Positions 1-64,000 of a DNA stretch of 64,000 nucleotides are shown here, in pieces. Under the pieces are notes generated by a model. It was not told where the DNA came from, searched no databases, and saw nothing but the letters and a program-made list of their open reading frames with translations. The stretch comes from Phycisphaerae bacterium (GTDB lineage: Bacteria > Planctomycetota > Phycisphaerae > UBA1845 > Fen-1342). Made by a program: the position numbers and the translations under genes. Every line of letters begins with the position of its first letter. Positions within the stretch are counted from its first letter, which is position 1. Where the stretch lies: the NCBI GenBank assembly GCA_022072445.1, contig JAJVHV010000016.1, positions 1 through 64,000 on the forward strand. The letters run 5' to 3'.

Positions 1-140
1 GCGATCCGAAAGCGTCCGGGCGCAGGTTTTGTCACTCCGCGTGCAGGGCCGGGGTCACACAAAACTCGTCCAATCCCTGCTAAACGCCGTCCAACAGGCG
101 GCGTAAAGTGCGAAAGTCGAGCTTAGAACCGCTAACAGAA

Positions 141-195
141 CCCACCACGCGAGTGGTGGGTACAGCCGCCCCGCACTCGCGTGCGGGGTTCGGAT
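141..195. repeat. Inverted pair of REP-like hairpins
   Basis: Two 20-nt stem-loops stand head to head. The first has arms CCCACCAC/GTGGTGGG with loop GCGA (141-160). The second has arms CCCCGCAC/GTGCGGGG with loop TCGC (169-188) and is followed by TTCGGAT. The second has the same architecture and TTCGGAT flank as the units of the 42.84-43.97 kb array but different stem bases, so pairing is kept while sequence changes. The pair lies about 55 bp upstream of the first secreted-protein gene. Bases 1-140 hold no gene I can support. Confidence 0.7.
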
Positions 196-249
196 CGGTG
201 CTCGAAGGCAACATGGAAACGAGAACTTTCAAACACACGAGGTGGGATC

Positions 250-1158
250 ATGAATACCCGGCTGTACGCATTTCTGACGGCACTCACGCTGGCCTGCGCC
301 GTGCTGACGGCGCCGGTGGTTATCGCGGACACATACACGTTTGACGGCAGCACCGACGAGGACTGGAATGTTGCAAACAACTGGACGCCAGCCGGCACTC
401 CCGATGCCGGTGACACGGCCGTCATTCCCAACGGCCTGACGTGCAAGGTGATGTCCGCGAACGCGGTCGCGAAGATCATTCAGGTCGCCGGCACACTGGG
501 CATCGAAGGCTACAAGCTGACGCTCGGCAGCGCGAGCGAGAATACGACGTCAACGATCACCAACGGCGAGATCTACTTCAAGAAGCCCGGCAACGACACG
601 CCCGAGCTGTTGATTCACAAGACCGTGACGTTCGACAGCGGCGGCCTGGGCACGATCACGGCGCGGACCGCGAACGGCTACGGCCCCGGACTGATCTCCG
701 ATGCCGATGATCCGGCGAATTCGGGGATCATTCTGGACGCCGCCACGCTCCTGGTCGGGAACTTCACGATCACGGTCGACGTGACGAACAATGGCAACCT
801 GCGCTCCGACGGCGCCGGCGACACGCTGGCCCTGGGCGGCAGCGAGTCGCCGCCGACGAACGTGCTGGACGGGTCGGGCGCGATGCTGGCCTCGGGCGGC
901 GGCACCGTGCGGGTGAACGCCATGGAATTGGACGACACGATGACCTGGACGGTCAACAACGGTACCCTCTGGCTGACCGACAAGTTCACCATCGCCGACA
1001 CCAACACGTGTAACACCAAGGTGCGCGTGCTGGACGGCACACTGGACATCGACGCCGACTTCCTGACGCACGGTGAACTGGACTTCGGCACGGCCGGGCA
1101 CGCGGCCACGATCAAGGTCGCCAGCGGCAAGGCGGCGGAGTTCAACGCGGATGATTGA
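250..1158 (+). CDS. Secreted beta-rich repeat-type protein (paralogue A)
   Basis: A 302-residue protein of unknown function, probably exported. The start at 250 is chosen because a GAGGTGGG Shine-Dalgarno lies just upstream and the protein then begins with a signal peptide (MNTRLYAFLTALTLACAV, cleavage near VIADT). The mature part opens with a motif of the NW-P-GTP-AGD-VIP type. The rest is rich in short G/N/D/T-containing strands, as in parallel beta-helix or autotransporter-like proteins. There is no C-terminal anchor, PEP-CTERM or dockerin. It is clearly paralogous to the gene at 3127-4044: both share GGSESPPTN, AMELD and VASGKAAEFN and stop one or two residues after that last motif. The function is not recognised. 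Confidence 0.8.
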   Translation: MNTRLYAFLTALTLACAVLTAPVVIADTYTFDGSTDEDWNVANNWTPAGTPDAGDTAVIPNGLTCKVMSANAVAKIIQVAGTLGIEGYKLTLGSASENTTSTITNGEIYFKKPGNDTPELLIHKTVTFDSGGLGTITARTANGYGPGLISDADDPANSGIILDAATLLVGNFTITVDVTNNGNLRSDGAGDTLALGGSESPPTNVLDGSGAMLASGGGTVRVNAMELDDTMTWTVNNGTLWLTDKFTIADTNTCNTKVRVLDGTLDIDADFLTHGELDFGTAGHAATIKVASGKAAEFNADD

Positions 1159-1434
1159 CGGACAAGGCAACGGGGAGCGGGGAACAGGGAATGGCGGCCT
1201 TGATCGGCCGCTCGATGGCCGGCTGCCCGGGTCGCTGAGTGCGCCGGTCTTCTCTGGGGAGCTTCGGGGTACGCGGGCTGTGGCTATTGAACCGGGCGCG
1301 TCGGGAGCACTGGCTCTCGGACGTGGTCCCGGCTGTGGTGTTGCTTCGTGCGGTGCCGGCGCGGCCGCGCGAGACGTTCGCGTGCGAACCCGTGGCCTCG
1401 CTTTCCGCCGTACTCTACCCACGGAGGAATCGCA

Positions 1435-1833
1435 ATGAAACACAGACAGAAGTTGGGGGTCATGCTGTTGGCGCTGGCGTTGCCCCCGGGAATGGCGCTG
1501 GCGGCGACGTATTCGTGGATCGGGCAGGGGGCGGACGACGACTGGGACACGTGTCCGCGGAACTGGGTGGTGGTGGGTCTGGGTGGCTGTTACCCGAACG
1601 ACTCTGCCGACGACGCGTCGATTCCGTACAACGCCAGCGGGTGGACAATCAATCTCATCACGCTGCCCGACAGCGAGACGCTTGACGATCTGACGATCGA
1701 CTCGGACGTCGACTTCGGCAGCGCCGGCGGCAGCGTCACGCTGCGCGCGACCACGGTGGTTATCGCGGCGACGAATGGCGAATCGGTGGTCACCGTTTCG
1801 GGTGGTGGCGGCATGACGACGACCAACCCGTGA
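1435..1833 (+). CDS. Short member of the same secreted family (paralogue B, truncated)
   Basis: A 132-residue protein starting after ACGGAGGAAT. It has a signal peptide (MKHRQKLGVMLLALALPPGM, then ALAAT) followed by YSWIGQGADDDWDTCPRNW, which matches the N-terminal region of the paralogues at 250 and 3127. It ends after a Gly-rich stretch at about 40 percent of their length. The stop TGA overlaps the GTG that opens the next frame. It may be a deletion-shortened paralogue or a small secreted protein in its own right. The preceding 1159-1434 interval holds no other gene or hairpin that I see. Confidence 0.65.
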   Translation: MKHRQKLGVMLLALALPPGMALAATYSWIGQGADDDWDTCPRNWVVVGLGGCYPNDSADDASIPYNASGWTINLITLPDSETLDDLTIDSDVDFGSAGGSVTLRATTVVIAATNGESVVTVSGGGGMTTTNP

Positions 1834-3083
1834 TCGACAGAACTACGACTCGGCTCTCCCGGCCGGCAACACGTCCCGCATCGTCGCGTCCAGGCTGTCG
1901 GTCGGCGTCAGGGCGGCGCGCTCTCCGGCTCGGATTGTCTCTGGTGTTTCTGCCTCTGGCGGCGGCGCAGGTCCCGCCAGGGTACAAGGTCGTGCACGTG
2001 ACGGACTCGCCGGAATGGGACAGCAGCGCGCGGATGAACAACCGCGGGCAGATTGTGTTCCTGAGGAGGTATGACATCGACGACCGCAACACGCAGGAGA
2101 TCATGCTCTACGACCACGGCCAGCTCGTCCGGCTTACGGACGACTATGTCTGGGAGTTTACGCCCGACATCAACGATGACGGCGTGATCGTCTGGTCGCG
2201 CCGTATCGGACCGAACGCCACGGCGGAGATCGTCCGCTACGAGAATGGCAAGCTGACACAGATCACGCACGACGACATCGACGATATCGGGCCCAGGATC
2301 AACAACAAGGGCCACATCGCCTGGAAAGCCTGGAACGGAAAGGGCTGTGCAAACGCGGGATCTGAAATCCGGTTCTTCGACGGCACGACAATTCAGGGGA
2401 TCACGGCAAATGGCTTTTCGAACCAGGCGGTCAGGCTAAACGACTTCGATGACCTCGTCTGGGTGCGATACGACTTCTGCGTGGACCCCTGGGAATCAGA
2501 CGTGCTAGTGTATTTCCAGGCTCAGACGTCGGAGTTGACGGATTCGCAATTTGAACCGAGCGCCGTCAGTATCAACAACCTGTCGCAGGTCGGCTGGCTA
2601 CATCGTGTCCCGCCTGACTACCATCACGAGGTCCAAATCTGGCAGGACGGCGTGACCACCACGCTGACCGACTGGGGCAGCGCCCCGTACCTCAACAACA
2701 CAGGCCAGATTGCGCTTGACCGCTGGCACGATGACATCGAGGTCTGGCAGGTCTGGCTGGCATCGAACGGGGAGTTCCGGCGGCTCACCGACGAACCGGT
2801 GTGGAACTTCGTCGGCGACATCAACGACCGCGGCGAGATTGTCTGGCAGCGCGGGCAATTCCCCGAAGGTGACATTTACTACATGAAGCGCTTGCCGCTC
2901 GGCGACCTGAACTGCGACGACCGCGTTGACTTCGACGACGTCGATCCGCTCGTGCTGCTGCTGACCGATTCGAGCGCCTATGCGGCGCAGTTTCCGAACT
3001 GCGACCCGTCGCTGGCCGACACCAACGACGACGGCTCGGTCACTTCGTTTGACATCGATTCATTCCTGGAGTTACTGCCCTGA
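1830..3083 (+). CDS. Secreted repeat protein with C-terminal dockerin-like domain
   Basis: A 417-residue protein. The frame opens with GTG at 1830, overlapping the previous stop; no better start precedes the signal sequence LRLGLSLVFLPLAAAQ near residues 33-48. The body carries several repeats built on IN-(D/N)-(D/K/R)-G-x-I-x-W (INDDGVIVW, INNKGHIAW, INDRGEIVW and a variant LNDFDDLVW) alternating with short blades, which suggests a beta-propeller-like fold. The last 60 residues hold two Ca-binding dockerin-like loops (GDLNCDDRVDFDDVDPLV and DTNDDGSVTSFDIDSFLELL), typical of planctomycete exported proteins. The ligand and role are unknown. It is probably translationally coupled to the short gene upstream. 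Confidence 0.78.
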   Translation: MIDRTTTRLSRPATRPASSRPGCRSASGRRALRLGLSLVFLPLAAAQVPPGYKVVHVTDSPEWDSSARMNNRGQIVFLRRYDIDDRNTQEIMLYDHGQLVRLTDDYVWEFTPDINDDGVIVWSRRIGPNATAEIVRYENGKLTQITHDDIDDIGPRINNKGHIAWKAWNGKGCANAGSEIRFFDGTTIQGITANGFSNQAVRLNDFDDLVWVRYDFCVDPWESDVLVYFQAQTSELTDSQFEPSAVSINNLSQVGWLHRVPPDYHHEVQIWQDGVTTTLTDWGSAPYLNNTGQIALDRWHDDIEVWQVWLASNGEFRRLTDEPVWNFVGDINDRGEIVWQRGQFPEGDIYYMKRLPLGDLNCDDRVDFDDVDPLVLLLTDSSAYAAQFPNCDPSLADTNDDGSVTSFDIDSFLELLP

Positions 3084-3126
3084 GCGGTACACACCTGACG
3101 CATCTACAGGGAAGTGAGGTTCAATC

Positions 3127-4044
3127 ATGAACACGCAGATCAAAAGTCGCTGCCTCGCGCTGCTTGTCGCTTGCAGCGGCTGTGCGGCGCTGGTGACGGC
3201 GACGACTTACACATTTACCGGCGCCGTCAATACGGACTGGGCCAATTCGGACAACTGGAGCCCGGACAGTGATGTTCCCGGCGCCAACGACGACGTGATC
3301 ATTCCGACTGGCAAGCACTGCCGAGTCGAATCGCAGAATCATGCCGCCAATTCGATCACCATTCAGGGAACGGGCCAACTGGGGATCGCGGGTTACAAGC
3401 TGACGCTGGGCCAGGCAGGCAGCCCGACCAACTCGACTGTCGGCGGCACGCTCTACTTCGAGAAGCCCGCGAGCACGACGCCCGAGCTGGCGCTCCTCAA
3501 TGTAGTCACACTTCTGTCCGCCACCGGCACGATCACAGCCAAGGAGGACGACCACGACGCCGGCCTGATCTCGGATGGTGCCGATCCCGCCAACTCCAAG
3601 CTGGTGACAGCATCGGGCACCACACTGTTGGGTAGTCTGACGTTTCTGGTGGACGTGACCAATAACGGCGCCATCCGCGTGGACGACGCCGACGACACAA
3701 TGGTCTTCGGCGGCAGCGAGTCACCGCCGACGAACGCGCTGACCGGCGGCTCGGGCAGCACGCTCAAGGTAGAGGGCGCCGGCACCATCCGCATCAACGC
3801 CATGGAACTGGATGGGTCCGGAACATGGACCGTCACCAACAACGACGGCAACCTGCTGTGGTTGACCGACAAGTTCACGATTCCGAGCCCGAGCACGTTT
3901 GAGACGAACGTGGAAGTGAAGCGCGGGACGATGCAGATCGACGCGGACTTTACGACAAAAGGTGATCTGACATTCGGAACGATCGCGCAGACCGCCACGA
4001 TCAAAGTGGCCAGCGGCAAAGCGGCGGAGTTCAACGTCGATTAG
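3127..4044 (+). CDS. Secreted beta-rich repeat-type protein (paralogue C)
   Basis: A 305-residue protein with the ATG preceded by GGAAGTGAGG. The N terminus is a signal peptide ending near LVTATT. The mature chain begins TYTFTGAVNTDWANSDNW, then a VPGAND-VIIP motif. It is collinear with paralogue A over the whole length, including GGSESPPTN, the AMELD segment, a WLTDKFTI segment and the terminal VASGKAAEFN. No membrane anchor, sorting signal or dockerin is present, so it may be released or held by a partner. It closes the four-gene secreted cluster and converges on the trehalose genes. The function is not recognised. Confidence 0.8.
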   Translation: MNTQIKSRCLALLVACSGCAALVTATTYTFTGAVNTDWANSDNWSPDSDVPGANDDVIIPTGKHCRVESQNHAANSITIQGTGQLGIAGYKLTLGQAGSPTNSTVGGTLYFEKPASTTPELALLNVVTLLSATGTITAKEDDHDAGLISDGADPANSKLVTASGTTLLGSLTFLVDVTNNGAIRVDDADDTMVFGGSESPPTNALTGGSGSTLKVEGAGTIRINAMELDGSGTWTVTNNDGNLLWLTDKFTIPSPSTFETNVEVKRGTMQIDADFTTKGDLTFGTIAQTATIKVASGKAAEFNVD

Positions 4045-4133
4045 GCGCTGGCGCGGGCGAGGCGTCGGATGCACAGGTCCGATGACACGCGTCTGTGCGC
4101 CCTGGGTGCGGTTCTGCGTTCGCGTGCTGGCGC

Positions 4134-4168
4134 GCCTCCGAACGCCGACTGGCGTCGGGGGTTCGGAT
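4134..4168. repeat. Solitary REP-like hairpin, same family as the 42.8 kb array
   Basis: The flanks GCCTCCG and TTCGGAT match the array unit, but the stem is CCGAC/GTCGG around loop TGGC, extended imperfectly by CG and GGG. It differs from the array stem at several positions yet still pairs. It lies in the intergenic space between convergent genes. Confidence 0.65.
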
Positions 4169-4186
4169 AGCGGACGAGGGACATAG

Positions 4187-4205
4187 GGTGCATCCCTGAT
4201 GCACC
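4187..4205. terminator. Candidate bidirectional hairpin terminator
   Basis: A perfect 8-bp stem, GGTGCATC/GATGCACC, with a CCT loop sits between the convergent ends of the 3127-4044 gene and the otsB fusion. It has no T tract, so an intrinsic terminator is only a suggestion. Confidence 0.35.
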
Positions 4206-4219
4206 GCACGACTCGTCGA

Positions 4220-6790
4220 TCATCGTTCGCCGTTCGCGGCGAGGTCGAGACAGACGGCGGCGTTGATCAGTCCGAGATGAGTATAGGTCTGCGGGAAGTT
4301 TCCCAGGGCGCGGCCGGTCCGCGGGTCGAGCTCTTCGGACATCAGCCCGGTTGGTCCGATCTGCTCGAGATACTGTTCGAACAGCCGATCGGCGTCGTCG
4401 CGCCGCCCGATCCGCGCCAGGGCCTCGATCAGCCACGAGGTGCAGAGGCTGAAGCCGCCTTCCGTGCCGGGCAGGCCGTCGTCGTAGCGGTAGCGGTAGA
4501 CCGTGGGCCCGGCGCGCAGCTCGCGCTCGACGAGCGACACGGTCGCGATGAAGCGCGGATCATCCGGCGGCAGCAGTCCGCTCAGGCCGACGCTCAGCGC
4601 CGCGGCGTCGGCCTCGCCGTCGTCGTACGTGGCGCAGAATCCGCCGCGCTGTCCATTCCAGCCGTGCCGCAGCACGTCGGCCGCGATCGCGTCGCGCAGC
4701 GCGAGCCAATCGGGCCGGCGGCGCCCGAGGTAGCGGGCCACGCGCAGGGCGCGATCGACCGTCTGCCAGCACATGACCTTGGAATGCACGTGGTGTTGTC
4801 GCGCCCGGCGCACCTCCCAGATGCCGTGGTCCGGCTCGGTCCAGCGGCGCTCGACGGCGGTGACCATGGTATCCAGCAGGCGCCAGTGTTCGGCCGAAAG
4901 CGCCGCCCCGGCCTCGGCGAGCAGGGCGACCAGCTCGGCGACCGGACCGAAGACGTCGAGCTGCACTTGGTGGGCAGCGGCGTTGCCGACCCGCACCGGC
5001 CGGCTGCCGCCGTAGCCGGAAAGCTCGGCGATGTCACCCTCGGCGGCGACGTGACCGCCGGTGACGGTGTAGAGCGGGCAGAGCAGCGTGCCGGGCTCGC
5101 CCTGGTCGAGGATGCCGAGCACCCAGTCGAGCAGCTTGACGCCCGGGCCGGAGGCGCCGAGGCGAAGCAGGGCGCTGGCCGCCAGGGCGGCGTCGCGCGG
5201 CCAGCAGAAGCGGTAGTCCCAGTTGCGTACGCCGCCGAGGTGCTCGGGAAGGCTGGTGGTCGCGGCGGCGGCGATGGCGCCGCTGGGGCCGTAGCAGAGC
5301 GCCTTGAGCACCAGGGCGCTTCGCAGCACCTGCGGCCGCGCCCGCGCCGGCAGCACGAGCGTCGCGGCCCAGCCCGACCAGAACCGCTCGCTGCGCTCGC
5401 GGCGCTGTGGCTCGGGCTGCGTCGCGGGGTCGAGACTGGCCGTTCCATAGCGCAGCTCAAGCACGAGCGGCTCGCCCGTCAGATCGTGTTCGGCGACGGC
5501 GGTCTGGTGCTGCCCTTCGCCGACAAGCTGCCATGCTACGCCCGGGGCGCGCAGCACGAGCGCGTCGACGGTTCCTTCGACGACGATGCCGCCGTCAACG
5601 ATCGCGAGCCGGGTCTCCATGCGGCCGAAATCGAGGCGCGGGGCGAAGCGGATGCGCAGCCGTCCTGTTCCCTCGACGACGCGCAGCAGGTCGGTGCGGC
5701 CGGCGCGCTGAAACGCGCGGCCGCCGCCGCAGTCGAGATAGTCGCTGACGGAGAACGTCGGCCAGGTCGTCTTGAGAATCCACGACGCGCCGGCGTACTG
5801 CTGCGTGGGCGGCGGGCCGTCGAACGCCGGCCCGATCTCAAAATAGCCGGCGGTCGGCCCGCCGAGCAGTTCGGCAAACACGGCGGAGGAATCGATCCGC
5901 GGCAGGCACATCCAGACGATGCGGGCTCTCGGGTCGACCAGCGCGACGGTGCGCTGATCGGAGAGCAGCGAGTGGTGGTTGATCGGCTGGGCGTGCGATC
6001 CCGCGATCCACGCGGCGCGACGTTCGGCCAGGTGTGCCAGAATCCGCGCGACCTCGACGGGGTCGGCGGCGCGGAACGTGGCGCCGCTCCGGCCGCTGCC
6101 GACCTTGATGCCAACGTCGGGGCCGCCCAGCGCCGCGAAGACGTCCTCGTCAGTCACGTCATCTCCCAGGAAGACGACCGCCGACGCTCCGACGCGCTGC
6201 CGGATGCTCCGCAGCGCCGCGCCCTTGTCGATGGCGACGACGCTGAGTTCGATGACCAGCTTGCCGTGCCGCACGTGCACGCCGGGCCAGGTCGCCGGCC
6301 CGCCGAGAATCGCCTCGATGGCTCGGCGGCGCGTGGCTTCGTCCGCGTTGCGATAGTGAAACGCGAGCGAGGCGGGCTTCTCTTCGACGCTCAGGCCGGC
6401 GCCGAGCGATAACAGCTCGCGCAGGCCGGCGGCGAGGCGCGCCCGCAGATCGCGAGCCTCGGACGGCAGCGGCTGCGCGAAGCCAGCCTCGAACTCGCTG
6501 CCGTGGCTGCCGACCAGGTGAGCCTCGGCCAGCTCGCGCGTCCGTCCGGCCAGATCGTGCAGAGCGCGGCCCGAAATGACCGCCACCTGCGTCTGGGGAA
6601 GCGCGGCGAGCGTCCGCAGCGCCACCAGCGCCTCGCGATCGGCCTCGGCGGCGGCAGGGTCGGAGACGAGCGGCGCGATGGTGCCGTCAAAATCGGTCGC
6701 GACGAGCAGCAGCGGGGCGCGGGCCACCTCGTCGATCCGTTCGCGCAGCGCGCCGTCGGCCGGTCGCTCGCCCAAGTCGGCGGCGCTCAT
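4220..6790 (-). CDS. otsB: Trehalose-6-phosphate phosphatase fused to GH15 glucoamylase/trehalase-like domain
   Basis: An 856-residue two-domain cytoplasmic enzyme. Residues ~20-245 are a HAD-type trehalose phosphatase: DFDGT at 33-37 carries the nucleophile Asp, ISGR follows, and GDDVTDEDVF is the acidic metal motif. This half should convert trehalose-6-phosphate to trehalose. From ~residue 250 to the end is a GH15 (alpha/alpha)6 hydrolase, with NWDYRFCWPRDA, GIWEVR (likely acid Glu), SKVMCW, a late SEELDP (likely base Glu) and PQTYTHLGLINA. The GH15 part may hydrolyse trehalose or another alpha-glucoside; the substrate cannot be read from sequence. The start ATG at 6790 overlaps the otsA stop (ATGA); the reading frame extends further upstream, but only inside otsA. 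Confidence 0.9.
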   Translation of the reverse strand: MSAADLGERPADGALRERIDEVARAPLLLVATDFDGTIAPLVSDPAAAEADREALVALRTLAALPQTQVAVISGRALHDLAGRTRELAEAHLVGSHGSEFEAGFAQPLPSEARDLRARLAAGLRELLSLGAGLSVEEKPASLAFHYRNADEATRRRAIEAILGGPATWPGVHVRHGKLVIELSVVAIDKGAALRSIRQRVGASAVVFLGDDVTDEDVFAALGGPDVGIKVGSGRSGATFRAADPVEVARILAHLAERRAAWIAGSHAQPINHHSLLSDQRTVALVDPRARIVWMCLPRIDSSAVFAELLGGPTAGYFEIGPAFDGPPPTQQYAGASWILKTTWPTFSVSDYLDCGGGRAFQRAGRTDLLRVVEGTGRLRIRFAPRLDFGRMETRLAIVDGGIVVEGTVDALVLRAPGVAWQLVGEGQHQTAVAEHDLTGEPLVLELRYGTASLDPATQPEPQRRERSERFWSGWAATLVLPARARPQVLRSALVLKALCYGPSGAIAAAATTSLPEHLGGVRNWDYRFCWPRDAALAASALLRLGASGPGVKLLDWVLGILDQGEPGTLLCPLYTVTGGHVAAEGDIAELSGYGGSRPVRVGNAAAHQVQLDVFGPVAELVALLAEAGAALSAEHWRLLDTMVTAVERRWTEPDHGIWEVRRARQHHVHSKVMCWQTVDRALRVARYLGRRRPDWLALRDAIAADVLRHGWNGQRGGFCATYDDGEADAAALSVGLSGLLPPDDPRFIATVSLVERELRAGPTVYRYRYDDGLPGTEGGFSLCTSWLIEALARIGRRDDADRLFEQYLEQIGPTGLMSEELDPRTGRALGNFPQTYTHLGLINAAVCLDLAANGER

Positions 6791-8265
6791 CCCGTTGCTC
6801 CCAGCGGTCCGGTTTCGAGCGTCTTTACTGCTTGCGGCAGGCCCTTGCAGCGAGCCGCGACCCCGCAGGCGCTCAAGAAGCGCTCCACCCACCAGAAGAC
6901 GTCCTGCCGCTGGATGGCGGATCGCAGGCGACGCATCGCGGGCCGGCGCTGCTTCGGCGTCCGCAGCACGCCACGGCGGATGGCGTCGGCGACGCGATCC
7001 AGGTCATAGGGATTGACCAGGATCGCGTCGTGCTTGAGCTGCACCGCGGCGCCGGCGAACTCGCTCAGGATCAGCACGCCGTTGCCCTCGATCTGGCAGG
7101 CGCAATACTCCTTGGCCACCAGGTTCATGCCGTCCTTGAGCGGCGTGATCAGGGCGACGTCGGCGGCGCGGTAGTAGGCCAGCAGCTCGTTCCACTCGAG
7201 GCTGCGGAAGACGTAGTGAATCGGAATCCAGCCGGGCTGAGTGAATTCGCCGTTGATCTGCGCGACGAGTTGTTCGATGCGGCCCTTCAGCTCCTGGTAT
7301 TCGGGGACCGACTCGCGGCTGGGCACGACGACCTGAAGCAGCGAGACCTTGCGATGCAGCTCGGGGTAGCGCGTCAGCGCCAGGTGCAGGGCGCGGAGCC
7401 GATCGGGAATGCCCTTGGTGTAATCCAGCCGGTCCACGCCCACCACGATCTGCTGGCCGGGAATGTCGCGGCGAAGCTCCGCGACGCGCCGCGTGATGGC
7501 GTCATCGGCGGCGTCCTGGGCGAAACGCGCGTAGTCGATGCCGATCGGGAAGACGCCGAAATCGGTCGTGCGGCCATCGCTGACGCAGCGGAAGACGCCG
7601 CGCCGCTGCCGCCGCCGCACGTCGGGCAGCAGCTTGCGGATGCAGTCGAGGAAGTTCTCGAGGTCGCGCGGCGTCTGGAAGCCGACGATGTCGTTGTGCA
7701 GCAGGCCCTCGAGGATTTCAAGCCGCCACGGCAGCTTGCAGAAGATGTCGGGTGGCGGAAACGGGATGTGCAGGAAGAAGCCGATGCGATTGGTGACGCC
7801 CAGTTCACGCAGGCAGCGTCCGAGGCCGAGCAACTGGTAGTCGTGCACCCAGATGAAGTCGTCGGGCTGCGCGTGGCGCCCGACGATCTCCGCGTATTTG
7901 CCTCTGACCGAGAGGTAGTTGGTCCAGTAGTCGGGCTTGAAGTTGCAGAGCGATTGCAGGTCGTGAAACAGCGGCCAGATGATCCGGTTGCAGAAACCCT
8001 GATAGAAGCCCTCGATCTCGGCCTGGGACATCGGAACGGGCTTCAGCTCGTATCCGACGCGCTGCCCGTGCTCAACGAGCATGCGCTCCAACTCGGACTC
8101 GTCGGTGCAGCCGCTGCCGGGCCAGCCGATCCACAAGCCGCCGACGCGCTGCAGCACCGGGGCGACCGCGGTCACGAGCCCGCCGGAACCGGCGCGCGAT
8201 TTCCAGCCGTTCTCGTCGCGCTCGATGACGATGGGCAGCCGGTTGGAGACGATTACAAGTCTCAT
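6787..8265 (-). CDS. otsA: Alpha,alpha-trehalose-phosphate synthase
   Basis: A 492-residue GT20 enzyme that joins a nucleotide-activated glucose and glucose-6-phosphate into trehalose-6-phosphate. The start at 8265 ([11 protein letters not shown]) is the usual family N terminus and follows GAAGGAGCG; longer upstream frames are not needed. Family motifs seen include [17 protein letters not shown], the substrate-binding [10 protein letters not shown] and the nucleotide-site LSEFAGAA. It is first in a two-gene operon. The stop codon overlaps the ATG of the phosphatase-GH15 fusion, which implies coupled translation of successive pathway steps. Trehalose production points to osmotic or desiccation protection. 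Confidence 0.95.
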
Positions 8266-8429
8266 CGTCGCTCCTTCGCGAAGGCAACAACGTCGCCCGG
8301 CAGGTGAATTCGTGGGTCCGCCGCGTCGGTCTCGCGGGCTGCATGAAACGTCATTGCGGACGCGCGGTGGCGGATATGCGCGCCGACACATAGATCATAG
8401 GCGTCGGGGCGAAACAACCAACAGCGAAT

Positions 8430-8558
8430 TTCAGAATAACGAATGGGCTGATGACGGGCGAATCGCCAAACTCAGAACGTGACGAATCGTCGATGAATCG
8501 TGAATCGTGAGTTTCGAATGACGGAGTGCGCGGCCGCCCATTCACTCGTTATTCTGAA
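8430..8558. repeat. Imperfect long inverted repeat in the otsA upstream gap
   Basis: TTCAGAATAACGAATGGGC at 8430-8448 is matched in reverse complement at 8536-8558, where four extra bases interrupt the arm. The 300-bp gap 8266-8569 otherwise holds AT-richer short repeats of GAATCGT type and no gene I can support. It lies downstream of the molybdopterin oxidoreductase and upstream of otsA, so it could be a degenerate mobile remnant. Confidence 0.5.
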
Positions 8559-8569
8559 CTCGCTACGCG

Positions 8570-11500
8570 CTATTCCATCCAATACGCTTCGTCCGTCGGC
8601 CGCAGCGGCCGATTCAGCCAGAGCGGACGACGCAGACGCTTTCCGTCTTCACGCGGCTCCGGACCCACCGGCCAGCGCGTCCGCCTCAACCATTCGCGAT
8701 AGACTTCCATCGACTTGCGTGTGTCGACGACTACATCGCCGGAACGATCGTCGGAATGCGCCCGCTCGACGCGTACGCGCTGGTGCCAGCAGTGCATGCC
8801 GCTGATCGGGTCGGGCTGCACGGGAAAGGTGATGTTCTGATGTACGCCCCCCTCGCGCCACCAGACCCGGCGGCTGTCGGGGTCGTTGGACTCGAACGGA
8901 CCGGGGCCGCTGATCTGCCGCATGCGCCAGCGTCCGCCGCCAGGGACTGGATTTCCATCCGCCCCCAGCTCCTCGATCTTGACGACCGAGGCGCTCCAGC
9001 GCGAATTCGGCGGATCGGTCGGCCGCCGCCAGCGTCCGAGGTGATGCGAGCAGGCCACGACGCCGGGGCGGATGCCTTCGGTCACCCAGCACTTGTCGAC
9101 GAAGTATCCAATCTGAGTGACGATGCGGATCAGATCGCCGGTCTTGACGCTCAACCGCGCCGCGTCGCTCGTGTGCAGCCAGATGGGATTATTCTGCGAA
9201 ATCTCGTTGAGCCACTTCGCCGCCCCGCTGCGCGTGTGAATCAGCGTCGGCAAGCGAAACGTCGGCAGGAGCACGAATTCGCAATTCGCTTCGTCCCTCA
9301 GTCCCTTGGTCCCTTCGTCCCTCTCGTATACGTGGCTCGGGATATACCCGGGCACCGCATACTCCGACCAGCCCCACTCGACCATCGTGCGGCTGAAAAA
9401 CTCCAGCCTCCGCGAGGGTGTGGCGAATCCCTCAACCGCCTCATCTCTTCGTCTCTCCGTCTCTACGTCTCTTGTGGCCTCCCCATCGCGCCTTCGTGGC
9501 CTCGTGGCTTCGTGGCTGACCCCGATCGCCGCCCCCGCCTTGTTCCGAACGACGCCAGTCGCCGGATCGGTCGTCGTCGCCTCAAGCTCGGCTTCGCTCA
9601 GTACGCGCTCATGCCTCCCCGCAACCCGCTTCTTCACTTCAAAAGCCCCATACTTCCGCATGTACTCCAGCGCCGACAACCCCTCCTTCGCGGCCGCATC
9701 CACAAGCCCGGGCACACGCTCAAACGCGTGTGCGTAATACTCGTCCGTCGACAGCAACGTTCCCGGCGTCTTCAAGCTCTCCGCGTATTTCCGAATCCCC
9801 AGCGACCCATCCGGATCAACCGCCCACGTCAGCGCCAACCAGAACTCATCCTCCTCCCACACCTTCCCTGGATTGAAATCCCGCGAATCGCCGTGCGTGC
9901 GCGTGACTTCTGGATTTCCCTTCGTCCCTCCGTCCCTCCGTCCCTTCGTCCCTTCCGCCAACCCGAATGCCTTCTTTACGGGTTGGCGAAACGCAATCCA
10001 CGTCGCCCCATGCGTCTCATACGTATTCAGATCGTGCCGCTCCGGCCCATGCCCCATCGGCAGCACGTAGTCCGCGAAGAACGCCGTCTCGTTCCACGTC
10101 GGCGTCAGCGCGACGTGCAGACCGATCTTCGATTCGTCGCGCAGCGCCTCGATCCACGTGAACCCGTCCGGATAGGTCCACACCGGGTTGAATACACGCG
10201 TGAAATACGTGTCGATCTTCCCGCGGCCGTCCTTCAAAAAGTGCGGCAGCAGGAAACTCATTTCGTAATGGGCGAGCGGAAACTCGCGCGGCCAGTGCAG
10301 CTCGTTCCAGTGATTCTGTGGCGGCGGCACGTTAATCAGGCTGGCCTTGTACTTGCTCCACGCGTTCGGCAGACACCCACCCTCGGTGCCGTAGCTGCCG
10401 GTTAGTGCGTGCAGCAGCATCAGACAGCGCGACACCTGCCACCCGCCCAGATGCGCGCTGGCCGCCCCGCGCCAGACATGCGAGCAAAACCGCGACCCCG
10501 CCTGCCCGATTAACCGCCCGACCTCGACAATTGTCTTCGCGGGTATCCCGCACTCGCGCTCCGCGTACGCCGGCGTGAACTCGGCATACAGCACTTGGAG
10601 TGCTGCGAAGAAGTCATCGACCGTGACGGGCGTCTCTTCTCCCTCTCCCTTCGTGGCTTCGTGGCTCCGTGGCTCCGCAGTTGATTCCAGGTATTCGCGC
10701 CAATTCAACCATCGCTCGACGTACGCTCGATCGACGAGCCCCTCATCCAGCACGACTCTTGCCAGAGCGAGTATCAGCGCCGCCTCGGTCCCCGGCTTGC
10801 ACGGCATCCAGTAATGCGCGTGCGACGCCGTGTTGCTCAGGCGCGGATCGACCACCGCCATCTTCGCGCCGCGCGACAGTCCTTCCATGACGCGCTGCGC
10901 GTGCGGGTTGAAATAGTGCCCGCTTTCGAGGTGCGCGTTCAGCGCCAGGATGAACCGCGCATTCGCATAATCCGGCATCGGGCGGTCATAGCCGCTCCAC
11001 AGCGCGTAACCCAGCCGCGCCCCCGACGAGCAGATGTTCGTGTGCGAGTTGTGCCCGTCCACGCCCCACGCCCGCAGGATGCGGTCGATCGACCCCTCCG
11101 CCCCCGGTCGCCCAACGTGATAGACAATCTCGTCCTTGCGCTTCTCGAACAGCGCCTTGCGAATCCGCCCCGCAATGTCCGCGATCGCCTCATCCCACGA
11201 AACGGCCTGCCACTGCCCGTCGCCGCGCTTGCCCGCGCGTTTCATCGGCGTCAGGACGCGGTCCGGGTCGTTGATCTGGTTGATCGTCGCCGGCCCCTTG
11301 GCGCAGTTTTTGCCCCGGCTGCCGGGATGCAGCGGGTTGCCCTCGAGCTTGCGGATTTCGCCCGTCTGTTTGTCCACGTACGCCAGCAGGCCGCACGCGG
11401 ATTCGCAATTGAAGCACGTGGTCGGGATCAGACGGTAGTGCCGCGCGCGGGCGTCGGCCGGCCAGGCTTTCGCGTCGTATTCGACGTGGTCGTGCCAACT

Positions 11501-11635
11501 GCTCGGATCGGGATAGCGGCGGAGCGGTGCCGGCGGTCGCGGCGGAACGTCCTTCGGCGTTGAGTCGGAATCGGCAATCAGGCCGAGCCTGACGGCGGCG
11601 CGTTCAATCCAACTCCGCGAAGGCTGGAATCGCAT
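8570..11635 (-). CDS. Molybdopterin-dependent oxidoreductase catalytic subunit with microsatellite insertions
   Basis: A 1021-residue DMSO-reductase/CISM-family protein with ATG preceded by a strong AAGGAGG. Residues ~65-110 carry a [4Fe-4S] motif, TTCFNCESACG then GKNCAKG. The molybdopterin domains follow (VDGHNSHTNICSSGARLG; NAHLESGHYFNPHAQR), and the C-terminal dinucleotide-binding domain begins near FVLLPTFRLPTLIHTRSG. The Mo ligand is not certain. There is no Tat signal, and neither an Fe-S electron-transfer subunit nor a membrane anchor gene adjoins it, so partner and substrate are unknown. Four low-complexity segments (such as EGTKGRRDGGTKG and RSHEATKGEGEE) interrupt conserved regions and come from 8-nt tandem repeats at 9289-9330, 9440-9519, 9911-9960 and 10631-10680. 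Confidence 0.88.
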   Translation of the reverse strand: MRFQPSRSWIERAAVRLGLIADSDSTPKDVPPRPPAPLRRYPDPSSWHDHVEYDAKAWPADARARHYRLIPTTCFNCESACGLLAYVDKQTGEIRKLEGNPLHPGSRGKNCAKGPATINQINDPDRVLTPMKRAGKRGDGQWQAVSWDEAIADIAGRIRKALFEKRKDEIVYHVGRPGAEGSIDRILRAWGVDGHNSHTNICSSGARLGYALWSGYDRPMPDYANARFILALNAHLESGHYFNPHAQRVMEGLSRGAKMAVVDPRLSNTASHAHYWMPCKPGTEAALILALARVVLDEGLVDRAYVERWLNWREYLESTAEPRSHEATKGEGEETPVTVDDFFAALQVLYAEFTPAYAERECGIPAKTIVEVGRLIGQAGSRFCSHVWRGAASAHLGGWQVSRCLMLLHALTGSYGTEGGCLPNAWSKYKASLINVPPPQNHWNELHWPREFPLAHYEMSFLLPHFLKDGRGKIDTYFTRVFNPVWTYPDGFTWIEALRDESKIGLHVALTPTWNETAFFADYVLPMGHGPERHDLNTYETHGATWIAFRQPVKKAFGLAEGTKGRRDGGTKGNPEVTRTHGDSRDFNPGKVWEEDEFWLALTWAVDPDGSLGIRKYAESLKTPGTLLSTDEYYAHAFERVPGLVDAAAKEGLSALEYMRKYGAFEVKKRVAGRHERVLSEAELEATTTDPATGVVRNKAGAAIGVSHEATRPRRRDGEATRDVETERRRDEAVEGFATPSRRLEFFSRTMVEWGWSEYAVPGYIPSHVYERDEGTKGLRDEANCEFVLLPTFRLPTLIHTRSGAAKWLNEISQNNPIWLHTSDAARLSVKTGDLIRIVTQIGYFVDKCWVTEGIRPGVVACSHHLGRWRRPTDPPNSRWSASVVKIEELGADGNPVPGGGRWRMRQISGPGPFESNDPDSRRVWWREGGVHQNITFPVQPDPISGMHCWHQRVRVERAHSDDRSGDVVVDTRKSMEVYREWLRRTRWPVGPEPREDGKRLRRPLWLNRPLRPTDEAYWME
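9289..9330. repeat. 8-nt microsatellite in frame (C-terminal insertion)
   Basis: On the coding (minus) strand, units of the form (G/C/T)(A/G)AGGGAC repeat four times. They are translated as the 8-residue period RDEGTKGL inside the oxidoreductase, between SHVY and CEFVLLPTF. Confidence 0.75.
9440..9519. repeat. 8-nt microsatellite in frame (longest insertion)
   Basis: About 80 bp made of two unit types on the coding strand, GAAGCCAC-like and GAAGAGAC-like. It encodes SHEATRPRRRDGEATRDVE and the following charged residues, placed between AIGV and EGFATPSRRLEF, which normally lie close together in this family. Confidence 0.75.
9911..9960. repeat. 8-nt microsatellite in frame
   Basis: On the coding strand GAAGGGAC, GAAGGGAC, GGAGGGAC, GGAGGGAC and GAAGGGAA follow each other without gaps. 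They encode EGTKGRRDGGTKGN in the oxidoreductase. Confidence 0.8.
10631..10680. repeat. 8-nt microsatellite in frame (N-terminal insertion)
   Basis: GGAGCCAC, GGAGCCAC, GAAGCCAC and GAAGGGAG units on the coding strand encode EPRSHEATKGEGEE, just after the LNWREYLES segment. Confidence 0.75.
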
Positions 11636-11645
11636 GCCTGCCTCC

Positions 11646-12278
11646 TTATCGGTTCCATTCGTCGTCGTCGCGCCTGGCGCGCTCGAACTGCTCCAGCTTG
11701 TCGCGCAGATCGGCCGGAAGGGCGGCGCGGACGGCCTCGTCGACGGCGCCCGCGCCGAGCATGTCGCCGACGTGCACGCGGTCGATGTCGCGCCACGACG
11801 TGAGCTTCATCTGCAGCAACGCCGGTAGCGCCAGCACCAGAAAACCACTCTCGTCGCGCGTCGCGGCGTCCAAAGTCGGCGCGGCGTGGGCATAGGACGA
11901 GCGCACTTTTTCGCCCGCCCACACCAGATGAACGCCGCTGCGGCGATCCGGCTCGTCGGGATCGAGAAACAGTACGAGCGACCGCAGGTCTTCCCGGCGA
12001 AAGCCAAGCCCCGCCATCACGTGCGTGATGGATGCGACGTCGTCGCGCCGCACCAGCAGATCCACATCCTTCGTCGTGCGCGTCGCCGCCGGATTGAATT
12101 TGGCCACCCAGATCGCGACGGCGTTGCCGCCGATGACGGCGTAGCCGATGCCCGCCACGTCCAGCGCGCCCGTGACGCGCAGCAGCCGCTGCTCGACGCG
12201 CTCCATCGCCATGCAGAACGCACTCCAGGAACCGGCCGCAAGCATGCGACCATCATACCCGAACACTGTCGTGCCCAT
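11646..12278 (-). CDS. Nucleotidyltransferase-fold protein (AbiEii/MNT-like)
   Basis: A 210-residue protein of the polymerase-beta-like nucleotidyltransferase superfamily. It has the GGNAVAIW loop at residues 50-57 and the metal-binding KDVDLLV at 70-76, as in families annotated as nucleotidyltransferase or AbiEii-like toxins. The third acidic strand is not obvious. It starts 39 bp after gatB and ends 10 bp before the oxidoreductase, all on the same strand. The true start could be an internal ATG (residue 12, 23 or 25). There is no adjacent antitoxin-like gene, so a toxin role is not supported. The substrate is unknown. Confidence 0.65.
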   Translation of the reverse strand: MGTTVFGYDGRMLAAGSWSAFCMAMERVEQRLLRVTGALDVAGIGYAVIGGNAVAIWVAKFNPAATRTTKDVDLLVRRDDVASITHVMAGLGFRREDLRSLVLFLDPDEPDRRSGVHLVWAGEKVRSSYAHAAPTLDAATRDESGFLVLALPALLQMKLTSWRDIDRVHVGDMLGAGAVDEAVRAALPADLRDKLEQFERARRDDDEWNR

Positions 12279-12317
12279 TCGGCGACCGCCCGTCGCCGCA
12301 ACACTTGCGGCGTCGCG

Positions 12318-13814
12318 TCAGCCTTCGCCGGCTGTTTGCTGCGTCAGCCGCTGGCTGACCAGCTCGCCGGCCATTTTCGGGTCCGCCTTGCCGCCGGAGA
12401 TTTTCATCACCTGCCCGACCAGAAAGCCCCGCGCCGCCTGCATCTTGCGGGGATTCTCCAGCGCGTCGCGCACAGCCTGCGCGTTGGCTGCAAACGCCGC
12501 CTCGACCCACGCGCCGATCTGCGACGCGTCGCTGCTCTGCAGCAGCCCGAGCTGTTCGGCCAGCGCGGTGGGCCGCGCCGCGGCCCCGCGCTCGCTCAGC
12601 ATCGCCTCGGCGATCTGCGCCGCCGCCGCCGCGCTGATCTGCCCTTCCGACACCAGCCGCGCCAGCTCGGCGATGCGGGTCGCGTCGACGCCCAGGCCGG
12701 CGATCGTGCCGCCGCGTTCCGTGGCCAGCCGCGCCCAGAATCCCAGAAACTGCTTGGCGACCGTCACGCCGTCGGCCCCCAGCTCCGCCGCCGCATCCAG
12801 CAGGTCCGCCGTGGCCCGATCGTCGACCAGTGTCGGCGCCTCGCGGACCGGCACCTTGTACTGGCTGACGAATCGCTCGGTGCGCGGAATCGGCAGCTCG
12901 GGCATGTGTTCGCGCACGCCGGCCACCCACGTCTGATCCAGCACGACGGGCACGAGGTCCGGATCGGGGAAGTAGCGATACTCGTGCGCCTCTTCCTTCT
13001 CGCGCTGCGCCACGGTCGCGCAGCGCTCGTCGTCCCAGCCGCGGTTGCGCTTGTTGCCCGGCTCGGCGACGGCACCGTTCTCCAGCCACGCCTCCACCTG
13101 GCGCTCGACTTCGAACACGATCGCGTCATGCAGGGCACGGAACGAATTCAGATTCTTGATTTCGACGATCGGCGTGCGGATCACCCGGCCGCCACGTTCA
13201 ATGCGGCAGTTGATGTTCGGCTCGAAGCGCATCTGCCCCTGCTGCATGTTCGCGTCGCTCACGCCCAGGTAGCGCACCAGCCGGTGAAGCTGCACCGCCA
13301 GCTCGCGGGCCTCCTCCGCCGACCGCAGATCGGGCTCCGTCACGATCTCCAGCAGCGGGGTGCCGGCGCGGTTCAGATCGACGCCCGTGCAACCGGGCAG
13401 CTCGTGCACGTTCTTGCCGGCGTCTTCCTCGAGATGCGCGCGGCGGATGCGGACCTTGCGGATCGCCTCCCCGACGTGAAACTCGAAAAACCCGTCCAAC
13501 GAGAGCGGCAGGTCGTACTGCGAAATCTGGTAGTTCTTCGGCAGATCCGGGTAGAAATAGCTCTTGCGGTCCCACTTGGTGAACTCGGCGATCCGGCAGT
13601 TCAGCGCCAGCGCCGTCCGCACTCCCAGTTCCACCGCCGCCCGGTTGATCGCCGGCAGCGCGCCGGGCAACCCCAGACAGACCGGGCAGACGCGCGTGTT
13701 CGGCGGCGCGCCGAACTCCAGCGCGCAGCCGCAGAACATCTTGGTGCGCGTCGCGAGCTGGAGGTGTATCTCCAGACCGATGATCGGTTCGACCAGACAG
13801 CCGTTCAGTTCCAT
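12318..13814 (-). CDS. gatB: Aspartyl/glutamyl-tRNA(Asn/Gln) amidotransferase subunit B
   Basis: A 498-residue GatB, full length for the family. It phosphorylates mischarged Glu-tRNA(Gln) or Asp-tRNA(Asn) and transfers ammonia delivered from GatA. The N-terminal cradle domain carries IGLEIHLQL, the Zn-site region FCGCALEFG...CPVCLGLPG, and DLPKNYQISQYD. YRYFPDPDL lies mid-protein. The C-terminal YqeY-like tail is present, with GFLVGQVMKISGGKADPK near the end. gatA and gatC are not adjacent. The gene lies upstream of the nucleotidyltransferase on the same strand. Confidence 0.96.
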   Translation of the reverse strand: MELNGCLVEPIIGLEIHLQLATRTKMFCGCALEFGAPPNTRVCPVCLGLPGALPAINRAAVELGVRTALALNCRIAEFTKWDRKSYFYPDLPKNYQISQYDLPLSLDGFFEFHVGEAIRKVRIRRAHLEEDAGKNVHELPGCTGVDLNRAGTPLLEIVTEPDLRSAEEARELAVQLHRLVRYLGVSDANMQQGQMRFEPNINCRIERGGRVIRTPIVEIKNLNSFRALHDAIVFEVERQVEAWLENGAVAEPGNKRNRGWDDERCATVAQREKEEAHEYRYFPDPDLVPVVLDQTWVAGVREHMPELPIPRTERFVSQYKVPVREAPTLVDDRATADLLDAAAELGADGVTVAKQFLGFWARLATERGGTIAGLGVDATRIAELARLVSEGQISAAAAAQIAEAMLSERGAAARPTALAEQLGLLQSSDASQIGAWVEAAFAANAQAVRDALENPRKMQAARGFLVGQVMKISGGKADPKMAGELVSQRLTQQTAGEG

Positions 13815-13836
13815 CGTCCGCGAGTTTCCGCCGGTT

Positions 13837-14604
13837 TCAGCCGAATTCTACGAGTTCGCCGCCGGCGACGAAACCCGCGCGGCGGTACGCGGCACTGCTC
13901 GCCTCATCGCCCGATGGCACGGCCGCGCAGATCGGATGCAGCGCCCAGCGCCGCGCCGTCGCCACCGCGTAGCCCACCAGCGTCCGCCCCACGCCGCCCC
14001 GCCGATGCTCGCCGCAGACGAACAGCTCGCGCACCCGTCCGATCTCGCCCACCTGGTGCACCGCGACGAAACCCGCCGGCGCGTCGTCGCGCAGCGCCAC
14101 AAAGCCGTCATAGCTGGGCTGCCCAAGCCGCTCCAGCGCCACCGCGACACGCGCCGCGTCGGCGGAATCGCCCCGCCCCAGCGCCTGCTCGAAAATCGCG
14201 CCGCACGCCCGCCGCATCGCGCGGGCCGGCACGATCCGCACCGCCGGATGCGCCGCGCCGCACTCATCCGGCTTCAGCAGCAGCGCCGTGGAAACGCGCG
14301 GGCGCAGCCCGATCGGCTCCAGCAGCGCCGCGAGCAGCTCGGGCGGCTGTTCGGCCGCCGGCACCCAGCGCCGGCAGCACAACCCCCGCCCGCTGTAGAA
14401 GCGCTGAATTTCCGCGACCGCTTCAGCCGGCGTCGCCGCGTTCGCCAGCAGCACTTCGCTCACGAAGTTGCACTCGGGCAGCTCGGGGTAGGCTTCGCTG
14501 AAGTGCGCCACGCCGCAGTCCAGCGTCTCCGCCTCCCCGACCTGCTCGTCATAGGCACGTTGCGACGTGCGGACGGCGGACAGCGCCATGGCGTTGCGGG
14601 TCAT
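13837..14604 (-). CDS. GNAT-family acetyltransferase
   Basis: A 255-residue protein with a C-terminal GNAT domain: RELFVCGEHRRGGVGRTLVGYA is the acetyl-CoA-binding segment, with the R-x-x-G-x-G core and the following helix, and AAYRRAGF is the terminal strand. The N-terminal ~110 residues form an additional divergent GNAT-like half (NFVSEVLLANAATPAEAVAE). The start at 14604 avoids overlap with the next gene. It lies 22 bp upstream of gatB on the same strand. The acceptor substrate is unknown. Confidence 0.75.
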   Translation of the reverse strand: MTRNAMALSAVRTSQRAYDEQVGEAETLDCGVAHFSEAYPELPECNFVSEVLLANAATPAEAVAEIQRFYSGRGLCCRRWVPAAEQPPELLAALLEPIGLRPRVSTALLLKPDECGAAHPAVRIVPARAMRRACGAIFEQALGRGDSADAARVAVALERLGQPSYDGFVALRDDAPAGFVAVHQVGEIGRVRELFVCGEHRRGGVGRTLVGYAVATARRWALHPICAAVPSGDEASSAAYRRAGFVAGGELVEFG

Positions 14605-14626
14605 GCGGAGATTGTAACCCCCGGCG

Positions 14627-15097
14627 CTACTTCGTCCGCCGGTACAGACCGAACTCGCAGGCCCGCACAAAGCACTCGGCCTGGGACTTGAGCGTCTCCC
14701 ACACCTGCCGAATCCGGTCGGCCTCATCCACCGATATCTGCCCGTCGTTCTCGTAGCTCTGGCTGACGTGCGTCAGCAGAGAGCCGAACTCCTTGACCAC
14801 GTGCTGCGTCGCCGACAGAACGTGCTCGTCCTGCTCCCTCGGATCGACCACCGGATTCTGCACGAACGTGCCGCCGCCCACCATGCACATCCAGTTGATG
14901 AGCCGCTCGTCGCGCGTGATCTCGTAAATCTCGCGCAGCCGATCCAGCGGGTTGCGGGCCCCCGACGCGTCCGGATCATCCTGCGGCGATTCCTGGCACC
15001 ATTTGTACACCAGCGCGGCGCTCACCCCCAGCTTGGCGGCCACGAACTTCACGCCCACGCGGTCGATCGCCTCTCGAAGGATTTCCCAGGATTTCAT
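14627..15097 (-). CDS. CII-like helix-turn-helix DNA-binding protein
   Basis: A 156-residue protein beginning [15 protein letters not shown], with an HTH at residues ~15-40 ([20 protein letters not shown]) resembling phage CII or regulatory-protein HTHs. Conserved planctomycete proteins with this opening are known to me but have no assigned role. The remaining ~110 residues are helical and charged and could mediate oligomerisation. The start at 15097 is preferred because GAGGG lies just upstream; an in-frame ATG at 15118 is also possible. It is probably first in the 15.1-8.6 kb minus-strand run. Confidence 0.65.
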
Positions 15098-15373
15098 GCC
15101 GCCCTCGCCGGACGCCATTCGGCCGCCCCTTCACGCGAAACGGCGAGCCGAAAGCCCCATTCTTCGCGTGCGGCGGCGTCCGTCAACTCCGCGCGGCCGG
15201 TTTTCCGCGCAGCCGCTCCCGAGGACACGCCGCCGGTTGACCCCGGAAATCGCGCATACGATACTGGCATGGACGGCCGCGCCGCGCGACGCGACGACGG
15301 CCGCGCCGGCGTCGCACAAACGTCTCGGGCCGCGCGCCGGCGCAACCTTCACGACATGCAAAAGGAGCACACC

Positions 15374-15988
15374 ATGCCCTTCGAACTTCCTGCGCTGCCC
15401 TACGCGACCAACGCCCTCGAGCCGCACATCGACGCCCGCACCATGGAAATCCACCATGGCAAGCACCACAACGCCTACGTCACCAACTTGAACAAGGCCC
15501 TCGAGGGCCACGCCGCCCTGGCCGCCAAGCCCATCGACCAACTGCTGCGCGACATCAACACCGTCCCCGAAAACATCCGGCAAACCGTCATCAACAACGG
15601 CGGCGGGCACGCCAATCACACCCTCTTCTGGAACGTCATGGGCCCGTCCGCCGGCGGCGAGCCCAGGGGCGCCATCGCCGCCGCCATCAACGAGAGCTTC
15701 GGCGGGTTCGCGGCGTTCAAGGAGAAGTTCTCGGCCAACGCGGCGACGCGCTTCGGCAGCGGCTGGTCATGGCTGGTGGTCGACGGCGCCCGGAAGCTGC
15801 AGGCTTATTCGCTGCCCAACCAGGACTCGCCCTACATGCAGGGACACACGCCGGTCCTGGGTCTCGACGTCTGGGAACACGCGTATTACCTGCACTATCA
15901 GAATCGCCGCCCGGACTACGTCGCCGCCTGGTGGAACGTCGTCCGCTGGGATCGCGTCGACGAGTTGTTCCGCGCCGCCCGCGGCTGA
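15374..15988 (+). CDS. sodA: Superoxide dismutase, Fe/Mn type
   Basis: A 204-residue enzyme converting superoxide to oxygen and hydrogen peroxide. The ATG at 15374 follows AAAGGAGCACACC. The metal ligands are His27 (MEIHHGKHH), the His of HANHTLFW, and Asp and His of [10 protein letters not shown]. The NQDSP segment with the preceding glycine-rich NNGGGHANH favours the Mn-type subclass, but metal preference is not safe from sequence. There is no signal peptide, so it is cytoplasmic. It is flanked by a divergent gene upstream and a convergent carbonic anhydrase downstream, so it is monocistronic. Confidence 0.95.
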
Positions 15989-16000
15989 CAGCGAGGCGCC

Positions 16001-16034
16001 GTGTCCGCCAGAGCCGCGCCCGTCAGGAAGCGGC
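16001..16034. repeat. Family-3 REP-like hairpin, exact 34-nt copy
   Basis: This 34-nt sequence occurs again, identical, at 17236-17269, so two copies flank the carbonic anhydrase gene. It can fold as GCCGC/GCGGC with an internal mismatch, a CC/GG pair step and loop GTCA. Confidence 0.65.
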
Positions 16035-16099
16035 CGCCAGCGAAATCGTCCGTTCGCACATCGCGCCCTCATCCGAGCTCTGAGCGTCCCTCGGAGAGT

Positions 16100-16116
16100 G
16101 CGGGCGTCGCGCCCGC
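16100..16116. terminator. GC-rich hairpin between convergent genes
   Basis: A perfect 7-bp stem, GCGGGCG/CGCCCGC, with loop TCG lies between sodA and the carbonic anhydrase gene, which converge. It has no T tract. Confidence 0.35.
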
Positions 16117-16219
16117 GCGGGCGGCTTGAAGATTCGCCCACCCCGAGGCAAATCGGCGGCGCAACGGCGAGGACGCCGCTGCGCCCCGGCCAGGTTCTGA
16201 CGCGGCCCGGCGGCCCGAC

Positions 16220-17110
16220 TTATGGATGATGATCGCCAGGATTCTGCTTGGGCGGCTCGGACTTGGCCGGCGCGGCGGGTTTCGCCGCCGGTCGGGCCGG
16301 AGCCGCGGGCGCGTGCGGCGCGGGGCGTTCCTTCGCGTCGGCACCGATGACGACGGGCGCGGGCGTGTCCCCGTCGCCGGAGTGTGCGGCGGCGCCGGCG
16401 GCGTTGAGCAGTTTTCGCTCGTCGGGGTGCGTGCCGAGCCAGTTGATCGTTCCGGTCTCGATGTCATAGACGGCACCGACGAGCATCAGCTTGCCGGAGC
16501 GGATCATCTCGGGAATCTCGTGGCTCTGCGTCAGCAGGGACTCCATCGTCAGCCACACGTTCTCCTGCACCGCCTCGGGCAGCAGGTCGTTGCCACGCAG
16601 GTCGGGATGCGCCTTGGCGGCACGCTCCACCGCGGGGCGAATGGTCTCGACGATCGCGCGGACGTTGCCCGGCGGCTGGCCGTCGGCCAGCGCCGCGCTC
16701 ACCGCACCACAGCCCCGATGACCCATCACTACCACCAGCGGGGCGTGCAGGTGCTCGGCGGCGTACTCGATCGATCCGAGCTGATGCTTCGACGACACGT
16801 TCCCCGCCACGCGGACCACGAACAGGTCGCCGATGCCGGCGTCGAAGACCAGCTCGACGGGGGCGCGTGAGTCGGAGCAGGAGAGGATGATGGCGTAGGG
16901 GTGCTGGCCGTCGGTAAAGGCTTCGTGACGACGGTCGGGGCTTTCGTTGGGGTGGTCGGCTTTGCCGCACAGATATCGGGCGTGCCCGATTTGGAGTTTC
17001 TTGAGCGCGTCGGCCGGCGTGACAGCGTCGCCAACGGTCAGGGCGGCGGCGGTGGCGCTGACAAAGAGCCCGAGCAGGGCGCGGCTGATAATCTGCAGGT
17101 GGCGGTTCAT
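16220..17110 (-). CDS. Exported beta-class carbonic anhydrase
   Basis: A 296-residue beta-carbonic anhydrase interconverting CO2 and bicarbonate. The start at 17110 follows GGGGAG and yields a signal peptide (MNRHLQIISRALLGLFVSAT), so it should act outside the cytoplasmic membrane. Zn-site motifs are present: CSDSRAP (Cys plus Asp-Arg dyad) and MGHRGCGAV (His and second Cys). The C-terminal ~55 residues are a Pro/Ala/Lys-rich tail (APAAPARPAAKPAAPA) not part of the fold, perhaps a spacer or envelope tether. It is monocistronic, divergent from the DUF192 lipoprotein. Confidence 0.92.
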   Translation of the reverse strand: MNRHLQIISRALLGLFVSATAAALTVGDAVTPADALKKLQIGHARYLCGKADHPNESPDRRHEAFTDGQHPYAIILSCSDSRAPVELVFDAGIGDLFVVRVAGNVSSKHQLGSIEYAAEHLHAPLVVVMGHRGCGAVSAALADGQPPGNVRAIVETIRPAVERAAKAHPDLRGNDLLPEAVQENVWLTMESLLTQSHEIPEMIRSGKLMLVGAVYDIETGTINWLGTHPDERKLLNAAGAAAHSGDGDTPAPVVIGADAKERPAPHAPAAPARPAAKPAAPAKSEPPKQNPGDHHP

Positions 17111-17197
17111 GGACAGCTCCCCAAGTGAGATTGCGCGTGAGTGACGATGGTCATACACGATCGACCTATCGACTGCGTCGGGGGGAGGCGTGATTAA

Positions 17198-17227
17198 GGG
17201 TTCAGGGTTCGGGGTTCAGGATTCAGG
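17198..17227. repeat. GGGTTCN heptamer tandem repeat
   Basis: Four consecutive 7-nt units (GGGTTCA, GGGTTCG, GGGTTCA, GGATTCA) lie in the divergent intergenic region. Similar tracts are at 24165-24185 and 51856-51894. The whole 17111-17576 gap contains this, two hairpins and no gene I can support. Confidence 0.6.
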
Positions 17228-17235
17228 CAGCGGAC

Positions 17236-17269
17236 GTGTCCGCCAGAGCCGCGCCCGTCAGGAAGCGGC
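17236..17269. repeat. Family-3 REP-like hairpin, second exact copy
   Basis: Identical over 34 nt to 16001-16034 and in the same orientation, on the other side of the carbonic anhydrase gene. Confidence 0.65.
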
Positions 17270-17403
17270 GGCGGTGAGGTCTCCCAATCGCGCACCAGCG
17301 CCCCATCCGAACGCCAAGCGGCAGCGACGGTCTTGGCCGCGAGCGCCTGTCGTGGAGCCTGCTCCACGCGATGCATGGCAAGCATGCTCCACGCCACGCA
17401 CGG

Positions 17404-17448
17404 TATGCTCACGCCTGGCGGCGAAAGCAGCCACTGCGCGAGAGCATG
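17404..17448. repeat. Family-2 REP-like hairpin, expanded copy
   Basis: TATGCTCACGCCTGGCGGCGA begins as in the 33254-33283 element. The closing arm GAGAGCATGC is displaced by an extra AAGCAGCCACTGCGC segment. It lies upstream of the DUF192 gene. Confidence 0.5.
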
Positions 17449-17576
17449 CGACGCGGCGAGGGCACGTCACGCGCCAGCCGCGTTTGGGGCGAGATTGTGG
17501 CGGTGGAGTGGTCGATCTATACTTTTCATACGCGACGCGGAGAAGGCCGGGGCGAGCGTTGCGGGGAGACTGAGCG

Positions 17577-18230
17577 ATGCGGCGGCAGATGGCGGTGCGG
17601 GTCGGTGGAGCGGGTCTGGTGCTGGCGGCGGTGGCACTTCTGACGATCGCCGGCTGCATCGGCTCGTCGGGCAGCAGCCAGGACTCTGGCGCGGCGAACG
17701 GCAGCGGCGGGGCGGGCAGCGGCGGTAATGGCACGGCCGCCAGCGGCGCGGGCGGCAGCGGCGGGGCGGCGAGCGAGAGTGGTTCCGGCGGTGGAGGGGC
17801 AGGGCGCGTGTCGAGCTCGCAATATCGGAAGTTCCCGCTGGATACGCTGCCGGTCAGCACGCTGACAGTGAAGGGGCACGCGATCCGCGCGTGGCTCGCG
17901 ATTTCGGACGAGCAGCACCAGGAAGGTCTCATGTACGTGCCGGCCGACGAAATCGCCGACGACCAGGGCATGCTTTTTGTGTTCGATAACGAGTGGTTCC
18001 GCTCCTTCTGGATGAAAAACACCATCACCCCGCTGGACATCGCCTTCATCAAGGCGGACGGCACGATCGTCAAGACGCACACGATGCCGCCGCTGACGAC
18101 GCAGTCCTTTCCGTCGGGTGAGCCGGCAATGTTTGCGCTCGAAGTGAAGGCCGGGACGTGGGAACGACTTGGCGTCGGCGCGGGGGACAAAGTCGACATC
18201 CCGCGCGATGTATTCAAGACTCAACCATAG
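17577..18230 (+). CDS. DUF192-family lipoprotein
   Basis: A 217-residue exported protein. Residues 1-27 form a lipoprotein signal ending in the lipobox LTIAGC. Residues ~28-78 are a Gly/Ser/Ala-rich linker. Residues ~85-215 are a DUF192 domain with EGLMYVP, MLFVFDNEWFRSFWMKNTI and the PLDIAFI strand characteristic of that family. The function of DUF192 is not established; it is a small exported beta-barrel-like domain. The start follows GCGGGGAGA. The gene lies 94 bp upstream of the phosphatase gene and may share its transcript. Confidence 0.85.
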   Translation: MRRQMAVRVGGAGLVLAAVALLTIAGCIGSSGSSQDSGAANGSGGAGSGGNGTAASGAGGSGGAASESGSGGGGAGRVSSSQYRKFPLDTLPVSTLTVKGHAIRAWLAISDEQHQEGLMYVPADEIADDQGMLFVFDNEWFRSFWMKNTITPLDIAFIKADGTIVKTHTMPPLTTQSFPSGEPAMFALEVKAGTWERLGVGAGDKVDIPRDVFKTQP

Positions 18231-18324
18231 GGACACGAGTTCAGCGAAGTCGGGCGTGCCGCGCGGGGCAGCAGGAAGCGCGGTTTCTGCGCCCGACCGT
18301 GTTTCCAGCGGGGGAAGCGCAAAC

Positions 18325-19497
18325 ATGACAGCGCAAGCGCGGGCGTTGTTCTACGTCGGCGGTGGCGGGGACGGCGCTCCGATCGACCGGATCCTGCAAG
18401 TCAACGGATTGCAGACGCAGCGCGTCGGCCGTGAGGGCAGCGTCGATTTCGCCTCGGCCGACGTGGCGGTCATTTCGGTGTCTGGCAACGGTCCGGAAGT
18501 GCAGCGGGCCAGCGAGCTGGTGAACGAGCTGGCGCGGCGGAACATCGCGACGCTGCTGGTGGGCATGCCCGACGAAGTGCCGCTGGCGGCCGGACCGCTG
18601 GTGGAGCGCGTGCCGGCGTCGGCGTCGGACGACGCGGTGGCGGCGCGGATCAGCACCTTTGCCCGCTACGCGCCACTGGTGAAGCGGCTCGACCGCGAGC
18701 TCTACCACCTTCAGCGGCTCGGCAAGCGGCTCAATCATCACTTCGCCGACATCGACCAGGAGATGCGGCTGGCGGGCCGGCTGCAGCGCGACTTTCTGCC
18801 GCGGCAGATGCCCGGCATTCCGGGGCTGACCTTCGAGGCCATCTACCGGCCGGCGTCGTGGGTCAGCGGCGACATCTACGACGTGTTCCGCATCGACGAG
18901 CATCGCGTCGGAATCTTCATTGCCGACGCCGTCGGCCATGGACTGGCGGCCGGACTGCTGACGATGTTTCTGCGGCAGGCGCTGGTCAGTAAGCGGATCG
19001 ACGGGTCGCGTTACGAGCTGGTGCCGCCGAGCGAGGCGATTTCGCAGCTTCATCATTCGCTGCTGCGGCAGTCGCTGCCGCACTGCTGGTTTGTGACCGC
19101 GTCCTACCTGATCGTCGACACGCAGGCGATGACGCTGACGCACGCGCGGGGTGGGCATCCGTATCCGATTCACATCGGGGTGGATGGGGCGCTGCGCGAG
19201 TTGCAGGTTTCGGGGCCGCTGCTGGGGCTGGCGGACATTGAGGACTCGTTCGAACAGCAGACCATTCCGCTGACGCGGGGCGACAAGCTGCTGATCTACT
19301 CGGACGGCGTGGAGAACGAGCTGATCGCGTCGCGCGAGGCGGGCGCGTCGACGCCGGCGTTTACGCCGCAGCTACGGAGCTGGTGCGCGGGTGGGGCGCA
19401 TGACTTGGCGATCTCGATCTGCGAGCACCTGGACGGCAAGGAGGGGTCGATCAACCCGGATGACGACGTGACGATTGTCATCATGGAGGTTCAATAG
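18325..19497 (+). CDS. SpoIIE-type PP2C phosphatase with N-terminal receiver-like domain
   Basis: A 390-residue protein. Residues 1-~115 look like a divergent response-regulator fold (ALFYVGGGGDGAPIDRILQVNG, VAVISVSGN), with no clear phospho-acceptor Asp. A helical linker follows (DIDQEMRLAGRLQRDFLP), typical of RsbU/RsbP-type phosphatases. The C-terminal ~225 residues are the metal-dependent Ser/Thr phosphatase, with SGDIYDVF, IADAVGHGLAAGL, ARGGHPYP, LLIYSDGVEN and DDDVTIVIM carrying the metal Asp residues. By family it would dephosphorylate an anti-sigma-factor antagonist in a partner-switching pathway; no such partner lies in the window. The ATG at 18325 follows GGGGAAG. Confidence 0.88.
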   Translation: MTAQARALFYVGGGGDGAPIDRILQVNGLQTQRVGREGSVDFASADVAVISVSGNGPEVQRASELVNELARRNIATLLVGMPDEVPLAAGPLVERVPASASDDAVAARISTFARYAPLVKRLDRELYHLQRLGKRLNHHFADIDQEMRLAGRLQRDFLPRQMPGIPGLTFEAIYRPASWVSGDIYDVFRIDEHRVGIFIADAVGHGLAAGLLTMFLRQALVSKRIDGSRYELVPPSEAISQLHHSLLRQSLPHCWFVTASYLIVDTQAMTLTHARGGHPYPIHIGVDGALRELQVSGPLLGLADIEDSFEQQTIPLTRGDKLLIYSDGVENELIASREAGASTPAFTPQLRSWCAGGAHDLAISICEHLDGKEGSINPDDDVTIVIMEVQ

Positions 19498-19588
19498 CGA
19501 ACTGGGGACCACGAGTGGCGTCCGTCGCTCGGTGCGGTTCGTCATTCCTGATTCGCCATCGTGTTACGAGCATGCCACGCGCGGACGA

Positions 19589-19620
19589 ACATGCTCACGC
19601 CTGACGGCGAGCGCATGCCA
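19589..19620. repeat. Family-2 REP-like hairpin
   Basis: ACATGCTCACGCCTGACGGCG followed by AGCGCATGCCA has the same layout as 33254-33283, with loop TGAC and partly mismatched outer arms. It lies between the phosphatase and thioredoxin genes, which converge. Confidence 0.6.
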
Positions 19621-19653
19621 ACCATCCCATTCATGCTACGCGGCGTCCCGGTG

Positions 19654-19995
19654 TCAGCGGGCGGCGCCGGCTTTGGCGTCGAGGATGGCCTTGTAGTCCT
19701 TCTTGGGTTTGGCGCCGACCAGCCGCTGGGTGACCTGGCCGCGCTCGAACAGCAGCACCGTCGGGATGTTGAGCACGCCGAAGCGGGCGGCCAGGGCGGG
19801 GGAGGCGTCGACGTCGAGCTTGCCGATCTTGATGCGGCCGTGATAGTCGTTGGCGAGCTCGTCGATGGTTGGGGCGAGGCTCACGCACGGGCCGCACCAC
19901 TGTGCCCAGAAATCGACCAGCACCGGCACGTCCGATCCGATCACGTCGGTTTCGAAATTGGAGTCGTCAAACATCAGCGTATGAGCGCCTGCCAT
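19654..19995 (-). CDS. trxA: Thioredoxin
   Basis: A 113-residue cytoplasmic thioredoxin reducing protein disulfides. The active site WCGPC is in FWAQWCGPCVSLAP, and the conserved cis-Pro segment is NIPTVLLF. The length and lack of a signal peptide fit a housekeeping thioredoxin. The start ATG at 19995 follows AAGAAGG. The gene is monocistronic, convergent with the SpoIIE-type phosphatase and divergent from pheA. Confidence 0.95.
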   Translation of the reverse strand: MAGAHTLMFDDSNFETDVIGSDVPVLVDFWAQWCGPCVSLAPTIDELANDYHGRIKIGKLDVDASPALAARFGVLNIPTVLLFERGQVTQRLVGAKPKKDYKAILDAKAGAAR

Positions 19996-20244
19996 TGAGA
20001 TACCTTCTTCCGTTCGTTGTCACACCTGTCGCGCCGTCACGCCTGTCGCCGCCCACACCCGGGCCGCGATCCGTTTTTCCGCCCAGCAAGCGGCGTACCG
20101 CGAATATTGTAGTGTCGATGCGGACCGCGCGGGCGTCAACCCGGCGCCCGGGGCCGGTTGCAACCGGACGGCCGGCTTCGTACGCTGACAGCGGCACGTC
20201 GCCGCCGTCGAGAGCCGCACCCCACACGCCAGTGAGGATGCACC

Positions 20245-21342
20245 GTGCAACCTGAGCAACCGTCCGGGCCCGATCCGCTCGCCGAGCTGCGCCGCCGCAT
20301 CGACGCCATCGACGATCAGCTCATCCGTCTGATCAGTGAGCGCGGCGGGCTGGCTTCGGAGATCGGCCAGATCAAGGCCCGCAGCGGCTCGCCGGTGTAC
20401 GCCCCCGACCGGGAAAAGGAAATCCTGTCGCGGATCCGGCAGTCGAACGCCGGTCCGTTTCCCGACCGCGTGCTGTCGGCGATCTATCGCGAGCTGATGA
20501 GCGGGTCGTTCGCGCTCGAAAAGCCGATGCGGATCGCCTATCTCGGCCCGAAGGGCAGCTTCTCGCACCTGGCCGCGACGGGCAAGTTCGGCGCGTCGGT
20601 GGAGTATGAGCCGGTCAGCAACATCGCCGCGGTCTTCAGCGAGGTGGAGCGCGGCCACGCCGACTTCGCAGTCGTGCCGGTGGAGAACTCGACGGGCGGC
20701 GGCGTCATCGACACGCTCGACTCGTTCATCAACACCAGTGCGAAAGCCTGCGCGGAGATCATCCGGCGGATCCATCACAACGTGCTGTCGCGCGAGCCGC
20801 TCGATCGCGTGGAGAAGCTCTACTCGAAGCCGGAGGTGTTCGCGCAGTGTCAGCAGTGGCTGCGCGAGACGGGCATGGACCGCAAGATCGTGCCGGTCGC
20901 CAGCAGCAGCAAGGCCGCCGAGCTGGCGGCGGGCGAGGCGGGCGCGGCGGCGATCGGCAGCACACTGGCGGCGGAAATCTATCAGTTGCCGATCCTGTTC
21001 GCCAACATCGAGGACAACCCCTACAACGTGACGCGCTTCTTCGTCGTGGGCCGCAACTACGCGCGGCCGACCGGCGACGACAAGACGGCGATGATGTTCG
21101 CCGTCCCGCACCGGGCCGGGGCGCTGGTCGACGTGCTGGACGTATTCCGCACCGAACGCGTCAACCTGACCATGATCACCTCGCGCCCCAGCCAGAAGCG
21201 CAACTGGGAGTACAACTTCTTCGTCGACACCGAGGGGCACATCGAGGACGACGCGCCGCGCCGGGCGGCGGAGGCGGCCCGCGAGTTCTGCCTGCAATTC
21301 TCGGTGCTGGGTTCATTCCCGCGGGCGCAGGAGGTCGATTGA
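20245..21342 (+). CDS. pheA: Bifunctional chorismate mutase/prephenate dehydratase
   Basis: A 365-residue P-protein for phenylalanine synthesis (chorismate to prephenate to phenylpyruvate). It starts at GTG 20245 behind GTGAGGATG. Residues ~10-95 are an AroQ chorismate mutase (LRRRIDAIDDQLIRLISERG, KARSGSPVYAPDRE). Residues ~97-275 are the dehydratase (IAYLGPKGSFSHLAA, VVPVENSTGGGVIDTLD, DNPYNVTRFFVVG). Residues ~285-360 are the ACT domain (AVPHRAGALVDVLDVF, NLTMITSRPS) through which phenylalanine normally inhibits the enzyme. It is followed 161 bp later by glpX on the same strand. Confidence 0.96.
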   Translation: MQPEQPSGPDPLAELRRRIDAIDDQLIRLISERGGLASEIGQIKARSGSPVYAPDREKEILSRIRQSNAGPFPDRVLSAIYRELMSGSFALEKPMRIAYLGPKGSFSHLAATGKFGASVEYEPVSNIAAVFSEVERGHADFAVVPVENSTGGGVIDTLDSFINTSAKACAEIIRRIHHNVLSREPLDRVEKLYSKPEVFAQCQQWLRETGMDRKIVPVASSSKAAELAAGEAGAAAIGSTLAAEIYQLPILFANIEDNPYNVTRFFVVGRNYARPTGDDKTAMMFAVPHRAGALVDVLDVFRTERVNLTMITSRPSQKRNWEYNFFVDTEGHIEDDAPRRAAEAAREFCLQFSVLGSFPRAQEVD

Positions 21343-21503
21343 GACGGCCAGCGGCTGTTGGCGCGATGCGCGCGGGCGACCGGGAAGGGGCCTGATCCCG
21401 GCGGCGCGCCGAGCCGTTCCGCGGCTGGACAGGCGCGCCGCGTCGCCGGTATCTTCAATCCCGACGACTTATTCAGTTTCGCACCCCGACGGCAGGACAT
21501 GAC

Positions 21504-22559
21504 ATGGCGACGACGCCCGTGGGCCACCTCGAGACCGATCCGGAAGCGACGATTGAGCTGGCGCTGGTCCGCGCGACGGAAGCGGCGGCGCTGAACACGC
21601 TCAAGTGGGTGGGCAAGGGCGACAAGCTCGCCGCCGACGCCGCCGCCACCGACGCCTTGCGCGGCATGCTGAATCTGCTGGACATCTGCGGCACGTGCAC
21701 GATCGGCGAGGGGATCAAGGACGAGGCTCCCGGCATTTTCGTGGGAGAGCGGCTGGGGACGTGGAAGAAGGGCGCGCCGATCCTCAGCATCGCGGTCGAC
21801 CCGATCGACGGCACCACGCTGACGTCGAAGGGGCTTCCCGGCGCCGTCTCAGTGCTGGCGACGGCCACGGCCAAGTCGCCCGACAAGCACGCGATGATTC
21901 CGGTGCCCAGCCACTACATGGAGAAGATCGCGGTCGGTCCGAGCGTCAGCGAGGGCGCCGGCGCGATCCGCCTGGGAGCGCCGGTCGAGCAGAATCTGGA
22001 GATCATCGCGCTCAAGCTGGGCAAGCGCGTCCGCGATCTGGTGGTCTGCATGCTCGACCGCCCGCGGCATGAAAAGCTCGTCAGCGACGTCCGCCGCACC
22101 GGCGCCGCGATCAAGCTGATCGGCGATGGGGACGTGGCGGGCGCGATTGCACCGTCGATGCCCGACAGCGGCGTGGACGTGTACATGGGGGTGGGCGGCT
22201 CGCCGGAGGCCGTGCTGGCGGCGGCGGCCATCAAGTGCCTGGGCGGCGACATCATCGCGCGGATGTGGCCGAAGGACGACCATGAGCGCCAGTCGCTGAT
22301 CGACGCGGGGCACGGCGACGACCTGGAGCGGGCGTACACCACCGACGACATGGCCCAGGGGGACGGCATCATCTTCGCCGCCACCGGCGTCACCGACAAC
22401 GCGCTGCTTCGCGGCGTCTCGGTACAGGGGCACATCGCGGTGACGTATTCGGTCGTGATGCGGGCCCGCTCGCGCACGGTGCGCTACGTCAAGGCCTTTC
22501 ACGACCTGACGCGCAAGACGATCTACCTCGACAGCGAGCGCGGCGAAACGCGGCTGTAA
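21504..22559 (+). CDS. glpX: Class II fructose-1,6-bisphosphatase
   Basis: A 351-residue GlpX hydrolysing fructose-1,6-bisphosphate in gluconeogenesis, and possibly sedoheptulose bisphosphate in related bifunctional enzymes. Diagnostic motifs are GTCTIGEGIKDEAP near residue 65, metal-binding VDPIDGTTLTSKG near 97 and the C-terminal ATGVTDNALLRGV. The length is typical. The start ATG at 21504 is preceded by GGCAGGA. It stands alone between pheA and the phosphodiesterase gene. Confidence 0.95.
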   Translation: MATTPVGHLETDPEATIELALVRATEAAALNTLKWVGKGDKLAADAAATDALRGMLNLLDICGTCTIGEGIKDEAPGIFVGERLGTWKKGAPILSIAVDPIDGTTLTSKGLPGAVSVLATATAKSPDKHAMIPVPSHYMEKIAVGPSVSEGAGAIRLGAPVEQNLEIIALKLGKRVRDLVVCMLDRPRHEKLVSDVRRTGAAIKLIGDGDVAGAIAPSMPDSGVDVYMGVGGSPEAVLAAAAIKCLGGDIIARMWPKDDHERQSLIDAGHGDDLERAYTTDDMAQGDGIIFAATGVTDNALLRGVSVQGHIAVTYSVVMRARSRTVRYVKAFHDLTRKTIYLDSERGETRL

Positions 22560-22765
22560 GCCCTGAGGGCGGGCGGGGCCGAAGAACCCGGCGCGCGGCG
22601 CGAGCGTTGCGGAACCGCTGCGCCCCACCGCCGCGCGTGGTCGGGCGGGGCGCGATCGGCTAAGCTGCCGCTTCCGCGTCGTCCGCGCCGCGCCGGGCGC
22701 CGTCACGCCGCGAATTGACCGAACCGGCGCGGCCGGTTGCTGATTCCTGCTGGGAGCCGTCGTCC

Positions 22766-24163
22766 ATGAGTCGCATCGAAAAAGTCGCCGTCATCGGCCT
22801 CGATTGCGCCGAGCCGAGCCTGGTGTTTGAGCGCTATATCGATCAACTGCCGAATCTGCGGCGGCTGATGAGTGCCGGCCGCTGGGGGAACCTGGAGAGT
22901 TGCCTGCCGCCGATCACGGTTCCGGCGTGGAGCTGCATGACGACGAGCAAGGATCCGGGCACGCTCGGCATTTACGGTTTCCGCAACCGCAAGGATCACT
23001 CGTACGAGAATCTGAGCATTGCGACGAACATCGAGATTCACGAGCCGCGCGTCTGGGACATTCTCGGCACGAAGGGCAAGAAGTCGATTTCGGTGGGTGT
23101 CCCGCAGACCTATCCGATCGTCCGGCCGCCGAACGGCTGCCAGGTGACGTGCTTTTTGACGCCGGGGATCGACAGCCAGTACACGCACCCGCCGGAGCTG
23201 AAGCAGGAGATTGCGGAGGTGGTGGGGGAGTACATGGTGGACGTGAAGGGTTTTCGGACGGACGACAAGAAGTGGCTGCTCGAGCAGATTTACGTCATGA
23301 CGGAGCGGCGCTTCAACCTGTGTCGGCACCTGCTGAAGACCAAGCCGTGGGATCTGTTCTGGATGGTGGAGATGGGGACGGATCGCATTCATCACGGTTT
23401 CTGGGCGAACTGCGATTCGCAGCATCATCGCTTCCAGCCCGGCAACCCGTTCGAGCACGCGATCCGAGACTATTATATCTATATTGACAAGAAAATCGGC
23501 GAACTGCTCGAGGCGCTCGACCTGAAGACGACGGCGGTGTGGGTGCTGAGCGACCATGGCGCCAAGCGGATGGACGGCGGGCTGTGCTTCAACGACTGGC
23601 TGATCCGCGAGGGGTATCTGGTGCTCAAGAGCAAGCCCGCGGGCGTGGCCAAGTGGGACGGCATCGTCAAGGCCGGACAGGTGGACTGGTCGAAAACGAC
23701 CGCCTGGGGCGACGGCGGCTACTACGGCCGGCTGTTCATCAACCAGCAGGGCCGCGAGCCGCGGGGGACTGTCGCCGCGGCCGATTATGAGCGCTTCCGC
23801 GACGAGCTGGCCCGGAAAATCGAAGCCATCCCCGACCACCACGGACGGCCCATGGGCACGAAGTGCTACAAACCCGAGAAAATCTACAAGAAGGTCAACC
23901 GCGTCGCGCCCGACCTGGTCGTGATCTTCGGCGACCTGCACTGGCGCAGCGTCGGCACGGTCGGCAACCCGGACATCTACACGTTCGAAAACGACACCGG
24001 CCCGGACGACGCCAACCACGCCCAGCAGGGCATGTACATCCTGTCGTATCCAGACGCCAAGCCCGGCCGCCACGACGCCTCACTGTTCGACGTCACGCCC
24101 ACCATCCTCAAGCTGATGGGCGAGGCCGTGCCCGCCGAGATGGTCGGGCGGCCGCTGGCGTAG
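22766..24163 (+). CDS. Alkaline-phosphatase-superfamily phosphodiesterase/pyrophosphatase
   Basis: A 465-residue protein of the type I phosphodiesterase/nucleotide pyrophosphatase group. The N terminus, VAVIGLDCAEPSLVFE, holds the first metal Asp. ITVPAWSCMTTSKDPG should carry the Thr/Ser nucleophile. LSDHGAKRMDGG holds the metal-binding Asp-His pair, and a His near HDASLFDVTPTILKLMG completes the site. No signal peptide is seen with the start at 22766, so it appears cytoplasmic. The substrate is unknown. The family also includes sulfatases, but the Cys-x-Pro-x-Arg formylglycine motif is absent. Confidence 0.82.
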   Translation: MSRIEKVAVIGLDCAEPSLVFERYIDQLPNLRRLMSAGRWGNLESCLPPITVPAWSCMTTSKDPGTLGIYGFRNRKDHSYENLSIATNIEIHEPRVWDILGTKGKKSISVGVPQTYPIVRPPNGCQVTCFLTPGIDSQYTHPPELKQEIAEVVGEYMVDVKGFRTDDKKWLLEQIYVMTERRFNLCRHLLKTKPWDLFWMVEMGTDRIHHGFWANCDSQHHRFQPGNPFEHAIRDYYIYIDKKIGELLEALDLKTTAVWVLSDHGAKRMDGGLCFNDWLIREGYLVLKSKPAGVAKWDGIVKAGQVDWSKTTAWGDGGYYGRLFINQQGREPRGTVAAADYERFRDELARKIEAIPDHHGRPMGTKCYKPEKIYKKVNRVAPDLVVIFGDLHWRSVGTVGNPDIYTFENDTGPDDANHAQQGMYILSYPDAKPGRHDASLFDVTPTILKLMGEAVPAEMVGRPLA

Positions 24164-24194
24164 CCGGTTCGGAGTTCAGGGTTCAGCGCGCGTG

Positions 24195-24225
24195 GCATGC
24201 TCTCGCCGTCAGTGCGTGAGCATGC
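24195..24225. repeat. Family-2 REP-like hairpin, opposite orientation
   Basis: Arms GCATGCTC (24195-24202) and GAGCATGC (24218-24225) pair perfectly, with a weaker inner CGCC stem and loop GTCA. It is preceded by GGTTC/GAGTTCA/GGGTTCA heptamers at 24165-24185. It lies between the phosphodiesterase and VIT/vWA genes. Confidence 0.6.
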
Positions 24226-24402
24226 TTGGACCTGGATTGCGTTGCCACGCGTTTCCGGACCAGCGCCGCCCCCGCCGCAAGACCGAATCCGCAAAACCGG
24301 GAACCGCCGAGACCGGCCGGCGTCCAACCCGACGTACGACGCGCGCTCGCGGGCGACACGCCCCGCCTGCCCGCAGCGTCGGCCGTATCGGAGCCAGCCG
24401 CC

Positions 24403-26721
24403 ATGAAACGATTCCCCCGCCCGACGATCGCGCTTCTCGCCGTTGCCGCCGCGAGCCTCTTTTCCGCCGCGCCCGCCGCCGCTCAGGGCACCGTCATCAT
24501 CGACCGCCCCGTCCGCCCGCCCTGGCAGCCCAATCGCGTTACAACCACCCCGCTTGTCCTGAAGTACCAGAACGTCGTCGCGACGGTCACCGAGGGCGTC
24601 GCGGTCACGCGCGTCGAGCAGACCTTTCAGAACCCGCTCGGAACGCAGATCGAAGGCACGTACGTCTACCCACTGCCCGACGGCGTCGCGGTCGGCGACT
24701 TCAGCATGACGGTCGGCGGAAAGACGCTGCGCGGCGAAGTGCTCGACAAGGACGCCGCTCGCAGGACCTACGAGGACATCGTCCGCCGGGCGCGCGACCC
24801 CGGTCTGCTCGAGTACCTCAACAGCCGGCTCTATCGCGCCAGCATCTTCCCCATCCCGCCCGGCGGCCTGCTCGAAGTCAAGCTGGAATACTCGCAGGCG
24901 CTCAGCGAATCGGGCGGCCTGGGCCTCTTCAATCACCCGCTGCGCGTCGATCCCGGCGGCGGTCCGCCGATCGAACGCGTCGTCGTGCAGGTCCGGCTCA
25001 AGAGTTCGCAGCCGCTGGCGAGCGTTTTCTGCCCGTCGCACAAGTGCGACATCGTCCGTCCCAACGAGTTTGAGGCCGTTGCGTCGTGCGAGGAGGCGTT
25101 CGTGCGGCCCGATCGCGACTTCGCGCTCTACTACCAGCGCCGCGACGCGCAATTCGGACTCTCCGTGCTGACGCACCGGCAGGCCGGCGAGCCGGGTTAC
25201 TTCTTCATGCGCATCGCGCCGCGGGTCGACCTCGCCGCCGACCAGATTCAGCCCAAGGACATCGCCTTCGTGATCGACACGTCGGGGAGCATGGCGGGCG
25301 GAAAGATCGAGCAGGTCCGCCGTGCCCTGAAGTACTGCATCGACACGCTCAACCCGAGTGACCGCTTCAACATTTACAACTTTTCGACCGCCGTCACGCC
25401 CTTTCGCGACGCGCTGCTGCCGGCCTCCGACGAGCTGCGCGGCGCCGCCCGGGACCACGTCGCCAAGCTTCAGGCCGTCGGCGGGACGAATGTCAACGGG
25501 GCGTTGCTCGAAGCGCTCGGCGCCAACCCCGGCGACCCCGGCCGCCCCTACCTGATTGTCTTCATGACCGATGGCGAGCCCACCGTGGACGTCACCAATC
25601 CGGACCAGATCGTTCAGAACGTCACCGCCGCCAACAAGCACCAGGTTCGCATCCACGTGCTGGGCGTCGGCTCGCAGCTCAACGCCGGCCTGCTCGACCG
25701 CGTCGCCGAGGCGACCCGCGGCAGCCGCGACTACTGTAGCGAAACCGAGGATCTGGAGATCAAGCTCGGCCAATTCGTCGGACGGCTCTCGAAGCCGGTG
25801 CTGACCGACCTGGCGCTGGTCCTGGCCGGCCTGAACGTCAGCGACGTCTACCCGCGCGAGCTGCCCGATCTGTTTCACGGCGGCGAGCTGACCGTGCTCG
25901 GCCGTTACGACGGCGCCGGCCGCTTCGACGTCGGGTTCAGCGGCCGGCTGCTGGGCCAGGAAAAGCGCTTCACGTATGGCGCCGAGTTCGCCACGATCAC
26001 GAGCGGCAATGACTTCCTGCCGCGGCTGTGGGCCAATCGCAAGGTCGCGTACCTGCTCGACCAGATCCGACTGCACGGTCAGAACAAGGAACTGGTCGAC
26101 GACGTCGTGCGCCTCGCGACGCGCTACGGCATTGTCACGCCCTACACATCGGCACTGATCCTCGAAGACGAGCGCGCCCTGGCGGGCGGCCCGGCGCAGC
26201 AACCCGCCCGCCGCGTCATCACCGAGACCGCGCGGCAGCGCGTCGCAGGCGGCGGGAGACCAGGCCGCGGCGCCCCCGCCGGCGAGGGCGGACGGCCTGG
26301 CCGAGCCGGCGCCTACCGGCTCGGTGTCGGCGAGCGCGGCGGATCGGTCGGCAAGGACGCCGTCGAGGCCTCGCGCGAGCTGCGCACCCTCAAGGACCTG
26401 GGTTACGTCGGCACGCCGGCGGACGCACCGGCCACGGAGAGGACCAGCGGACCGGGCCGGCCGAGCGAACGGGCTGACGACAAGAAGGAGAGCCTCATCC
26501 GCCACGTCGCCGACAAGACGTTCGTGCGTGACGGCGAGCGGTGGATCGACAGTGCCTGGGACGGCAAGCAGGAGCCGCGCAAGATCAAGGCGTTCAGCGA
26601 TGGATACTTCGCGTTGCTGAAGGACAAGCCGCAGCTTGGCAAATTCTTCGCGCTGGGGACGCGCGTGCTGGTCGTGGTTGACGGCGCCGCACTCGAGATC
26701 ATTGACGACGACGGGAAGTAG
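24403..26721 (+). CDS. Exported VIT and von Willebrand factor A domain protein
   Basis: A 772-residue protein. The start at 24403 gives a signal peptide (MKRFPRPTIALLAVAAASLF, then SAAPAAAQG). Residues ~35-165 are a VIT domain (EGVAVTRVEQTFQNPLGTQ, YVYPLPDGVAVGDFSM). Residues ~285-465 are a vWA domain whose MIDAS motif is complete: DTSGSMAGG, then the conserved Thr/Asp loops GGTNVNGAL and FMTDGEPTVD. A low-complexity Gly/Arg/Pro stretch follows near 600-650. The last ~90 residues (ESLIRHVADKTFVRDGERW) form a conserved tail of these proteins. The family resembles inter-alpha-trypsin inhibitor heavy chains; its role in bacteria is not established. No membrane anchor is evident. Confidence 0.87.
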   Translation: MKRFPRPTIALLAVAAASLFSAAPAAAQGTVIIDRPVRPPWQPNRVTTTPLVLKYQNVVATVTEGVAVTRVEQTFQNPLGTQIEGTYVYPLPDGVAVGDFSMTVGGKTLRGEVLDKDAARRTYEDIVRRARDPGLLEYLNSRLYRASIFPIPPGGLLEVKLEYSQALSESGGLGLFNHPLRVDPGGGPPIERVVVQVRLKSSQPLASVFCPSHKCDIVRPNEFEAVASCEEAFVRPDRDFALYYQRRDAQFGLSVLTHRQAGEPGYFFMRIAPRVDLAADQIQPKDIAFVIDTSGSMAGGKIEQVRRALKYCIDTLNPSDRFNIYNFSTAVTPFRDALLPASDELRGAARDHVAKLQAVGGTNVNGALLEALGANPGDPGRPYLIVFMTDGEPTVDVTNPDQIVQNVTAANKHQVRIHVLGVGSQLNAGLLDRVAEATRGSRDYCSETEDLEIKLGQFVGRLSKPVLTDLALVLAGLNVSDVYPRELPDLFHGGELTVLGRYDGAGRFDVGFSGRLLGQEKRFTYGAEFATITSGNDFLPRLWANRKVAYLLDQIRLHGQNKELVDDVVRLATRYGIVTPYTSALILEDERALAGGPAQQPARRVITETARQRVAGGGRPGRGAPAGEGGRPGRAGAYRLGVGERGGSVGKDAVEASRELRTLKDLGYVGTPADAPATERTSGPGRPSERADDKKESLIRHVADKTFVRDGERWIDSAWDGKQEPRKIKAFSDGYFALLKDKPQLGKFFALGTRVLVVVDGAALEIIDDDGK

Positions 26722-26767
26722 GGTGGCGCTGGGGGCGTTTGTGCGCTCGTCGTAGGTCGTTGGTGTT

Positions 26768-26795
26768 CGAGCCCCTCCCTTCAGGTCGGGGTTCG
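26768..26795. repeat. Family-3 REP-like hairpin, variant
   Basis: CCCC/GGGG outer pairs, an internal mismatch, CC/GG and a tetraloop (TGAA on the minus strand) follow the layout of the 16001 element, flanked by TTCGA. The 26722-27084 gap contains this and a second copy at 26981 and no supported gene. Confidence 0.45.
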
Positions 26796-26980
26796 ACCGA
26801 GCGCAGCGGTCGTCGAGCGCACAATCCGTTGCATCGGAGCTCGACCTTGGCGTCTGCCGTTCGATTCCTTCCAGTCGGTCTCCTGCTTTGGTCGCCCTTC
26901 TGGTCGGGGCTTCGCTGCGAGCGCGGCTCGAGATTCGGATGGGGGGGCGCGATGCGCCGAGTTCGATGGCAACCCTACGT

Positions 26981-27009
26981 CGAACCCCTCCCTCACGGTC
27001 GCGGCTCGG
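26981..27009. repeat. Family-3 REP-like hairpin, variant
   Basis: CGAACCCCTCCCTCACGGTC followed by GCGGCTCGG matches the 26768 and 16001 elements in layout. The minus-strand tetraloop is GTGA. Confidence 0.45.
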
Positions 27010-27084
27010 CTGGACGCGCCGATCGCCGCCGAGTGCGTCAGACGCGCCTCTCGGCGATCAGGCTATGCCGGTTTTCGGCACAGG

Positions 27085-27903
27085 TCATGCGGGTTTTTCG
27101 GCAATCACGTCGTACACGGGCGGGGTGGCGAAAAAGGAGTTCGGGTCGGTCGAGCGGGCCGCCCATTCGCGTTCAAACGCTTCCAGCTCGGCTTGCGACA
27201 AGTAGCCGCCGGTCACCAGCGTCGGCACGAAGTTGCGGAAAAACGTCGTCGGCCACTGCCAGAGCACCGATCCGGGCCGCGCCACGCGGGCGTGCCCGCG
27301 AATCTCGCGGACGCGCAGCCCGTGCGCCGCGCAGAGCGCGGGCAACCGGCCCACCACGTCGGGATCGCCAGCCCGCGCCCGCCAGCTTGCGTCGATCGCC
27401 GCGACGACGCGCTCGAGAATGGGGCTGCGCGGGGCCAGGGCCAGCGCGACATAGTTGAAATAGTCCTGGATCGCGAACACGCCGCGGGGACGGAGCGCTC
27501 GCGCGACGGCGGCAACGACGTCCTGCGGGCGGGGGACGAAGCAGATCACCCAGCGGGCGTAGGCGCCGTCGACGGTGCCGGCGGCAACGTCGGGAGATTG
27601 GACGTCACCGACGCGGGCGTCGACGTTGCCGACCGACTCGCGCTGGCATCGCTCCCGGAGGTGTTCGACGAAGCGCGGCGACTCGTCGACGGCGATGATG
27701 CGGCCGGCGGGGCCGACCAGCCGCGCCAGGTCGAGCGTGGCGAAGCCGGGACCGCAGCCGACGTCGAGCAGCGTCGCCCCCGAGCCGAATCCGGCCCGCT
27801 CCCACAATGCAAACGCCTGCTCCGACCAGACGCGATGCTGAAAACCGAGCCGCTCGAGCTCGGCGTCGTTGGTGCCCAGGACGTATTCGCGTTGCCGGTT
27901 CAT
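27085..27903 (-). CDS. Class I SAM-dependent methyltransferase
   Basis: A 272-residue Rossmann-fold methyltransferase. Motif I is LLDVGCGPGFATLDLARLVG at residues ~45-64, the acidic loop is IIAVDESPRFVEHL, and post-motif elements are RVGDVQSPDV and GAYARWVICFVPRP. The N terminus, with HRVWSEQAFALWERAGFG, resembles small-molecule methyltransferases. The acceptor is unknown. No signal peptide. It is downstream of the Cys-repeat protein on the same strand but separated from it by a strong terminator, so it is probably transcribed separately. Confidence 0.82.
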   Translation of the reverse strand: MNRQREYVLGTNDAELERLGFQHRVWSEQAFALWERAGFGSGATLLDVGCGPGFATLDLARLVGPAGRIIAVDESPRFVEHLRERCQRESVGNVDARVGDVQSPDVAAGTVDGAYARWVICFVPRPQDVVAAVARALRPRGVFAIQDYFNYVALALAPRSPILERVVAAIDASWRARAGDPDVVGRLPALCAAHGLRVREIRGHARVARPGSVLWQWPTTFFRNFVPTLVTGGYLSQAELEAFEREWAARSTDPNSFFATPPVYDVIAEKPA

Positions 27904-27931
27904 GCCACCATTCTCACGAATTCCGCGACGG

Positions 27932-27969
27932 AAAAAAGAGCGGAGCCATCGGCGGTTGGCCGATGGCTC
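27932..27969 (-). terminator. Intrinsic terminator after the Cys-repeat gene
   Basis: On the minus strand a perfect 11-bp stem, GAGCCATCGGC/GCCGATGGCTC, with a 5-nt loop is followed after CGCTC by a six-T run. It lies about 120 bp downstream of the stop at 28091. Confidence 0.8.
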
Positions 27970-28090
27970 GCGCCATTGCAGGACGGCGACTCGTGGGGAG
28001 GAAATTCACGATTCACCGTCACGAGATATTCATCCGCGAAACCGCGCCGCACCCGTTCGTGGTTCGGCGCGTGTCACGCTCATACCTTCA

Positions 28091-28849
28091 TCAAGCGCCA
28101 GCGGCCTGCGACAGCGTCTTGATCGCCGCCTCAAGCTTCGCCTTGGCCAGTTCGACCTTGGCGGTCAGCTCGCAGGCCGTCCGCGACTCGCCGACGGCGT
28201 ATTCGACCGTCTTGCCGCTCTTGGTCGACGCGTCCTTCGCGCTCACCGGGCACTGGAAGCATTCGTCGCCGACGTAAAGCTTCATCGCGACCTTTCCGGC
28301 CGCTTCCTTCGCGGCGCCGGCCGCCTTGTCCGCCGCCGACTTCTCAGCGAACTTGAACGACGCGAGCTGGTACTGCACCTTGGTTTTGGCCTTCTTGGCC
28401 ATCTCCTCGGCGGTGATCGGGCAGGCGACGCACTCGTCGCCGACCGCGAACTGCACGCTCGTGATCTTGCTCAGGTGCTGCTCGAGAACGTCAGCATACG
28501 CGGTCATCGCGTCGCATTCCTTCTCATATGTCTTGCCGGCGACGACGAATTGCACCTTCCCGTTGGATTGCTTGGCCAGGTCGGCGGCGGACTGGCAGCA
28601 GTCCACTTCCTTGTCGCCGACCTTGTACTTCAACGCCGGAATGGCGGCGTGGGCGGCGTCATTGCTCTTCGAGCAGGCTGACTGGCACGACGCCAGCTTG
28701 ACCGACGCCTCGCCCGACTTCGCCTGACAGCAGGACTTGGCATCCGCCGTCGCGCTGCACTCTTTCTTCTCCTGCTTGTCCTGGGCGAAGGCGTTGAGCC
28801 CGCCAAAAATCAGTACCATAACTGCGACAAACGCAATCCAGAATCTCAT
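28091..28849 (-). CDS. Secreted cysteine-rich triple-repeat protein
   Basis: A 252-residue exported protein of unknown function. The start at 28849 follows AAGGGAACG and gives a signal peptide (MRFWIAFVAVMVLIFGGLNA, then FAQ). Residues 31-60 are Cys-rich (CSATADAKSCCQAK, SCQSACS). Three repeats follow at ~74-130, ~132-185 and ~189-246. Each opens with (Y/F)xVGD-x(2-4) and a CC or C-x2-CP motif, then a helical part. Paired cysteines facing a hydrophobic strand suggest metal or redox binding, but no known metal-binding family is certain. Its own promoter region and terminator mark a single-gene unit. Confidence 0.75.
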   Translation of the reverse strand: MRFWIAFVAVMVLIFGGLNAFAQDKQEKKECSATADAKSCCQAKSGEASVKLASCQSACSKSNDAAHAAIPALKYKVGDKEVDCCQSAADLAKQSNGKVQFVVAGKTYEKECDAMTAYADVLEQHLSKITSVQFAVGDECVACPITAEEMAKKAKTKVQYQLASFKFAEKSAADKAAGAAKEAAGKVAMKLYVGDECFQCPVSAKDASTKSGKTVEYAVGESRTACELTAKVELAKAKLEAAIKTLSQAAGA

Positions 28850-29146
28850 CGTCGTTCCCTTATTTATGGGACCTGAGCCGTCGCGCACCAGACGCGCGGT
28901 GCACGCGCAGCTCAACCTAATCTCTAAACTCCAAACCGCCGGACTCCAGCCGCTATTCCGCCCGGACCCCGACGACATCCAACGAGGATAGATACGTACG
29001 CGACCCACCGCAAGTTGCCCGAAAATTTCACGTCGCGGCAACCGGCGGTGGGTATCATCCGCGACGAGCGGTGCGCGAGGGGCGCGCCGGCGCGTCGAGA
29101 GCCCGAACGAACGAGTCCATTCTAACAACTTTCCGAGCCGGATGTT

Positions 29147-30187
29147 ATGAAACTCAGCCGAGATGCGTCTGTTGCGACCTTCGCCATCGCCACGCTACTG
29201 ATCGCCGTCGCGCCTGCCGCCGGTTGGAATGCAGTCGCCCACCGCATCGTCACACTGCTGGCGCTGGACGACCTGCCGGCGGAAGCACCGGCGTGGCTGC
29301 GTGACGCGGCGATCCGCGAACAGATTGCGTTTCAGGCCAATGAGGCGGACCGCTGGCGATCGACGCGGACGGACCCGCTCGGGCACGAGAACAAACCCGA
29401 TCACTATCTCGATATCGAGCTGCTCGACGAGTTCGGCCTGACGCTGCGGACGATGCCGAGCTTTCGCTACGAGTACGTGCAGGCGCTGGCGATCGCCAAG
29501 CACACGCACCCCGAGCGTGTCTCGCCGTACGATCGCGCCGACGACAAGGACCGCAGCAGGGAATGGCCGGGTTTCATCGCGCACGCGATCGCCGAGCATT
29601 ACGCCAAGCTCGAAGGTTGCTGGCGGACGCTGCGCATTCTCGAGCAGCTCGACGATCCGCGCCGCGCCGCGCAGCTCGCCGCGGCCCGCGCCAACGTCCT
29701 CTATCACATGGGCATGCTCAGCCACTTCGTCGGCGATGCCGCTCAGCCGCTGCATACCACGCGGCACTTCAACGGCTGGACTGGGCCCAATCCGAACGGC
29801 TACACCACGTCGGACAAGTTCCACTCCTACATCGACGGCGGACTGGTCGAGCATCACGGCGTGACGTACGACGAGCTGAAGGGGCAGCCGCGGACGCCGC
29901 GCGCGATTCAGCGCGATAACGTCTGGGGCGACGTTCTTTCGCAGCTCGAACGCTCGCACGCCTGCATGGAGCAGCTCTACGCGATGGAAAAGAGCGGCGC
30001 GCTGCGCGAAGCCGCCGGACGCGAGCTGCTCGTCGAGCGCCTCAGCGACGCCTCAACGCTGCTCAGCGCGCTGTACTGGGCCGCGTACGTGAACGCGACG
30101 CCGACCCAGCCGCAGATGCAGTCCTTCGCGCGCTTCGACGAGGCCGGCCGCGAGTTCCGCGGCACATCGCAGCCGGCGCAGCGCTGA
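29147..30187 (+). CDS. Exported S1/P1-nuclease or zinc phospholipase C-like hydrolase
   Basis: A 346-residue protein with a signal peptide (TFAIATLLIAVAPAAG). The mature N-terminal Trp of GWNAVAHRIV is the hallmark Zn ligand of the P1 nuclease/phospholipase C fold. Further ligand regions are NKPDHYLDIE, FIAHAIAEHY, HMGMLSHFVGDAAQPLHTT and HSYIDGGLVEHH. The fold places three Zn ions in an all-helical domain and cleaves phosphodiesters of nucleic acids or phospholipids; which one cannot be told here. The GDAAQPLH motif favours the S1/P1 branch. It acts outside the cytoplasm and may scavenge phosphate or nucleotides. Confidence 0.85.
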   Translation: MKLSRDASVATFAIATLLIAVAPAAGWNAVAHRIVTLLALDDLPAEAPAWLRDAAIREQIAFQANEADRWRSTRTDPLGHENKPDHYLDIELLDEFGLTLRTMPSFRYEYVQALAIAKHTHPERVSPYDRADDKDRSREWPGFIAHAIAEHYAKLEGCWRTLRILEQLDDPRRAAQLAAARANVLYHMGMLSHFVGDAAQPLHTTRHFNGWTGPNPNGYTTSDKFHSYIDGGLVEHHGVTYDELKGQPRTPRAIQRDNVWGDVLSQLERSHACMEQLYAMEKSGALREAAGRELLVERLSDASTLLSALYWAAYVNATPTQPQMQSFARFDEAGREFRGTSQPAQR

Positions 30188-30445
30188 CCGATCACCTGAG
30201 CGTGCGCCGCATTCCAGCGCGAGCGGCGGATAAAACCCAGCAGGCGCGGCGCCAAAACAGACGATAATGATCCGGCGAGATCGCGGATAGACGTTGACTG
30301 CCGCCGAGGGCGTTCGTAGCATCATGGCGCGTGTCCGAATAACTCAGAGGCTCCCGCGCACTGACGCGCGTGGCGGCGACCGGCGACATTGGCCGGCGCC
30401 GGGCGCGTCCGCCTGCGACGGGTTGCCGGCGCCGGGAGTGACGCA

Positions 30446-32503
30446 ATGTCGAAGCGAAATGAGATTCTGGGCATTGTCGACAAGCATCTCGACGGGCAGC
30501 GCTTCCGCCAGCAGCACTGGGAAGGATCGTTCGCCGATTATCTCGACATCGTGTCGGAAACGCCGACGGTAGCGCGGAACGCCTACCAGCGCGTCTACGA
30601 CATGATCCTGCACTTCGGTTCGAAGAAGTACACCTATCTGCGCCGCGATTACATCCACTACAACTTCTTCGACGACCCGATCGACCATGGGCAGGACGCC
30701 ATTTTCGGCCTCGACGAAGCGCTGATGCGGCTGGTCGATTTTCTGAAGGCCGCCGCCCAGGGCTACGGCGCCGACCGCCGCATCCTGCTGCTCCACGGGC
30801 CGGTCGGCAGCAGCAAGAGCACGATCGTGCGGCTGCTGAAAAAGGGGCTCGAATCCTACTCGCGGCTCGAAGAGGGCGCGCTCTACACCTTTTCCTGGAA
30901 ATTGACCGACGAGCAGGGTCGCACCGAAATCGTGCCCTGTCCGATGCACGAGGAGCCGCTCAAGCTCATCCCGCGCGAAGCCCGCCGCGAGGCGCTCTCG
31001 AAGATCAACGCCGACCTGCCCGAAGATCGGCAAATCCGCATCGTCGGCGACCTCGACCCGCTCTGCCGCCGCATGTACTCCGACCTGCTGCTGAAGTACG
31101 ACGGCAACTGGCGCAAGGTGCTCGACCACGTCGTCGTGCGGCGGATCATGCTGTCGGAGAAGGACCGCGTCGGGATCGGCACGTTTCAGCCCAAGGACGA
31201 GAAGAACCAGGACAGCACGGAGCTGACCGGCGACATCAACTATCGCAAGATCGCGTTGTACGGCAGCGACAGCGACCCGCGGGCGTTCAATTTCGACGGC
31301 GAGCTGAACATCGCCAACCGCGGGATGTGCGAGTTCATCGAGGTGCTGAAGCTGGACGTGGCGTTTCTGTACGATCTGCTGGGCGCGTCGCAGGAGCACG
31401 CGATCAAGCCCAAGAAATTCGCGCAGACCGACATCGACGAGGTGATCATCGGGCACACCAACGAGCCGGAGTATAAGAAGCTGCAGAGCAACGAGCTGAT
31501 GGAGGCGTTCCGCGACCGCACGATCAAGATCGACGTGCCGTATAACATCCGCGTCAGCGACGAGATCAAGATCTACTCGAAGGATTTCAACAAGGAGAAG
31601 GTGCGCGGCATCCACATCGCCCCGCACACCGTCGAGGTCGCCGCCATGTGGGCCGTGCTGACCCGCATCGAGGAACCCAAGAAGGCCGGGCTGACGCTGC
31701 TGCAGAAGTCCAAGCTGTACGACGGCAAGAGCATCCCAGGCTTCACCGAGGACTCGATCAAGGAGCTGCGCGAAGAGGCCCCGCGCGAGGGCATGCAGGG
31801 CATCAGCCCGCGCTACATCCAGGACAAGGTCTCCAACACGCTGGTCGGCGAGCAGGCCCAGCTCGAGCGCTGCATCAACCCGTTCATGCTGATGAACGAG
31901 CTGGAAAGCGGCCTGTCGCACCACTCGCTGATCACCGACGAAAACCTCAAGAAGCGCTACAAGGAGCTGTTGAGCGTGGTGCGCGAGGAATATGAGGACA
32001 TTCTCAAAGGCGAGGTGCAGCGCGCCATCTCGGCCGACGAAGACGCCATCCGCCGGCTGTGCACCAACTACATCGAGAACGTCCGCGCGTACACGCAGCG
32101 CGAGAAGGTGCGCAACAAGTACACCGGCCGCGACGAGGAGCCCGACGAGCGGCTGATGCGGGCCATCGAGGAGAAGATCGACATCCCCGACAGCCGCAAG
32201 GACGACTTCCGCCAGGAGATCATGAACTACATCGGCGCGCTGTCGCTCGATGGCAAGAAGTTCGAATACCACACCAACGCGCGACTCCACAAGGCGCTCG
32301 AGTTGAAGCTGTTCGAAGACAGCCGCGATTCGATCAAGCTCAAGAACGTCGTCTCCGGCGTCGTGGACGAAGAGACTCAGGCCAAGATCGACGTGGTCAA
32401 GCAGCGGCTGATCAAGTACTTCGGCTACAACGAGACCAGCGCGACGGACGTGCTCAACTACGTCGCGAGCATCTTCGCGCGCGGGGATACGAAGGACGAC
32501 TAG
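30446..32503 (+). CDS. prkA: PrkA-type AAA protein (serine protein kinase-like)
   Basis: A 685-residue PrkA. The start at 30446 follows GGGAGTG. The N-terminal PrkA AAA domain has Walker [10 protein letters not shown] at residues 118-126; later landmarks are [24 protein letters not shown] and [10 protein letters not shown]. The C-terminal PrkA kinase-like domain includes [15 protein letters not shown] and RYKELLSVV. Family members are linked to nitrogen starvation, stationary phase or sporulation signalling, and recent work on the family describes ATP-dependent protease activity in some. The usual neighbours for DUF444 and SpoVR proteins are absent from the window. Confidence 0.93.
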
Positions 32504-32643
32504 GGGCCGAAGGGTCAAGGGGTCAACGGTTGGCTGAACGCCGTCCGTCCGTAGATCTGACCGTTGCTACGGTTGGCGATATAGAACAAGTTCCGAACAA
32601 ACACCTGCTCGGTCATTCAGGGCGCGGTAACTTCTGTTCTGTC

Positions 32644-33171
32644 ATGGCCGACGAGCGCACCATTCCGAGTATCGCACCGGACACGATTCGCCTGTTGTGG
32701 GCGACTCCTATTCGCCAGGAACTCCGGGACTGGTTCCGCACGAGCGCACCGTCGCTCGCGCCTGCGTACGAGGGTGCGGTCGAACTGATCGAGTGCCCGC
32801 GATTCCCCGGTCGGGTGCATTTCATTGCGCATGCAGTGCGAGACTTGCCCAATCGGTTGCCCGAGACCCTTGACGCAACGATCACGCGCGGTCGGGTTCA
32901 GTATGAGGACGCCTTCGACACAATACAGGAGGAATGGCCAGGGCTTGGCGCACTAGAGTCTCCAGATTCAGGTAACAGGGGGAACGTGGTCCCGATATCA
33001 TGGCGCGTTGCAAAGCTGCTTGACAAGCGTGCCTCAGAAATGCCGTGCGGTATTCCGAAGGGGAGCATTGGCCTCCGGGCGGTCCGCATCGGCCTCCGGC
33101 CAGTGCGGACGGCGTTTCGCACCGGCCAGAGGCCGATGCTCCCCGAACCGAATCGGACGCAATATTTCTGA
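32644..33171 (+). CDS. Hypothetical protein with 3' end formed by a palindromic element
   Basis: A 175-residue protein of unknown function with no signal peptide. The core, ~residues 1-138 (RVHFIAHAVRDLPNRLPETL, ITRGRVQYEDAFD), is plausible coding sequence with mixed helix pattern. The last ~35 residues (SIGLRAVRIGLRPVRTAFR) are translated from the inverted repeat at 33060-33144, so the original C terminus was probably replaced. It is 140 bp downstream of prkA. No family is recognised. Confidence 0.5.
   Translation: MADERTIPSIAPDTIRLLWATPIRQELRDWFRTSAPSLAPAYEGAVELIECPRFPGRVHFIAHAVRDLPNRLPETLDATITRGRVQYEDAFDTIQEEWPGLGALESPDSGNRGNVVPISWRVAKLLDKRASEMPCGIPKGSIGLRAVRIGLRPVRTAFRTGQRPMLPEPNRTQYF
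33060..33144. repeat. Palindromic element with nested hairpins
   Basis: Outer arms GGGGAGCATTGGCCTC (33060-33075) and GAGGCCGATGCTCCCC (33129-33144) pair with one mismatch. Inside, GTCCGCA and TGCGGAC pair, and GGCCTCCGG occurs twice. It resembles a small REP or MITE-like element and overlaps the 3' end of the preceding gene. Confidence 0.7.
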
Positions 33172-33253
33172 GGCAGTACAATAGCGACGTCGCCCTTCAC
33201 GTTCAAGGCGCCTCCGCGTGGGTGGGTCGGGGCGTGCCACCAACACGCGGCCC

Positions 33254-33283
33254 GCATGCTCACGCCTGGCGGCGAGAGCATGC
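33254..33283. repeat. Family-2 REP-like hairpin, best copy
   Basis: Arms GCATGCTC and GAGCATGC, an A-A mismatch, an inner CGCC/GGCG stem and loop TGGC (GCCA on the minus strand) form a 30-nt hairpin. It lies 25 bp downstream of the prfB stop. Confidence 0.7.
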
Positions 33284-33308
33284 CACCAGCACGAGGGAGG
33301 GAGCCCGC

Positions 33309-34419
33309 CTATTCCCCCTTCTTCAGCCTCTGCCTCAGCCGCGCGTCGATGAACGGCTGAATTCCGCCGTCGAGGACCTTTTGCGTGTCGCCGATCGCCA
33401 GGTTGGTGCGGTGGTCCTTGACGTGGATGGTCGAGCCGTGGATGACGTAGCTGCGGATCTGGTTGCCCCAGGCGATGTCGCCCTTTTCGCTGTAGGCCTT
33501 GGCGATCTCGGCGTCGCGCTTGGCCTGCTCGATGTTGTCGAGCTTGGATTGCAGGATGCTAAGGGCCATGCGCTTGTTCTGCGTCTGGCTGCGCTCGTTG
33601 ACGCACTCGACGATGATGCCAGTCGGCAGGTGCCGGATGCGCACCGCGGTCGCGACCTTGTTGACGTTCTGTCCGCCGGCGCCCGAAGCGCGGCGGAAGG
33701 TCTCGATCTCGACGTCGGCCGGGGCGATCTCGATCTTGGTCTCCTCGATCTCGGCCAGGCAGTCGACGCCGACGAACGAGGTCTGGCGTTTGCCCTGTGC
33801 GTTGTAGGGGCTGATGCGGACGAGGCGGTGCACGCCGGTCTCGCAGGAGAGATAGCCGTAGGCGTTCGGCCCTTCGATCAGCAGCGTGACGCTCTGGACG
33901 CCGGCCTCTTCGCCGTCGCGGCGATCGAGCTCTGTGGCTTTGAAGCCGGCCTTGTCGAAGTACATGGCGTACATGCGCAGCAGCATTTCCGCGAAATCGC
34001 AGGCGTCGACGCCGCCCGCCCCGGCCTGGATCGAGAGGAAGCAGTTGCGCGCGTCGTTGGGGCCGGAGAGCAGCGTCAGCAGCTCGACCGAATCGGTTTT
34101 CTCGACCAGCGCGGCCAGTGACGCGTCGAGCTCGGCCCGCTCGGCCTGGCCGCCTTCGTTGGCCAGCTCGATCAGCACGTGCGCGTCGTCGGCGCGGCGC
34201 AGGAGGTCTGCGAGGGGTTCGACTTTTCCGCGCAGGGTTTTCATTTCCGACACGACGCGTTGGGCCGCTTCGGGATTGTCCCAGAAGCCGGGCTGCTGCA
34301 TGCGCGTGTTCAGCTCGGCCAGCCGGGCGGATTGTGTGGGAAGGTCAAAGAGAGTCCCGGATGGCGTGGATGCGGCGGCTGAGCTGCTCGAGTGTTCCGG
34401 CGGGGTCCTCAAATGCCAT
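33309..34419 (-). CDS. prfB: Peptide chain release factor 2, expressed by +1 programmed frameshift
   Basis: RF2 terminates translation at UGA and UAA. Frame 0 starts at ATG 34419 (behind GAGAGGACG) and encodes 24 residues (MAFEDPAGTLEQLSRRIHAI, then RDSL), ending in CTT TGA. A +1 shift at CTTTGAC (34350-34344) continues into the long frame as DLPTQSARLAELN, giving about 369 residues. In the main frame, RRASGAGGQNVNK carries the GGQ peptidyl-tRNA hydrolysis motif and RISPYNAQGKRQTSF is the RF2-type SPF-like codon-recognition loop. The ATG in the long frame at 34412 is not the native start. Low RF2 favours the shift, so expression is autoregulated. It is downstream of the hybrid kinase gene but behind a terminator. 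Confidence 0.95.
34344..34350 (-). other. prfB +1 frameshift site
   Basis: CTT TGA C on the minus strand is the classic RF2 slippery codon, in-frame UGA and following C. The GGGAC a few bases upstream (CCGGGACTCTCTTTGAC) could act as the stimulating Shine-Dalgarno-like element. Confidence 0.92.
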
Positions 34420-34627
34420 GAAGTCGTCCTCTCGGCGGGCGGCCCGCGGCGCTGCGGCCGGCGGCGGCGTCCATGCGGGCAGTCTAACTCCCACGGCCCA
34501 GCGCGTCAGTACCAGCGAGCCTATCCCAAATTCTGGGGAACCGGCGGCGGCGGGCCGGTCTTGGCGCGCGTGCGAATGCCGGAAATGCTGGCTCGCTTGC
34601 CGGACGGAGTTCGGTCTCTTCACACAG

Positions 34628-34650
34628 AAAAACACCGGACGGCGTCCGGT
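34628..34650 (-). terminator. Intrinsic terminator after the hybrid kinase gene
   Basis: On the minus strand a perfect 7-bp stem, ACCGGAC/GTCCGGT, with loop GCC is followed by G and five T. It lies about 45 bp past the kinase stop at 34693. A CCGCCGGCGG palindrome abuts it upstream. Confidence 0.8.
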
Positions 34651-34692
34651 CCGCCGGCGGAGTCCGGTCCCCCAACCGTAACAGAATAGCTT

Positions 34693-37600
34693 CTAAGCGG
34701 TTGAGCCCGCGCGGTCGAGCACCAGGCGGGCGCAGCACTCGATCAGCCCGTGGGCGTCGATCGGCTTGGTGGCGTATTCGTCGCAGCCAGCCTTGAGGCA
34801 CTTCTCGCGGTCGCCGCTCATCGCGTGGGCCGTGAGTGCCAGGATCGGTACGCGGCAGGTCAGCGAGCGCAGGATGCGCGCCGCGGTGTATCCGTCCATC
34901 TCCGGCATCTGCATGTCGAGCAGGATCAGGTCGAAGGGGGCCGGGTCACGGACGGGGGATTCGGTGTCGCCGCGGATCGTCATGGCCTGGACGGCCTGGC
35001 GGCCGTTATCGACGACCTGCACCATGGCGCCGGCCTTCTTGAGGTGATAGGCGATGAGCCGCTGGTTGTCGGGGCCATCCTCGGCGAGCAGGACACGCAC
35101 GGCGGCGAGCGGCCGCGCCCCGCTGACGCGCCGGGCATCCGCGGCGCGGCTGTCGGCGGATTCGCGCATGGTTTCGGCGGCCCAGGTGGCGGCGTCGGGC
35201 GACCAGAGGTTGGCCTCGTCGATTTCGCCGGCAAGCACGCTGGCGACGAAGACGCTGCCCTGGCCGGGCTCGCTCGTGACGTCGATCTCGCCCCCCAGCA
35301 TTTCCGCCAGCCGGCGGGCGATGACGAGCCCCAGTCCTGTTCCGCCGAAGCGGCGTGTCGTGGTCTCGTCGGCCTGTGCGAACGGCTGGAAGAGTTCGGC
35401 GACCTGCGCGGGATGGAGGCCCATTCCGGTGTCGGCGACCTCGAAGCGCATCATGGGACGCTCGGGGCGCGAGCGATCGAGGGAGACGTTGATGGTGACG
35501 GAGCCTTGTTCGGTGAATTTGATCGCGTTGCCGACGAGGTTGACGAGAATCTGCCGCAGCCGCAGTGGGTCGCAGGGGAAGCTGCGCGGGATGGCACTGC
35601 CGTAGTTCCGCTCGAGGCGGATTCCGCGTGCGTGACTGCGCACGAGCATGAGCGAGACGACGTCTTCGACGACCTGGACGGGGTCGGTGGGAATTGACTC
35701 GACGGCGAGCTTTCCGGCTTCGATCTTGGAGATGTCGAGGATGTCGTTGATGATGCTCAGCAGGTGCTCGCCGTTGCGCTTGATCGTCGCGATGGTTTCC
35801 TGCCGCCGGGCGGCGCTGGCCGGTCCGTCTCCGTCGTCGGCCAGCACGTCGGCGTAACCGAGGATGGCGGTCATCGGCGTACGGATTTCATGGCTCATGT
35901 TGGCGAGGAAGTCGCTCTTGGCGCGGCTGGCGGCTTCGGCTTTTTCGCGGGCTTCCTCCTGTTCGGTGACGTCCTGGAACGCACCCGTCAGCCGGACGAC
36001 GCGGCCGTCGCGCACGACCGGCTGACCGAGCGAGCGGACGCGGCGGCGGCGGCCCTTGGCGGTAACGAAGGGCAGAATCCACTCGTAAGGCTGCTGTTGC
36101 TCGATGGCGAGGCGGACGCTCTGCTCGAGCGTGCGCAGCGCCTCGCCCTGAAAGAAGAGCGGCGCCGCCTGCAGGTTGGGCTTGAAGCCCTCGTCCACCT
36201 CGTGTATCTCGGCCACTTCGGCCGACCATTCGACGGCCCCCGTTTCGGCGTCCATCTCCCACCAGCCGACCTTGGCCATGCGGGTGGTGTTTGCCAGGCG
36301 CGCCTCGCGCCGTGCCAGCTCGGCCGTGGCGCGCAGCCGTCCGACCGCCACGCCCAGCGAGGCGGCGATCACCCAGGTATTGGCGACCGTCTCGGCCGAG
36401 ATCGCGGCGGGCTGGTCGCCATAGAGCATCAGCTTGCCGGCCACGCCCTTCTCGGTGATGACGGGGACGAACGCCAGTGAGCCGATCTGCTCGCGGGCGA
36501 AGAGCTCGCGATAGGGCGCCAGCGAGGCGTCGTTGAGCGCGTCGGCGACCAGCAGCGGCTGCGCGTCGCGCTCGCCTTCCTTCCAGGGGCAGTGCCCCTC
36601 GACGGCGCGGCGATAGGCGTCGCTGATGCCGCGCCAGCCGACGAATCGGCAGCGGCCGTCGTCGCCGTAGAGCAGCACCGCCGTCCGGTGGACGCCGGTG
36701 ACGCGCTCCATGACGTCGCAGACGACGCGAGCGGCTTCGGTCACGTCGGCGGCCCGCGCCAGGAGCGTGGCCATCTCGAGCTGTGCGGCGCGGTGGCCTT
36801 CGGCCTCGATCTGCGCGGTCACGTCGCGGCTGGACCAGACGATGTGCTCGACGCGCAGGCCGTCGGCGGCCATGACGGCGGAAGCGGTGCACTCCAGCCA
36901 GATGTGCGATCCATCTTTCTTCAGGGCGCGGTAGCGCACGCAGGTCTTTTGACCCGCGAGGTTGGCGGCGTGGGCGGCTTCGACCTCCGGCAGGTCGTCA
37001 GGGTGGACGCGCGTCCGCCAGTTCGATGAGGCCAGCTCGGCGGCGCTGTATCCCAGCGTGCGGTAGACCGAGGGCGACAGGAAGAGGCTGCGTCCGTCGG
37101 CGGATACCAGCCCGACCAGATCGCTGGTGTTCTCCGCCAGCAACCGCGTGACGCGTTCGCTCTCGCGAAGGGTCGCGGTCATGCTCTCGGCCATGGCGCG
37201 GGCCCGCGCGGCGGTTCCGCCCAGCGTCAGCATCAGGCCCGCCGCCAGCAGTGCCAGCAGCATCCCGCCGCCGCCGAGGGCCCACACGGCGGCCCGCGAC
37301 GCGGACGCGAACAGGGGCGTTGTACTGACGAGCAGGCCCCAGCGCTGGCCGCCGACGCTGATTCCGTGCGCTTGGGAGAGGGAGGTGTACGCGGCGCGCG
37401 GATTCTTCACTGCGACGCCGGGTGGCGTCTGCGCGGCGAATACCAACTGCGCTTCGGAGCCGGCCGTCTCGTGATAGATCGCGGTGTGCAGCTCGTCGTG
37501 CGAGGCGGCGTCGAGGCCGGCGAACAGACGCGCCGCCACGATCGACATGTAGACCCAGCCTTGCAGCGCCGCGCGTCGTTCTTCCGGCGTTGCGGTGGGC

Positions 37601-38562
37601 ATGGCCTTGGCGTAGACGGGAAGGAAATAATAGAATCCCGGTCCTTCCGTTTCGGCTTGGGCGATCGTCAGCGGCTCGGTCAGGGTCGACTCGCCGGTGA
37701 GCATGGCGCGTTCAGCGGCGGCGCGGCGCTTGGGGTCGGGCGCGATGTCGCAACCGGCGGCGGCGCGGTTGGCGACGCGTGGCTCGACAAACTCGATGAC
37801 GTAGAGCTCGTCGGCGTTGCCCGAAGTATCGATCTCGAAGTCGGGTGCGTCGTCCTTGCGGGTGGACTCCAGGAAGGCGGCGAGTTCGGCGCGCGGTACG
37901 CGGCGGATGAAACCGATGCCCAGCGCACCGGGCAGCTCGCGCGTCAGATCGACGCTGCCGATCAGCGCGGAAAATTCGCTGCGCTCGACGCTCTTGCTCG
38001 CCGGCCACAGACCGCGCGTCGCCGTCAGGCCGGCGGCGTAGCTCTTCACGCGGCTTTGAACCTCATCGAGGACGCGTTCGGTCAGCCGCTGGAACCGCGA
38101 GTAGTCGGTCGCTTCGGCCTGTTTCGCGGCCGTCCAGGCGGCGACTCCCGCACCCGAGAGTCCGGCCACGACGGTCAGCAGCGCGGCCAGCGCGCCGCGC
38201 CGGCCGGCCAATGCGGCAGCCAGGTCACGGTCGGCGCGCGGATGTCGCAGCAGGACGATGAGTCCCACGAGCGGCGCGACCACAGCAGCCACCATGACGG
38301 CGTCCAGCAGATTCGCCATCGGCCGGCTGACAAGTCCGTTGACACTTGGAAGGACGTTGACGGCCAGCAGCGCGAGCGCCAGCGCCGACCCCGCCAGCAG
38401 CGCCGCCGTCTGGAAAAGCCGGCGCAACGTGCCCGTGTCTGGCCGGGACGCGGCATGACCCGCACGGCGCGTCGGGCCGGCGGCGCAATCCGCGCCGTTT
38501 GGCGGGCTGTCCCAGTCGCATCGCTGGCGCGCGGAACTCCCGGCGCCCAACTGGCTTGACAT
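34693..38562 (-). CDS. CHASE-PAS-GAF-PAS hybrid sensor histidine kinase
   Basis: A 1289-residue membrane sensor. N-terminal hydrophobic segments occur at residues ~50-70, ~83-105 and ~123-143. A periplasmic CHASE domain at ~165-390 includes [20 protein letters not shown]. Another membrane segment ([19 protein letters not shown]) follows near 425-450. Then come PAS (~475-590), GAF (~600-750, [16 protein letters not shown]), PAS (~765-880), HisKA with phospho-acceptor [13 protein letters not shown], HATPase ([33 protein letters not shown]) and a C-terminal receiver with [23 protein letters not shown] domains sense small extracellular ligands. No cognate regulator is adjacent. Confidence 0.93.
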
Positions 38563-38659
38563 ACCGTTTCTTTCGGCAGCCCGGCGATGTCAGGCCAGCA
38601 ACAGCCCGTTGAAACTGAGTTCGCGGCCGGGTGTGCCGCGGTGTAAGCCGGCGGGCGTC

Positions 38660-38674
38660 GCGCAGATTCTGCGC
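38660..38674. terminator. Short palindrome downstream of the metalloprotease gene
   Basis: GCGCAGATTCTGCGC, a 5-bp stem with a 5-nt loop, lies 32 bp past the stop at 38706. It has no T tract; it is a weak candidate. Confidence 0.25.
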
Positions 38675-38705
38675 GGCCGGCTGGACGCCTGCGCCCGTCT
38701 GCGCG

Positions 38706-41702
38706 CTATGGCCCCTGCAGGCACGTCACGAACCCGTCAACGTCAAACCCGCTGACGGTTCCGTCGCCATTCACGTCGCCGCTGCACGGCGAACAGGGCG
38801 ACCCGCCGCCGGTCAGCAGCCCGACGAAGGGATCGATGTCGAAGCCGTTGACCGTTCCGTCGCAGTTCACGTCGCAGGGATCGCAGGCGGCGGTACAAGC
38901 CGCGGTCGCGGCCCAGCTTGCACCGGAGAGGAAGCCATCGAGGTTTCCGGCCAGGTCGCTGGTGCTCAGGCCGGCGCCTTCGTCGAAGCGATAGTAGAGC
39001 AGCAGGTTGGGTTCGGAGCCGATCAGAGTCGTGTTGAAATTCGCCGCGATCTCCGCCGCGCTCCGCGCCACGTTCCAGATGCGGAACTCGTCGATCCGGC
39101 CGCGGAAATAGTTGCCCGAACCGTTGACGCCGACCCGCAGGCTGTAGGTCCCCGTCTCGCGCGGGTCCATGCCAGCTTTCTGGGCCTCCAGCACGCCGTT
39201 GCGGTAAATCTCCATCTTGGCACCACTCTGGCTGGCGACGAACGCGAAGTGCTGCCACGAACCCACGATCGGCTCCGGCGGACTGTACGCCAGGCGCCCG
39301 CCGCCGTTGACGTTGCCGAAGTCCCAATACACGACTCCGTCGGACCACGGCACGTGTGCCTGGAATCGATTGAAGGTGTGATCCGGGCTGAAGCCGAACG
39401 AAGATTGAGTGGCGGCCGCGTCGACGAATTGCCATAGCTCGACGGTGATTTCGGTTCGCGACGCGACGCCCGAGATCGACGGCACGTTGACCATGTCGTC
39501 GCCGTCGAACCCGACCGCGTAGCCTGGGAACGGACCGATGCCGTCGCACGTCACTCCGTCGCCCATGAACTCGCCGCCCGCCGCCGCGCAATCGACCTCG
39601 TACATCACCGCGCAGACACCCGCGGTGCCGGTTCCGCAGCAGGCGCCCGGCGTCGGGCACGGGCCGGCGTCGCAACTCGTTCCGTCGCCCTGGTAGCTGC
39701 CGCCGAACGCGTCGCACGCCTCGTGTGTCGTCGTCATGCAGGTGCCGTCGAAGAAGCAGCATTGCCCGGTGTCGTTCGCGCAGTCATTGGTCGGAACCCA
39801 CGTCGCGCCGACCAGCGATCCGTCGTGGTTTCCGGCGGAATCGGCCGCGACAGTTCCCTGAGCCTCATCCAGCCGGTAATACGCGAAGAGCCCCGGCTCG
39901 TTGCCGGTCAGCGTCTGGTCGTAGTTTGCGGCGATGTCCGCGGCGCTGCGTGCCACGTTCCAGACGCGAAACTCGTCGATCCGGCCATTGAAGAAGCGCG
40001 ACGAGGCCAGGGCGCCGATTCTCAGGTTGTGCCCCGCGTTGATGTTGTACGGCGACATGCCCGCCTTCTGCGCCTCGAGCACGCCGTTGCGGTAGATTTC
40101 CATTTTGTTGCCGCTCTGGCTCGCCACCAGTGCAAAATGCTGCCAGCGGCCGGCGACCTGCTCGGGCGGGCTGTAGGTCAGCCGCCCGCCGGTGTTGATG
40201 TTGCCGAAATCCCAGAAGACGGCGCCTGTCGACCAGGGCACGTGTGCCTGGCAGCGGTTGGTGGCCTGGTCGGTGCTCATGCCGAACGTCGAGCGCTGCG
40301 CCTGCTCGTCGGAGAACTGCCAGAATTCGATCGTGATTTCGGTAGTCGGCGCCACGAGCCCCCAGCCGGGCACCTCGACGTAGTCGTCCGCACCGTCGAA
40401 ATTCAGCGCCACGCCGTCGAACGGCGCGCCCGCCAGCGAGCAGACCGCGTTCAGATGCGGCAGAATTGCCTCGTTCACGGTCCGCGTGTGCATCTCCATC
40501 CGCACGCAGCCCATTCCGCTCGGGCACCCGTGGCAATAGCTCATGATCGTGCCGTTGGGACACACGGAACAATCGCCGCCGGCGCAGTTGTCGATCTGCG
40601 GGTTCATGTCGTGCGTGTGCGGCGCGCCGAAGTTGTGGCCCGTCTCGTGCGCTACGACAAACAGGTCCCAGTTCGCCCCGCTGTTGTTCTGAATCGGATA
40701 GGGGAAATACCCGCCCAGGCAACTCGACAGCGCGTAGCCATACGTCCCGTTGCACACCACGCCGACCCACGCCACGCCGCCGCCCAGGCAGCGCCCCGAG
40801 AAAATGTGCGCCAAATGCCGGAACACGCCGCCCTGCGTCGAGTTCCACACGCTCTGAAACTGGCTGAGCTGGGCGCCCATGTCCGTCTGATCCCACGGAT
40901 CGGCCGGCGTCTCCCACAGCCGCAGGTAACTGATCATCACGCGGCAGTTGAAATCGCGCGTGTAGATCGACGACATCCCGCCCACCAGCGTCGCCGCATA
41001 CGCCGCCGCCGCCGTCGTGTTCCCGCCGAACAGATTGGCCGTGAATTCGTGGTCGGTGTCGATCGCCATGTACGCCACGCGGCAGGGCGGCGCCTCGCGC
41101 GACGCGCCGGATGCACCGTCTTCCGGAGAGGCCGCGCCCACCAGCTCCAGCCCATCCGAGCCACACATGAAGCGCGACGGGTCGATGAACTCCTCCGGCA
41201 GCGACGCCACGCTGTAGATCACGGTCTCGCGCCATTCGTCCGCGCGGCCGCTCGAAATCAGCATGGTCTGCCCATCGCATTGAACGAACCCATACGCAAA
41301 GAACGGCGAGAGCGCCAGAAACGCGCGCGAGTCGTCCGCGCCCACGACTCGGCCGGCGAACATGACCACCGGCGGCGTCTCGGTTGGCGTATCGCCGCCG
41401 GCACCGCCCAGAACGACCTGTGCCCCGGGCATGAACGCTTCGACGCGCTCCAGCGCGATGTCCGACGGCGCGCCGCGCCCCAGATCGACGTCGCGCAGGC
41501 GGATGCCGTATCGATCGGCCGCCTGCTCATAGGTCGGGGTGCTGATCGGCCGCGCATCGCCGAGCAGCGCGTCGGCCGAGACAGCCTGCCCCGCCGCGCT
41601 CGCCGCAAGCACCACGGCCAGGCCCAGAACCACGCCCGCACCGGCCAGCGGCCGCCGCAGGTGTGCCGATGAGTGAAATGCGCCGGCTGTTCCGAGCGTC
41701 AT
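38706..41702 (-). CDS. Secreted M12-like zinc metalloprotease with two LamG domains and dockerin tail
   Basis: A 998-residue exported protease. The start at 41702 follows GGAGGAGACGG, and the signal peptide is [21 protein letters not shown] ~130-residue N-terminal pro-like region precedes the reprolysin/metzincin domain, whose Zn motif [11 protein letters not shown] and downstream Met-turn region TIMSYCHGC are intact. Two LamG/concanavalin-like domains follow ([13 protein letters not shown]...; [13 protein letters not shown]...). They are closely similar to each other ([27 protein letters not shown] and its second copy) and are separated by CC-rich linkers ([22 protein letters not shown]). 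The last ~60 residues are two dockerin-like loops ([37 protein letters not shown]). It probably degrades extracellular protein or glycoprotein. Confidence 0.92.
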
Positions 41703-41935
41703 GTCCGTCTCCTCCGTATTTCCCCCGGTTCGTTCGAGCCACGGCAGCGCAAACCGCGGCCTGGCACCGCCGCACATTGCGGTGCCCGTCTCTGCTCCAG
41801 TCTACGAGCATCAGGCGTGCCGCGGAAGCGGAAATCGTGACACCGGCTCGCGGTGTTGGCACGTGTCCGGTTGCGACTTATCGGCCCCGCAAGCTGCGTT
41901 TGCCCGCCGTGCCGCCACTGCTTATCTTCCCCCTC

Positions 41936-42817
41936 ATGCCCGAGCCGTCCGCGCCCCAGCTCCGACCCGAATTGCTGCTCGCCTGGTTGCGGAGCGACGC
42001 GCGGTTGGGAATCGCGCACTGGGCCGTCATGCCGACACGGCGTGTATCCGCGGCCGCGCGCTCCGCCGCGGGTGCCGCGTCGGTTCGGGACGAGCGCGCT
42101 GCCGAACGATCGGCATCCGCACTGAGTGCGCCTCGACCCGCGGGCGTCGCCGTGGCACCGGCACCCGCCGGCCGCAGCGCTCTCGCCCTGCCCGTCGCGC
42201 CCGAGGGCGCCGTCGCTGATCCGGCGGGCGAACTGGCGACGCTCGATGCATCTTTCGTCCGCGGCTGCGTACGCTGCGGCCTGCACGCGCAGCGCACGCA
42301 AACGGTCTTCGGCGTCGGCGATCCGCGCGCGGCGCTGGTGTTCGTGGGAGAGGGTCCGGGCGCCGATGAGGACTTGCAGGGCAAGCCGTTCGTGGGCCGC
42401 GCCGGCCAACTGCTGACGCGCATGATCGCCGCCATGTCGCTGACGCGCGAACAGGTGTACATCTGCAACGTGGTCAAGTGCCGCCCGCCGGGCAATCGCA
42501 CGCCCAGCGATGACGAGATGGCGACGTGTTCGCCGTTTCTGTTCCGGCAACTGGCGGTCATCCGGCCGCGCGTGATCGTGGCGCTGGGTCGGCCGGCGAC
42601 GCAGACGCTGCTGGCAAGCCGGGCACCGATCAGCGCGCTGCGCGGCCGATTCCACGATTTTCCGCCGCCCGCGCTCGCCGACCACGGCCTGCCACCGGCG
42701 CGCCTCATGCCGACGTTCCACCCCGCCTACCTGCTCCGCAGCCCCGGCGAAAAGGGCAAGACCTGGGACGACCTGAAACAGGTCATGGCGTTCCTCGGAA
42801 TCCCCGTTCCGCCCTGA
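41936..42817 (+). CDS. Family 4 uracil-DNA glycosylase, [4Fe-4S] type
   Basis: A 293-residue DNA-repair enzyme that removes uracil from DNA. The Fe-S cysteines are complete: GCVRCGLH, then [20 protein letters not shown] with the 16-residue spacing typical of the family. The catalytic/uracil-binding block is [20 protein letters not shown], and the C-terminal motif is [11 protein letters not shown]. The N-terminal ~100 residues are an Ala/Pro-rich non-conserved extension. The start at 41936 ([14 protein letters not shown]) is one of several possible. It is divergent from the metalloprotease and is followed by the hairpin array. Confidence 0.93.
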
Positions 42818-42840
42818 TCGCTGCGCGTGCTCGAGCACAC

Positions 42841-43970
42841 CTGCCGCGCCTCCGGCCCCTCACTCGCGTGAGGGGTTCGGATGCGTCGACGTTCGTCGGG
42901 CAGCCCGATCCGGTCGACGCTCATCGGGCGCCCGATCCGGATGGGTCGACGTTTGTCGGACGGCCCTATCCGAACCCCCGACGGCAGTCGGGGGCCGACC
43001 GGCGAGGACGCGCGTCGCCCTGACAACCATCCTGACGCAACACACCTGCCGCGCCTCCGACCCCTCACTCGCGTGAGGGGTTCGGATGCGACGTTCCCGA
43101 CGCAACACACCTGCCGCGCCTCCGGCCCCTCACTCGCGTGAGGGGTTCATGGGTCGACGCTCAACGGGCACCCGATCCGGTCAGCGCTCGTCGGGCGCCC
43201 GATCCGGATGGGTCGACGTTTGTCGGACGGCCCTATCCGAACCCCCGACGGCAGTCGGGGGCCGACCGGCGAGGACGCGCGTCGCCCTGACAACCATCCT
43301 GACGCAACACACCTGCCGCGCCTCCGACCCCTCACTCGCGTGAGGGGTTCGGATGCGACGTTCCCGACGCAATGCGCCTGCCGCGCCTCCGGCCCCTCAC
43401 TCGCGTGAGGGGTTCGGATGCGTCGACGCTCGTCGGGCGCCCGATCCGGATGGGTCGACGTTTGTCGGACGGCCCTATCCGAACCCCCGACGGCAGTCGG
43501 GGGCCGACCGGCGAGGACGCGCGTCGCCCTGACAACGTTTCGTACGCAACACGCCTGCCGCGCCTCCGGCCCCTCACTCGCGTGAGGGGTTCGGATGCGT
43601 CGACGTTCGTCGGGCAGCCCGATCCGGTCGACGCTCATCGGGCGCCCGATCCGGATGGGTCGACGTTTGTCGGACGGCCCTATCCGAACCCCCGACGGCA
43701 GTCGGGGGCCGACCGGCGAGGACGCGCGTCGCCCTGACAACCATCCTGACGCAACACACCTGCCGCGCCTCCGACCCCTCACTCGCGTGAGGGGTTCGGA
43801 TGCGACGTTCCCGACGCAACACACCTGCCGCGCCTCCGGCCCCTCACTGGCGTGAGGGGTTCGGATGCGTCGACGCTCGTCGGGCAGCCCGATCCGGTCA
43901 GCGCTCGTCGGGCAGCCGATCCGATCAGCGCTCGTCGGGCGCCCGATCCGGATGGGTCGACTCGCAGCCC
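42841..43970. repeat. Array of REP-like hairpin units
   Basis: About 1.13 kb of non-coding DNA. Unit A (about 38 nt, stem CCCCTCAC/GTGAGGGG, loop TCGC or once TGGC, flanks GCGCCTCCG and TTC, the latter usually extended to TTCGGAT) starts at 42841, 43046, 43111, 43313, 43378, 43555, 43760 and 43825. Unit B (about 94 nt, containing ATCCGAA then stem CCCCCGAC/GTCGGGGG, loop GGCA) starts at 42934, 43201, 43443 and 43648, with a truncated copy at 43945. A and B hairpins face each other, so their ATCCGAA/TTCGGAT flanks are inverted. 42841-43148 and 43555-43862 are the same 308-nt segment with one change. ATCGGGCGCCCGAT palindromes link units. It lies between the ends of the glycosylase gene and the polyprenyl synthase gene. 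Confidence 0.92.
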
Positions 43971-43971
43971 G

Positions 43972-44943
43972 TTAGCGCCGGCGGTCGATGATGAATTCGG
44001 CCATGGCGCGGAGGATGCTGCGTGCGTCACTCTCGGGCAGAATTGTGAGAGCTTCGAGAGCGGCGTCGACGTGCGAGCGGGCGGCGTCGCGGGCGTAATC
44101 GAGGCTCTCGGTGGATTCGAGCCGCTCGACGAATTCGCGGCGGGCCAGCGCGCCAGACGAGCGCAGCAGCGTGAGCGACTCCTTGCGCGTGCGCGGATCG
44201 GCGGTGCGGAGGTGGTGGATGACCGGCAGCGTCAGCTTGCCCATGTCGAGGTCGCGGCCGGTGGATTTGCCGGTTTCGGCTTCGTCGCCCAGCAGGTCGA
44301 GCAGGTCGTCGGCGATCTGGAACGCGATGCCGACGGACTGGCCGAACCGGCCGAGGGCGTCGACGGTGCGTTCGTCGGCGCTGGCGTGCCGCGCCCCGAG
44401 GACGCACGCCGTGCGGATCAGGGCGGCGGTCTTGCGAGCGATGATGTCGTAGTAGCCGGGCTCGTCGAGTTCGAGGCGGCCGCGCTGCGCGACCTGCATC
44501 ATCTCGCCCTCGCAGACGGTGTTGGTGGTCAGGCCGACCAGGCGCGAGGCCGCTTGCGAGTCGAGGCTGCTGCACAGCGCGAAGGCGTGGCTGATGAGGA
44601 AGTCGCCCAGCAGCACAGCCTGCTCGTTGCCCCAGCGGCGGCTGACGGTGGGCAGGGCGCGGCGCACGTCGGCCTCGTCGAGCACGTCGTCGTGCACGAG
44701 CGTGGCGAGGTGGATGATTTCGATGACGGCCGCCAGCGTGAGGTGGTCGTCGGTGACGCGGCCGGCGGCCTCGCCGCTCAGCAGCAGCAGCGTCGGACGG
44801 ATCATCTTGCCGTGGTAGCGCTCGACGTGCGCGCACAACTCACGGACGGCGGGCCGATCACTGTGCAGCTCGTCACGGATGATCTGCCGGACGCGCGCCA
44901 ATCCGGCGGCGACGGGCGTGTGCAGATCGGTGAGTTGCAGCAT
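43972..44943 (-). CDS. Trans-isoprenyl diphosphate synthase
   Basis: A 323-residue polyprenyl synthase condensing isopentenyl diphosphate onto an allylic diphosphate. It carries the first Asp-rich motif LVHDDVLDEADVRR and the second IADDLLDLLGDEAETGK, plus GKMIRPTLLLLSGEA and the GNEQAVLLGDFL segment. The length and the DDVLDEA form fit long-chain enzymes making quinone side chains or undecaprenyl-like lipids; chain length cannot be fixed from sequence. The start at 44943 follows AGGAGCAG. The stop lies immediately beside the hairpin array. Confidence 0.93.
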   Translation of the reverse strand: MLQLTDLHTPVAAGLARVRQIIRDELHSDRPAVRELCAHVERYHGKMIRPTLLLLSGEAAGRVTDDHLTLAAVIEIIHLATLVHDDVLDEADVRRALPTVSRRWGNEQAVLLGDFLISHAFALCSSLDSQAASRLVGLTTNTVCEGEMMQVAQRGRLELDEPGYYDIIARKTAALIRTACVLGARHASADERTVDALGRFGQSVGIAFQIADDLLDLLGDEAETGKSTGRDLDMGKLTLPVIHHLRTADPRTRKESLTLLRSSGALARREFVERLESTESLDYARDAARSHVDAALEALTILPESDARSILRAMAEFIIDRRR

Positions 44944-45054
44944 GAACGCTCTGCTCCTGTGCCCCCTACCGGCCGGCGCTACCGCGGCGGGCTGCCGGCG
45001 ACCGAATACCGCGGTCGAGTATGGCACGCCGCGCGGCGGCGGTCCACTCGCGGC

Positions 45055-45092
45055 AGAAATTTTTAGAATAATTGAAAATTACAACGCCCGAT
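45055..45092. promoter_or_regulatory. AT-rich divergent promoter region
   Basis: TTTTTAGAATAATTGAAAAT and flanks stand out in an otherwise GC-rich sequence, between the divergent polyprenyl synthase and DUF72 genes. Exact -35 and -10 boxes cannot be assigned safely. Confidence 0.35.
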
Positions 45093-45171
45093 CAAGGATT
45101 CCAAAGCCGCGGTCCTGGCGGCGGTTGTTGCGAATTGACCCCGCGCGGCACCAACCCTAGCCTGAGCGCCC

Positions 45172-45969
45172 ATGGCGCATACCATCCGCATCGGCACCTC
45201 GGGCTGGTCCTACGACGACTGGGTCGGTCCGTTTTATCCCGCCGGCACGCGCAAGGGCGATTACCTGTCGATCTATGCCGGACGGTTCGGGCTGGTGGAG
45301 GTGGACAGCACGTACTACGCGATTCCGGCGCGGCGGACGGTGGAGGGCTGGGCCGAGCGAACGCCGGATGAATTTCGCTTCGCGCTGAAGGTTCCGGGTA
45401 TCATCACGCACGAGAAACTGCTGGCAAACGCGGATGCCGACATGGAGGCGTTTCTGGCGGCGGTGGCGCCGCTGGGGGAGAAGGCCGATTGCCTGCTGCT
45501 GCAATTCGGGTATTTCAACCGCGCGCAGTTCGCGTCGGCGGGGCCGTTCTTCGAGCGTCTGGACGCGTTCCTGTCGGTCCACGGCAAGGCGGCGCGGTTC
45601 GCGTGCGAAATCCGCAACAAGCAGTGGCTGACGCGCGACTACGTCGAACTGCTGCGCAAGCACGACGTCGCCTGCGCGCTCGTCGAGCACGCCTGGCTGC
45701 CGCCGATCGATCAGCTCATCACCCGGCTCGACGTGCGAACGGGCCGGCTGGTGTACGTGCGGCTGATCGGCGATCGGCAGGCGATCGAGGCGGTGACGAC
45801 CACGTGGGATCGAGTGGTCGTGGATCGGGCGGCGGACCTGACGCGGGTGGCGGGCGCGATCCGGCAACTGGCACGCGACATCGACGTGATCACGTTTGTG
45901 AACAATCACTACGCCGGGCACGGTCCGGCGACGGCGCGCGAGCTCCAGTCGCAAGTGGGTGAGAAGTGA
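45172..45969 (+). CDS. DUF72 family protein (YecE-like)
   Basis: A 265-residue TIM-barrel-like protein. Family hallmarks are the N-terminal IRIGTSGWSYDDWVGPFYP, FGLVEVDSTYYAIP, FRFALKVPGIITHEK and CEIRNKQWL, with VTFVNNHYAGH-like ITFVNNHYAGHGPATA at the end. The biochemical role of DUF72 is unknown to me. It has no signal peptide. It is divergent from the polyprenyl synthase gene and stands alone. Confidence 0.93.
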   Translation: MAHTIRIGTSGWSYDDWVGPFYPAGTRKGDYLSIYAGRFGLVEVDSTYYAIPARRTVEGWAERTPDEFRFALKVPGIITHEKLLANADADMEAFLAAVAPLGEKADCLLLQFGYFNRAQFASAGPFFERLDAFLSVHGKAARFACEIRNKQWLTRDYVELLRKHDVACALVEHAWLPPIDQLITRLDVRTGRLVYVRLIGDRQAIEAVTTTWDRVVVDRAADLTRVAGAIRQLARDIDVITFVNNHYAGHGPATARELQSQVGEK

Positions 45970-46085
45970 AGTGAAAAGTGGCACGTGACGAGGGGAGCTA
46001 CTCCCACCGTTCACTTGCCCGTTGCCACTTGTGACTTGTGACCTGTCACTTGCCGCTCTTCACGCGTCGTACAAACGGCACGCGG

Positions 46086-46235
46086 AAAAAAGAAAGGGAC
46101 CCCGATCAGCGGCTGCCGGGCTCAAAGCGATCCGCCGACGGGGCCCCACGTAAAGCCGGCTGTTCGGAGGGGGCAACTCCGAGACAACCTGATGTCACGG
46201 CGTCGGCTACGCCAATCGCCGCAACTTTTCCTCGC
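46086..46235. ncRNA. Candidate structured RNA element, class and strand uncertain
   Basis: In this 640-bp gene-free gap several nested pairings occur. GGGACCCCG (46096-46104) pairs with CGGGGCCCC (46139-46147) apart from one mismatch, enclosing GCGG/CCGC. TCGGAG pairs with CTCCGA. AAGCCGGC can pair with GTCGGCT downstream (one G-U), enclosing that hairpin. Unpaired purine runs CAAAGC and GTAAAGCC look riboswitch-like. On the minus strand the first hairpin is followed by TTTCTTTTTT, so the element could instead be a minus-strand small RNA with an intrinsic terminator at 46086. I could not match it to a known class. Confidence 0.4.
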
Positions 46236-46317
46236 CGCCCGGCTCCCCAGCCAGCGGCTTTCGCTCACACCCATTCGCAACGTGCATGCCAGAGCGGTGC
46301 TTCGCGGGGCATATTCT

Positions 46318-46351
46318 TGTAACATTATTTGAAGTAACGATTTATGTTACA
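46318..46351. promoter_or_regulatory. Operator-like inverted repeat in an AT-rich region
   Basis: TGTAACAT (46318-46325) and ATGTTACA (46344-46351) form a perfect 8-bp inverted repeat, 18 bp apart, with an extra GTAAC between them. It lies in the AT-rich part of the gap upstream of the prenyltransferase gene. The binding protein is unknown. Confidence 0.45.
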
Positions 46352-46607
46352 TCACCGCACGATGTCCGACCCTCCCGAAATGAGTAATAGTTCCCAATGA
46401 GCGTTCGCAGATTGCAACAAAATACCCATTTGTGGAATATTACCCGGTTCCGGTGCGGTCTAATTTCGCCGCCCAGAACGATGGCGGATGCCGTCGAGCC
46501 TGCAATGGGTCTGGCCCGATGCTGACGCATGCCTGGCCCGCTGCCGACGCGGGTTTGACCGCGAATCGGATAGTTCCCACAATGCTCCGTCCCGACGGAG
46601 CGGTTCA

Positions 46608-47537
46608 TTGAGCGCATTTCTGCAATTGCTGCGGCCGAAGCAGTGGGTCAAGAACGTCTTTGTATTCGCGGGGCTGGTTTTCGGACGTCTGCTGCTCGAT
46701 TCCGGGGCCTTGCTCACATCGCTGCTCGGGTTTGCGTGTCTGTGCGCGCTGAGCAGCACGATTTACATCTTCAACGACATTCACGATCGCGAGGAGGACC
46801 GCCTGCATCCGCGGAAGTGCAAGCGGCCGCTGGCGGCGGGACGGATATCGGTGGCGGCGGCGGCGCTGTGCGGCGTGGGGCTGGGGCTGGCGGGTTTGGC
46901 GGCGAGTTGGATGCTGGACCGCGGGTTTTTCCTGGTTGCCGTCGCGTACGTGGTGCTTCAGACGCTCTACACGCTGCTGCTGAAGCACATTGTGTTGCTG
47001 GATGTGATCGCGATCGGGGCCGGATTCGTGCTGCGCGCGGTGGCGGGCGCGGTGCTGGTGCACGTCGAGATTTCGCACTGGCTGGTCGTGTGCACGTTTA
47101 CCCTGTGTTTGTTCATGGGCTTCAGCAAGCGGCGCTGCGAGCTGAGCGCGTTTCTCGGACAGGCGAATGGCGGTGACGCCGGCCGACATCGCCGAACGCT
47201 CACGTCCTATACCGTCGATCTCCTGAACCAGATGACGACGCTAACGGCGGGGATCGCGGTGGTGAGTTTCATGCTCTACGCGACGGATGAGCGGACGCTG
47301 AGCGTGTTCAAGACGCACTATCTGGTGTATACGCTGCCGCTGGTGGTTTATGCGGTCTTTCGCTTTGCGCTGCTGGTGGAGCATGGGCGGGTGGATGGTC
47401 CGGATGACGTGATGCTGCGCGATCCGCCGTTTCAGGCGGCGATGCTGCTGTGGACGTTATCAGTCGTGGTGCTGGTGTACTGGGGCGCGGATCTGGAGCG
47501 GACGGTGAATGCTTATCTGACGTCGGGGCGGGGCTGA
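46608..47537 (+). CDS. UbiA-family prenyltransferase, decaprenyl-phosphate phosphoribosyltransferase-like
   Basis: A 309-residue integral membrane protein with about eight to nine transmembrane segments. The UbiA Asp motif NDIHDREEDRLHPRKCKRPL and the N-terminal RPKQWVKNVFVFAGL match the group annotated as decaprenyl-phosphate phosphoribosyltransferases, which attach phosphoribose from PRPP to a polyprenyl phosphate. TSYTVDLLNQMTTL is the second conserved region. The start is taken at TTG 46608 because ACGGAG precedes it and homologues begin just before RPKQW; an in-frame ATG at 46488 would add 40 residues. The polyprenyl synthase 2 kb away could make its lipid, but co-regulation is not shown. 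Confidence 0.85.
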   Translation: MSAFLQLLRPKQWVKNVFVFAGLVFGRLLLDSGALLTSLLGFACLCALSSTIYIFNDIHDREEDRLHPRKCKRPLAAGRISVAAAALCGVGLGLAGLAASWMLDRGFFLVAVAYVVLQTLYTLLLKHIVLLDVIAIGAGFVLRAVAGAVLVHVEISHWLVVCTFTLCLFMGFSKRRCELSAFLGQANGGDAGRHRRTLTSYTVDLLNQMTTLTAGIAVVSFMLYATDERTLSVFKTHYLVYTLPLVVYAVFRFALLVEHGRVDGPDDVMLRDPPFQAAMLLWTLSVVVLVYWGADLERTVNAYLTSGRG

Positions 47538-47633
47538 GAGGTTCGAGCAGTTTTTGGGGTTGCAGCGCTGGACGTGCCGATTCGCAATTGGAACACTCTC
47601 CCAGGATGGGGCTCTGCGGAGCGGGAGAGACCG

Positions 47634-47825
47634 ATGAACTGGATGGGAAAACTCAGCAGGGCGGGTCGCGCGTTTTTTGCCGACGATTCCGGACCGACAG
47701 CGACGGAATACGCGGTGATGCTGGCGCTGATCGTGCTGGTGGCGGCGGCGGCGATCCAGGGGATCGGCACGCGGATCTGGGGCGTCTATGAAGGGGTCAA
47801 TCACGTGATGCCCGACGCCACGTAG
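47634..47825 (+). CDS. flp: Flp/Fap-type pilin
   Basis: A 63-residue type IVb pilin subunit. The class III signal ends in DDSG, and the mature chain starts PTATEYAVMLALIVLVAAAA with the Glu-Tyr pair typical of Flp pilins. A single hydrophobic helix forms the fibre core. The ATG at 47634 follows GCGGGAGAG. No tad genes (cpaA, tadA, tadB, rcpC) are in the window, so assembly must be encoded elsewhere. A 73-residue membrane protein follows 29 bp later. Confidence 0.9.
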   Translation: MNWMGKLSRAGRAFFADDSGPTATEYAVMLALIVLVAAAAIQGIGTRIWGVYEGVNHVMPDAT

Positions 47826-47854
47826 TCGGCGGGGGTCGCGCAACCGGGGCGGAC

Positions 47855-48076
47855 ATGTTCCGAGAGCCGTCGACGTTTTGGGTGTTCGCGATCTGCGGCG
47901 CCGCGCTGGCCGGCTGGTGGCTGGCGGTGCGTCCTGGGCCGCAGAATCGCGACCTGGCGACGCCGGTGGCGTTTCTCATCGTGTTGCTGGCGGTGCTGCT
48001 GTGTCTGCTGGCGATCAGCGACACGTCGGCGGATCAGCTTGCCAGCAGCATTTACGGGCTGCTGCGCAGTTCGTGA
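47855..48076 (+). CDS. Small two-helix membrane protein
   Basis: A 73-residue hypothetical protein with two hydrophobic segments (FWVFAICGAALAGWWLAV and LATPVAFLIVLLAVLLCLL). It lies 29 bp downstream of the Flp pilin and is probably co-transcribed, which suggests an envelope or pilus-related job. No family is recognised. Confidence 0.5.
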   Translation: MFREPSTFWVFAICGAALAGWWLAVRPGPQNRDLATPVAFLIVLLAVLLCLLAISDTSADQLASSIYGLLRSS

Positions 48077-48183
48077 CATGGGCTGAGTTGCGGGCGCGCA
48101 TCTGATTTGACGTTCTCGACGACGGCTTTACACTTCGCCGCGTGACGCTGAAGCTCGCGGCTGCATCCAAAGGGTGGACGGAC

Positions 48184-49017
48184 ATGCGTCAGACGGCTCT
48201 GCTGATGGGCTGCGCGCTGCTTTTTTCGAGCGGTTGCGCGGCGACGTTTTCGGAACGGGCCCGCAACGGGATTACGTTCTATTGTCCCGGCGCGGGGAAT
48301 ACCGATTTTGGCGACGTGGGGCTGCGCGAGGGACTGGAGCAGGCGGGCTATCGCGGCGAGGTGGCGGCGTTCATCTGGACGATCTCGTTCAACGTGGCGC
48401 TCGACCAGACACTGCGATTCAACGCTCATCTGCGGGCACACGAGCTGGCGCGACTGATCCGCGAGTACCGGCGGCAGAATCCCGACCAGATCTGCAACCT
48501 GGTGGGGCTGTCGGCGGGGACGGGGGTGGCGATCTGGGCGCTGGAGCAGTTGCCGGACGGCGTGCAGGTGGACAACGTCGTATTGCTGGGATCGAGCCTG
48601 TCGCATGACTATGACGTCTCGCGTGCGGCGGCGCACGTGGCGGGGAAGATTTACGTGTATTACTCGCCGCACGACGCGATTCTGGCGGGGCCGATGAAGG
48701 TTTTCGGGACGATCGACGGGAAGTTCGGCGTGGACGGTGCGGGTTCGGTCGGGCTGCACTCGCCGCGAGCGGCGAGCAAGATCGTCAACAATCCGTGGCG
48801 TCCGAACTATCAGTCGCTGGGTTATTACGGCGGGCACGTGGACGGGACGAGTCCGCGGTTTGTGCGGGCGGTGCTGGCGAAGCATCTGCTGCAGCCGGCA
48901 TCAGGGCGGATGCCAGCCGAGTCCATTGCTGGGGGGACAGCTCCCCTGGCCGCGCGTCGGGATCGACCTGCGCCGTCGCTAGCGACGGCAACGACGCCGG
49001 CCCCGGCCAGCGAGTGA
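48184..49017 (+). CDS. Alpha/beta-hydrolase-fold lipoprotein
   Basis: A 277-residue exported lipoprotein (MRQTALLMGCALLFSSGCAA; lipobox FSSGC). The fold is indicated by YCPGAGN, the nucleophile elbow NLVGLSAGTGVAIWAL (Ser in G-x-S-x-G) and a later acidic/His region (YYSPHDAILAGPMKV, GGHVDGTSPRFV). The substrate is unknown. The start at 48184 follows AAAGGGTGG. The last ~78 residues are encoded by DNA that also encodes the C terminus of rsmA on the other strand, and the final ~30 residues are low complexity (APLAARRDRPAPSLATATTP). Confidence 0.72.
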   Translation: MRQTALLMGCALLFSSGCAATFSERARNGITFYCPGAGNTDFGDVGLREGLEQAGYRGEVAAFIWTISFNVALDQTLRFNAHLRAHELARLIREYRRQNPDQICNLVGLSAGTGVAIWALEQLPDGVQVDNVVLLGSSLSHDYDVSRAAAHVAGKIYVYYSPHDAILAGPMKVFGTIDGKFGVDGAGSVGLHSPRAASKIVNNPWRPNYQSLGYYGGHVDGTSPRFVRAVLAKHLLQPASGRMPAESIAGGTAPLAARRDRPAPSLATATTPAPASE

Positions 49018-49750
49018 GTATCCGTCGCAACATCTGGCGACGGTGCTGGAAGGAACTACGGACGATGCGGGCGAAGGCGGGGATGTCGGGGACGGCGTGG
49101 CGGGCCGGCGGCAGCGGGGTGATGAGCAGCATGGTCGAATCGACTTTGGGGCGCGGCCAGAAGGCGGCGGGCGGGAGTCTGGCGATCGTGCGGACGGCGG
49201 CGAGCGTCTGGACGATGACGGAGGCGGGGCCGTATTCGGCGTCGCCGGCCTGAGCGACGAAGCGCTGGGCGACTTCGCGCTGGATGGTGCATGCCAGCAG
49301 CGTGAATTCGGGGTGATCGCAGAGCAGATCGAGCAGCAGGGGCGTCGCGATCTGATACGGCAGGTTGGCGACGAGCTTGCGCGGGATTCCGGCGGGCGCG
49401 GCGACGGCGGCGACCGCGTCGGGATTGACGCGGTGTTTTCCGGCCAGGGCGTCGGCGGCGATGAGCGTGAAGCGCGGCTCGGCGGCGAAGCGGCTTTCGA
49501 GAAGTGACTGAAGGCCGCGGTCGATTTCGACGGCGACGACGCGGGCGGCGCGGTCCAGCAGCAGCTCGGTGAGCGAGCCGGTGCCGGGGCCGACTTCGAG
49601 GATCACATCACGCGGCGCGACCTCGGCGGCATCGACGAGTTTGCGCATCAGATTCAGATCGATCAGGAAATTCTGGCCGAAGCGGTGGCGCGGGGTGAGG
49701 CCGGCGCTGGCGAGCAGGGTGCGGATTTCGGAGAGCGTCTGACCGGGCAT
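48785..49750 (-). CDS. rsmA: 16S rRNA dimethyladenosine transferase RsmA/KsgA
   Basis: A 321-residue enzyme dimethylating two adjacent adenosines near the 3' end of 16S rRNA. The signature N terminus is HRFGQNFLID. Motif I is ILEVGPGTGSLTELLL, motif IV is LVANLPYQIATPLL, and the C-terminal domain has FWPRPKVDSTML, RSSFQHRRQMLRR and RPGELSPQQWTRLA. The domain ends near residue 280; the last ~40 residues are an Ala/Pro/Ser/Arg-rich tail. It starts 9 bp after the uvrB stop, so the two form an operon. Its 3' end overlaps the convergent hydrolase gene by 233 bp. Confidence 0.95.
   Translation of the reverse strand: MPGQTLSEIRTLLASAGLTPRHRFGQNFLIDLNLMRKLVDAAEVAPRDVILEVGPGTGSLTELLLDRAARVVAVEIDRGLQSLLESRFAAEPRFTLIAADALAGKHRVNPDAVAAVAAPAGIPRKLVANLPYQIATPLLLDLLCDHPEFTLLACTIQREVAQRFVAQAGDAEYGPASVIVQTLAAVRTIARLPPAAFWPRPKVDSTMLLITPLPPARHAVPDIPAFARIVRSSFQHRRQMLRRILTRWPGPASLPSLATAQVDPDARPGELSPQQWTRLASALMPAAADASPAPPAQTADSSRPRARRNNPATDSSDATDC
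48972..48989. repeat. Perfect 18-bp palindrome inside the overlapping gene ends
   Basis: GCCGTCGCT followed by AGCGACGGC lies within the shared 3' region of the hydrolase and rsmA genes. A stem here could slow or end transcription from both sides. Confidence 0.45.
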
Positions 49751-49759
49751 GCGTGTGCG

Positions 49760-51835
49760 TCAGCGCGGCTTGCGGTCGCGGGTGGGCGCCGTGCGCCGGG
49801 CCGGGCCGGCAGCGCCGCCGCGGGCGAGCTTGACGGCGGGTCGAGCGTCGGCGGCGGCGACGGACTGGTCCGATGACTTGCGCAGTTCGGCGATCTGGTC
49901 GCGGAGGGCGGCGGCGCGTTCGAAGTCGAGCTCGTCGGCGGCGCTGAGCATTTCGGTTTCCAACTCGCGGACGAGCTCGGCGCGGTCGTAGTCGCCCTCC
50001 TCGGCGTGGACGGCGTCGCGGACGTGGCGGCTGGCGGCGACTTCCTGCTCGAGGCCGGAGCGGATCGCCTTGCGGATGGTCTCGGGCGTGATGCCGTGTT
50101 CGGCGTTGTAGCGGAGCTGGAGCTCGCGGCGGCGGGCGGTCTCGTCGATGGCGCGCTGCATGCTCTGGGTGACGCGATCGGCGTAGAGATAGACCGTCGC
50201 GTTCACGTTGCGGGCGGTGCGGCCGATGGTCTGAATGAGCGATGTTTCGTTGCGCAGGAATCCTTCCTTGTCGGCGTCGAGGATGGCGACGAGCGAGACT
50301 TCGGGCAGGTCGAGACCTTCGCGCAGCAGATTGACGCCGACGAGCACGTCGAACTTGCCGATGCGTAATTCGCGCAGAATCTCGATGCGTTCGAGGGTGT
50401 CGATCTCGCTGTGCAGGTAGTTGCCGCGGAGGCCGGCCTGTTGAATGTAGCTGGCGAGGTCTTCGGCGAGGCGCTTGGTGAGCGTGGTCACCAGCGTGCG
50501 CTCGCCGCGCTGCGCGCGGAGGTTGATGGCCTGGAGCAGATCGGGGACCTGGCCGCGGGCGGGGCGGACCTCGACGACGGGATCGACCAGGCCGGTGGGT
50601 CGGATGATCTGCTCGACGACCTCGCCGCCGCACTTTTCAAGCTCGTATTTTCCGGGCGTGGCGGAGACGAAGAGGACCTGCTTCCACATGTTCTCGAACT
50701 CCCCGAAACGCATGGGGCGGTTGTCGAGGCAGCTTGGGAGGCGGAAGCCGTGCTCGACGAGGGCTTCCTTGCGCGAGCGGTCGCCGCCGAACATGCCGTG
50801 AATCTGCGGGATGGTGACGTGGCTTTCGTCGATGACGAGGAGGAAGTCGTCGGGGAAGTAGTCGACCAGGGTGTAGGGTTTGGCGCCGGGGGCGGTGCCG
50901 TTGAGGTGACGGGAGTAGTTTTCGATTCCGCTGCAATAGCCGACTTCGAGCATCATCTCGACGTCGTACTTAGTGCGGGCGGAGAGGCGTTGGGCTTCGA
51001 GCAGTTTTCCCTGGTGGCGGAGCTGAAGGAGGCGCTGGTCGAGCTCTTCGCGGATGGCGGCGACGGCGCCGTGCAGGTTCTCCTCGGGCATGACGTGGTG
51101 GACCGCCGGGTAGATAAAGAGGCTCTCGCGGCGCTGGAGGACGGCGCCGGTGAGCGGGTTGATGTAGCTGAGGCGTTCGACGGTATCGCCGAACATCTCG
51201 ATGCGGATGGCGAATTCCTCGTGGGCGGGGTGGAGCTCGACGACGTCGCCGCGGACGCGAAACTGGCCGCGTGTGAAGGCGATGTCGTTGCGTTCGTACT
51301 GGAGTTTGACGAGTTTCTTGAGCAGCTCGTCGCGTTCGAGCTGCTGAGCGACCTGGACGCCGATGACGCTGGCCTTGTATTCGTCGGGCGAGCCGAGGCC
51401 GAAGATGCAGGAGACGCTGGCGACGACGACGACGTCGCGGCGGCTGACGACGGAGCTGGTGGCGCTGAGGCGGAGGCGGTCGAGGTCGTCGTTGCGGCTG
51501 GCGTCCTTTTCGATGTAGATGTCGCGGGCGGGGATGTAGGCTTCGGGCTGGTAATAGTCGTAATAGCTGACAAAGTACTCGACGGCGTTGTGCGGGAGCA
51601 GCTCGCGGAATTCCTCGTAGAGCTGGGCTGCGAGCGTCTTGTTGTGGCTGATGACGAGCGTGGGGCGGCCGAGTCTGGCGATGACGTGCGCCATGGTGAA
51701 GGTCTTGCCGGAGCCGGTGACGCCGAGCAGGGTCTGGAAGCGGCGTTGCTCCTGGAAGCCGCGCAGGAGGCTGTTGATGGCGGCGGGCTGGTCGCCGGCG
51801 GGCTGGTAGGAGCTGACGATCTGGAAGTCGGTCAT
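49760..51835 (-). CDS. uvrB: Excinuclease ABC subunit B
   Basis: A 691-residue UvrB, the damage-verifying helicase-like subunit of nucleotide excision repair. Walker A is [14 protein letters not shown]. The beta-hairpin region is [20 protein letters not shown], which inserts between DNA strands. Further helicase motifs are [11 protein letters not shown] and QTIGRTARN. The C-terminal UVR motif ([20 protein letters not shown]) binds UvrC. A short Arg/Ala-rich tail follows. It is first in the uvrB-rsmA operon. Confidence 0.97.
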
Positions 51836-51855
51836 GGCTGTTGGGGATTATAGGA

Positions 51856-51894
51856 GGGTTCGGGGTTCCGGGTTCGGGGCTCAGGGTTCAGGGG
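51856..51894. repeat. GGGTTCN heptamer tandem repeat
   Basis: GGGTTCG, GGGTTCC, GGGTTCG, GGGCTCA and GGGTTCA occur in series just upstream of uvrB. It is the same 7-nt unit as at 17198-17227. Confidence 0.6.
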
Positions 51895-52026
51895 ACGCGG
51901 GTTTGGAGTGGGACTCCGGCCGCGCGTGCGACGGGGGCCGTTTCTCGTTCGGACGCCACACGGACGAGGAAACAACGTGGCGTCCGGCGCGCGGCATGGC
52001 CGATCGACGCCGCTACGGGGTTCGAA

Positions 52027-52500
52027 TCAGGGCGTTCGGGTACGGGTGACGCGTTCCAGCGCGGCGAGGGTTTCGGGGCTGACGTGGTGTTCGATGCCCT
52101 CGGCGTCGGCCTGTGCGGCCGCGTCGCTGACGCCGATGGACAGCAGGAAATTCACGACGATCTGATGGCGGCGGCGCGAGGCGTCGGCGAGGCGTTTGCC
52201 GGCGTCGGTCAGGAAGATGGAGCGGTAGGGCCGGGTGGTGACCAGTCCGTCGCGCTGCAGGCGTTCGATGGTCTTGATGACGGTCACGTGCGTCACGCCG
52301 ATGTGCCGGGCGATGTCGACGGCGCGGGCCTCGCCGGTGCGTTCGATCAGTTCGGCGACGACTTCGACGTAGTCTTCGGCGAGTTCGCGGGCGTGGGCGT
52401 CGCGCGTGCGGCGGTGGCGATCGGCCTGGCGTCCGGCGTCCGGGGCGGCGGATCGGCGGCGGGCGTCGGTTGACGACGCGCGGTTGGTGGGTCGTGGCAT
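52027..52500 (-). CDS. DtxR/MntR-family metal-dependent regulator
   Basis: A 157-residue transcription regulator. After an Arg-rich N-terminal tail comes the winged HTH (AVDIARHIGVTHVTVIKTIE, RLQRDGLV, RSIFLTDAGK). The metal-sensing dimerisation domain holds RRRHQIVVNFLLSIG and DAEGIEHHVSPETL, whose Asp/Glu/His pattern resembles MntR. It would repress manganese or iron transport genes when metal is bound. No transporter is adjacent. The preferred start is ATG 52500; a second in-frame ATG lies 8 codons upstream. Confidence 0.85.
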   Translation of the reverse strand: MPRPTNRASSTDARRRSAAPDAGRQADRHRRTRDAHARELAEDYVEVVAELIERTGEARAVDIARHIGVTHVTVIKTIERLQRDGLVTTRPYRSIFLTDAGKRLADASRRRHQIVVNFLLSIGVSDAAAQADAEGIEHHVSPETLAALERVTRTRTP

Positions 52501-52635
52501 CGGGCGTCTCTGCGGTCGTCGCACGGCCGGCGGGCGACTCGAGTTACAGCGTTGTGTGGGAGTCCGGGAGTCTGCCCGCGTGGGCCGGAGATCCGCACAT
52601 CCGCGAATAAATGTAGGCGTGGGTACGAGAGCTGG

Positions 52636-55065
52636 TCAAGGCGACACTGTGTTACCGGGGGCGGGCTGGCGGGTGGGCGGCAGGAGGGAGCGGCGCTGCT
52701 GCGCAAGGGACTCGCGCAGCCAGGCGAGCAACCGGCGGACGAAACCGTCGTAGGTGAATCGTTCCATGACGGCCTGGCGCATTTCGGCGGCCAGCGCGCG
52801 GCGCTCGTCGTCGCGTTGCACGAAGTGCGCGATGCGTTCGGCGAGCTGTTCGGAGCCGCGAAAGACGACCTGCTCGTAGCGCGGCCAGATGTGGGCGGCC
52901 TGCACGGTCCAGCGCAGCTCGCATTGCAGCCGCAGGTAGAGCAGCGAGCGCTGGTCGATCTCGAAACCGCGCCGCGGGTCGCGGCCGATGCGTGTCAGAT
53001 AGTCGCTGAAGCGGGCGGCGTCGGCGGTCGGCAGGTCGTCGGGCAGGATGACGACGGGGCCGCCGGCGGCTTTCTGACGAGCGGCGGCGTAGACCGCGTC
53101 CCAGACCAGCGCCAGGCGGTCGGAGGGCTTATCGGCGATGAGGAAAAACGCGCCGGCGCAGAGGCCGTCGAGCACGCGGCGATGCAGGGCGTAGTTGCAG
53201 CCGGCGTGCAGGTTGATGCGTGCGGCGCGGTAGGCACGGCCCAGCGCCGGCCCGTGCTGGATGGGGCCGCGTGCGAAGCGTGCCAGCGCCGGGCGGCCGT
53301 CCCAGCCGTTTCCGTACAGGAAAAAGCTTCCGCCGGTGGCGTCGGCCCAGCGTGCGGCGCCCAGGATGGCGTCTTCGCGGAGGGTCTGATCGGCGATGCG
53401 GCCGAGGACGCGCTGCATGTCGGCGCGGAGGTCGGCGTTGCTGGCGGGCGCGCCGCAGGCGGCTTCGGCCTGAGTGAGCAGGTGCTCCTCGTCGTATTCG
53501 CCGCCGAAGTCGGGCGAGGCCAGCGCGGCGCGGAGCGTTTCGTAGGCGGCGTCGAAGACGCGGCGGTCGGCGGGGCTGAGCGCGGCGCGGTGGTGCTCGT
53601 GCCGCGCGGCGGGGGAGTCGAACTCGGGCGCGTGGGTGACGAACATCACGTCGCAGCGGTACGGCTCGAGGTCGGAGGGCGTCTCGCGCTCGTCGAGAAG
53701 CTGGCGCGGGTCGGTGGGTGTGTCGCAGGGGTAGAAGCGGTCGGACGGGTAGCCGAATTGCGTCAGGAGCGTGAGGTGTCCGTAGCCGCAGACGTATTCG
53801 AGCGGTCCGACGCCGGCACCCGCATCGCGCGAGAAGAGGTGCGGCAGATGGTCCTGTATCCAGCAGAGGCTCGGCACGCTGGGGGGGATGGCCTCGGCGA
53901 ACTCGCGCCGGAGATGGTCGATCGTGATGATCAGGTCGGGACGGAAGCGATCGATCCGCCGCAGAAGGCTGATGGGCGAGAAGTGGGCGTGGTCGTCGGC
54001 TTCGATGAAGAGATCGGTGGTAGCGCCGGCGGTGGCGAGAGCGGCGAGCAGGTCGCGCATGGTGTACTGGAGGACGGTGGTGAAGCGGCTGGTGATGCCC
54101 AGGATGCGCAGCGGCGGCTCGCTGTCGCCGGCCCGCGCGAAGCGGCGTGCCCAGGCGCGCTCATCCACGCCGGCGTAGCGCTGTATGGCGGCGGCGGCCA
54201 GGCCGCGCAGCGTGGCGGAGCGCGACTCGCGGGCGGCGTTGGCGGCCTGTTCGATGGCGCGCTCGTCGGCGCCGTCGGGCCAGCGCGGTCCGCCGCTGAT
54301 CACCACGGGCAGGCGGCGCTCGACGTCTTCGAGTGTCGCGCGGAACACGCGCATCGCTTCGGCGCCGGCGGCGATCGTCAGGCGCGGCTGTTCGAACAGC
54401 GCGCTCCATTCGTGCAGATGGAGCACCACGGCCCAGGCGAGCAGCGACGGTTCGACGATGCAGACCGGCGCGCTATACGTCAGAAACGTCGACGCTGACG
54501 CGCTCAGAATGTCATGCGCCGCGTTGCCAAGTCCGAGTCCCGCCACCACGATCGGCGCCACGAACTGACCGCGCCATTGCGTCCGCAGCGCCGCGGCATC
54601 GGTGCTCTGCCGGTGCGGAAACAGTGCGGGCAGCCACCCTTCGGGGCCGAGCACCTGGTAGTTTCCGTCTCGGCAGCGGAACAACTGAAGCTGGCGGGCG
54701 TGCCGCCGCCAAGCGTCGCTGACGGTTTCGCCCAGCCCGGTTCGCCGCTCGAACGCCGGCAGGTTGGCGTTGAACTGCCCGGCGACGCTGCTCCACGCGA
54801 CGCGCGCGTCGGGAGTGGCGAGAGCGGTACGGAGCTCTTCGGTCACCGCCGTGCCGGGAGCGGCCTGGTCCCAGACTTGCCGGGCGGCGCTGGACAGCCC
54901 CAGCAGCGCCAAGACCTGCGCCGCGGCGCCGCGCATCGCGGCATCCTCGGGCACCGCCGCCAGGTACGATTCGACGCCCGCGAGAAACCCATAGAGATCG
55001 CGGGAGTCGAGCTTTCGCTGGAGCTCCACTCGCCGCACTGGCGCCGACGGTAATTGCGATATCAT
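52636..55065 (-). CDS. Large CgeB-like glycosyltransferase with MAF/DUF115-like N-terminal region
   Basis: An 809-residue protein. Residues ~160-250 contain GLGLGNAAHDILSASAS, VCIVEPSLLAWAVVLHLHEW and RLTIAAGA, resembling the Rossmann-like part of MAF (motility accessory factor) proteins. Residues ~335-400 begin a second glycosyltransferase-like half (ILGITSRFTTVLQYTMRDLL). The C-terminal ~200 residues are CgeB/Glyco_trans_1_2-like, with INLHAGCNYALHRRVLDGLC and AGAFFLIAD. It is probably a cytoplasmic glycosyltransferase acting on an envelope or surface protein glycan; donor and acceptor are unknown. It is downstream of a methyltransferase on the same strand. Confidence 0.75.
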   Translation of the reverse strand: MISQLPSAPVRRVELQRKLDSRDLYGFLAGVESYLAAVPEDAAMRGAAAQVLALLGLSSAARQVWDQAAPGTAVTEELRTALATPDARVAWSSVAGQFNANLPAFERRTGLGETVSDAWRRHARQLQLFRCRDGNYQVLGPEGWLPALFPHRQSTDAAALRTQWRGQFVAPIVVAGLGLGNAAHDILSASASTFLTYSAPVCIVEPSLLAWAVVLHLHEWSALFEQPRLTIAAGAEAMRVFRATLEDVERRLPVVISGGPRWPDGADERAIEQAANAARESRSATLRGLAAAAIQRYAGVDERAWARRFARAGDSEPPLRILGITSRFTTVLQYTMRDLLAALATAGATTDLFIEADDHAHFSPISLLRRIDRFRPDLIITIDHLRREFAEAIPPSVPSLCWIQDHLPHLFSRDAGAGVGPLEYVCGYGHLTLLTQFGYPSDRFYPCDTPTDPRQLLDERETPSDLEPYRCDVMFVTHAPEFDSPAARHEHHRAALSPADRRVFDAAYETLRAALASPDFGGEYDEEHLLTQAEAACGAPASNADLRADMQRVLGRIADQTLREDAILGAARWADATGGSFFLYGNGWDGRPALARFARGPIQHGPALGRAYRAARINLHAGCNYALHRRVLDGLCAGAFFLIADKPSDRLALVWDAVYAAARQKAAGGPVVILPDDLPTADAARFSDYLTRIGRDPRRGFEIDQRSLLYLRLQCELRWTVQAAHIWPRYEQVVFRGSEQLAERIAHFVQRDDERRALAAEMRQAVMERFTYDGFVRRLLAWLRESLAQQRRSLLPPTRQPAPGNTVSP

Positions 55066-55242
55066 TTATCTGATACTCGAAACTGTTGCCGGTGGGTCGG
55101 ATTCACGTCATCGTTATCGGCGGAGTGCGCGATTCGGCCGGAGTGAACGGCGGTGCGCGCGCCGCTCGCCGGGAAGAACTGTTTCAGCGGGGTTTCGGCG
55201 GGCAAGCCGCGACGCGTGACCGCGTTGTCGGGGGCGGCTGCT

Positions 55243-55992
55243 CTACAGTTCGTTCTGGGACGAGTGTGAGTCGTCGCGGGCCAGCACGTAGATGGTCCAG
55301 GGCGGGATGGTGCGCTCGGTGTTCCAGGCGCAGGGCTCGCCGGGGCGGCCGAGGGGGCGATGGACGTTGAGGACGTGCAGGCGTGCCTGCGCGTACGTGT
55401 CGCGATAGGCGGCTTCGGGCCAGAGAATGTCGACCGCGGGGCGGTGGTCGTCCAGCGCCGTGTTAATGATGCGAACCTCATCGCCGGCGCGGGCGCTGCG
55501 GTTCTCCGGGAAGTCTCTCGTGCTGAAGGAGGCCCACTCGTGCCAGTAGATCTCCGGCGAGGAGACGAGGTTGATCAGCCGCCCGCGCGGCGCGAGCAGG
55601 CGGTGAAACTCGCGGAAGAGCGCGACCTTTCTTGCTGGGCCCGGCACGTTGTCGAACGTGAACGCCGAAAGAATCAGGTCGAAGCCGGCGTCGGGGAACT
55701 GGCGCAGGTCGTCGTCGGCGATCAGCCGGTAGTCGCCGGTGGGGTCGCCGGCGTGTGCGCGGCGGACCATTTCGGCGGCGATGTCGACGCCGACCGTCTC
55801 GAAGCCGTGCGCCGTCAGGAAGCGCGTGGAGCGTCCGGTGCCGCAGCCGAAGTCGAGCGCTCGGCGACCGCTGACGTGTCGGGCGAGCAGGTCGGGCAGG
55901 TCGCGAAACGCGAGGTAATAGGTGCCGGGATACTCAAGCTTTGCATAGGCGGCGGCGTAGGCGTCGTCGTCATAGCAGTTGTGGAAATCCAT
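55243..55992 (-). CDS. Class I SAM-dependent methyltransferase
   Basis: A 249-residue methyltransferase. Motif I is ALDFGCGTGRSTRFLTAHG, the acidic loop is VGVDIAAEMVRRA, motif II/III is LILSAFTFDNVPG, and LLAPRGRLINLVSSPE follows. The first residues (DFHNCYDDDAYAAAYAKLEY) are typical of small-molecule methyltransferases. It sits between the esterase (40 bp) and glycosyltransferase (177 bp) genes on the same strand, so it may modify a sugar or glycan intermediate; that link is inference. Confidence 0.82.
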   Translation of the reverse strand: MDFHNCYDDDAYAAAYAKLEYPGTYYLAFRDLPDLLARHVSGRRALDFGCGTGRSTRFLTAHGFETVGVDIAAEMVRRAHAGDPTGDYRLIADDDLRQFPDAGFDLILSAFTFDNVPGPARKVALFREFHRLLAPRGRLINLVSSPEIYWHEWASFSTRDFPENRSARAGDEVRIINTALDDHRPAVDILWPEAAYRDTYAQARLHVLNVHRPLGRPGEPCAWNTERTIPPWTIYVLARDDSHSSQNEL

Positions 55993-56032
55993 GTCTCACC
56001 GGTCGGCGCGGCATCACGCCCGGCAACCGTGA

Positions 56033-56899
56033 TCAGGGCGGCGGGCGGTTTCCGGCGTCCGCCGACTCCGGCTGCGCGTGCTCCTTGAAGAAGCGCGCGA
56101 TCAGCGGCGGCGCGGCGGAGGGAAACTTGTGCGTTCCGTCATGGATGTACGTTACCAGCGGGGTGCCGGTTCGTGAGGGATAGAGCGTGCAGTCGGACGC
56201 CCACGGTTCACCGTTGTCGTTGCAGCCGTTCAATTCCTTGACGGCGGCGATGGTCTGTTCCTGGCGCTCGAACTTGACGAGCTCATCGTTCATTCCGGCG
56301 ATGTGCATCGCGGGGCGGGGTTTGAGGTCGCCGACGCGCAGGGTGAACGCGCCCGACGGTGCGAAAGCGGCGAATGCGTCTGGCCGTTCGCGCCACAGGA
56401 GATACGTGAATCCGCCGCCGTTGGAGTGCCCCATCGCGTAGATGCGTCGGCGGTCGATCTTGTACTCCTTACCGAGCGTGGCGAGTACGGCGTCGAAGAA
56501 CTTGAGGTCGCGGTCGTTCTGCAGGCCGGCGCGGCTCTGCCAGCCGTTGCGCTTTCCTTCGGGGTCGGTCAGGAGGCCGGGGGTGGGCAGACCCTCCATG
56601 TAGACGACGATGGCCTCGGGCCAGACGGCGTGCATGCGGAAGGAGCGCGAGGCCTGGCGGGCGCTGCCGCCATGGCCGTGGAATGCGAACAGGACGGGTG
56701 TATCGGACTGCGAGGCGGCCGGCGGGACGTGGAGCAGGGCGATGCGCTCCTGCTCCTCAATCGTCCAGGCGCGGCGCTCGAGCGGCGGGGCTCGCCGCAC
56801 GCGAATCTGTTCGGCGGCGGCGGGCGATGGTGCGGGCGTGGCCGGGAGGGGTGCCGCGGAAGCCAGAAGCAGCAGGGTCCAGTACGTGGTCCAGGACAT
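56033..56899 (-). CDS. Exported esterase of the PHB depolymerase/feruloyl esterase type
   Basis: A 288-residue secreted alpha/beta hydrolase. The signal peptide is YWTLLLLASAAPLPATPA. The oxyanion region is LFAFHGHGGSARQASRSF, the nucleophile elbow is YAMGHSNGGGFTYLLW (Ser of GHSNGG), and a catalytic His is likely in YIHDGTHKFPSA. The group includes LpqC-like polyhydroxybutyrate depolymerases and feruloyl or acetylxylan esterases; the substrate is unresolved. The start ATG at 56899 follows TTGGAGCG. Same strand as the TlpA fusion upstream and the methyltransferase downstream. Confidence 0.85.
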   Translation of the reverse strand: MSWTTYWTLLLLASAAPLPATPAPSPAAAEQIRVRRAPPLERRAWTIEEQERIALLHVPPAASQSDTPVLFAFHGHGGSARQASRSFRMHAVWPEAIVVYMEGLPTPGLLTDPEGKRNGWQSRAGLQNDRDLKFFDAVLATLGKEYKIDRRRIYAMGHSNGGGFTYLLWRERPDAFAAFAPSGAFTLRVGDLKPRPAMHIAGMNDELVKFERQEQTIAAVKELNGCNDNGEPWASDCTLYPSRTGTPLVTYIHDGTHKFPSAAPPLIARFFKEHAQPESADAGNRPPP

Positions 56900-57020
56900 T
56901 CATCACGCTCCAATGAGTTTATCGGTTGCCGTGGGCAGAACGATCCAGATCGCGAGATATTGCCCGTATCGAGCTCGAGTCGGCGTCGTTCTGACGGCGG
57001 ACGCCGACGCCCTGGCGGGT

Positions 57021-58991
57021 CTAGTCCTGAATGCCCAGCTTGCGTAAATGCCGGGCCAGCGCGGTGCTTGCGGGGTCGTAGCCGACCCAGGCGTCCAGGA
57101 TGCGGCCGTCGCGGTCGATGAGGTAGCTGGTCGGCACGGCCCGGCTCCTGTACGTTTCAAGCTGCATCGTCATCGCCGCTTGCGACGTGTCGACGACACA
57201 GGGGAAATTCGCGGCGTTCGTTTTCATCAGGTTGTTGACGAGCTCGGGCCGATCGGAGGCGTCGAATCCGAGCACGACCAGTCCCTTGGCGGCGTATTTC
57301 TCGTGCAGCTTCTGGAGGTATGGCAGCTCCTCACGGCAGGGAGGACAGCCGACGCGCCAGAACACGAGCAGGACGACCTTTCCGCGCAGGTCGGAAAGCT
57401 TGAGGCGCTTGCCATCGGCGAGCGACGATTCGAACTCGGGCGCTGGCGTGCCGGTTTTGAGCAGCTCGGTCTGCGCCTCGGGCAGGTACCACTGCTTCCA
57501 ATCGGGGCCCGGCTGCCAGACGAAACGCTCATCGGAAATCTCGCCGTTGATCGTGACCTCGGTCCAATCCTCGTCCTTGACGATGTCGTTGCTGACGTGG
57601 ATGGTCTCGCGCAGCCGGCGCGGCAGGTGATCGCGCTGCGCGAGCCACAGCTTCCAGACGCGCTGCCCGTTCATGTAGCTGAGCTCGATCACGTCGCATG
57701 GTTCGTCGCGGACGGGCTCGACGCCGCGGGCGGCGACGCCGTCGAGGTAGGGCTGGAGGCTGTCGGTGTAGCCGTGGAAGGTGCTGGGGTTGACGATGGT
57801 CATGATGATTCCGGCGCCCAGAAGGGTGGATCGATGGCTGATCGAGTGGTGGGCGGGGGGCGTCGGCTCGCTAAAGTAGACCTTGTCGCGCGACTGGCGA
57901 TAGGCGACGGCGTCCTCGTCGTTGAAGCGCGGGCGACCCTGCGGCCAGAAAATCCACAGGTTTTCGCCGTCGCCGACCATCACGCCGGCGGCTGCGCCGG
58001 CGAACGCGGTCGTTTCCATTCGGAAGTGGTTGGGTTTCTTGAGCCACAGGCGATAGGTGCAGCGGCCGATCGGCATGCCTCCTGACTCGCAGCGATAACT
58101 GCACGTGACAGAGAGCGATTGGGCGGCGCGCAGCGCCGCGACCATGCCGTCGTAGAGCGCGTGTGCGGCGGGCTCGTCCCGGATCGGCGGGGTGGCGGCC
58201 GGTTCGGCCGGCTTGCCCTTCGCGTGCTCGGCCTTGGCGGCGGCGAGGCTGAAACGCTCGTCGGGGATATCCACGTTGAACTCGACCTTGTCGACGGTGG
58301 TCGTGGATTCGCTGCCCGTCAGACAATCCCGCTGCACGGTCGTGTGTGCGACGAGCAAGCCGTTGACCGGCCGGTAGTCGCTGAACCTCGTTTCGTTCTC
58401 GGCCGGCTCGCCGTGGAACAGCCGCCGCGACACGACCTTTGCCGGCAGGAAGGACTGCGCGTCGATCAGGTAGTCGTCGCGCTCACCTTCCGCGGCTCCC
58501 TTGAGCAGCACGCGGAGCTTGTAGGCCGGCTTGCCGTTCGGGTCTTCGCGGCCGAGGAGCTCGACGCGGTGGCCCTTTTTGGCGTAATCGACGAGCGGTC
58601 CATCGGCATCGACCTGAACGCTCATCGCCGTCGCGAGATCGGCTGGCAGCTCCTGCGGCTGGGCACCCAGCGCGGGCATGATGTGCCACCAGGTGCGGCC
58701 GTCAAAGGCATAGACGATCCGGGCGCGGCTTTCGGGCGGAGTGCTCTCGGTGCGAAAGCGGTCGGGCCGCTTCCACTCGGTGACCCAGCGCGACTCGCCG
58801 ATCTCGCTCGTGCTCCTGCCCGACATGCGGAACGAGTGGCGGGCGGCGAACTTCTCCGCGCCGCCCATGGCGGTGACGTAGCCCGCGATGACTTCGTCGG
58901 CGGTTCTGGGGTCGTCGTTGGGTGTCGCGGTGGCGGGTGAATTGCTGCACAGCAGCAGCGCGAGCGATGTGCACAGGGGTCGGATGGCCAT
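57021..58991 (-). CDS. Exported lipoprotein-localisation-like protein fused to a TlpA thioredoxin domain
   Basis: A 656-residue protein. The start at 58991 (after TGGAGG) gives a signal peptide (MAIRPLCTSLALLLCSNSPA). Residues ~30-245 (ADEVIAGYVTAMGGAEKFA) and ~265-490 resemble two LolA/DUF2092-like beta-sheet domains, which can bind lipid or lipoprotein acyl chains. Residues ~505-656 are a TlpA/ResA-like thioredoxin domain: GTPAPEFESSLADGKRLKLS, active site FWRVGCPPCREELPY, and cis-Pro region RAVPTSYLIDRDG. It is likely a periplasmic thiol-disulfide oxidoreductase with a lipid-sensing or scaffold part. It is followed by the esterase gene 121 bp later. Confidence 0.82.
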   Translation of the reverse strand: MAIRPLCTSLALLLCSNSPATATPNDDPRTADEVIAGYVTAMGGAEKFAARHSFRMSGRSTSEIGESRWVTEWKRPDRFRTESTPPESRARIVYAFDGRTWWHIMPALGAQPQELPADLATAMSVQVDADGPLVDYAKKGHRVELLGREDPNGKPAYKLRVLLKGAAEGERDDYLIDAQSFLPAKVVSRRLFHGEPAENETRFSDYRPVNGLLVAHTTVQRDCLTGSESTTTVDKVEFNVDIPDERFSLAAAKAEHAKGKPAEPAATPPIRDEPAAHALYDGMVAALRAAQSLSVTCSYRCESGGMPIGRCTYRLWLKKPNHFRMETTAFAGAAAGVMVGDGENLWIFWPQGRPRFNDEDAVAYRQSRDKVYFSEPTPPAHHSISHRSTLLGAGIIMTIVNPSTFHGYTDSLQPYLDGVAARGVEPVRDEPCDVIELSYMNGQRVWKLWLAQRDHLPRRLRETIHVSNDIVKDEDWTEVTINGEISDERFVWQPGPDWKQWYLPEAQTELLKTGTPAPEFESSLADGKRLKLSDLRGKVVLLVFWRVGCPPCREELPYLQKLHEKYAAKGLVVLGFDASDRPELVNNLMKTNAANFPCVVDTSQAAMTMQLETYRSRAVPTSYLIDRDGRILDAWVGYDPASTALARHLRKLGIQD

Positions 58992-59085
58992 GGTACAAAC
59001 CTCCAGGTCGGCGCAGACGGAATCGCGCCGCAAGAGTTTATCGGGCAATCCGCATACCAGCCGGGGGGCAAACTGTTCAGACGGC

Positions 59086-59397
59086 ATGGTGTCGTGCGGC
59101 GGCCTGATGCACAAGCCGCCGCGGTGTGGTATCAACATGCCGGGCATGGACGGATTCGAGCTGCTCGAGCGGATGCGCGGCGACGAGCCGCTGAGCCGCG
59201 TCGCGGTGGTCATGTGCACCGGGTCCGAGTACGAGAAGGACAGGGAGCGGGCGCGGGCGCTGGGCACCGTTGGGTATCTGGTGAAGCCGCCTCAATTCGA
59301 CGAACTCAGGCCGCTGCTGGAGCATGTGCCGGCGCTGCACTTGAGTCGCGAGGACGGCGGCTATGCGCTGCGGCGGGCTGCGCGCGTGGGGAAGTAG
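59086..59397 (+). pseudogene. Remnant of a response-regulator receiver domain
   Basis: A 103-residue frame whose recognisable part starts at GINMPGMDGFELLERMRGD. That is the second half of a CheY-like domain, with the conserved Ser/Thr region VVMCTGSEYEK and the signal-transmission Lys in GYLVKPPQFDEL. The first ~50 residues, including the Asp-Asp pocket, are missing, and the phospho-acceptor Asp position before INMPG is Gly (GGT). No upstream frame supplies the rest. It is best read as a decayed, non-phosphorylatable receiver. Confidence 0.7.
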
Positions 59398-59461
59398 AAC
59401 CGAGGCCGAGTGCCCGGGCGAGGGACTGCGGCGCCAGGCGCGTGTGCCGCGCGGGCGAGTC

Positions 59462-59481
59462 CTGACGTCCGCACGTCAGGC
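59462..59481. repeat. Hairpin just upstream of the SDR gene
   Basis: CCTGACGT/ACGTCAGG forms a perfect 8-bp stem with loop CCGC, 18 bp before the ATG at 59500. It could be a terminator of upstream transcription or a leader hairpin. Confidence 0.45.
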
Positions 59482-59499
59482 GAAGTATGATCGATTGCG

Positions 59500-60438
59500 A
59501 TGAAGACGGTCGCGATCACCGGTGCGTTTGGCTATTCAGGAAGCGCGATCGCGGAATTGCTTTTGGCGCGCGGCGATCGTGTGCGCACGCTGACCAACTC
59601 CCCCAATCGACCGCACCCGTTTGGCCAGACGATCGAGGTGCATCCGCTGGCGTTTGATGATCCGCCGCTGCTGGTCGCGGCGCTGCGGGGCTGCGATGTT
59701 CTGGTAAACACCTATTGGGTGCGGTTCAAGCATCGGCTCTTTTCGTTCGAACAGGCGGTGCGCAATACGCAAAGGCTGCTGGCGGCGGCGCGGGACGCCG
59801 GAGTTGAGCGCATCGTCCACACGAGCATTCTGAAACCCGAAGAGGGCGCTGGTCTGGCCTACTACGAGGGAAAGCTGCGGCTCGAGAAGGATCTGGAGGC
59901 GGGGGGTGTTTCGCATGCCGTCCTGCGGCCCGGCGTGCTGTTCGGCCGCGGCGACATTCTGGTTAACAACATCACGTGGGTGCTTCGGCACATGCCGATT
60001 TTTGGCGTTTTCGGCGACGGGGATTATTCGCTGGCGCCGTTGCACGTGGAGGACTTTGCCGCGATCGCGGTCCGCGCCATTGACGCCGAGCCGGGGTTGC
60101 CACGAGTCATTGACTGTCACGGTCCGCAGACGTTCGCGTACCGCGAACTGGTGCGGCAGCTCGCCGGGATTATCGGCGTGCGCCGGCCGATCGTCGGCGT
60201 CAGCCCCGGGTTGGGGCTTCTGGTGAGCAAGCTGCTCAATCCGCTTGTCGGCGACGTCATCATCACGCGCGAAGAGATCGAAGGGCTGATGCGCGGCCTG
60301 CTTTGGTCGGCGGCTCCGTCGCTGGGAACAACACAGCTCACGCTGTGGGCCCGCGCCGAGCGCGACTCACTCGGGCGCCGCTACGCCAGCGAGGTCGGCC
60401 GTCGGGTGAAGCGTGACGTCGCATATGAGCAGATCTGA
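59500..60438 (+). CDS. Atypical short-chain dehydrogenase/epimerase-like NAD(P)-binding protein
   Basis: A 312-residue Rossmann protein of the NmrA-like/atypical SDR group. The dinucleotide-binding motif is VAITGAFGYSGSAIAELLL at residues 4-22. GCDVLVNTYWVRF, IVHTSILKPEEG and YYEGKLRLEKDLE mark the core, with Tyr/Lys in YYEGK as a possible degenerate active site. LRPGVLFGRGDILVNNI follows. There is no signal peptide. It could act on a quinone-side or sugar-nucleotide substrate; the function is unassigned. The gene stands alone upstream of the metal-efflux cluster. Confidence 0.78.
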   Translation: MKTVAITGAFGYSGSAIAELLLARGDRVRTLTNSPNRPHPFGQTIEVHPLAFDDPPLLVAALRGCDVLVNTYWVRFKHRLFSFEQAVRNTQRLLAAARDAGVERIVHTSILKPEEGAGLAYYEGKLRLEKDLEAGGVSHAVLRPGVLFGRGDILVNNITWVLRHMPIFGVFGDGDYSLAPLHVEDFAAIAVRAIDAEPGLPRVIDCHGPQTFAYRELVRQLAGIIGVRRPIVGVSPGLGLLVSKLLNPLVGDVIITREEIEGLMRGLLWSAAPSLGTTQLTLWARAERDSLGRRYASEVGRRVKRDVAYEQI

Positions 60439-60509
60439 ACGTCAGCCGGTGCGGCGGTGAAGGCGCTTGGGTTCCTGTGAGACGCGCCGGGCCGACGCAA
60501 TGACGAGCT

Positions 60510-60526
60510 CCGTCGCATCGCGACGG
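60510..60526. terminator. Hairpin downstream of the SDR gene
   Basis: A perfect 7-bp stem, CCGTCGC/GCGACGG, with loop ATC lies 72 bp past the SDR stop. It has no T tract. Confidence 0.3.
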
Positions 60527-60636
60527 ACCACTCGCACGCGCTCGTTCGATTGGAAAGCGCGGCTGCGCTCGCCCGGCTCGGCGCAGCGACAGCCTCCTGG
60601 CTTGACGAGCGGCCACTCCCGGCCGATAGTGAGAGG

Positions 60637-61017
60637 ATGGTGTCGCGACTGATTGCCCTCGTCGGATGCGTTTTGCTGGCCGCTTCCCCGGCCATCAACG
60701 CGGTGCGCATAGCCGATCATGCGCGCGAACATGCCGATGCGGAGTCCGGACATTCACATGGTCACGGGGATACGCCGCACCACCAGCATGAGTCCGACGG
60801 CGACCCGGTGCCCGCCTCGCACCGGTTGGCTGACCACGCGATTCGGCTTCCGCACAGCAGTTCGGACCCGGCGTCTCTCGTAAGCGTTGAGCTGGCGCCA
60901 GTCGCGCAAGCGTTCGCAGATTGGCCCATTCCCAGCATTTCACTCGTGCCGGGACCGCTCAGCTTCCATGAGCCGCCCGGACCTTCCCCCGGCCACGTCC
61001 TGCCGCTTCGAATTTGA
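60637..61017 (+). CDS. Small exported histidine-rich protein of a metal-efflux locus
   Basis: A 126-residue protein with an N-terminal hydrophobic export signal (LIALVGCVLLAASPAINA) and a His-rich segment at ~residues 35-70 (HSHGHGDTPHHQHE) suited to bind Ni, Co, Zn or Cu ions. The rest is Pro-rich with no known domain. It sits 158 bp upstream of a TolC-type lipoprotein and an RND adaptor on the same strand, so a periplasmic metal-binding role in efflux is likely. The start at 60637 lies directly after GAGAGG; a slightly different start is possible. Confidence 0.6.
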   Translation: MVSRLIALVGCVLLAASPAINAVRIADHAREHADAESGHSHGHGDTPHHQHESDGDPVPASHRLADHAIRLPHSSSDPASLVSVELAPVAQAFADWPIPSISLVPGPLSFHEPPGPSPGHVLPLRI

Positions 61018-61174
61018 TCTGATTCCATCGCTGCATTTCGACGCCGCGCGAGAGTCCGCGCGGGTCGATGTGCGTGCGTTTCTGCGTTTCGGATGAATCT
61101 GACGCAGTCTGCGCGGATGCGGTGCGCCTCGCCGTGAAGGCAGGGCTCGGGTCTGGGGTATGGAACCAGAGCGG

Positions 61175-62698
61175 ATGAAAGCAATTCTGATTATCGCGAC
61201 GGCATTGATGCTGGTCGCTTTGGTTGGCTGCGCGACCGTCAATCCGCGCGCGGATTACGACCGCGCTGCACGCGACGTTGGTCGCGCCGTCGGGACTGAC
61301 GTCCTCTACCGCCCCGATGATGCACACGGAAACGAATGCCGCGTCACCGAACTGCTCGACGGAGGGCTGAGTGCGGATGAGGCGGTTCAGGTCGCGCTGC
61401 TGAACAACCCGCGGTTGCAGGCGGCGCTCTTCAAGCTGGGAATCAGCCGAGCCGACGTTGTGCAGTCCGGCCTGTTCTCGAACCCCACGCTGGCGGTTTC
61501 GGTGAGATGGCCGGATGGCGGCGGACTGACCAACCTCCAGGCCGGGCTGGCACAGAACATCGCTGAGCTGTGGCAGATTCCATATCGGCAGAAGGCCGCC
61601 GAGCGGGATCTGGATCGAACCGTTCTTGACGTGGCGCGCGAGGCCAGCGTGTTGGCGTTGGATGCCCGCACGGCGTATTGGCGGTCCGTGCGAGCGCATC
61701 GCGAGCACGAACTCGCGCGCGAAAATCTGGAACTCGCTCAGAAACTGCATCAACTGGCGATCTCGCGCCGCGACGCAGGTGCAGGCAGCGACGTCGACGT
61801 GAATCTCGCCGAATCACAGCTCATGGGCGCCGAGTTGAAGCTCCGCAACGCCGCCTTGGCCACCGTCGAAGCGTCGGCCGCGCTCGCAACTCGTCTGGGA
61901 ATCAAGACGCCGCCGGGCGACCTCGTGCTTTCGGATTCGCTGGCCGAGCCGACGACGTGGATGCTGACGCCCGCGCAGGTCATCACCGCCGCGATGGCGG
62001 ATCGGTTGGATGTGCAAGCAACCAGAATGTCCGCGGACGGCGCCCGCGCGCGCGTTGAACTTGAAAAGTCGCGGTTCCTGCGTTCGCTTGAGCTTGGGGT
62101 GTCCACCGAGCGAAGTGCCCGGAATAGCCGCGGCGACCGAAACTGGCTGGCAGACACGGCGTTCGCCTCCGCGCAGGCCGGACAACTCACGCCGCCATCG
62201 CTTCAGCCGCGCGAGCCCGAGTCCACGGATTGGGTCATCGGGCCGGAGCTGGGTGTCGAACTGCCTTTGTTCGATCAGAACCAGGCGCAGATCGCCAAAG
62301 CGGAATACGTCCACCAGCAGGCGCTGAAGGTGCTCGACGCACTGGAGCGCGAGCTGGCACAAGAAGCGTACGTCGCGTGCGAACGCGCGACGACGGCTGC
62401 GGGGAACGCCCGGTTTTACAAAGAGAAGGTCTTGCCGCTCCGGGAGACCGGATTGTCGCTCGCGCAGGGTGCGTACACCGCGGGCCGGGCGACGCTGCTG
62501 TCGGTTCAGGAAGCCCAGCGGCTGCTGCTCGAAGCCCGGGCGGGTTACGTCGAAGCGCTCACGAGTCACACGCTGGCCATTGTCGAACTCGAGCGCGTCG
62601 CGGGCCGACCCTTTCAGAAACTGCTCGAATCAGCGGCGAGCATGCCGGTCAGCCCGCGCAGTAGTAGCGCGGCCTCGCAGCCCGCGGAGGATGAATAA
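61175..62698 (+). CDS. TolC-family outer membrane efflux lipoprotein
   Basis: A 507-residue protein forming the outer-membrane channel of a tripartite efflux pump. The signal with lipobox is KAILIIATALMLVALVGC. Two outer membrane efflux protein repeats follow: LNNPRLQAALFKLGISRADV near residues 80-100 begins the first, and FDQNQAQIAKAEYVHQQAL near 365-385 the second, with long helices (AREASVLALDARTAYWRSV). The CusC/CzcC type is favoured by the metal-efflux neighbours. The alternative ATG at 61160 is five codons upstream. The stop overlaps the ATG of the adaptor gene (TAATG). Confidence 0.88.
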   Translation: MKAILIIATALMLVALVGCATVNPRADYDRAARDVGRAVGTDVLYRPDDAHGNECRVTELLDGGLSADEAVQVALLNNPRLQAALFKLGISRADVVQSGLFSNPTLAVSVRWPDGGGLTNLQAGLAQNIAELWQIPYRQKAAERDLDRTVLDVAREASVLALDARTAYWRSVRAHREHELARENLELAQKLHQLAISRRDAGAGSDVDVNLAESQLMGAELKLRNAALATVEASAALATRLGIKTPPGDLVLSDSLAEPTTWMLTPAQVITAAMADRLDVQATRMSADGARARVELEKSRFLRSLELGVSTERSARNSRGDRNWLADTAFASAQAGQLTPPSLQPREPESTDWVIGPELGVELPLFDQNQAQIAKAEYVHQQALKVLDALERELAQEAYVACERATTAAGNARFYKEKVLPLRETGLSLAQGAYTAGRATLLSVQEAQRLLLEARAGYVEALTSHTLAIVELERVAGRPFQKLLESAASMPVSPRSSSAASQPAEDE

Positions 62699-64000
62699 TG
62701 ACTCGTGGCGTCATCATCGTGCTCAGCATCGGCCTGGCCGTACTCGCCGGCGGGTGTCGGCGCGATCCAACCCCGCCTGACGCTTCCAAGGCGGCGGGCG
62801 CGAGCGGACAGCCGGCGGCGCCCGTCACGAATCGCGTCGAAGTGCCCGACACCGTGCGTCGCAATCTTGGCATCACGTTCGCGAAGGCCGAAGTGCGGCC
62901 GGTCGCGCAGACGATTCGCGTGCCGGGGCGATTCGAATTGCTTCCGGATGGTCGCCGCGAGTATCGCACGATGCTGGGTGGGCAGGTGGAATTGCTCGTC
63001 AAGCAGTTTCAGCAGGTCGAACTGGGCACGTTGCTCTTTCGGCTCGACTCGCCGCCATGGCGCGACCTGCAACTGAAACTCGCCGAGGCGGAGGCGCAGA
63101 TTCGCGAGGGCACCAAGCGGGTCGAGATGATCGCTCCGATGCGCGAAGCACACGAGCGACATCACGCGGCGATTGACCACACGGTGACACTGTTGACCGC
63201 GCGGGCGGAACGCCTGGAGAAGGGGCAGGCCGCCGGGAGCGTCAGCGCCGAAGAAATCGGCCCCGTGCAAACTTCGCTCGCGCAAGCGCGTTCAGATCTC
63301 GCAGAAGTGATGGAGAAGGAAACCGAACTGGGCGTTCGGGCGGTGGAAGTTACATCGCAGCTCGAAGCGGCGCGCGTGCGTTTTGACCTGCTGTTGGACA
63401 GCGCCGCCACAGTGCTGGGAATCGAAAAGGCGAAGCTGCAAGCGCCCACCGGGTCGGAGCCCGACTCGCTACCGCTCTGGCGGACGCGCGAGCATGTTGA
63501 AGTCGTCGCCGGCGCGCCGGGCTTCGTCGAGGCGATTCACATCACCAACGGCGGGTGGGCGGCGGAGACGAATCTCGTTCTGACGACCGTGCAACCGGAC
63601 CAGATTCGCTTCCATGCGCACGCAATGCAGAGCGATCTCGGTCGCCTGCGCGACGGGCTGACGGCGCGCGTGGCCCCGCCCAAGGCGGACTCGATTGCGC
63701 TGCAGGACACGATGGAAGGCACGCTGACTGTGGGTCTCAGCGGGGACACCGATCAACGCACGGTCGATCTCTATCTGACTCCGTCACGACTCAGCGCGTG
63801 GGCGCGACCGGGGGTCTCGGCGCATATGGAAGTCATCGTCGCGGGCGGTTCGCCCGAGCTGGCGATTCCGCTCTCCGCCGTGATCCAGGACGGCCTCAAC
63901 AAAATCCTGTTCCGGCGCGATCCGAAGCACCCCGACAAGGTGATTCGAATCGCCGACGCCGACCTGGGCGACAACGACGGCCGATGGGTCGTCGTGAAGA
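62698..64000 (+). CDS. RND efflux periplasmic adaptor (CusB/CzcB-like), partial
   Basis: A partial gene cut by the window end; 434 codons are visible. The ATG at 62698 overlaps the preceding stop and follows GGAGGATG. The N terminus is a lipoprotein-like signal (MTRGVIIVLSIGLAVLAGGC). VEVPDTVRRNLGITFAKAEV and VRVPGRFE-like TIRVPGRFE open the membrane-fusion-protein barrel. GGQVELLVKQFQQVELGTLLF is the lipoyl-like domain. A long coiled-coil region (LKLAEAEAQIREGTKRVEM) and then beta-barrel strands follow. It should connect the TolC-like channel to an inner-membrane RND pump expected just beyond 64000. Confidence 0.87.
   Translation, partial: MTRGVIIVLSIGLAVLAGGCRRDPTPPDASKAAGASGQPAAPVTNRVEVPDTVRRNLGITFAKAEVRPVAQTIRVPGRFELLPDGRREYRTMLGGQVELLVKQFQQVELGTLLFRLDSPPWRDLQLKLAEAEAQIREGTKRVEMIAPMREAHERHHAAIDHTVTLLTARAERLEKGQAAGSVSAEEIGPVQTSLAQARSDLAEVMEKETELGVRAVEVTSQLEAARVRFDLLLDSAATVLGIEKAKLQAPTGSEPDSLPLWRTREHVEVVAGAPGFVEAIHITNGGWAAETNLVLTTVQPDQIRFHAHAMQSDLGRLRDGLTARVAPPKADSIALQDTMEGTLTVGLSGDTDQRTVDLYLTPSRLSAWARPGVSAHMEVIVAGGSPELAIPLSAVIQDGLNKILFRRDPKHPDKVIRIADADLGDNDGRWVVVK

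Follow-up and report, generated by a model that had tools for sequence, protein, structure and literature searches.

The window, by which we mean the whole 64,000-nucleotide stretch of DNA analyzed here, carries an array of short hairpins in the gap between two convergent genes, one for a uracil-DNA glycosylase (UDG) and one for a polyprenyl synthetase. The best named relatives of the UDG protein are from Phycisphaerae and Planctomycetia MAGs (52-58% identity), in support of an earlier reading of this DNA as a planctomycete-type genome. A covariance model search of the window returned the same set of array members that had been listed from the letters: eight A hairpins on the + strand (starting at 42850, 43055, 43120, 43322, 43387, 43564, 43769, and 43834) and four B hairpins on the - strand (starting at 42968, 43235, 43477, and 43682), all between 42850 and 43866. 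The original prediction treated A and B as separate types. Both are present, but B is the A family in the opposite orientation, with the stem CCCCCGAC, rather than a second kind of hairpin. The supposedly constant flanks ATCCGAA and TTCGGAT are therefore a single flank read on either strand, and one A copy has lost this foot. Outside the array, the model also matches 4136-4168 and 163-195, and a pattern search of the window gave 18 matches where 0.75 would be expected by chance. The features are as follows.

41663..42817, + strand: UDG gene, 3' end towards the array (Pfam PF03167, E 7e-38)
42850..42882, + strand: A hairpin not in a dimer (covariance model, 50.8 bits)
42968..43087: dimer 1, a REPIN-like unit of 120 bp, B 42968-43000 (-) and A 43055-43087 (+), feet outward (model matches, geometry)
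43120..43150, + strand: A hairpin not in a dimer, foot lost (TTCATG in the sequence; covariance model, 34.7 bits)
43235..43354: dimer 2, 120 bp, B 43235-43267 (-) and A 43322-43354 (+) (model matches, unit geometry)
43387..43419, + strand: A hairpin not in a dimer (covariance model, 50.8 bits)
43477..43596: dimer 3, 120 bp, B 43477-43509 (-) and A 43564-43596 (+) (model coordinates, 98-bp spacing)
43682..43801: dimer 4, 120 bp, B 43682-43714 (-) and A 43769-43801 (+) (model coordinates, 98-bp spacing)
43834..43866, + strand: A hairpin not in a dimer, loop TGGC (covariance model, 50.1 bits)
43972..45027, - strand: polyprenyl synthetase gene, 3' end towards the array (Pfam PF00348, E 1e-65)
136..195: short dimer, hairpin 136-160 (-, stem CCCACC, 31.0 bits) and hairpin 163-195 (+, stem CCCCGC, 50.2 bits)
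4136..4168, + strand: single copy with an imperfect stem (5 contiguous pairs beside the loop), between convergent gene calls (40.4 bits)

The array is composed of four 120-bp units plus four extra A hairpins. Every B hairpin in the window (4/4) lies 98 bp from an A hairpin with feet outward, and the first of these units (42968..43087), taken as single-stranded DNA, folds as two end hairpins (z = -3.1). Blocks of 300 bp inside the array are 99% identical, and parts of it are recent duplicates. Two further copies had been described as solo. The one at 4136-4168 is indeed single, but the copy at 169-188 is paired with an inverted one at 136-160, and short dimers of this form recur at two other loci (L320 and L323).

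Structure and covariation of the hairpin

Each copy consists of a variable GC stem, a loop of the form AC-TNNC-GT, and a constant adjoining foot. The letters 3' of the hairpin are TTCGGA or TTCTGA, which on the other strand are TCCGAA or TCAGAA, 5' of the stem. Read on that strand, the stem is preceded by 5'-ATCCGAA or ATCAGAA and the foot is CCGA, or CAGA in relatives, which fits the CnGA foot published for class-3 TnpA-Y1 genes. The 54 aligned copies, which had been chosen by that foot, show little or no variation in it.

To assess covariation, copies were picked by their loop, foot, and G-rich right arm, with the left arm unused; patterns that contained GGGG or combined foot and loop had first been used to locate the loci in relatives. 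All six stem pairs are complementary in 61 of 84 distinct sequences, compared to 12 in shuffles, and seven distinct complete stems occur (CCCCTC, CCCCCG, CCCCGC, CCCCCC, CCCCGG, CCCGCC, and CCCACC). The alignment and covariance model were built from 54 of the 84 distinct copies (own genome and relatives) after near-duplicates and two poor-stem copies were dropped. The expectation that the stems covary, each pairing with its own complement, is borne out: 94.9% of cells in this alignment are paired, versus 79.8% when shuffled and 33.8-56.5% when slid, and the covariation score is 0.323 versus 0.079 for the control. In other families of the order, 32 distinct copies give a score of 0.376 versus 0.153, although this count leans towards structure because these copies were found with the model and aligned to it. 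The claim that an AC/GT pair always closes the loop applies in the window, but G-C replaces the loop-closing A-T pair in 10 of those 32 copies.

Dispersal as inverted dimers

A search of the genome and its relatives demonstrated that the motif is not confined to this locus. The window's own genome has 265 pattern matches (124 forward and 141 reverse), compared to 1 for the reversed pattern, and thus a family of at least 265 copies. The hairpin is also present in other families of the order, as found with the covariance model. Copy numbers among relatives range from none to 265: G003 has 16 copies in 4.5 Mb; G062, G029, and G082 carry 29-144 (144 in G062); and the pattern is at background level in G055 and G059. 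Public contigs from Phycisphaerae and other planctomycetes around the UDG gene are without family copies, the relatives include no genome of the window's genus, and no match was found in the phage and viral collections searched or in PHROGs.

The family is organized in a characteristic way. The dimer unit (ATCCGAACCCC...GGGGTTCGGAT at 120 bp; ATCCGAACCCCCGAC...GTGAGGGGTTCGGAT over its range of 118-123 bp) has an inner spacer common to the copies and was seen at 16 sampled loci. Of 53 adjacent minus-then-plus pairs, 32 have a spacing of 97-101 bp, and among the pairs 90-105 bp apart, 32 of 33 are heterotypic, joining one GAC-stem hairpin to one TCAC-stem hairpin. In G062, from another family of the order, many pairs lie 75 bp apart with the feet ATCAGAA and TTCTGAT. 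We conclude that the 120-bp unit is a dimer of the REPIN/BIME type.

The 99%-identical blocks in the window, together with direct arrays in 115-bp steps on contig C6, could be taken to mean that the family is immobile and that its copies were made solely by replication slippage and tandem-repeat recombination. We give this explanation very little credence, because the same 120-bp unit recurs across many contigs, at numerous unlinked loci. Genome-wide dispersal largely refutes slippage as the only process, and local duplication is retained as part of the explanation that we favor, namely a mobile family of hairpins.

Two other arrays in this genome differ from the one in the window. At 219.4-220.6 kb of C6 (L054 9364-10638), twelve A hairpins follow one another in a single orientation at steps of ~115 bp, in contrast to the alternating arrays at other loci. 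At 117.5-120.3 kb of C5 (L053 1534-4270), there are 16 copies of a sister hairpin, CCCCTCCCTTACGGTCGGGGCTCGGA, whose foot type and architecture are as in the studied family but whose inner stem is mismatched.

Genomic context

Context was assigned over 0.9 Mb (83% coding), in which genes were called by a simple codon model. Among the 47 hairpin clusters placed, 39 are intergenic with two known neighbors, 5 are at contig or stretch edges, and 3 overlap gene calls that are mostly weak or marginal, so that 39 of the 42 placeable clusters are intergenic. Like the window array, many clusters lie between convergent genes (16 of 39, compared to 99 of 560 gaps overall; p = 5e-4).

This enrichment, and a hairpin that is both stable and covarying, would suit an element that acts in RNA, such as a terminator, a 3'-end stabilizer, or another structured regulator, which is kept for its function and disperses only secondarily. 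The original prediction offered a structured regulator as one of two possibilities, and we found no positive support for it. The hairpin is not followed by a T run, a scan of 42700-44100 for a GC hairpin and then a T run yielded 0 sites, and the best Rfam match in the array (18.5 bits versus a gathering score of 50) is not significant. Furthermore, the hairpins form arrays of up to 12 copies and inverted dimers of fixed spacing, and their number varies widely even among relatives. A DNA hairpin that is bound by a transposase would be equally expected to covary between subfamilies. We regard an RNA-level element as improbable. That the hairpin family is real and REP-like is, in our estimate, very likely.

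Candidate transposases

Class 3 of the Y1 proteins has been reported from Planctomycetes, Acidobacteria, and Proteobacteria and has the motifs NHVH, W[TA], and Y----Q; its genes are flanked by "atypical secondary structures" with a CnGA foot, at up to ~600 copies per genome (Quentin et al. 2018, PMC6006769). Three class-3-like domains from the window's own genome were used as queries, and matches were obtained in many relatives. One of these, in G003 (same GTDB family, other genus), is a gene for a 162-aa class-3 protein (L196 1151-1636), and this gene carries the studied hairpin on both flanks (ATCCGAACCCGCGACGCAAGTCG on the left and CCCCTCACTTGCGTGAGGGGTTCGGAT on the right), inverted and with feet outward. 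At 40.5 and 48.2 bits, these flanking copies are the only strong model matches among 57 transposase loci. With 16 copies in the 4.5-Mb genome, we estimate the chance of two flanking copies within ~110 bp at ~1e-6. The left and right stems are of the GAC and TCAC types found at the ends of the window unit, such that the unit looks like a gene-less form of this element, judging from this one example.

The class-3 genes of G016 and G015 bear related hairpins with matching feet on both sides, and all three motifs are present in the G003, G016, and G015 proteins. The G003 protein scores just above the cut-off of Pfam Y1_Tnp and below the NCBIfam IS200 cut-off, and a PDB sequence search with the class-3 protein gave nothing meaningful. 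Its AlphaFold model (pLDDT 82) matches ISDra2 TnpA, IS608 TnpA, and the RAYT structure 4ER8 with modest TM-scores of ~0.5, and the enzyme is thus predicted to have an HUH fold.

A Y1 or RAYT gene flanked by the same hairpin, which had been anticipated, thus exists in a relative, but none was found in the window's own assembly (50 contigs, 96.7% complete). The class-3-like genes there (inside alaS, on C5, and on C17) carry CTCGG-type hairpins instead. Likewise, G062, G029, and G082 gave no class-3 match despite their many hairpin copies. Because several contigs of the window's assembly, C11, C12, and C27 among them, end at hairpin arrays, the cognate gene could be missing from it; alternatively, the genome may no longer have the gene, or an enzyme may act on the hairpins in trans.

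Canonical RAYT genes (NCBIfam NF047646) are present in the window's genome and in relatives, and several are flanked by hairpins of their own, some with GTAG- or GTGG-like feet. We considered canonical RAYT and IS200-type TnpA enzymes (NF047646 and PF01797 matches in the own genome and relatives) as the cognate enzyme and rejected them, as none of the searched loci has the studied hairpin on both sides or any strong model match.

The same mobile REP-like family might nevertheless have another mover, either an unknown transposase or, in trans, an IS200-type TnpA or a RAYT of the canonical kind, with the G003 gene merely lying among copies. The existence of RAYT genes in the window's genome would be compatible with this, as would the several copy-rich genomes that are without a detectable class-3 gene and that all hold canonical Y1 genes. 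However, the flanks of the searched RAYT and IS200-like loci lack the hairpin, several RAYT loci have different hairpins of their own, and the foot is CnGA, with GT[AG]G absent beside the hairpin in the aligned copies. Another mover therefore seems unlikely to us, and class 3 is likely to be the mobilizer.

Hairpin amplification and in-frame insertions around Y1 genes

Several loci associate Y1 genes with repeats in other ways. On contig C4 of G015 (L204 1-1140), a class-3 gene has about a dozen direct tandem hairpin copies on its left and three inverted copies on its right, which is amplification beside the gene. On C5 of the window's genome (L208/L005 900-1500), a 424-aa class-3-like transposase frame is interrupted in its coding region by about ten in-frame hairpin-like repeats.

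Y1 domains also reside inside housekeeping genes. On C22 of the window's genome (L062 433-3327), purH contains an entire Y1 transposase domain in frame, between CAELT[RQ]A and CFIKHTN[PA]CG, and the insertion is also found in relatives (L290, L291, L104, and L101). The inserted domain in the window's genome resembles RAYT (class 2) and has inverted GCACAGGCT hairpins, and G007 and G018 have a class-3-like Y1 domain at that site. That different classes have repeatedly used one purH site suggests that this essential gene tolerates insertion there. On C11 (L045 9113-14170, - strand), an alaS frame of 1686 aa contains class-3-like Y1 insertions at two places, both in frame. Inverted hairpins (CCGC/CCCC..TNAC..GCGG/GGGG-CTCGG) border each insertion, and their translation gives PLPHGRGS-type peptides. 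On C27 of the same genome (L060 127-3381) and on C4 of G015 (L190), genes for class-I tRNA synthetases (ileS-like and valS-like) have in-frame Y1 insertions with long tandem peptide repeats, e.g. IGVPPV and PLPHGRGS. A literature search for in-frame transposase genes in housekeeping genes gave only REP insertions in coding regions.

A model for the mobility of the family

Taken together, these results suggest that the hairpins are probably non-autonomous mobile elements of the REP/REPIN kind, most likely moved by a class-3 TnpA-Y1 enzyme. Such an enzyme would recognize the hairpin plus its foot in single-stranded DNA, cut beside the foot, and move the dimer. Copies would spread for the most part in the form of inverted dimers with feet outward (120 bp in the window's genome), arrays would later grow through local tandem duplication, and selection would leave them mainly in gaps at the 3' ends of genes. 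The direct link between enzyme and hairpin comes from one gene in one relative. That class 3 is the driver in the window's genome, and that the hairpins are cleaved and transposed, is inferred.

The original prediction proposed an undescribed REP family moved by a RAYT-type enzyme located elsewhere. Its dispersed, extragenic, inverted dimers and the hairpin-flanked Y1 gene in a relative agree with this proposal, but the likely enzyme belongs to the divergent class 3 and is not a canonical RAYT. The family itself is new, to judge from the literature searched, and well resolved, whereas its kind, the CnGA-footed hairpins of class-3 genes, is known but thinly described. The few class-3 Y1 sequences described earlier were seen as possibly intermediate between IS200 transposases and domesticated RAYTs. 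The family offers these enzymes a well-resolved putative substrate that is present in hundreds of copies and has a clear foot, stems that covary, and a defined dimer, together with a candidate for the cognate gene, and whether class 3 moves REPs thereby becomes directly testable. The family also accounts for a prominent repeat of the window's genome, at which contigs of the assembly end.

Comparison with known systems

As in IS200/IS605 elements (IS608 and ISDra2), the G003 element is short (~0.64 kb) and has end hairpins, an HUH-Y1 gene, and a predicted fold similar to TnpA. Unlike those elements, its ends are inverted copies with outward feet, and its protein falls short of the NCBIfam IS200 threshold. 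The GTAG- and CGTC-tagged REPs (Di Nocera et al. 2013, PMC3733652) are also short, many-copy, extragenic palindromes that often form inverted dimers, often heterodimers, and that are sited mostly between convergent or unidirectional genes. However, neither a GTAG nor a CGTC tag adjoins the studied hairpin.

The class-3 systems (PMC6006769) share with this family a planctomycete host, a Y1 protein with class-3 motifs, a gene flanked by CnGA-footed hairpins, and high copy number. They differ in that the window's genome is without a class-3 gene flanked by the studied hairpin, and the fixed-spacing, foot-outward heterodimers and the stem covariation noted here do not feature in the parts of their description used here.

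The organization of the family resembles that of REPINs (Bertels and Rainey 2011, PMC3116915) and of BIMEs: an inverted hairpin pair with feet outward, spanning ~100-120 bp, dispersed, and found in alternating arrays. Here, in contrast, the foot is CnGA rather than GTAG, and the enzyme is likely of class 3 rather than a RAYT. We tentatively propose, at somewhat less than even confidence, that a second transposase lineage gave rise to dimers of the REPIN type, that class-3 HUH enzymes move feet-outward CnGA heterodimers as single-stranded units, and that dimer formation may be general to Y1 enzymes rather than a property of GTAG RAYTs alone.
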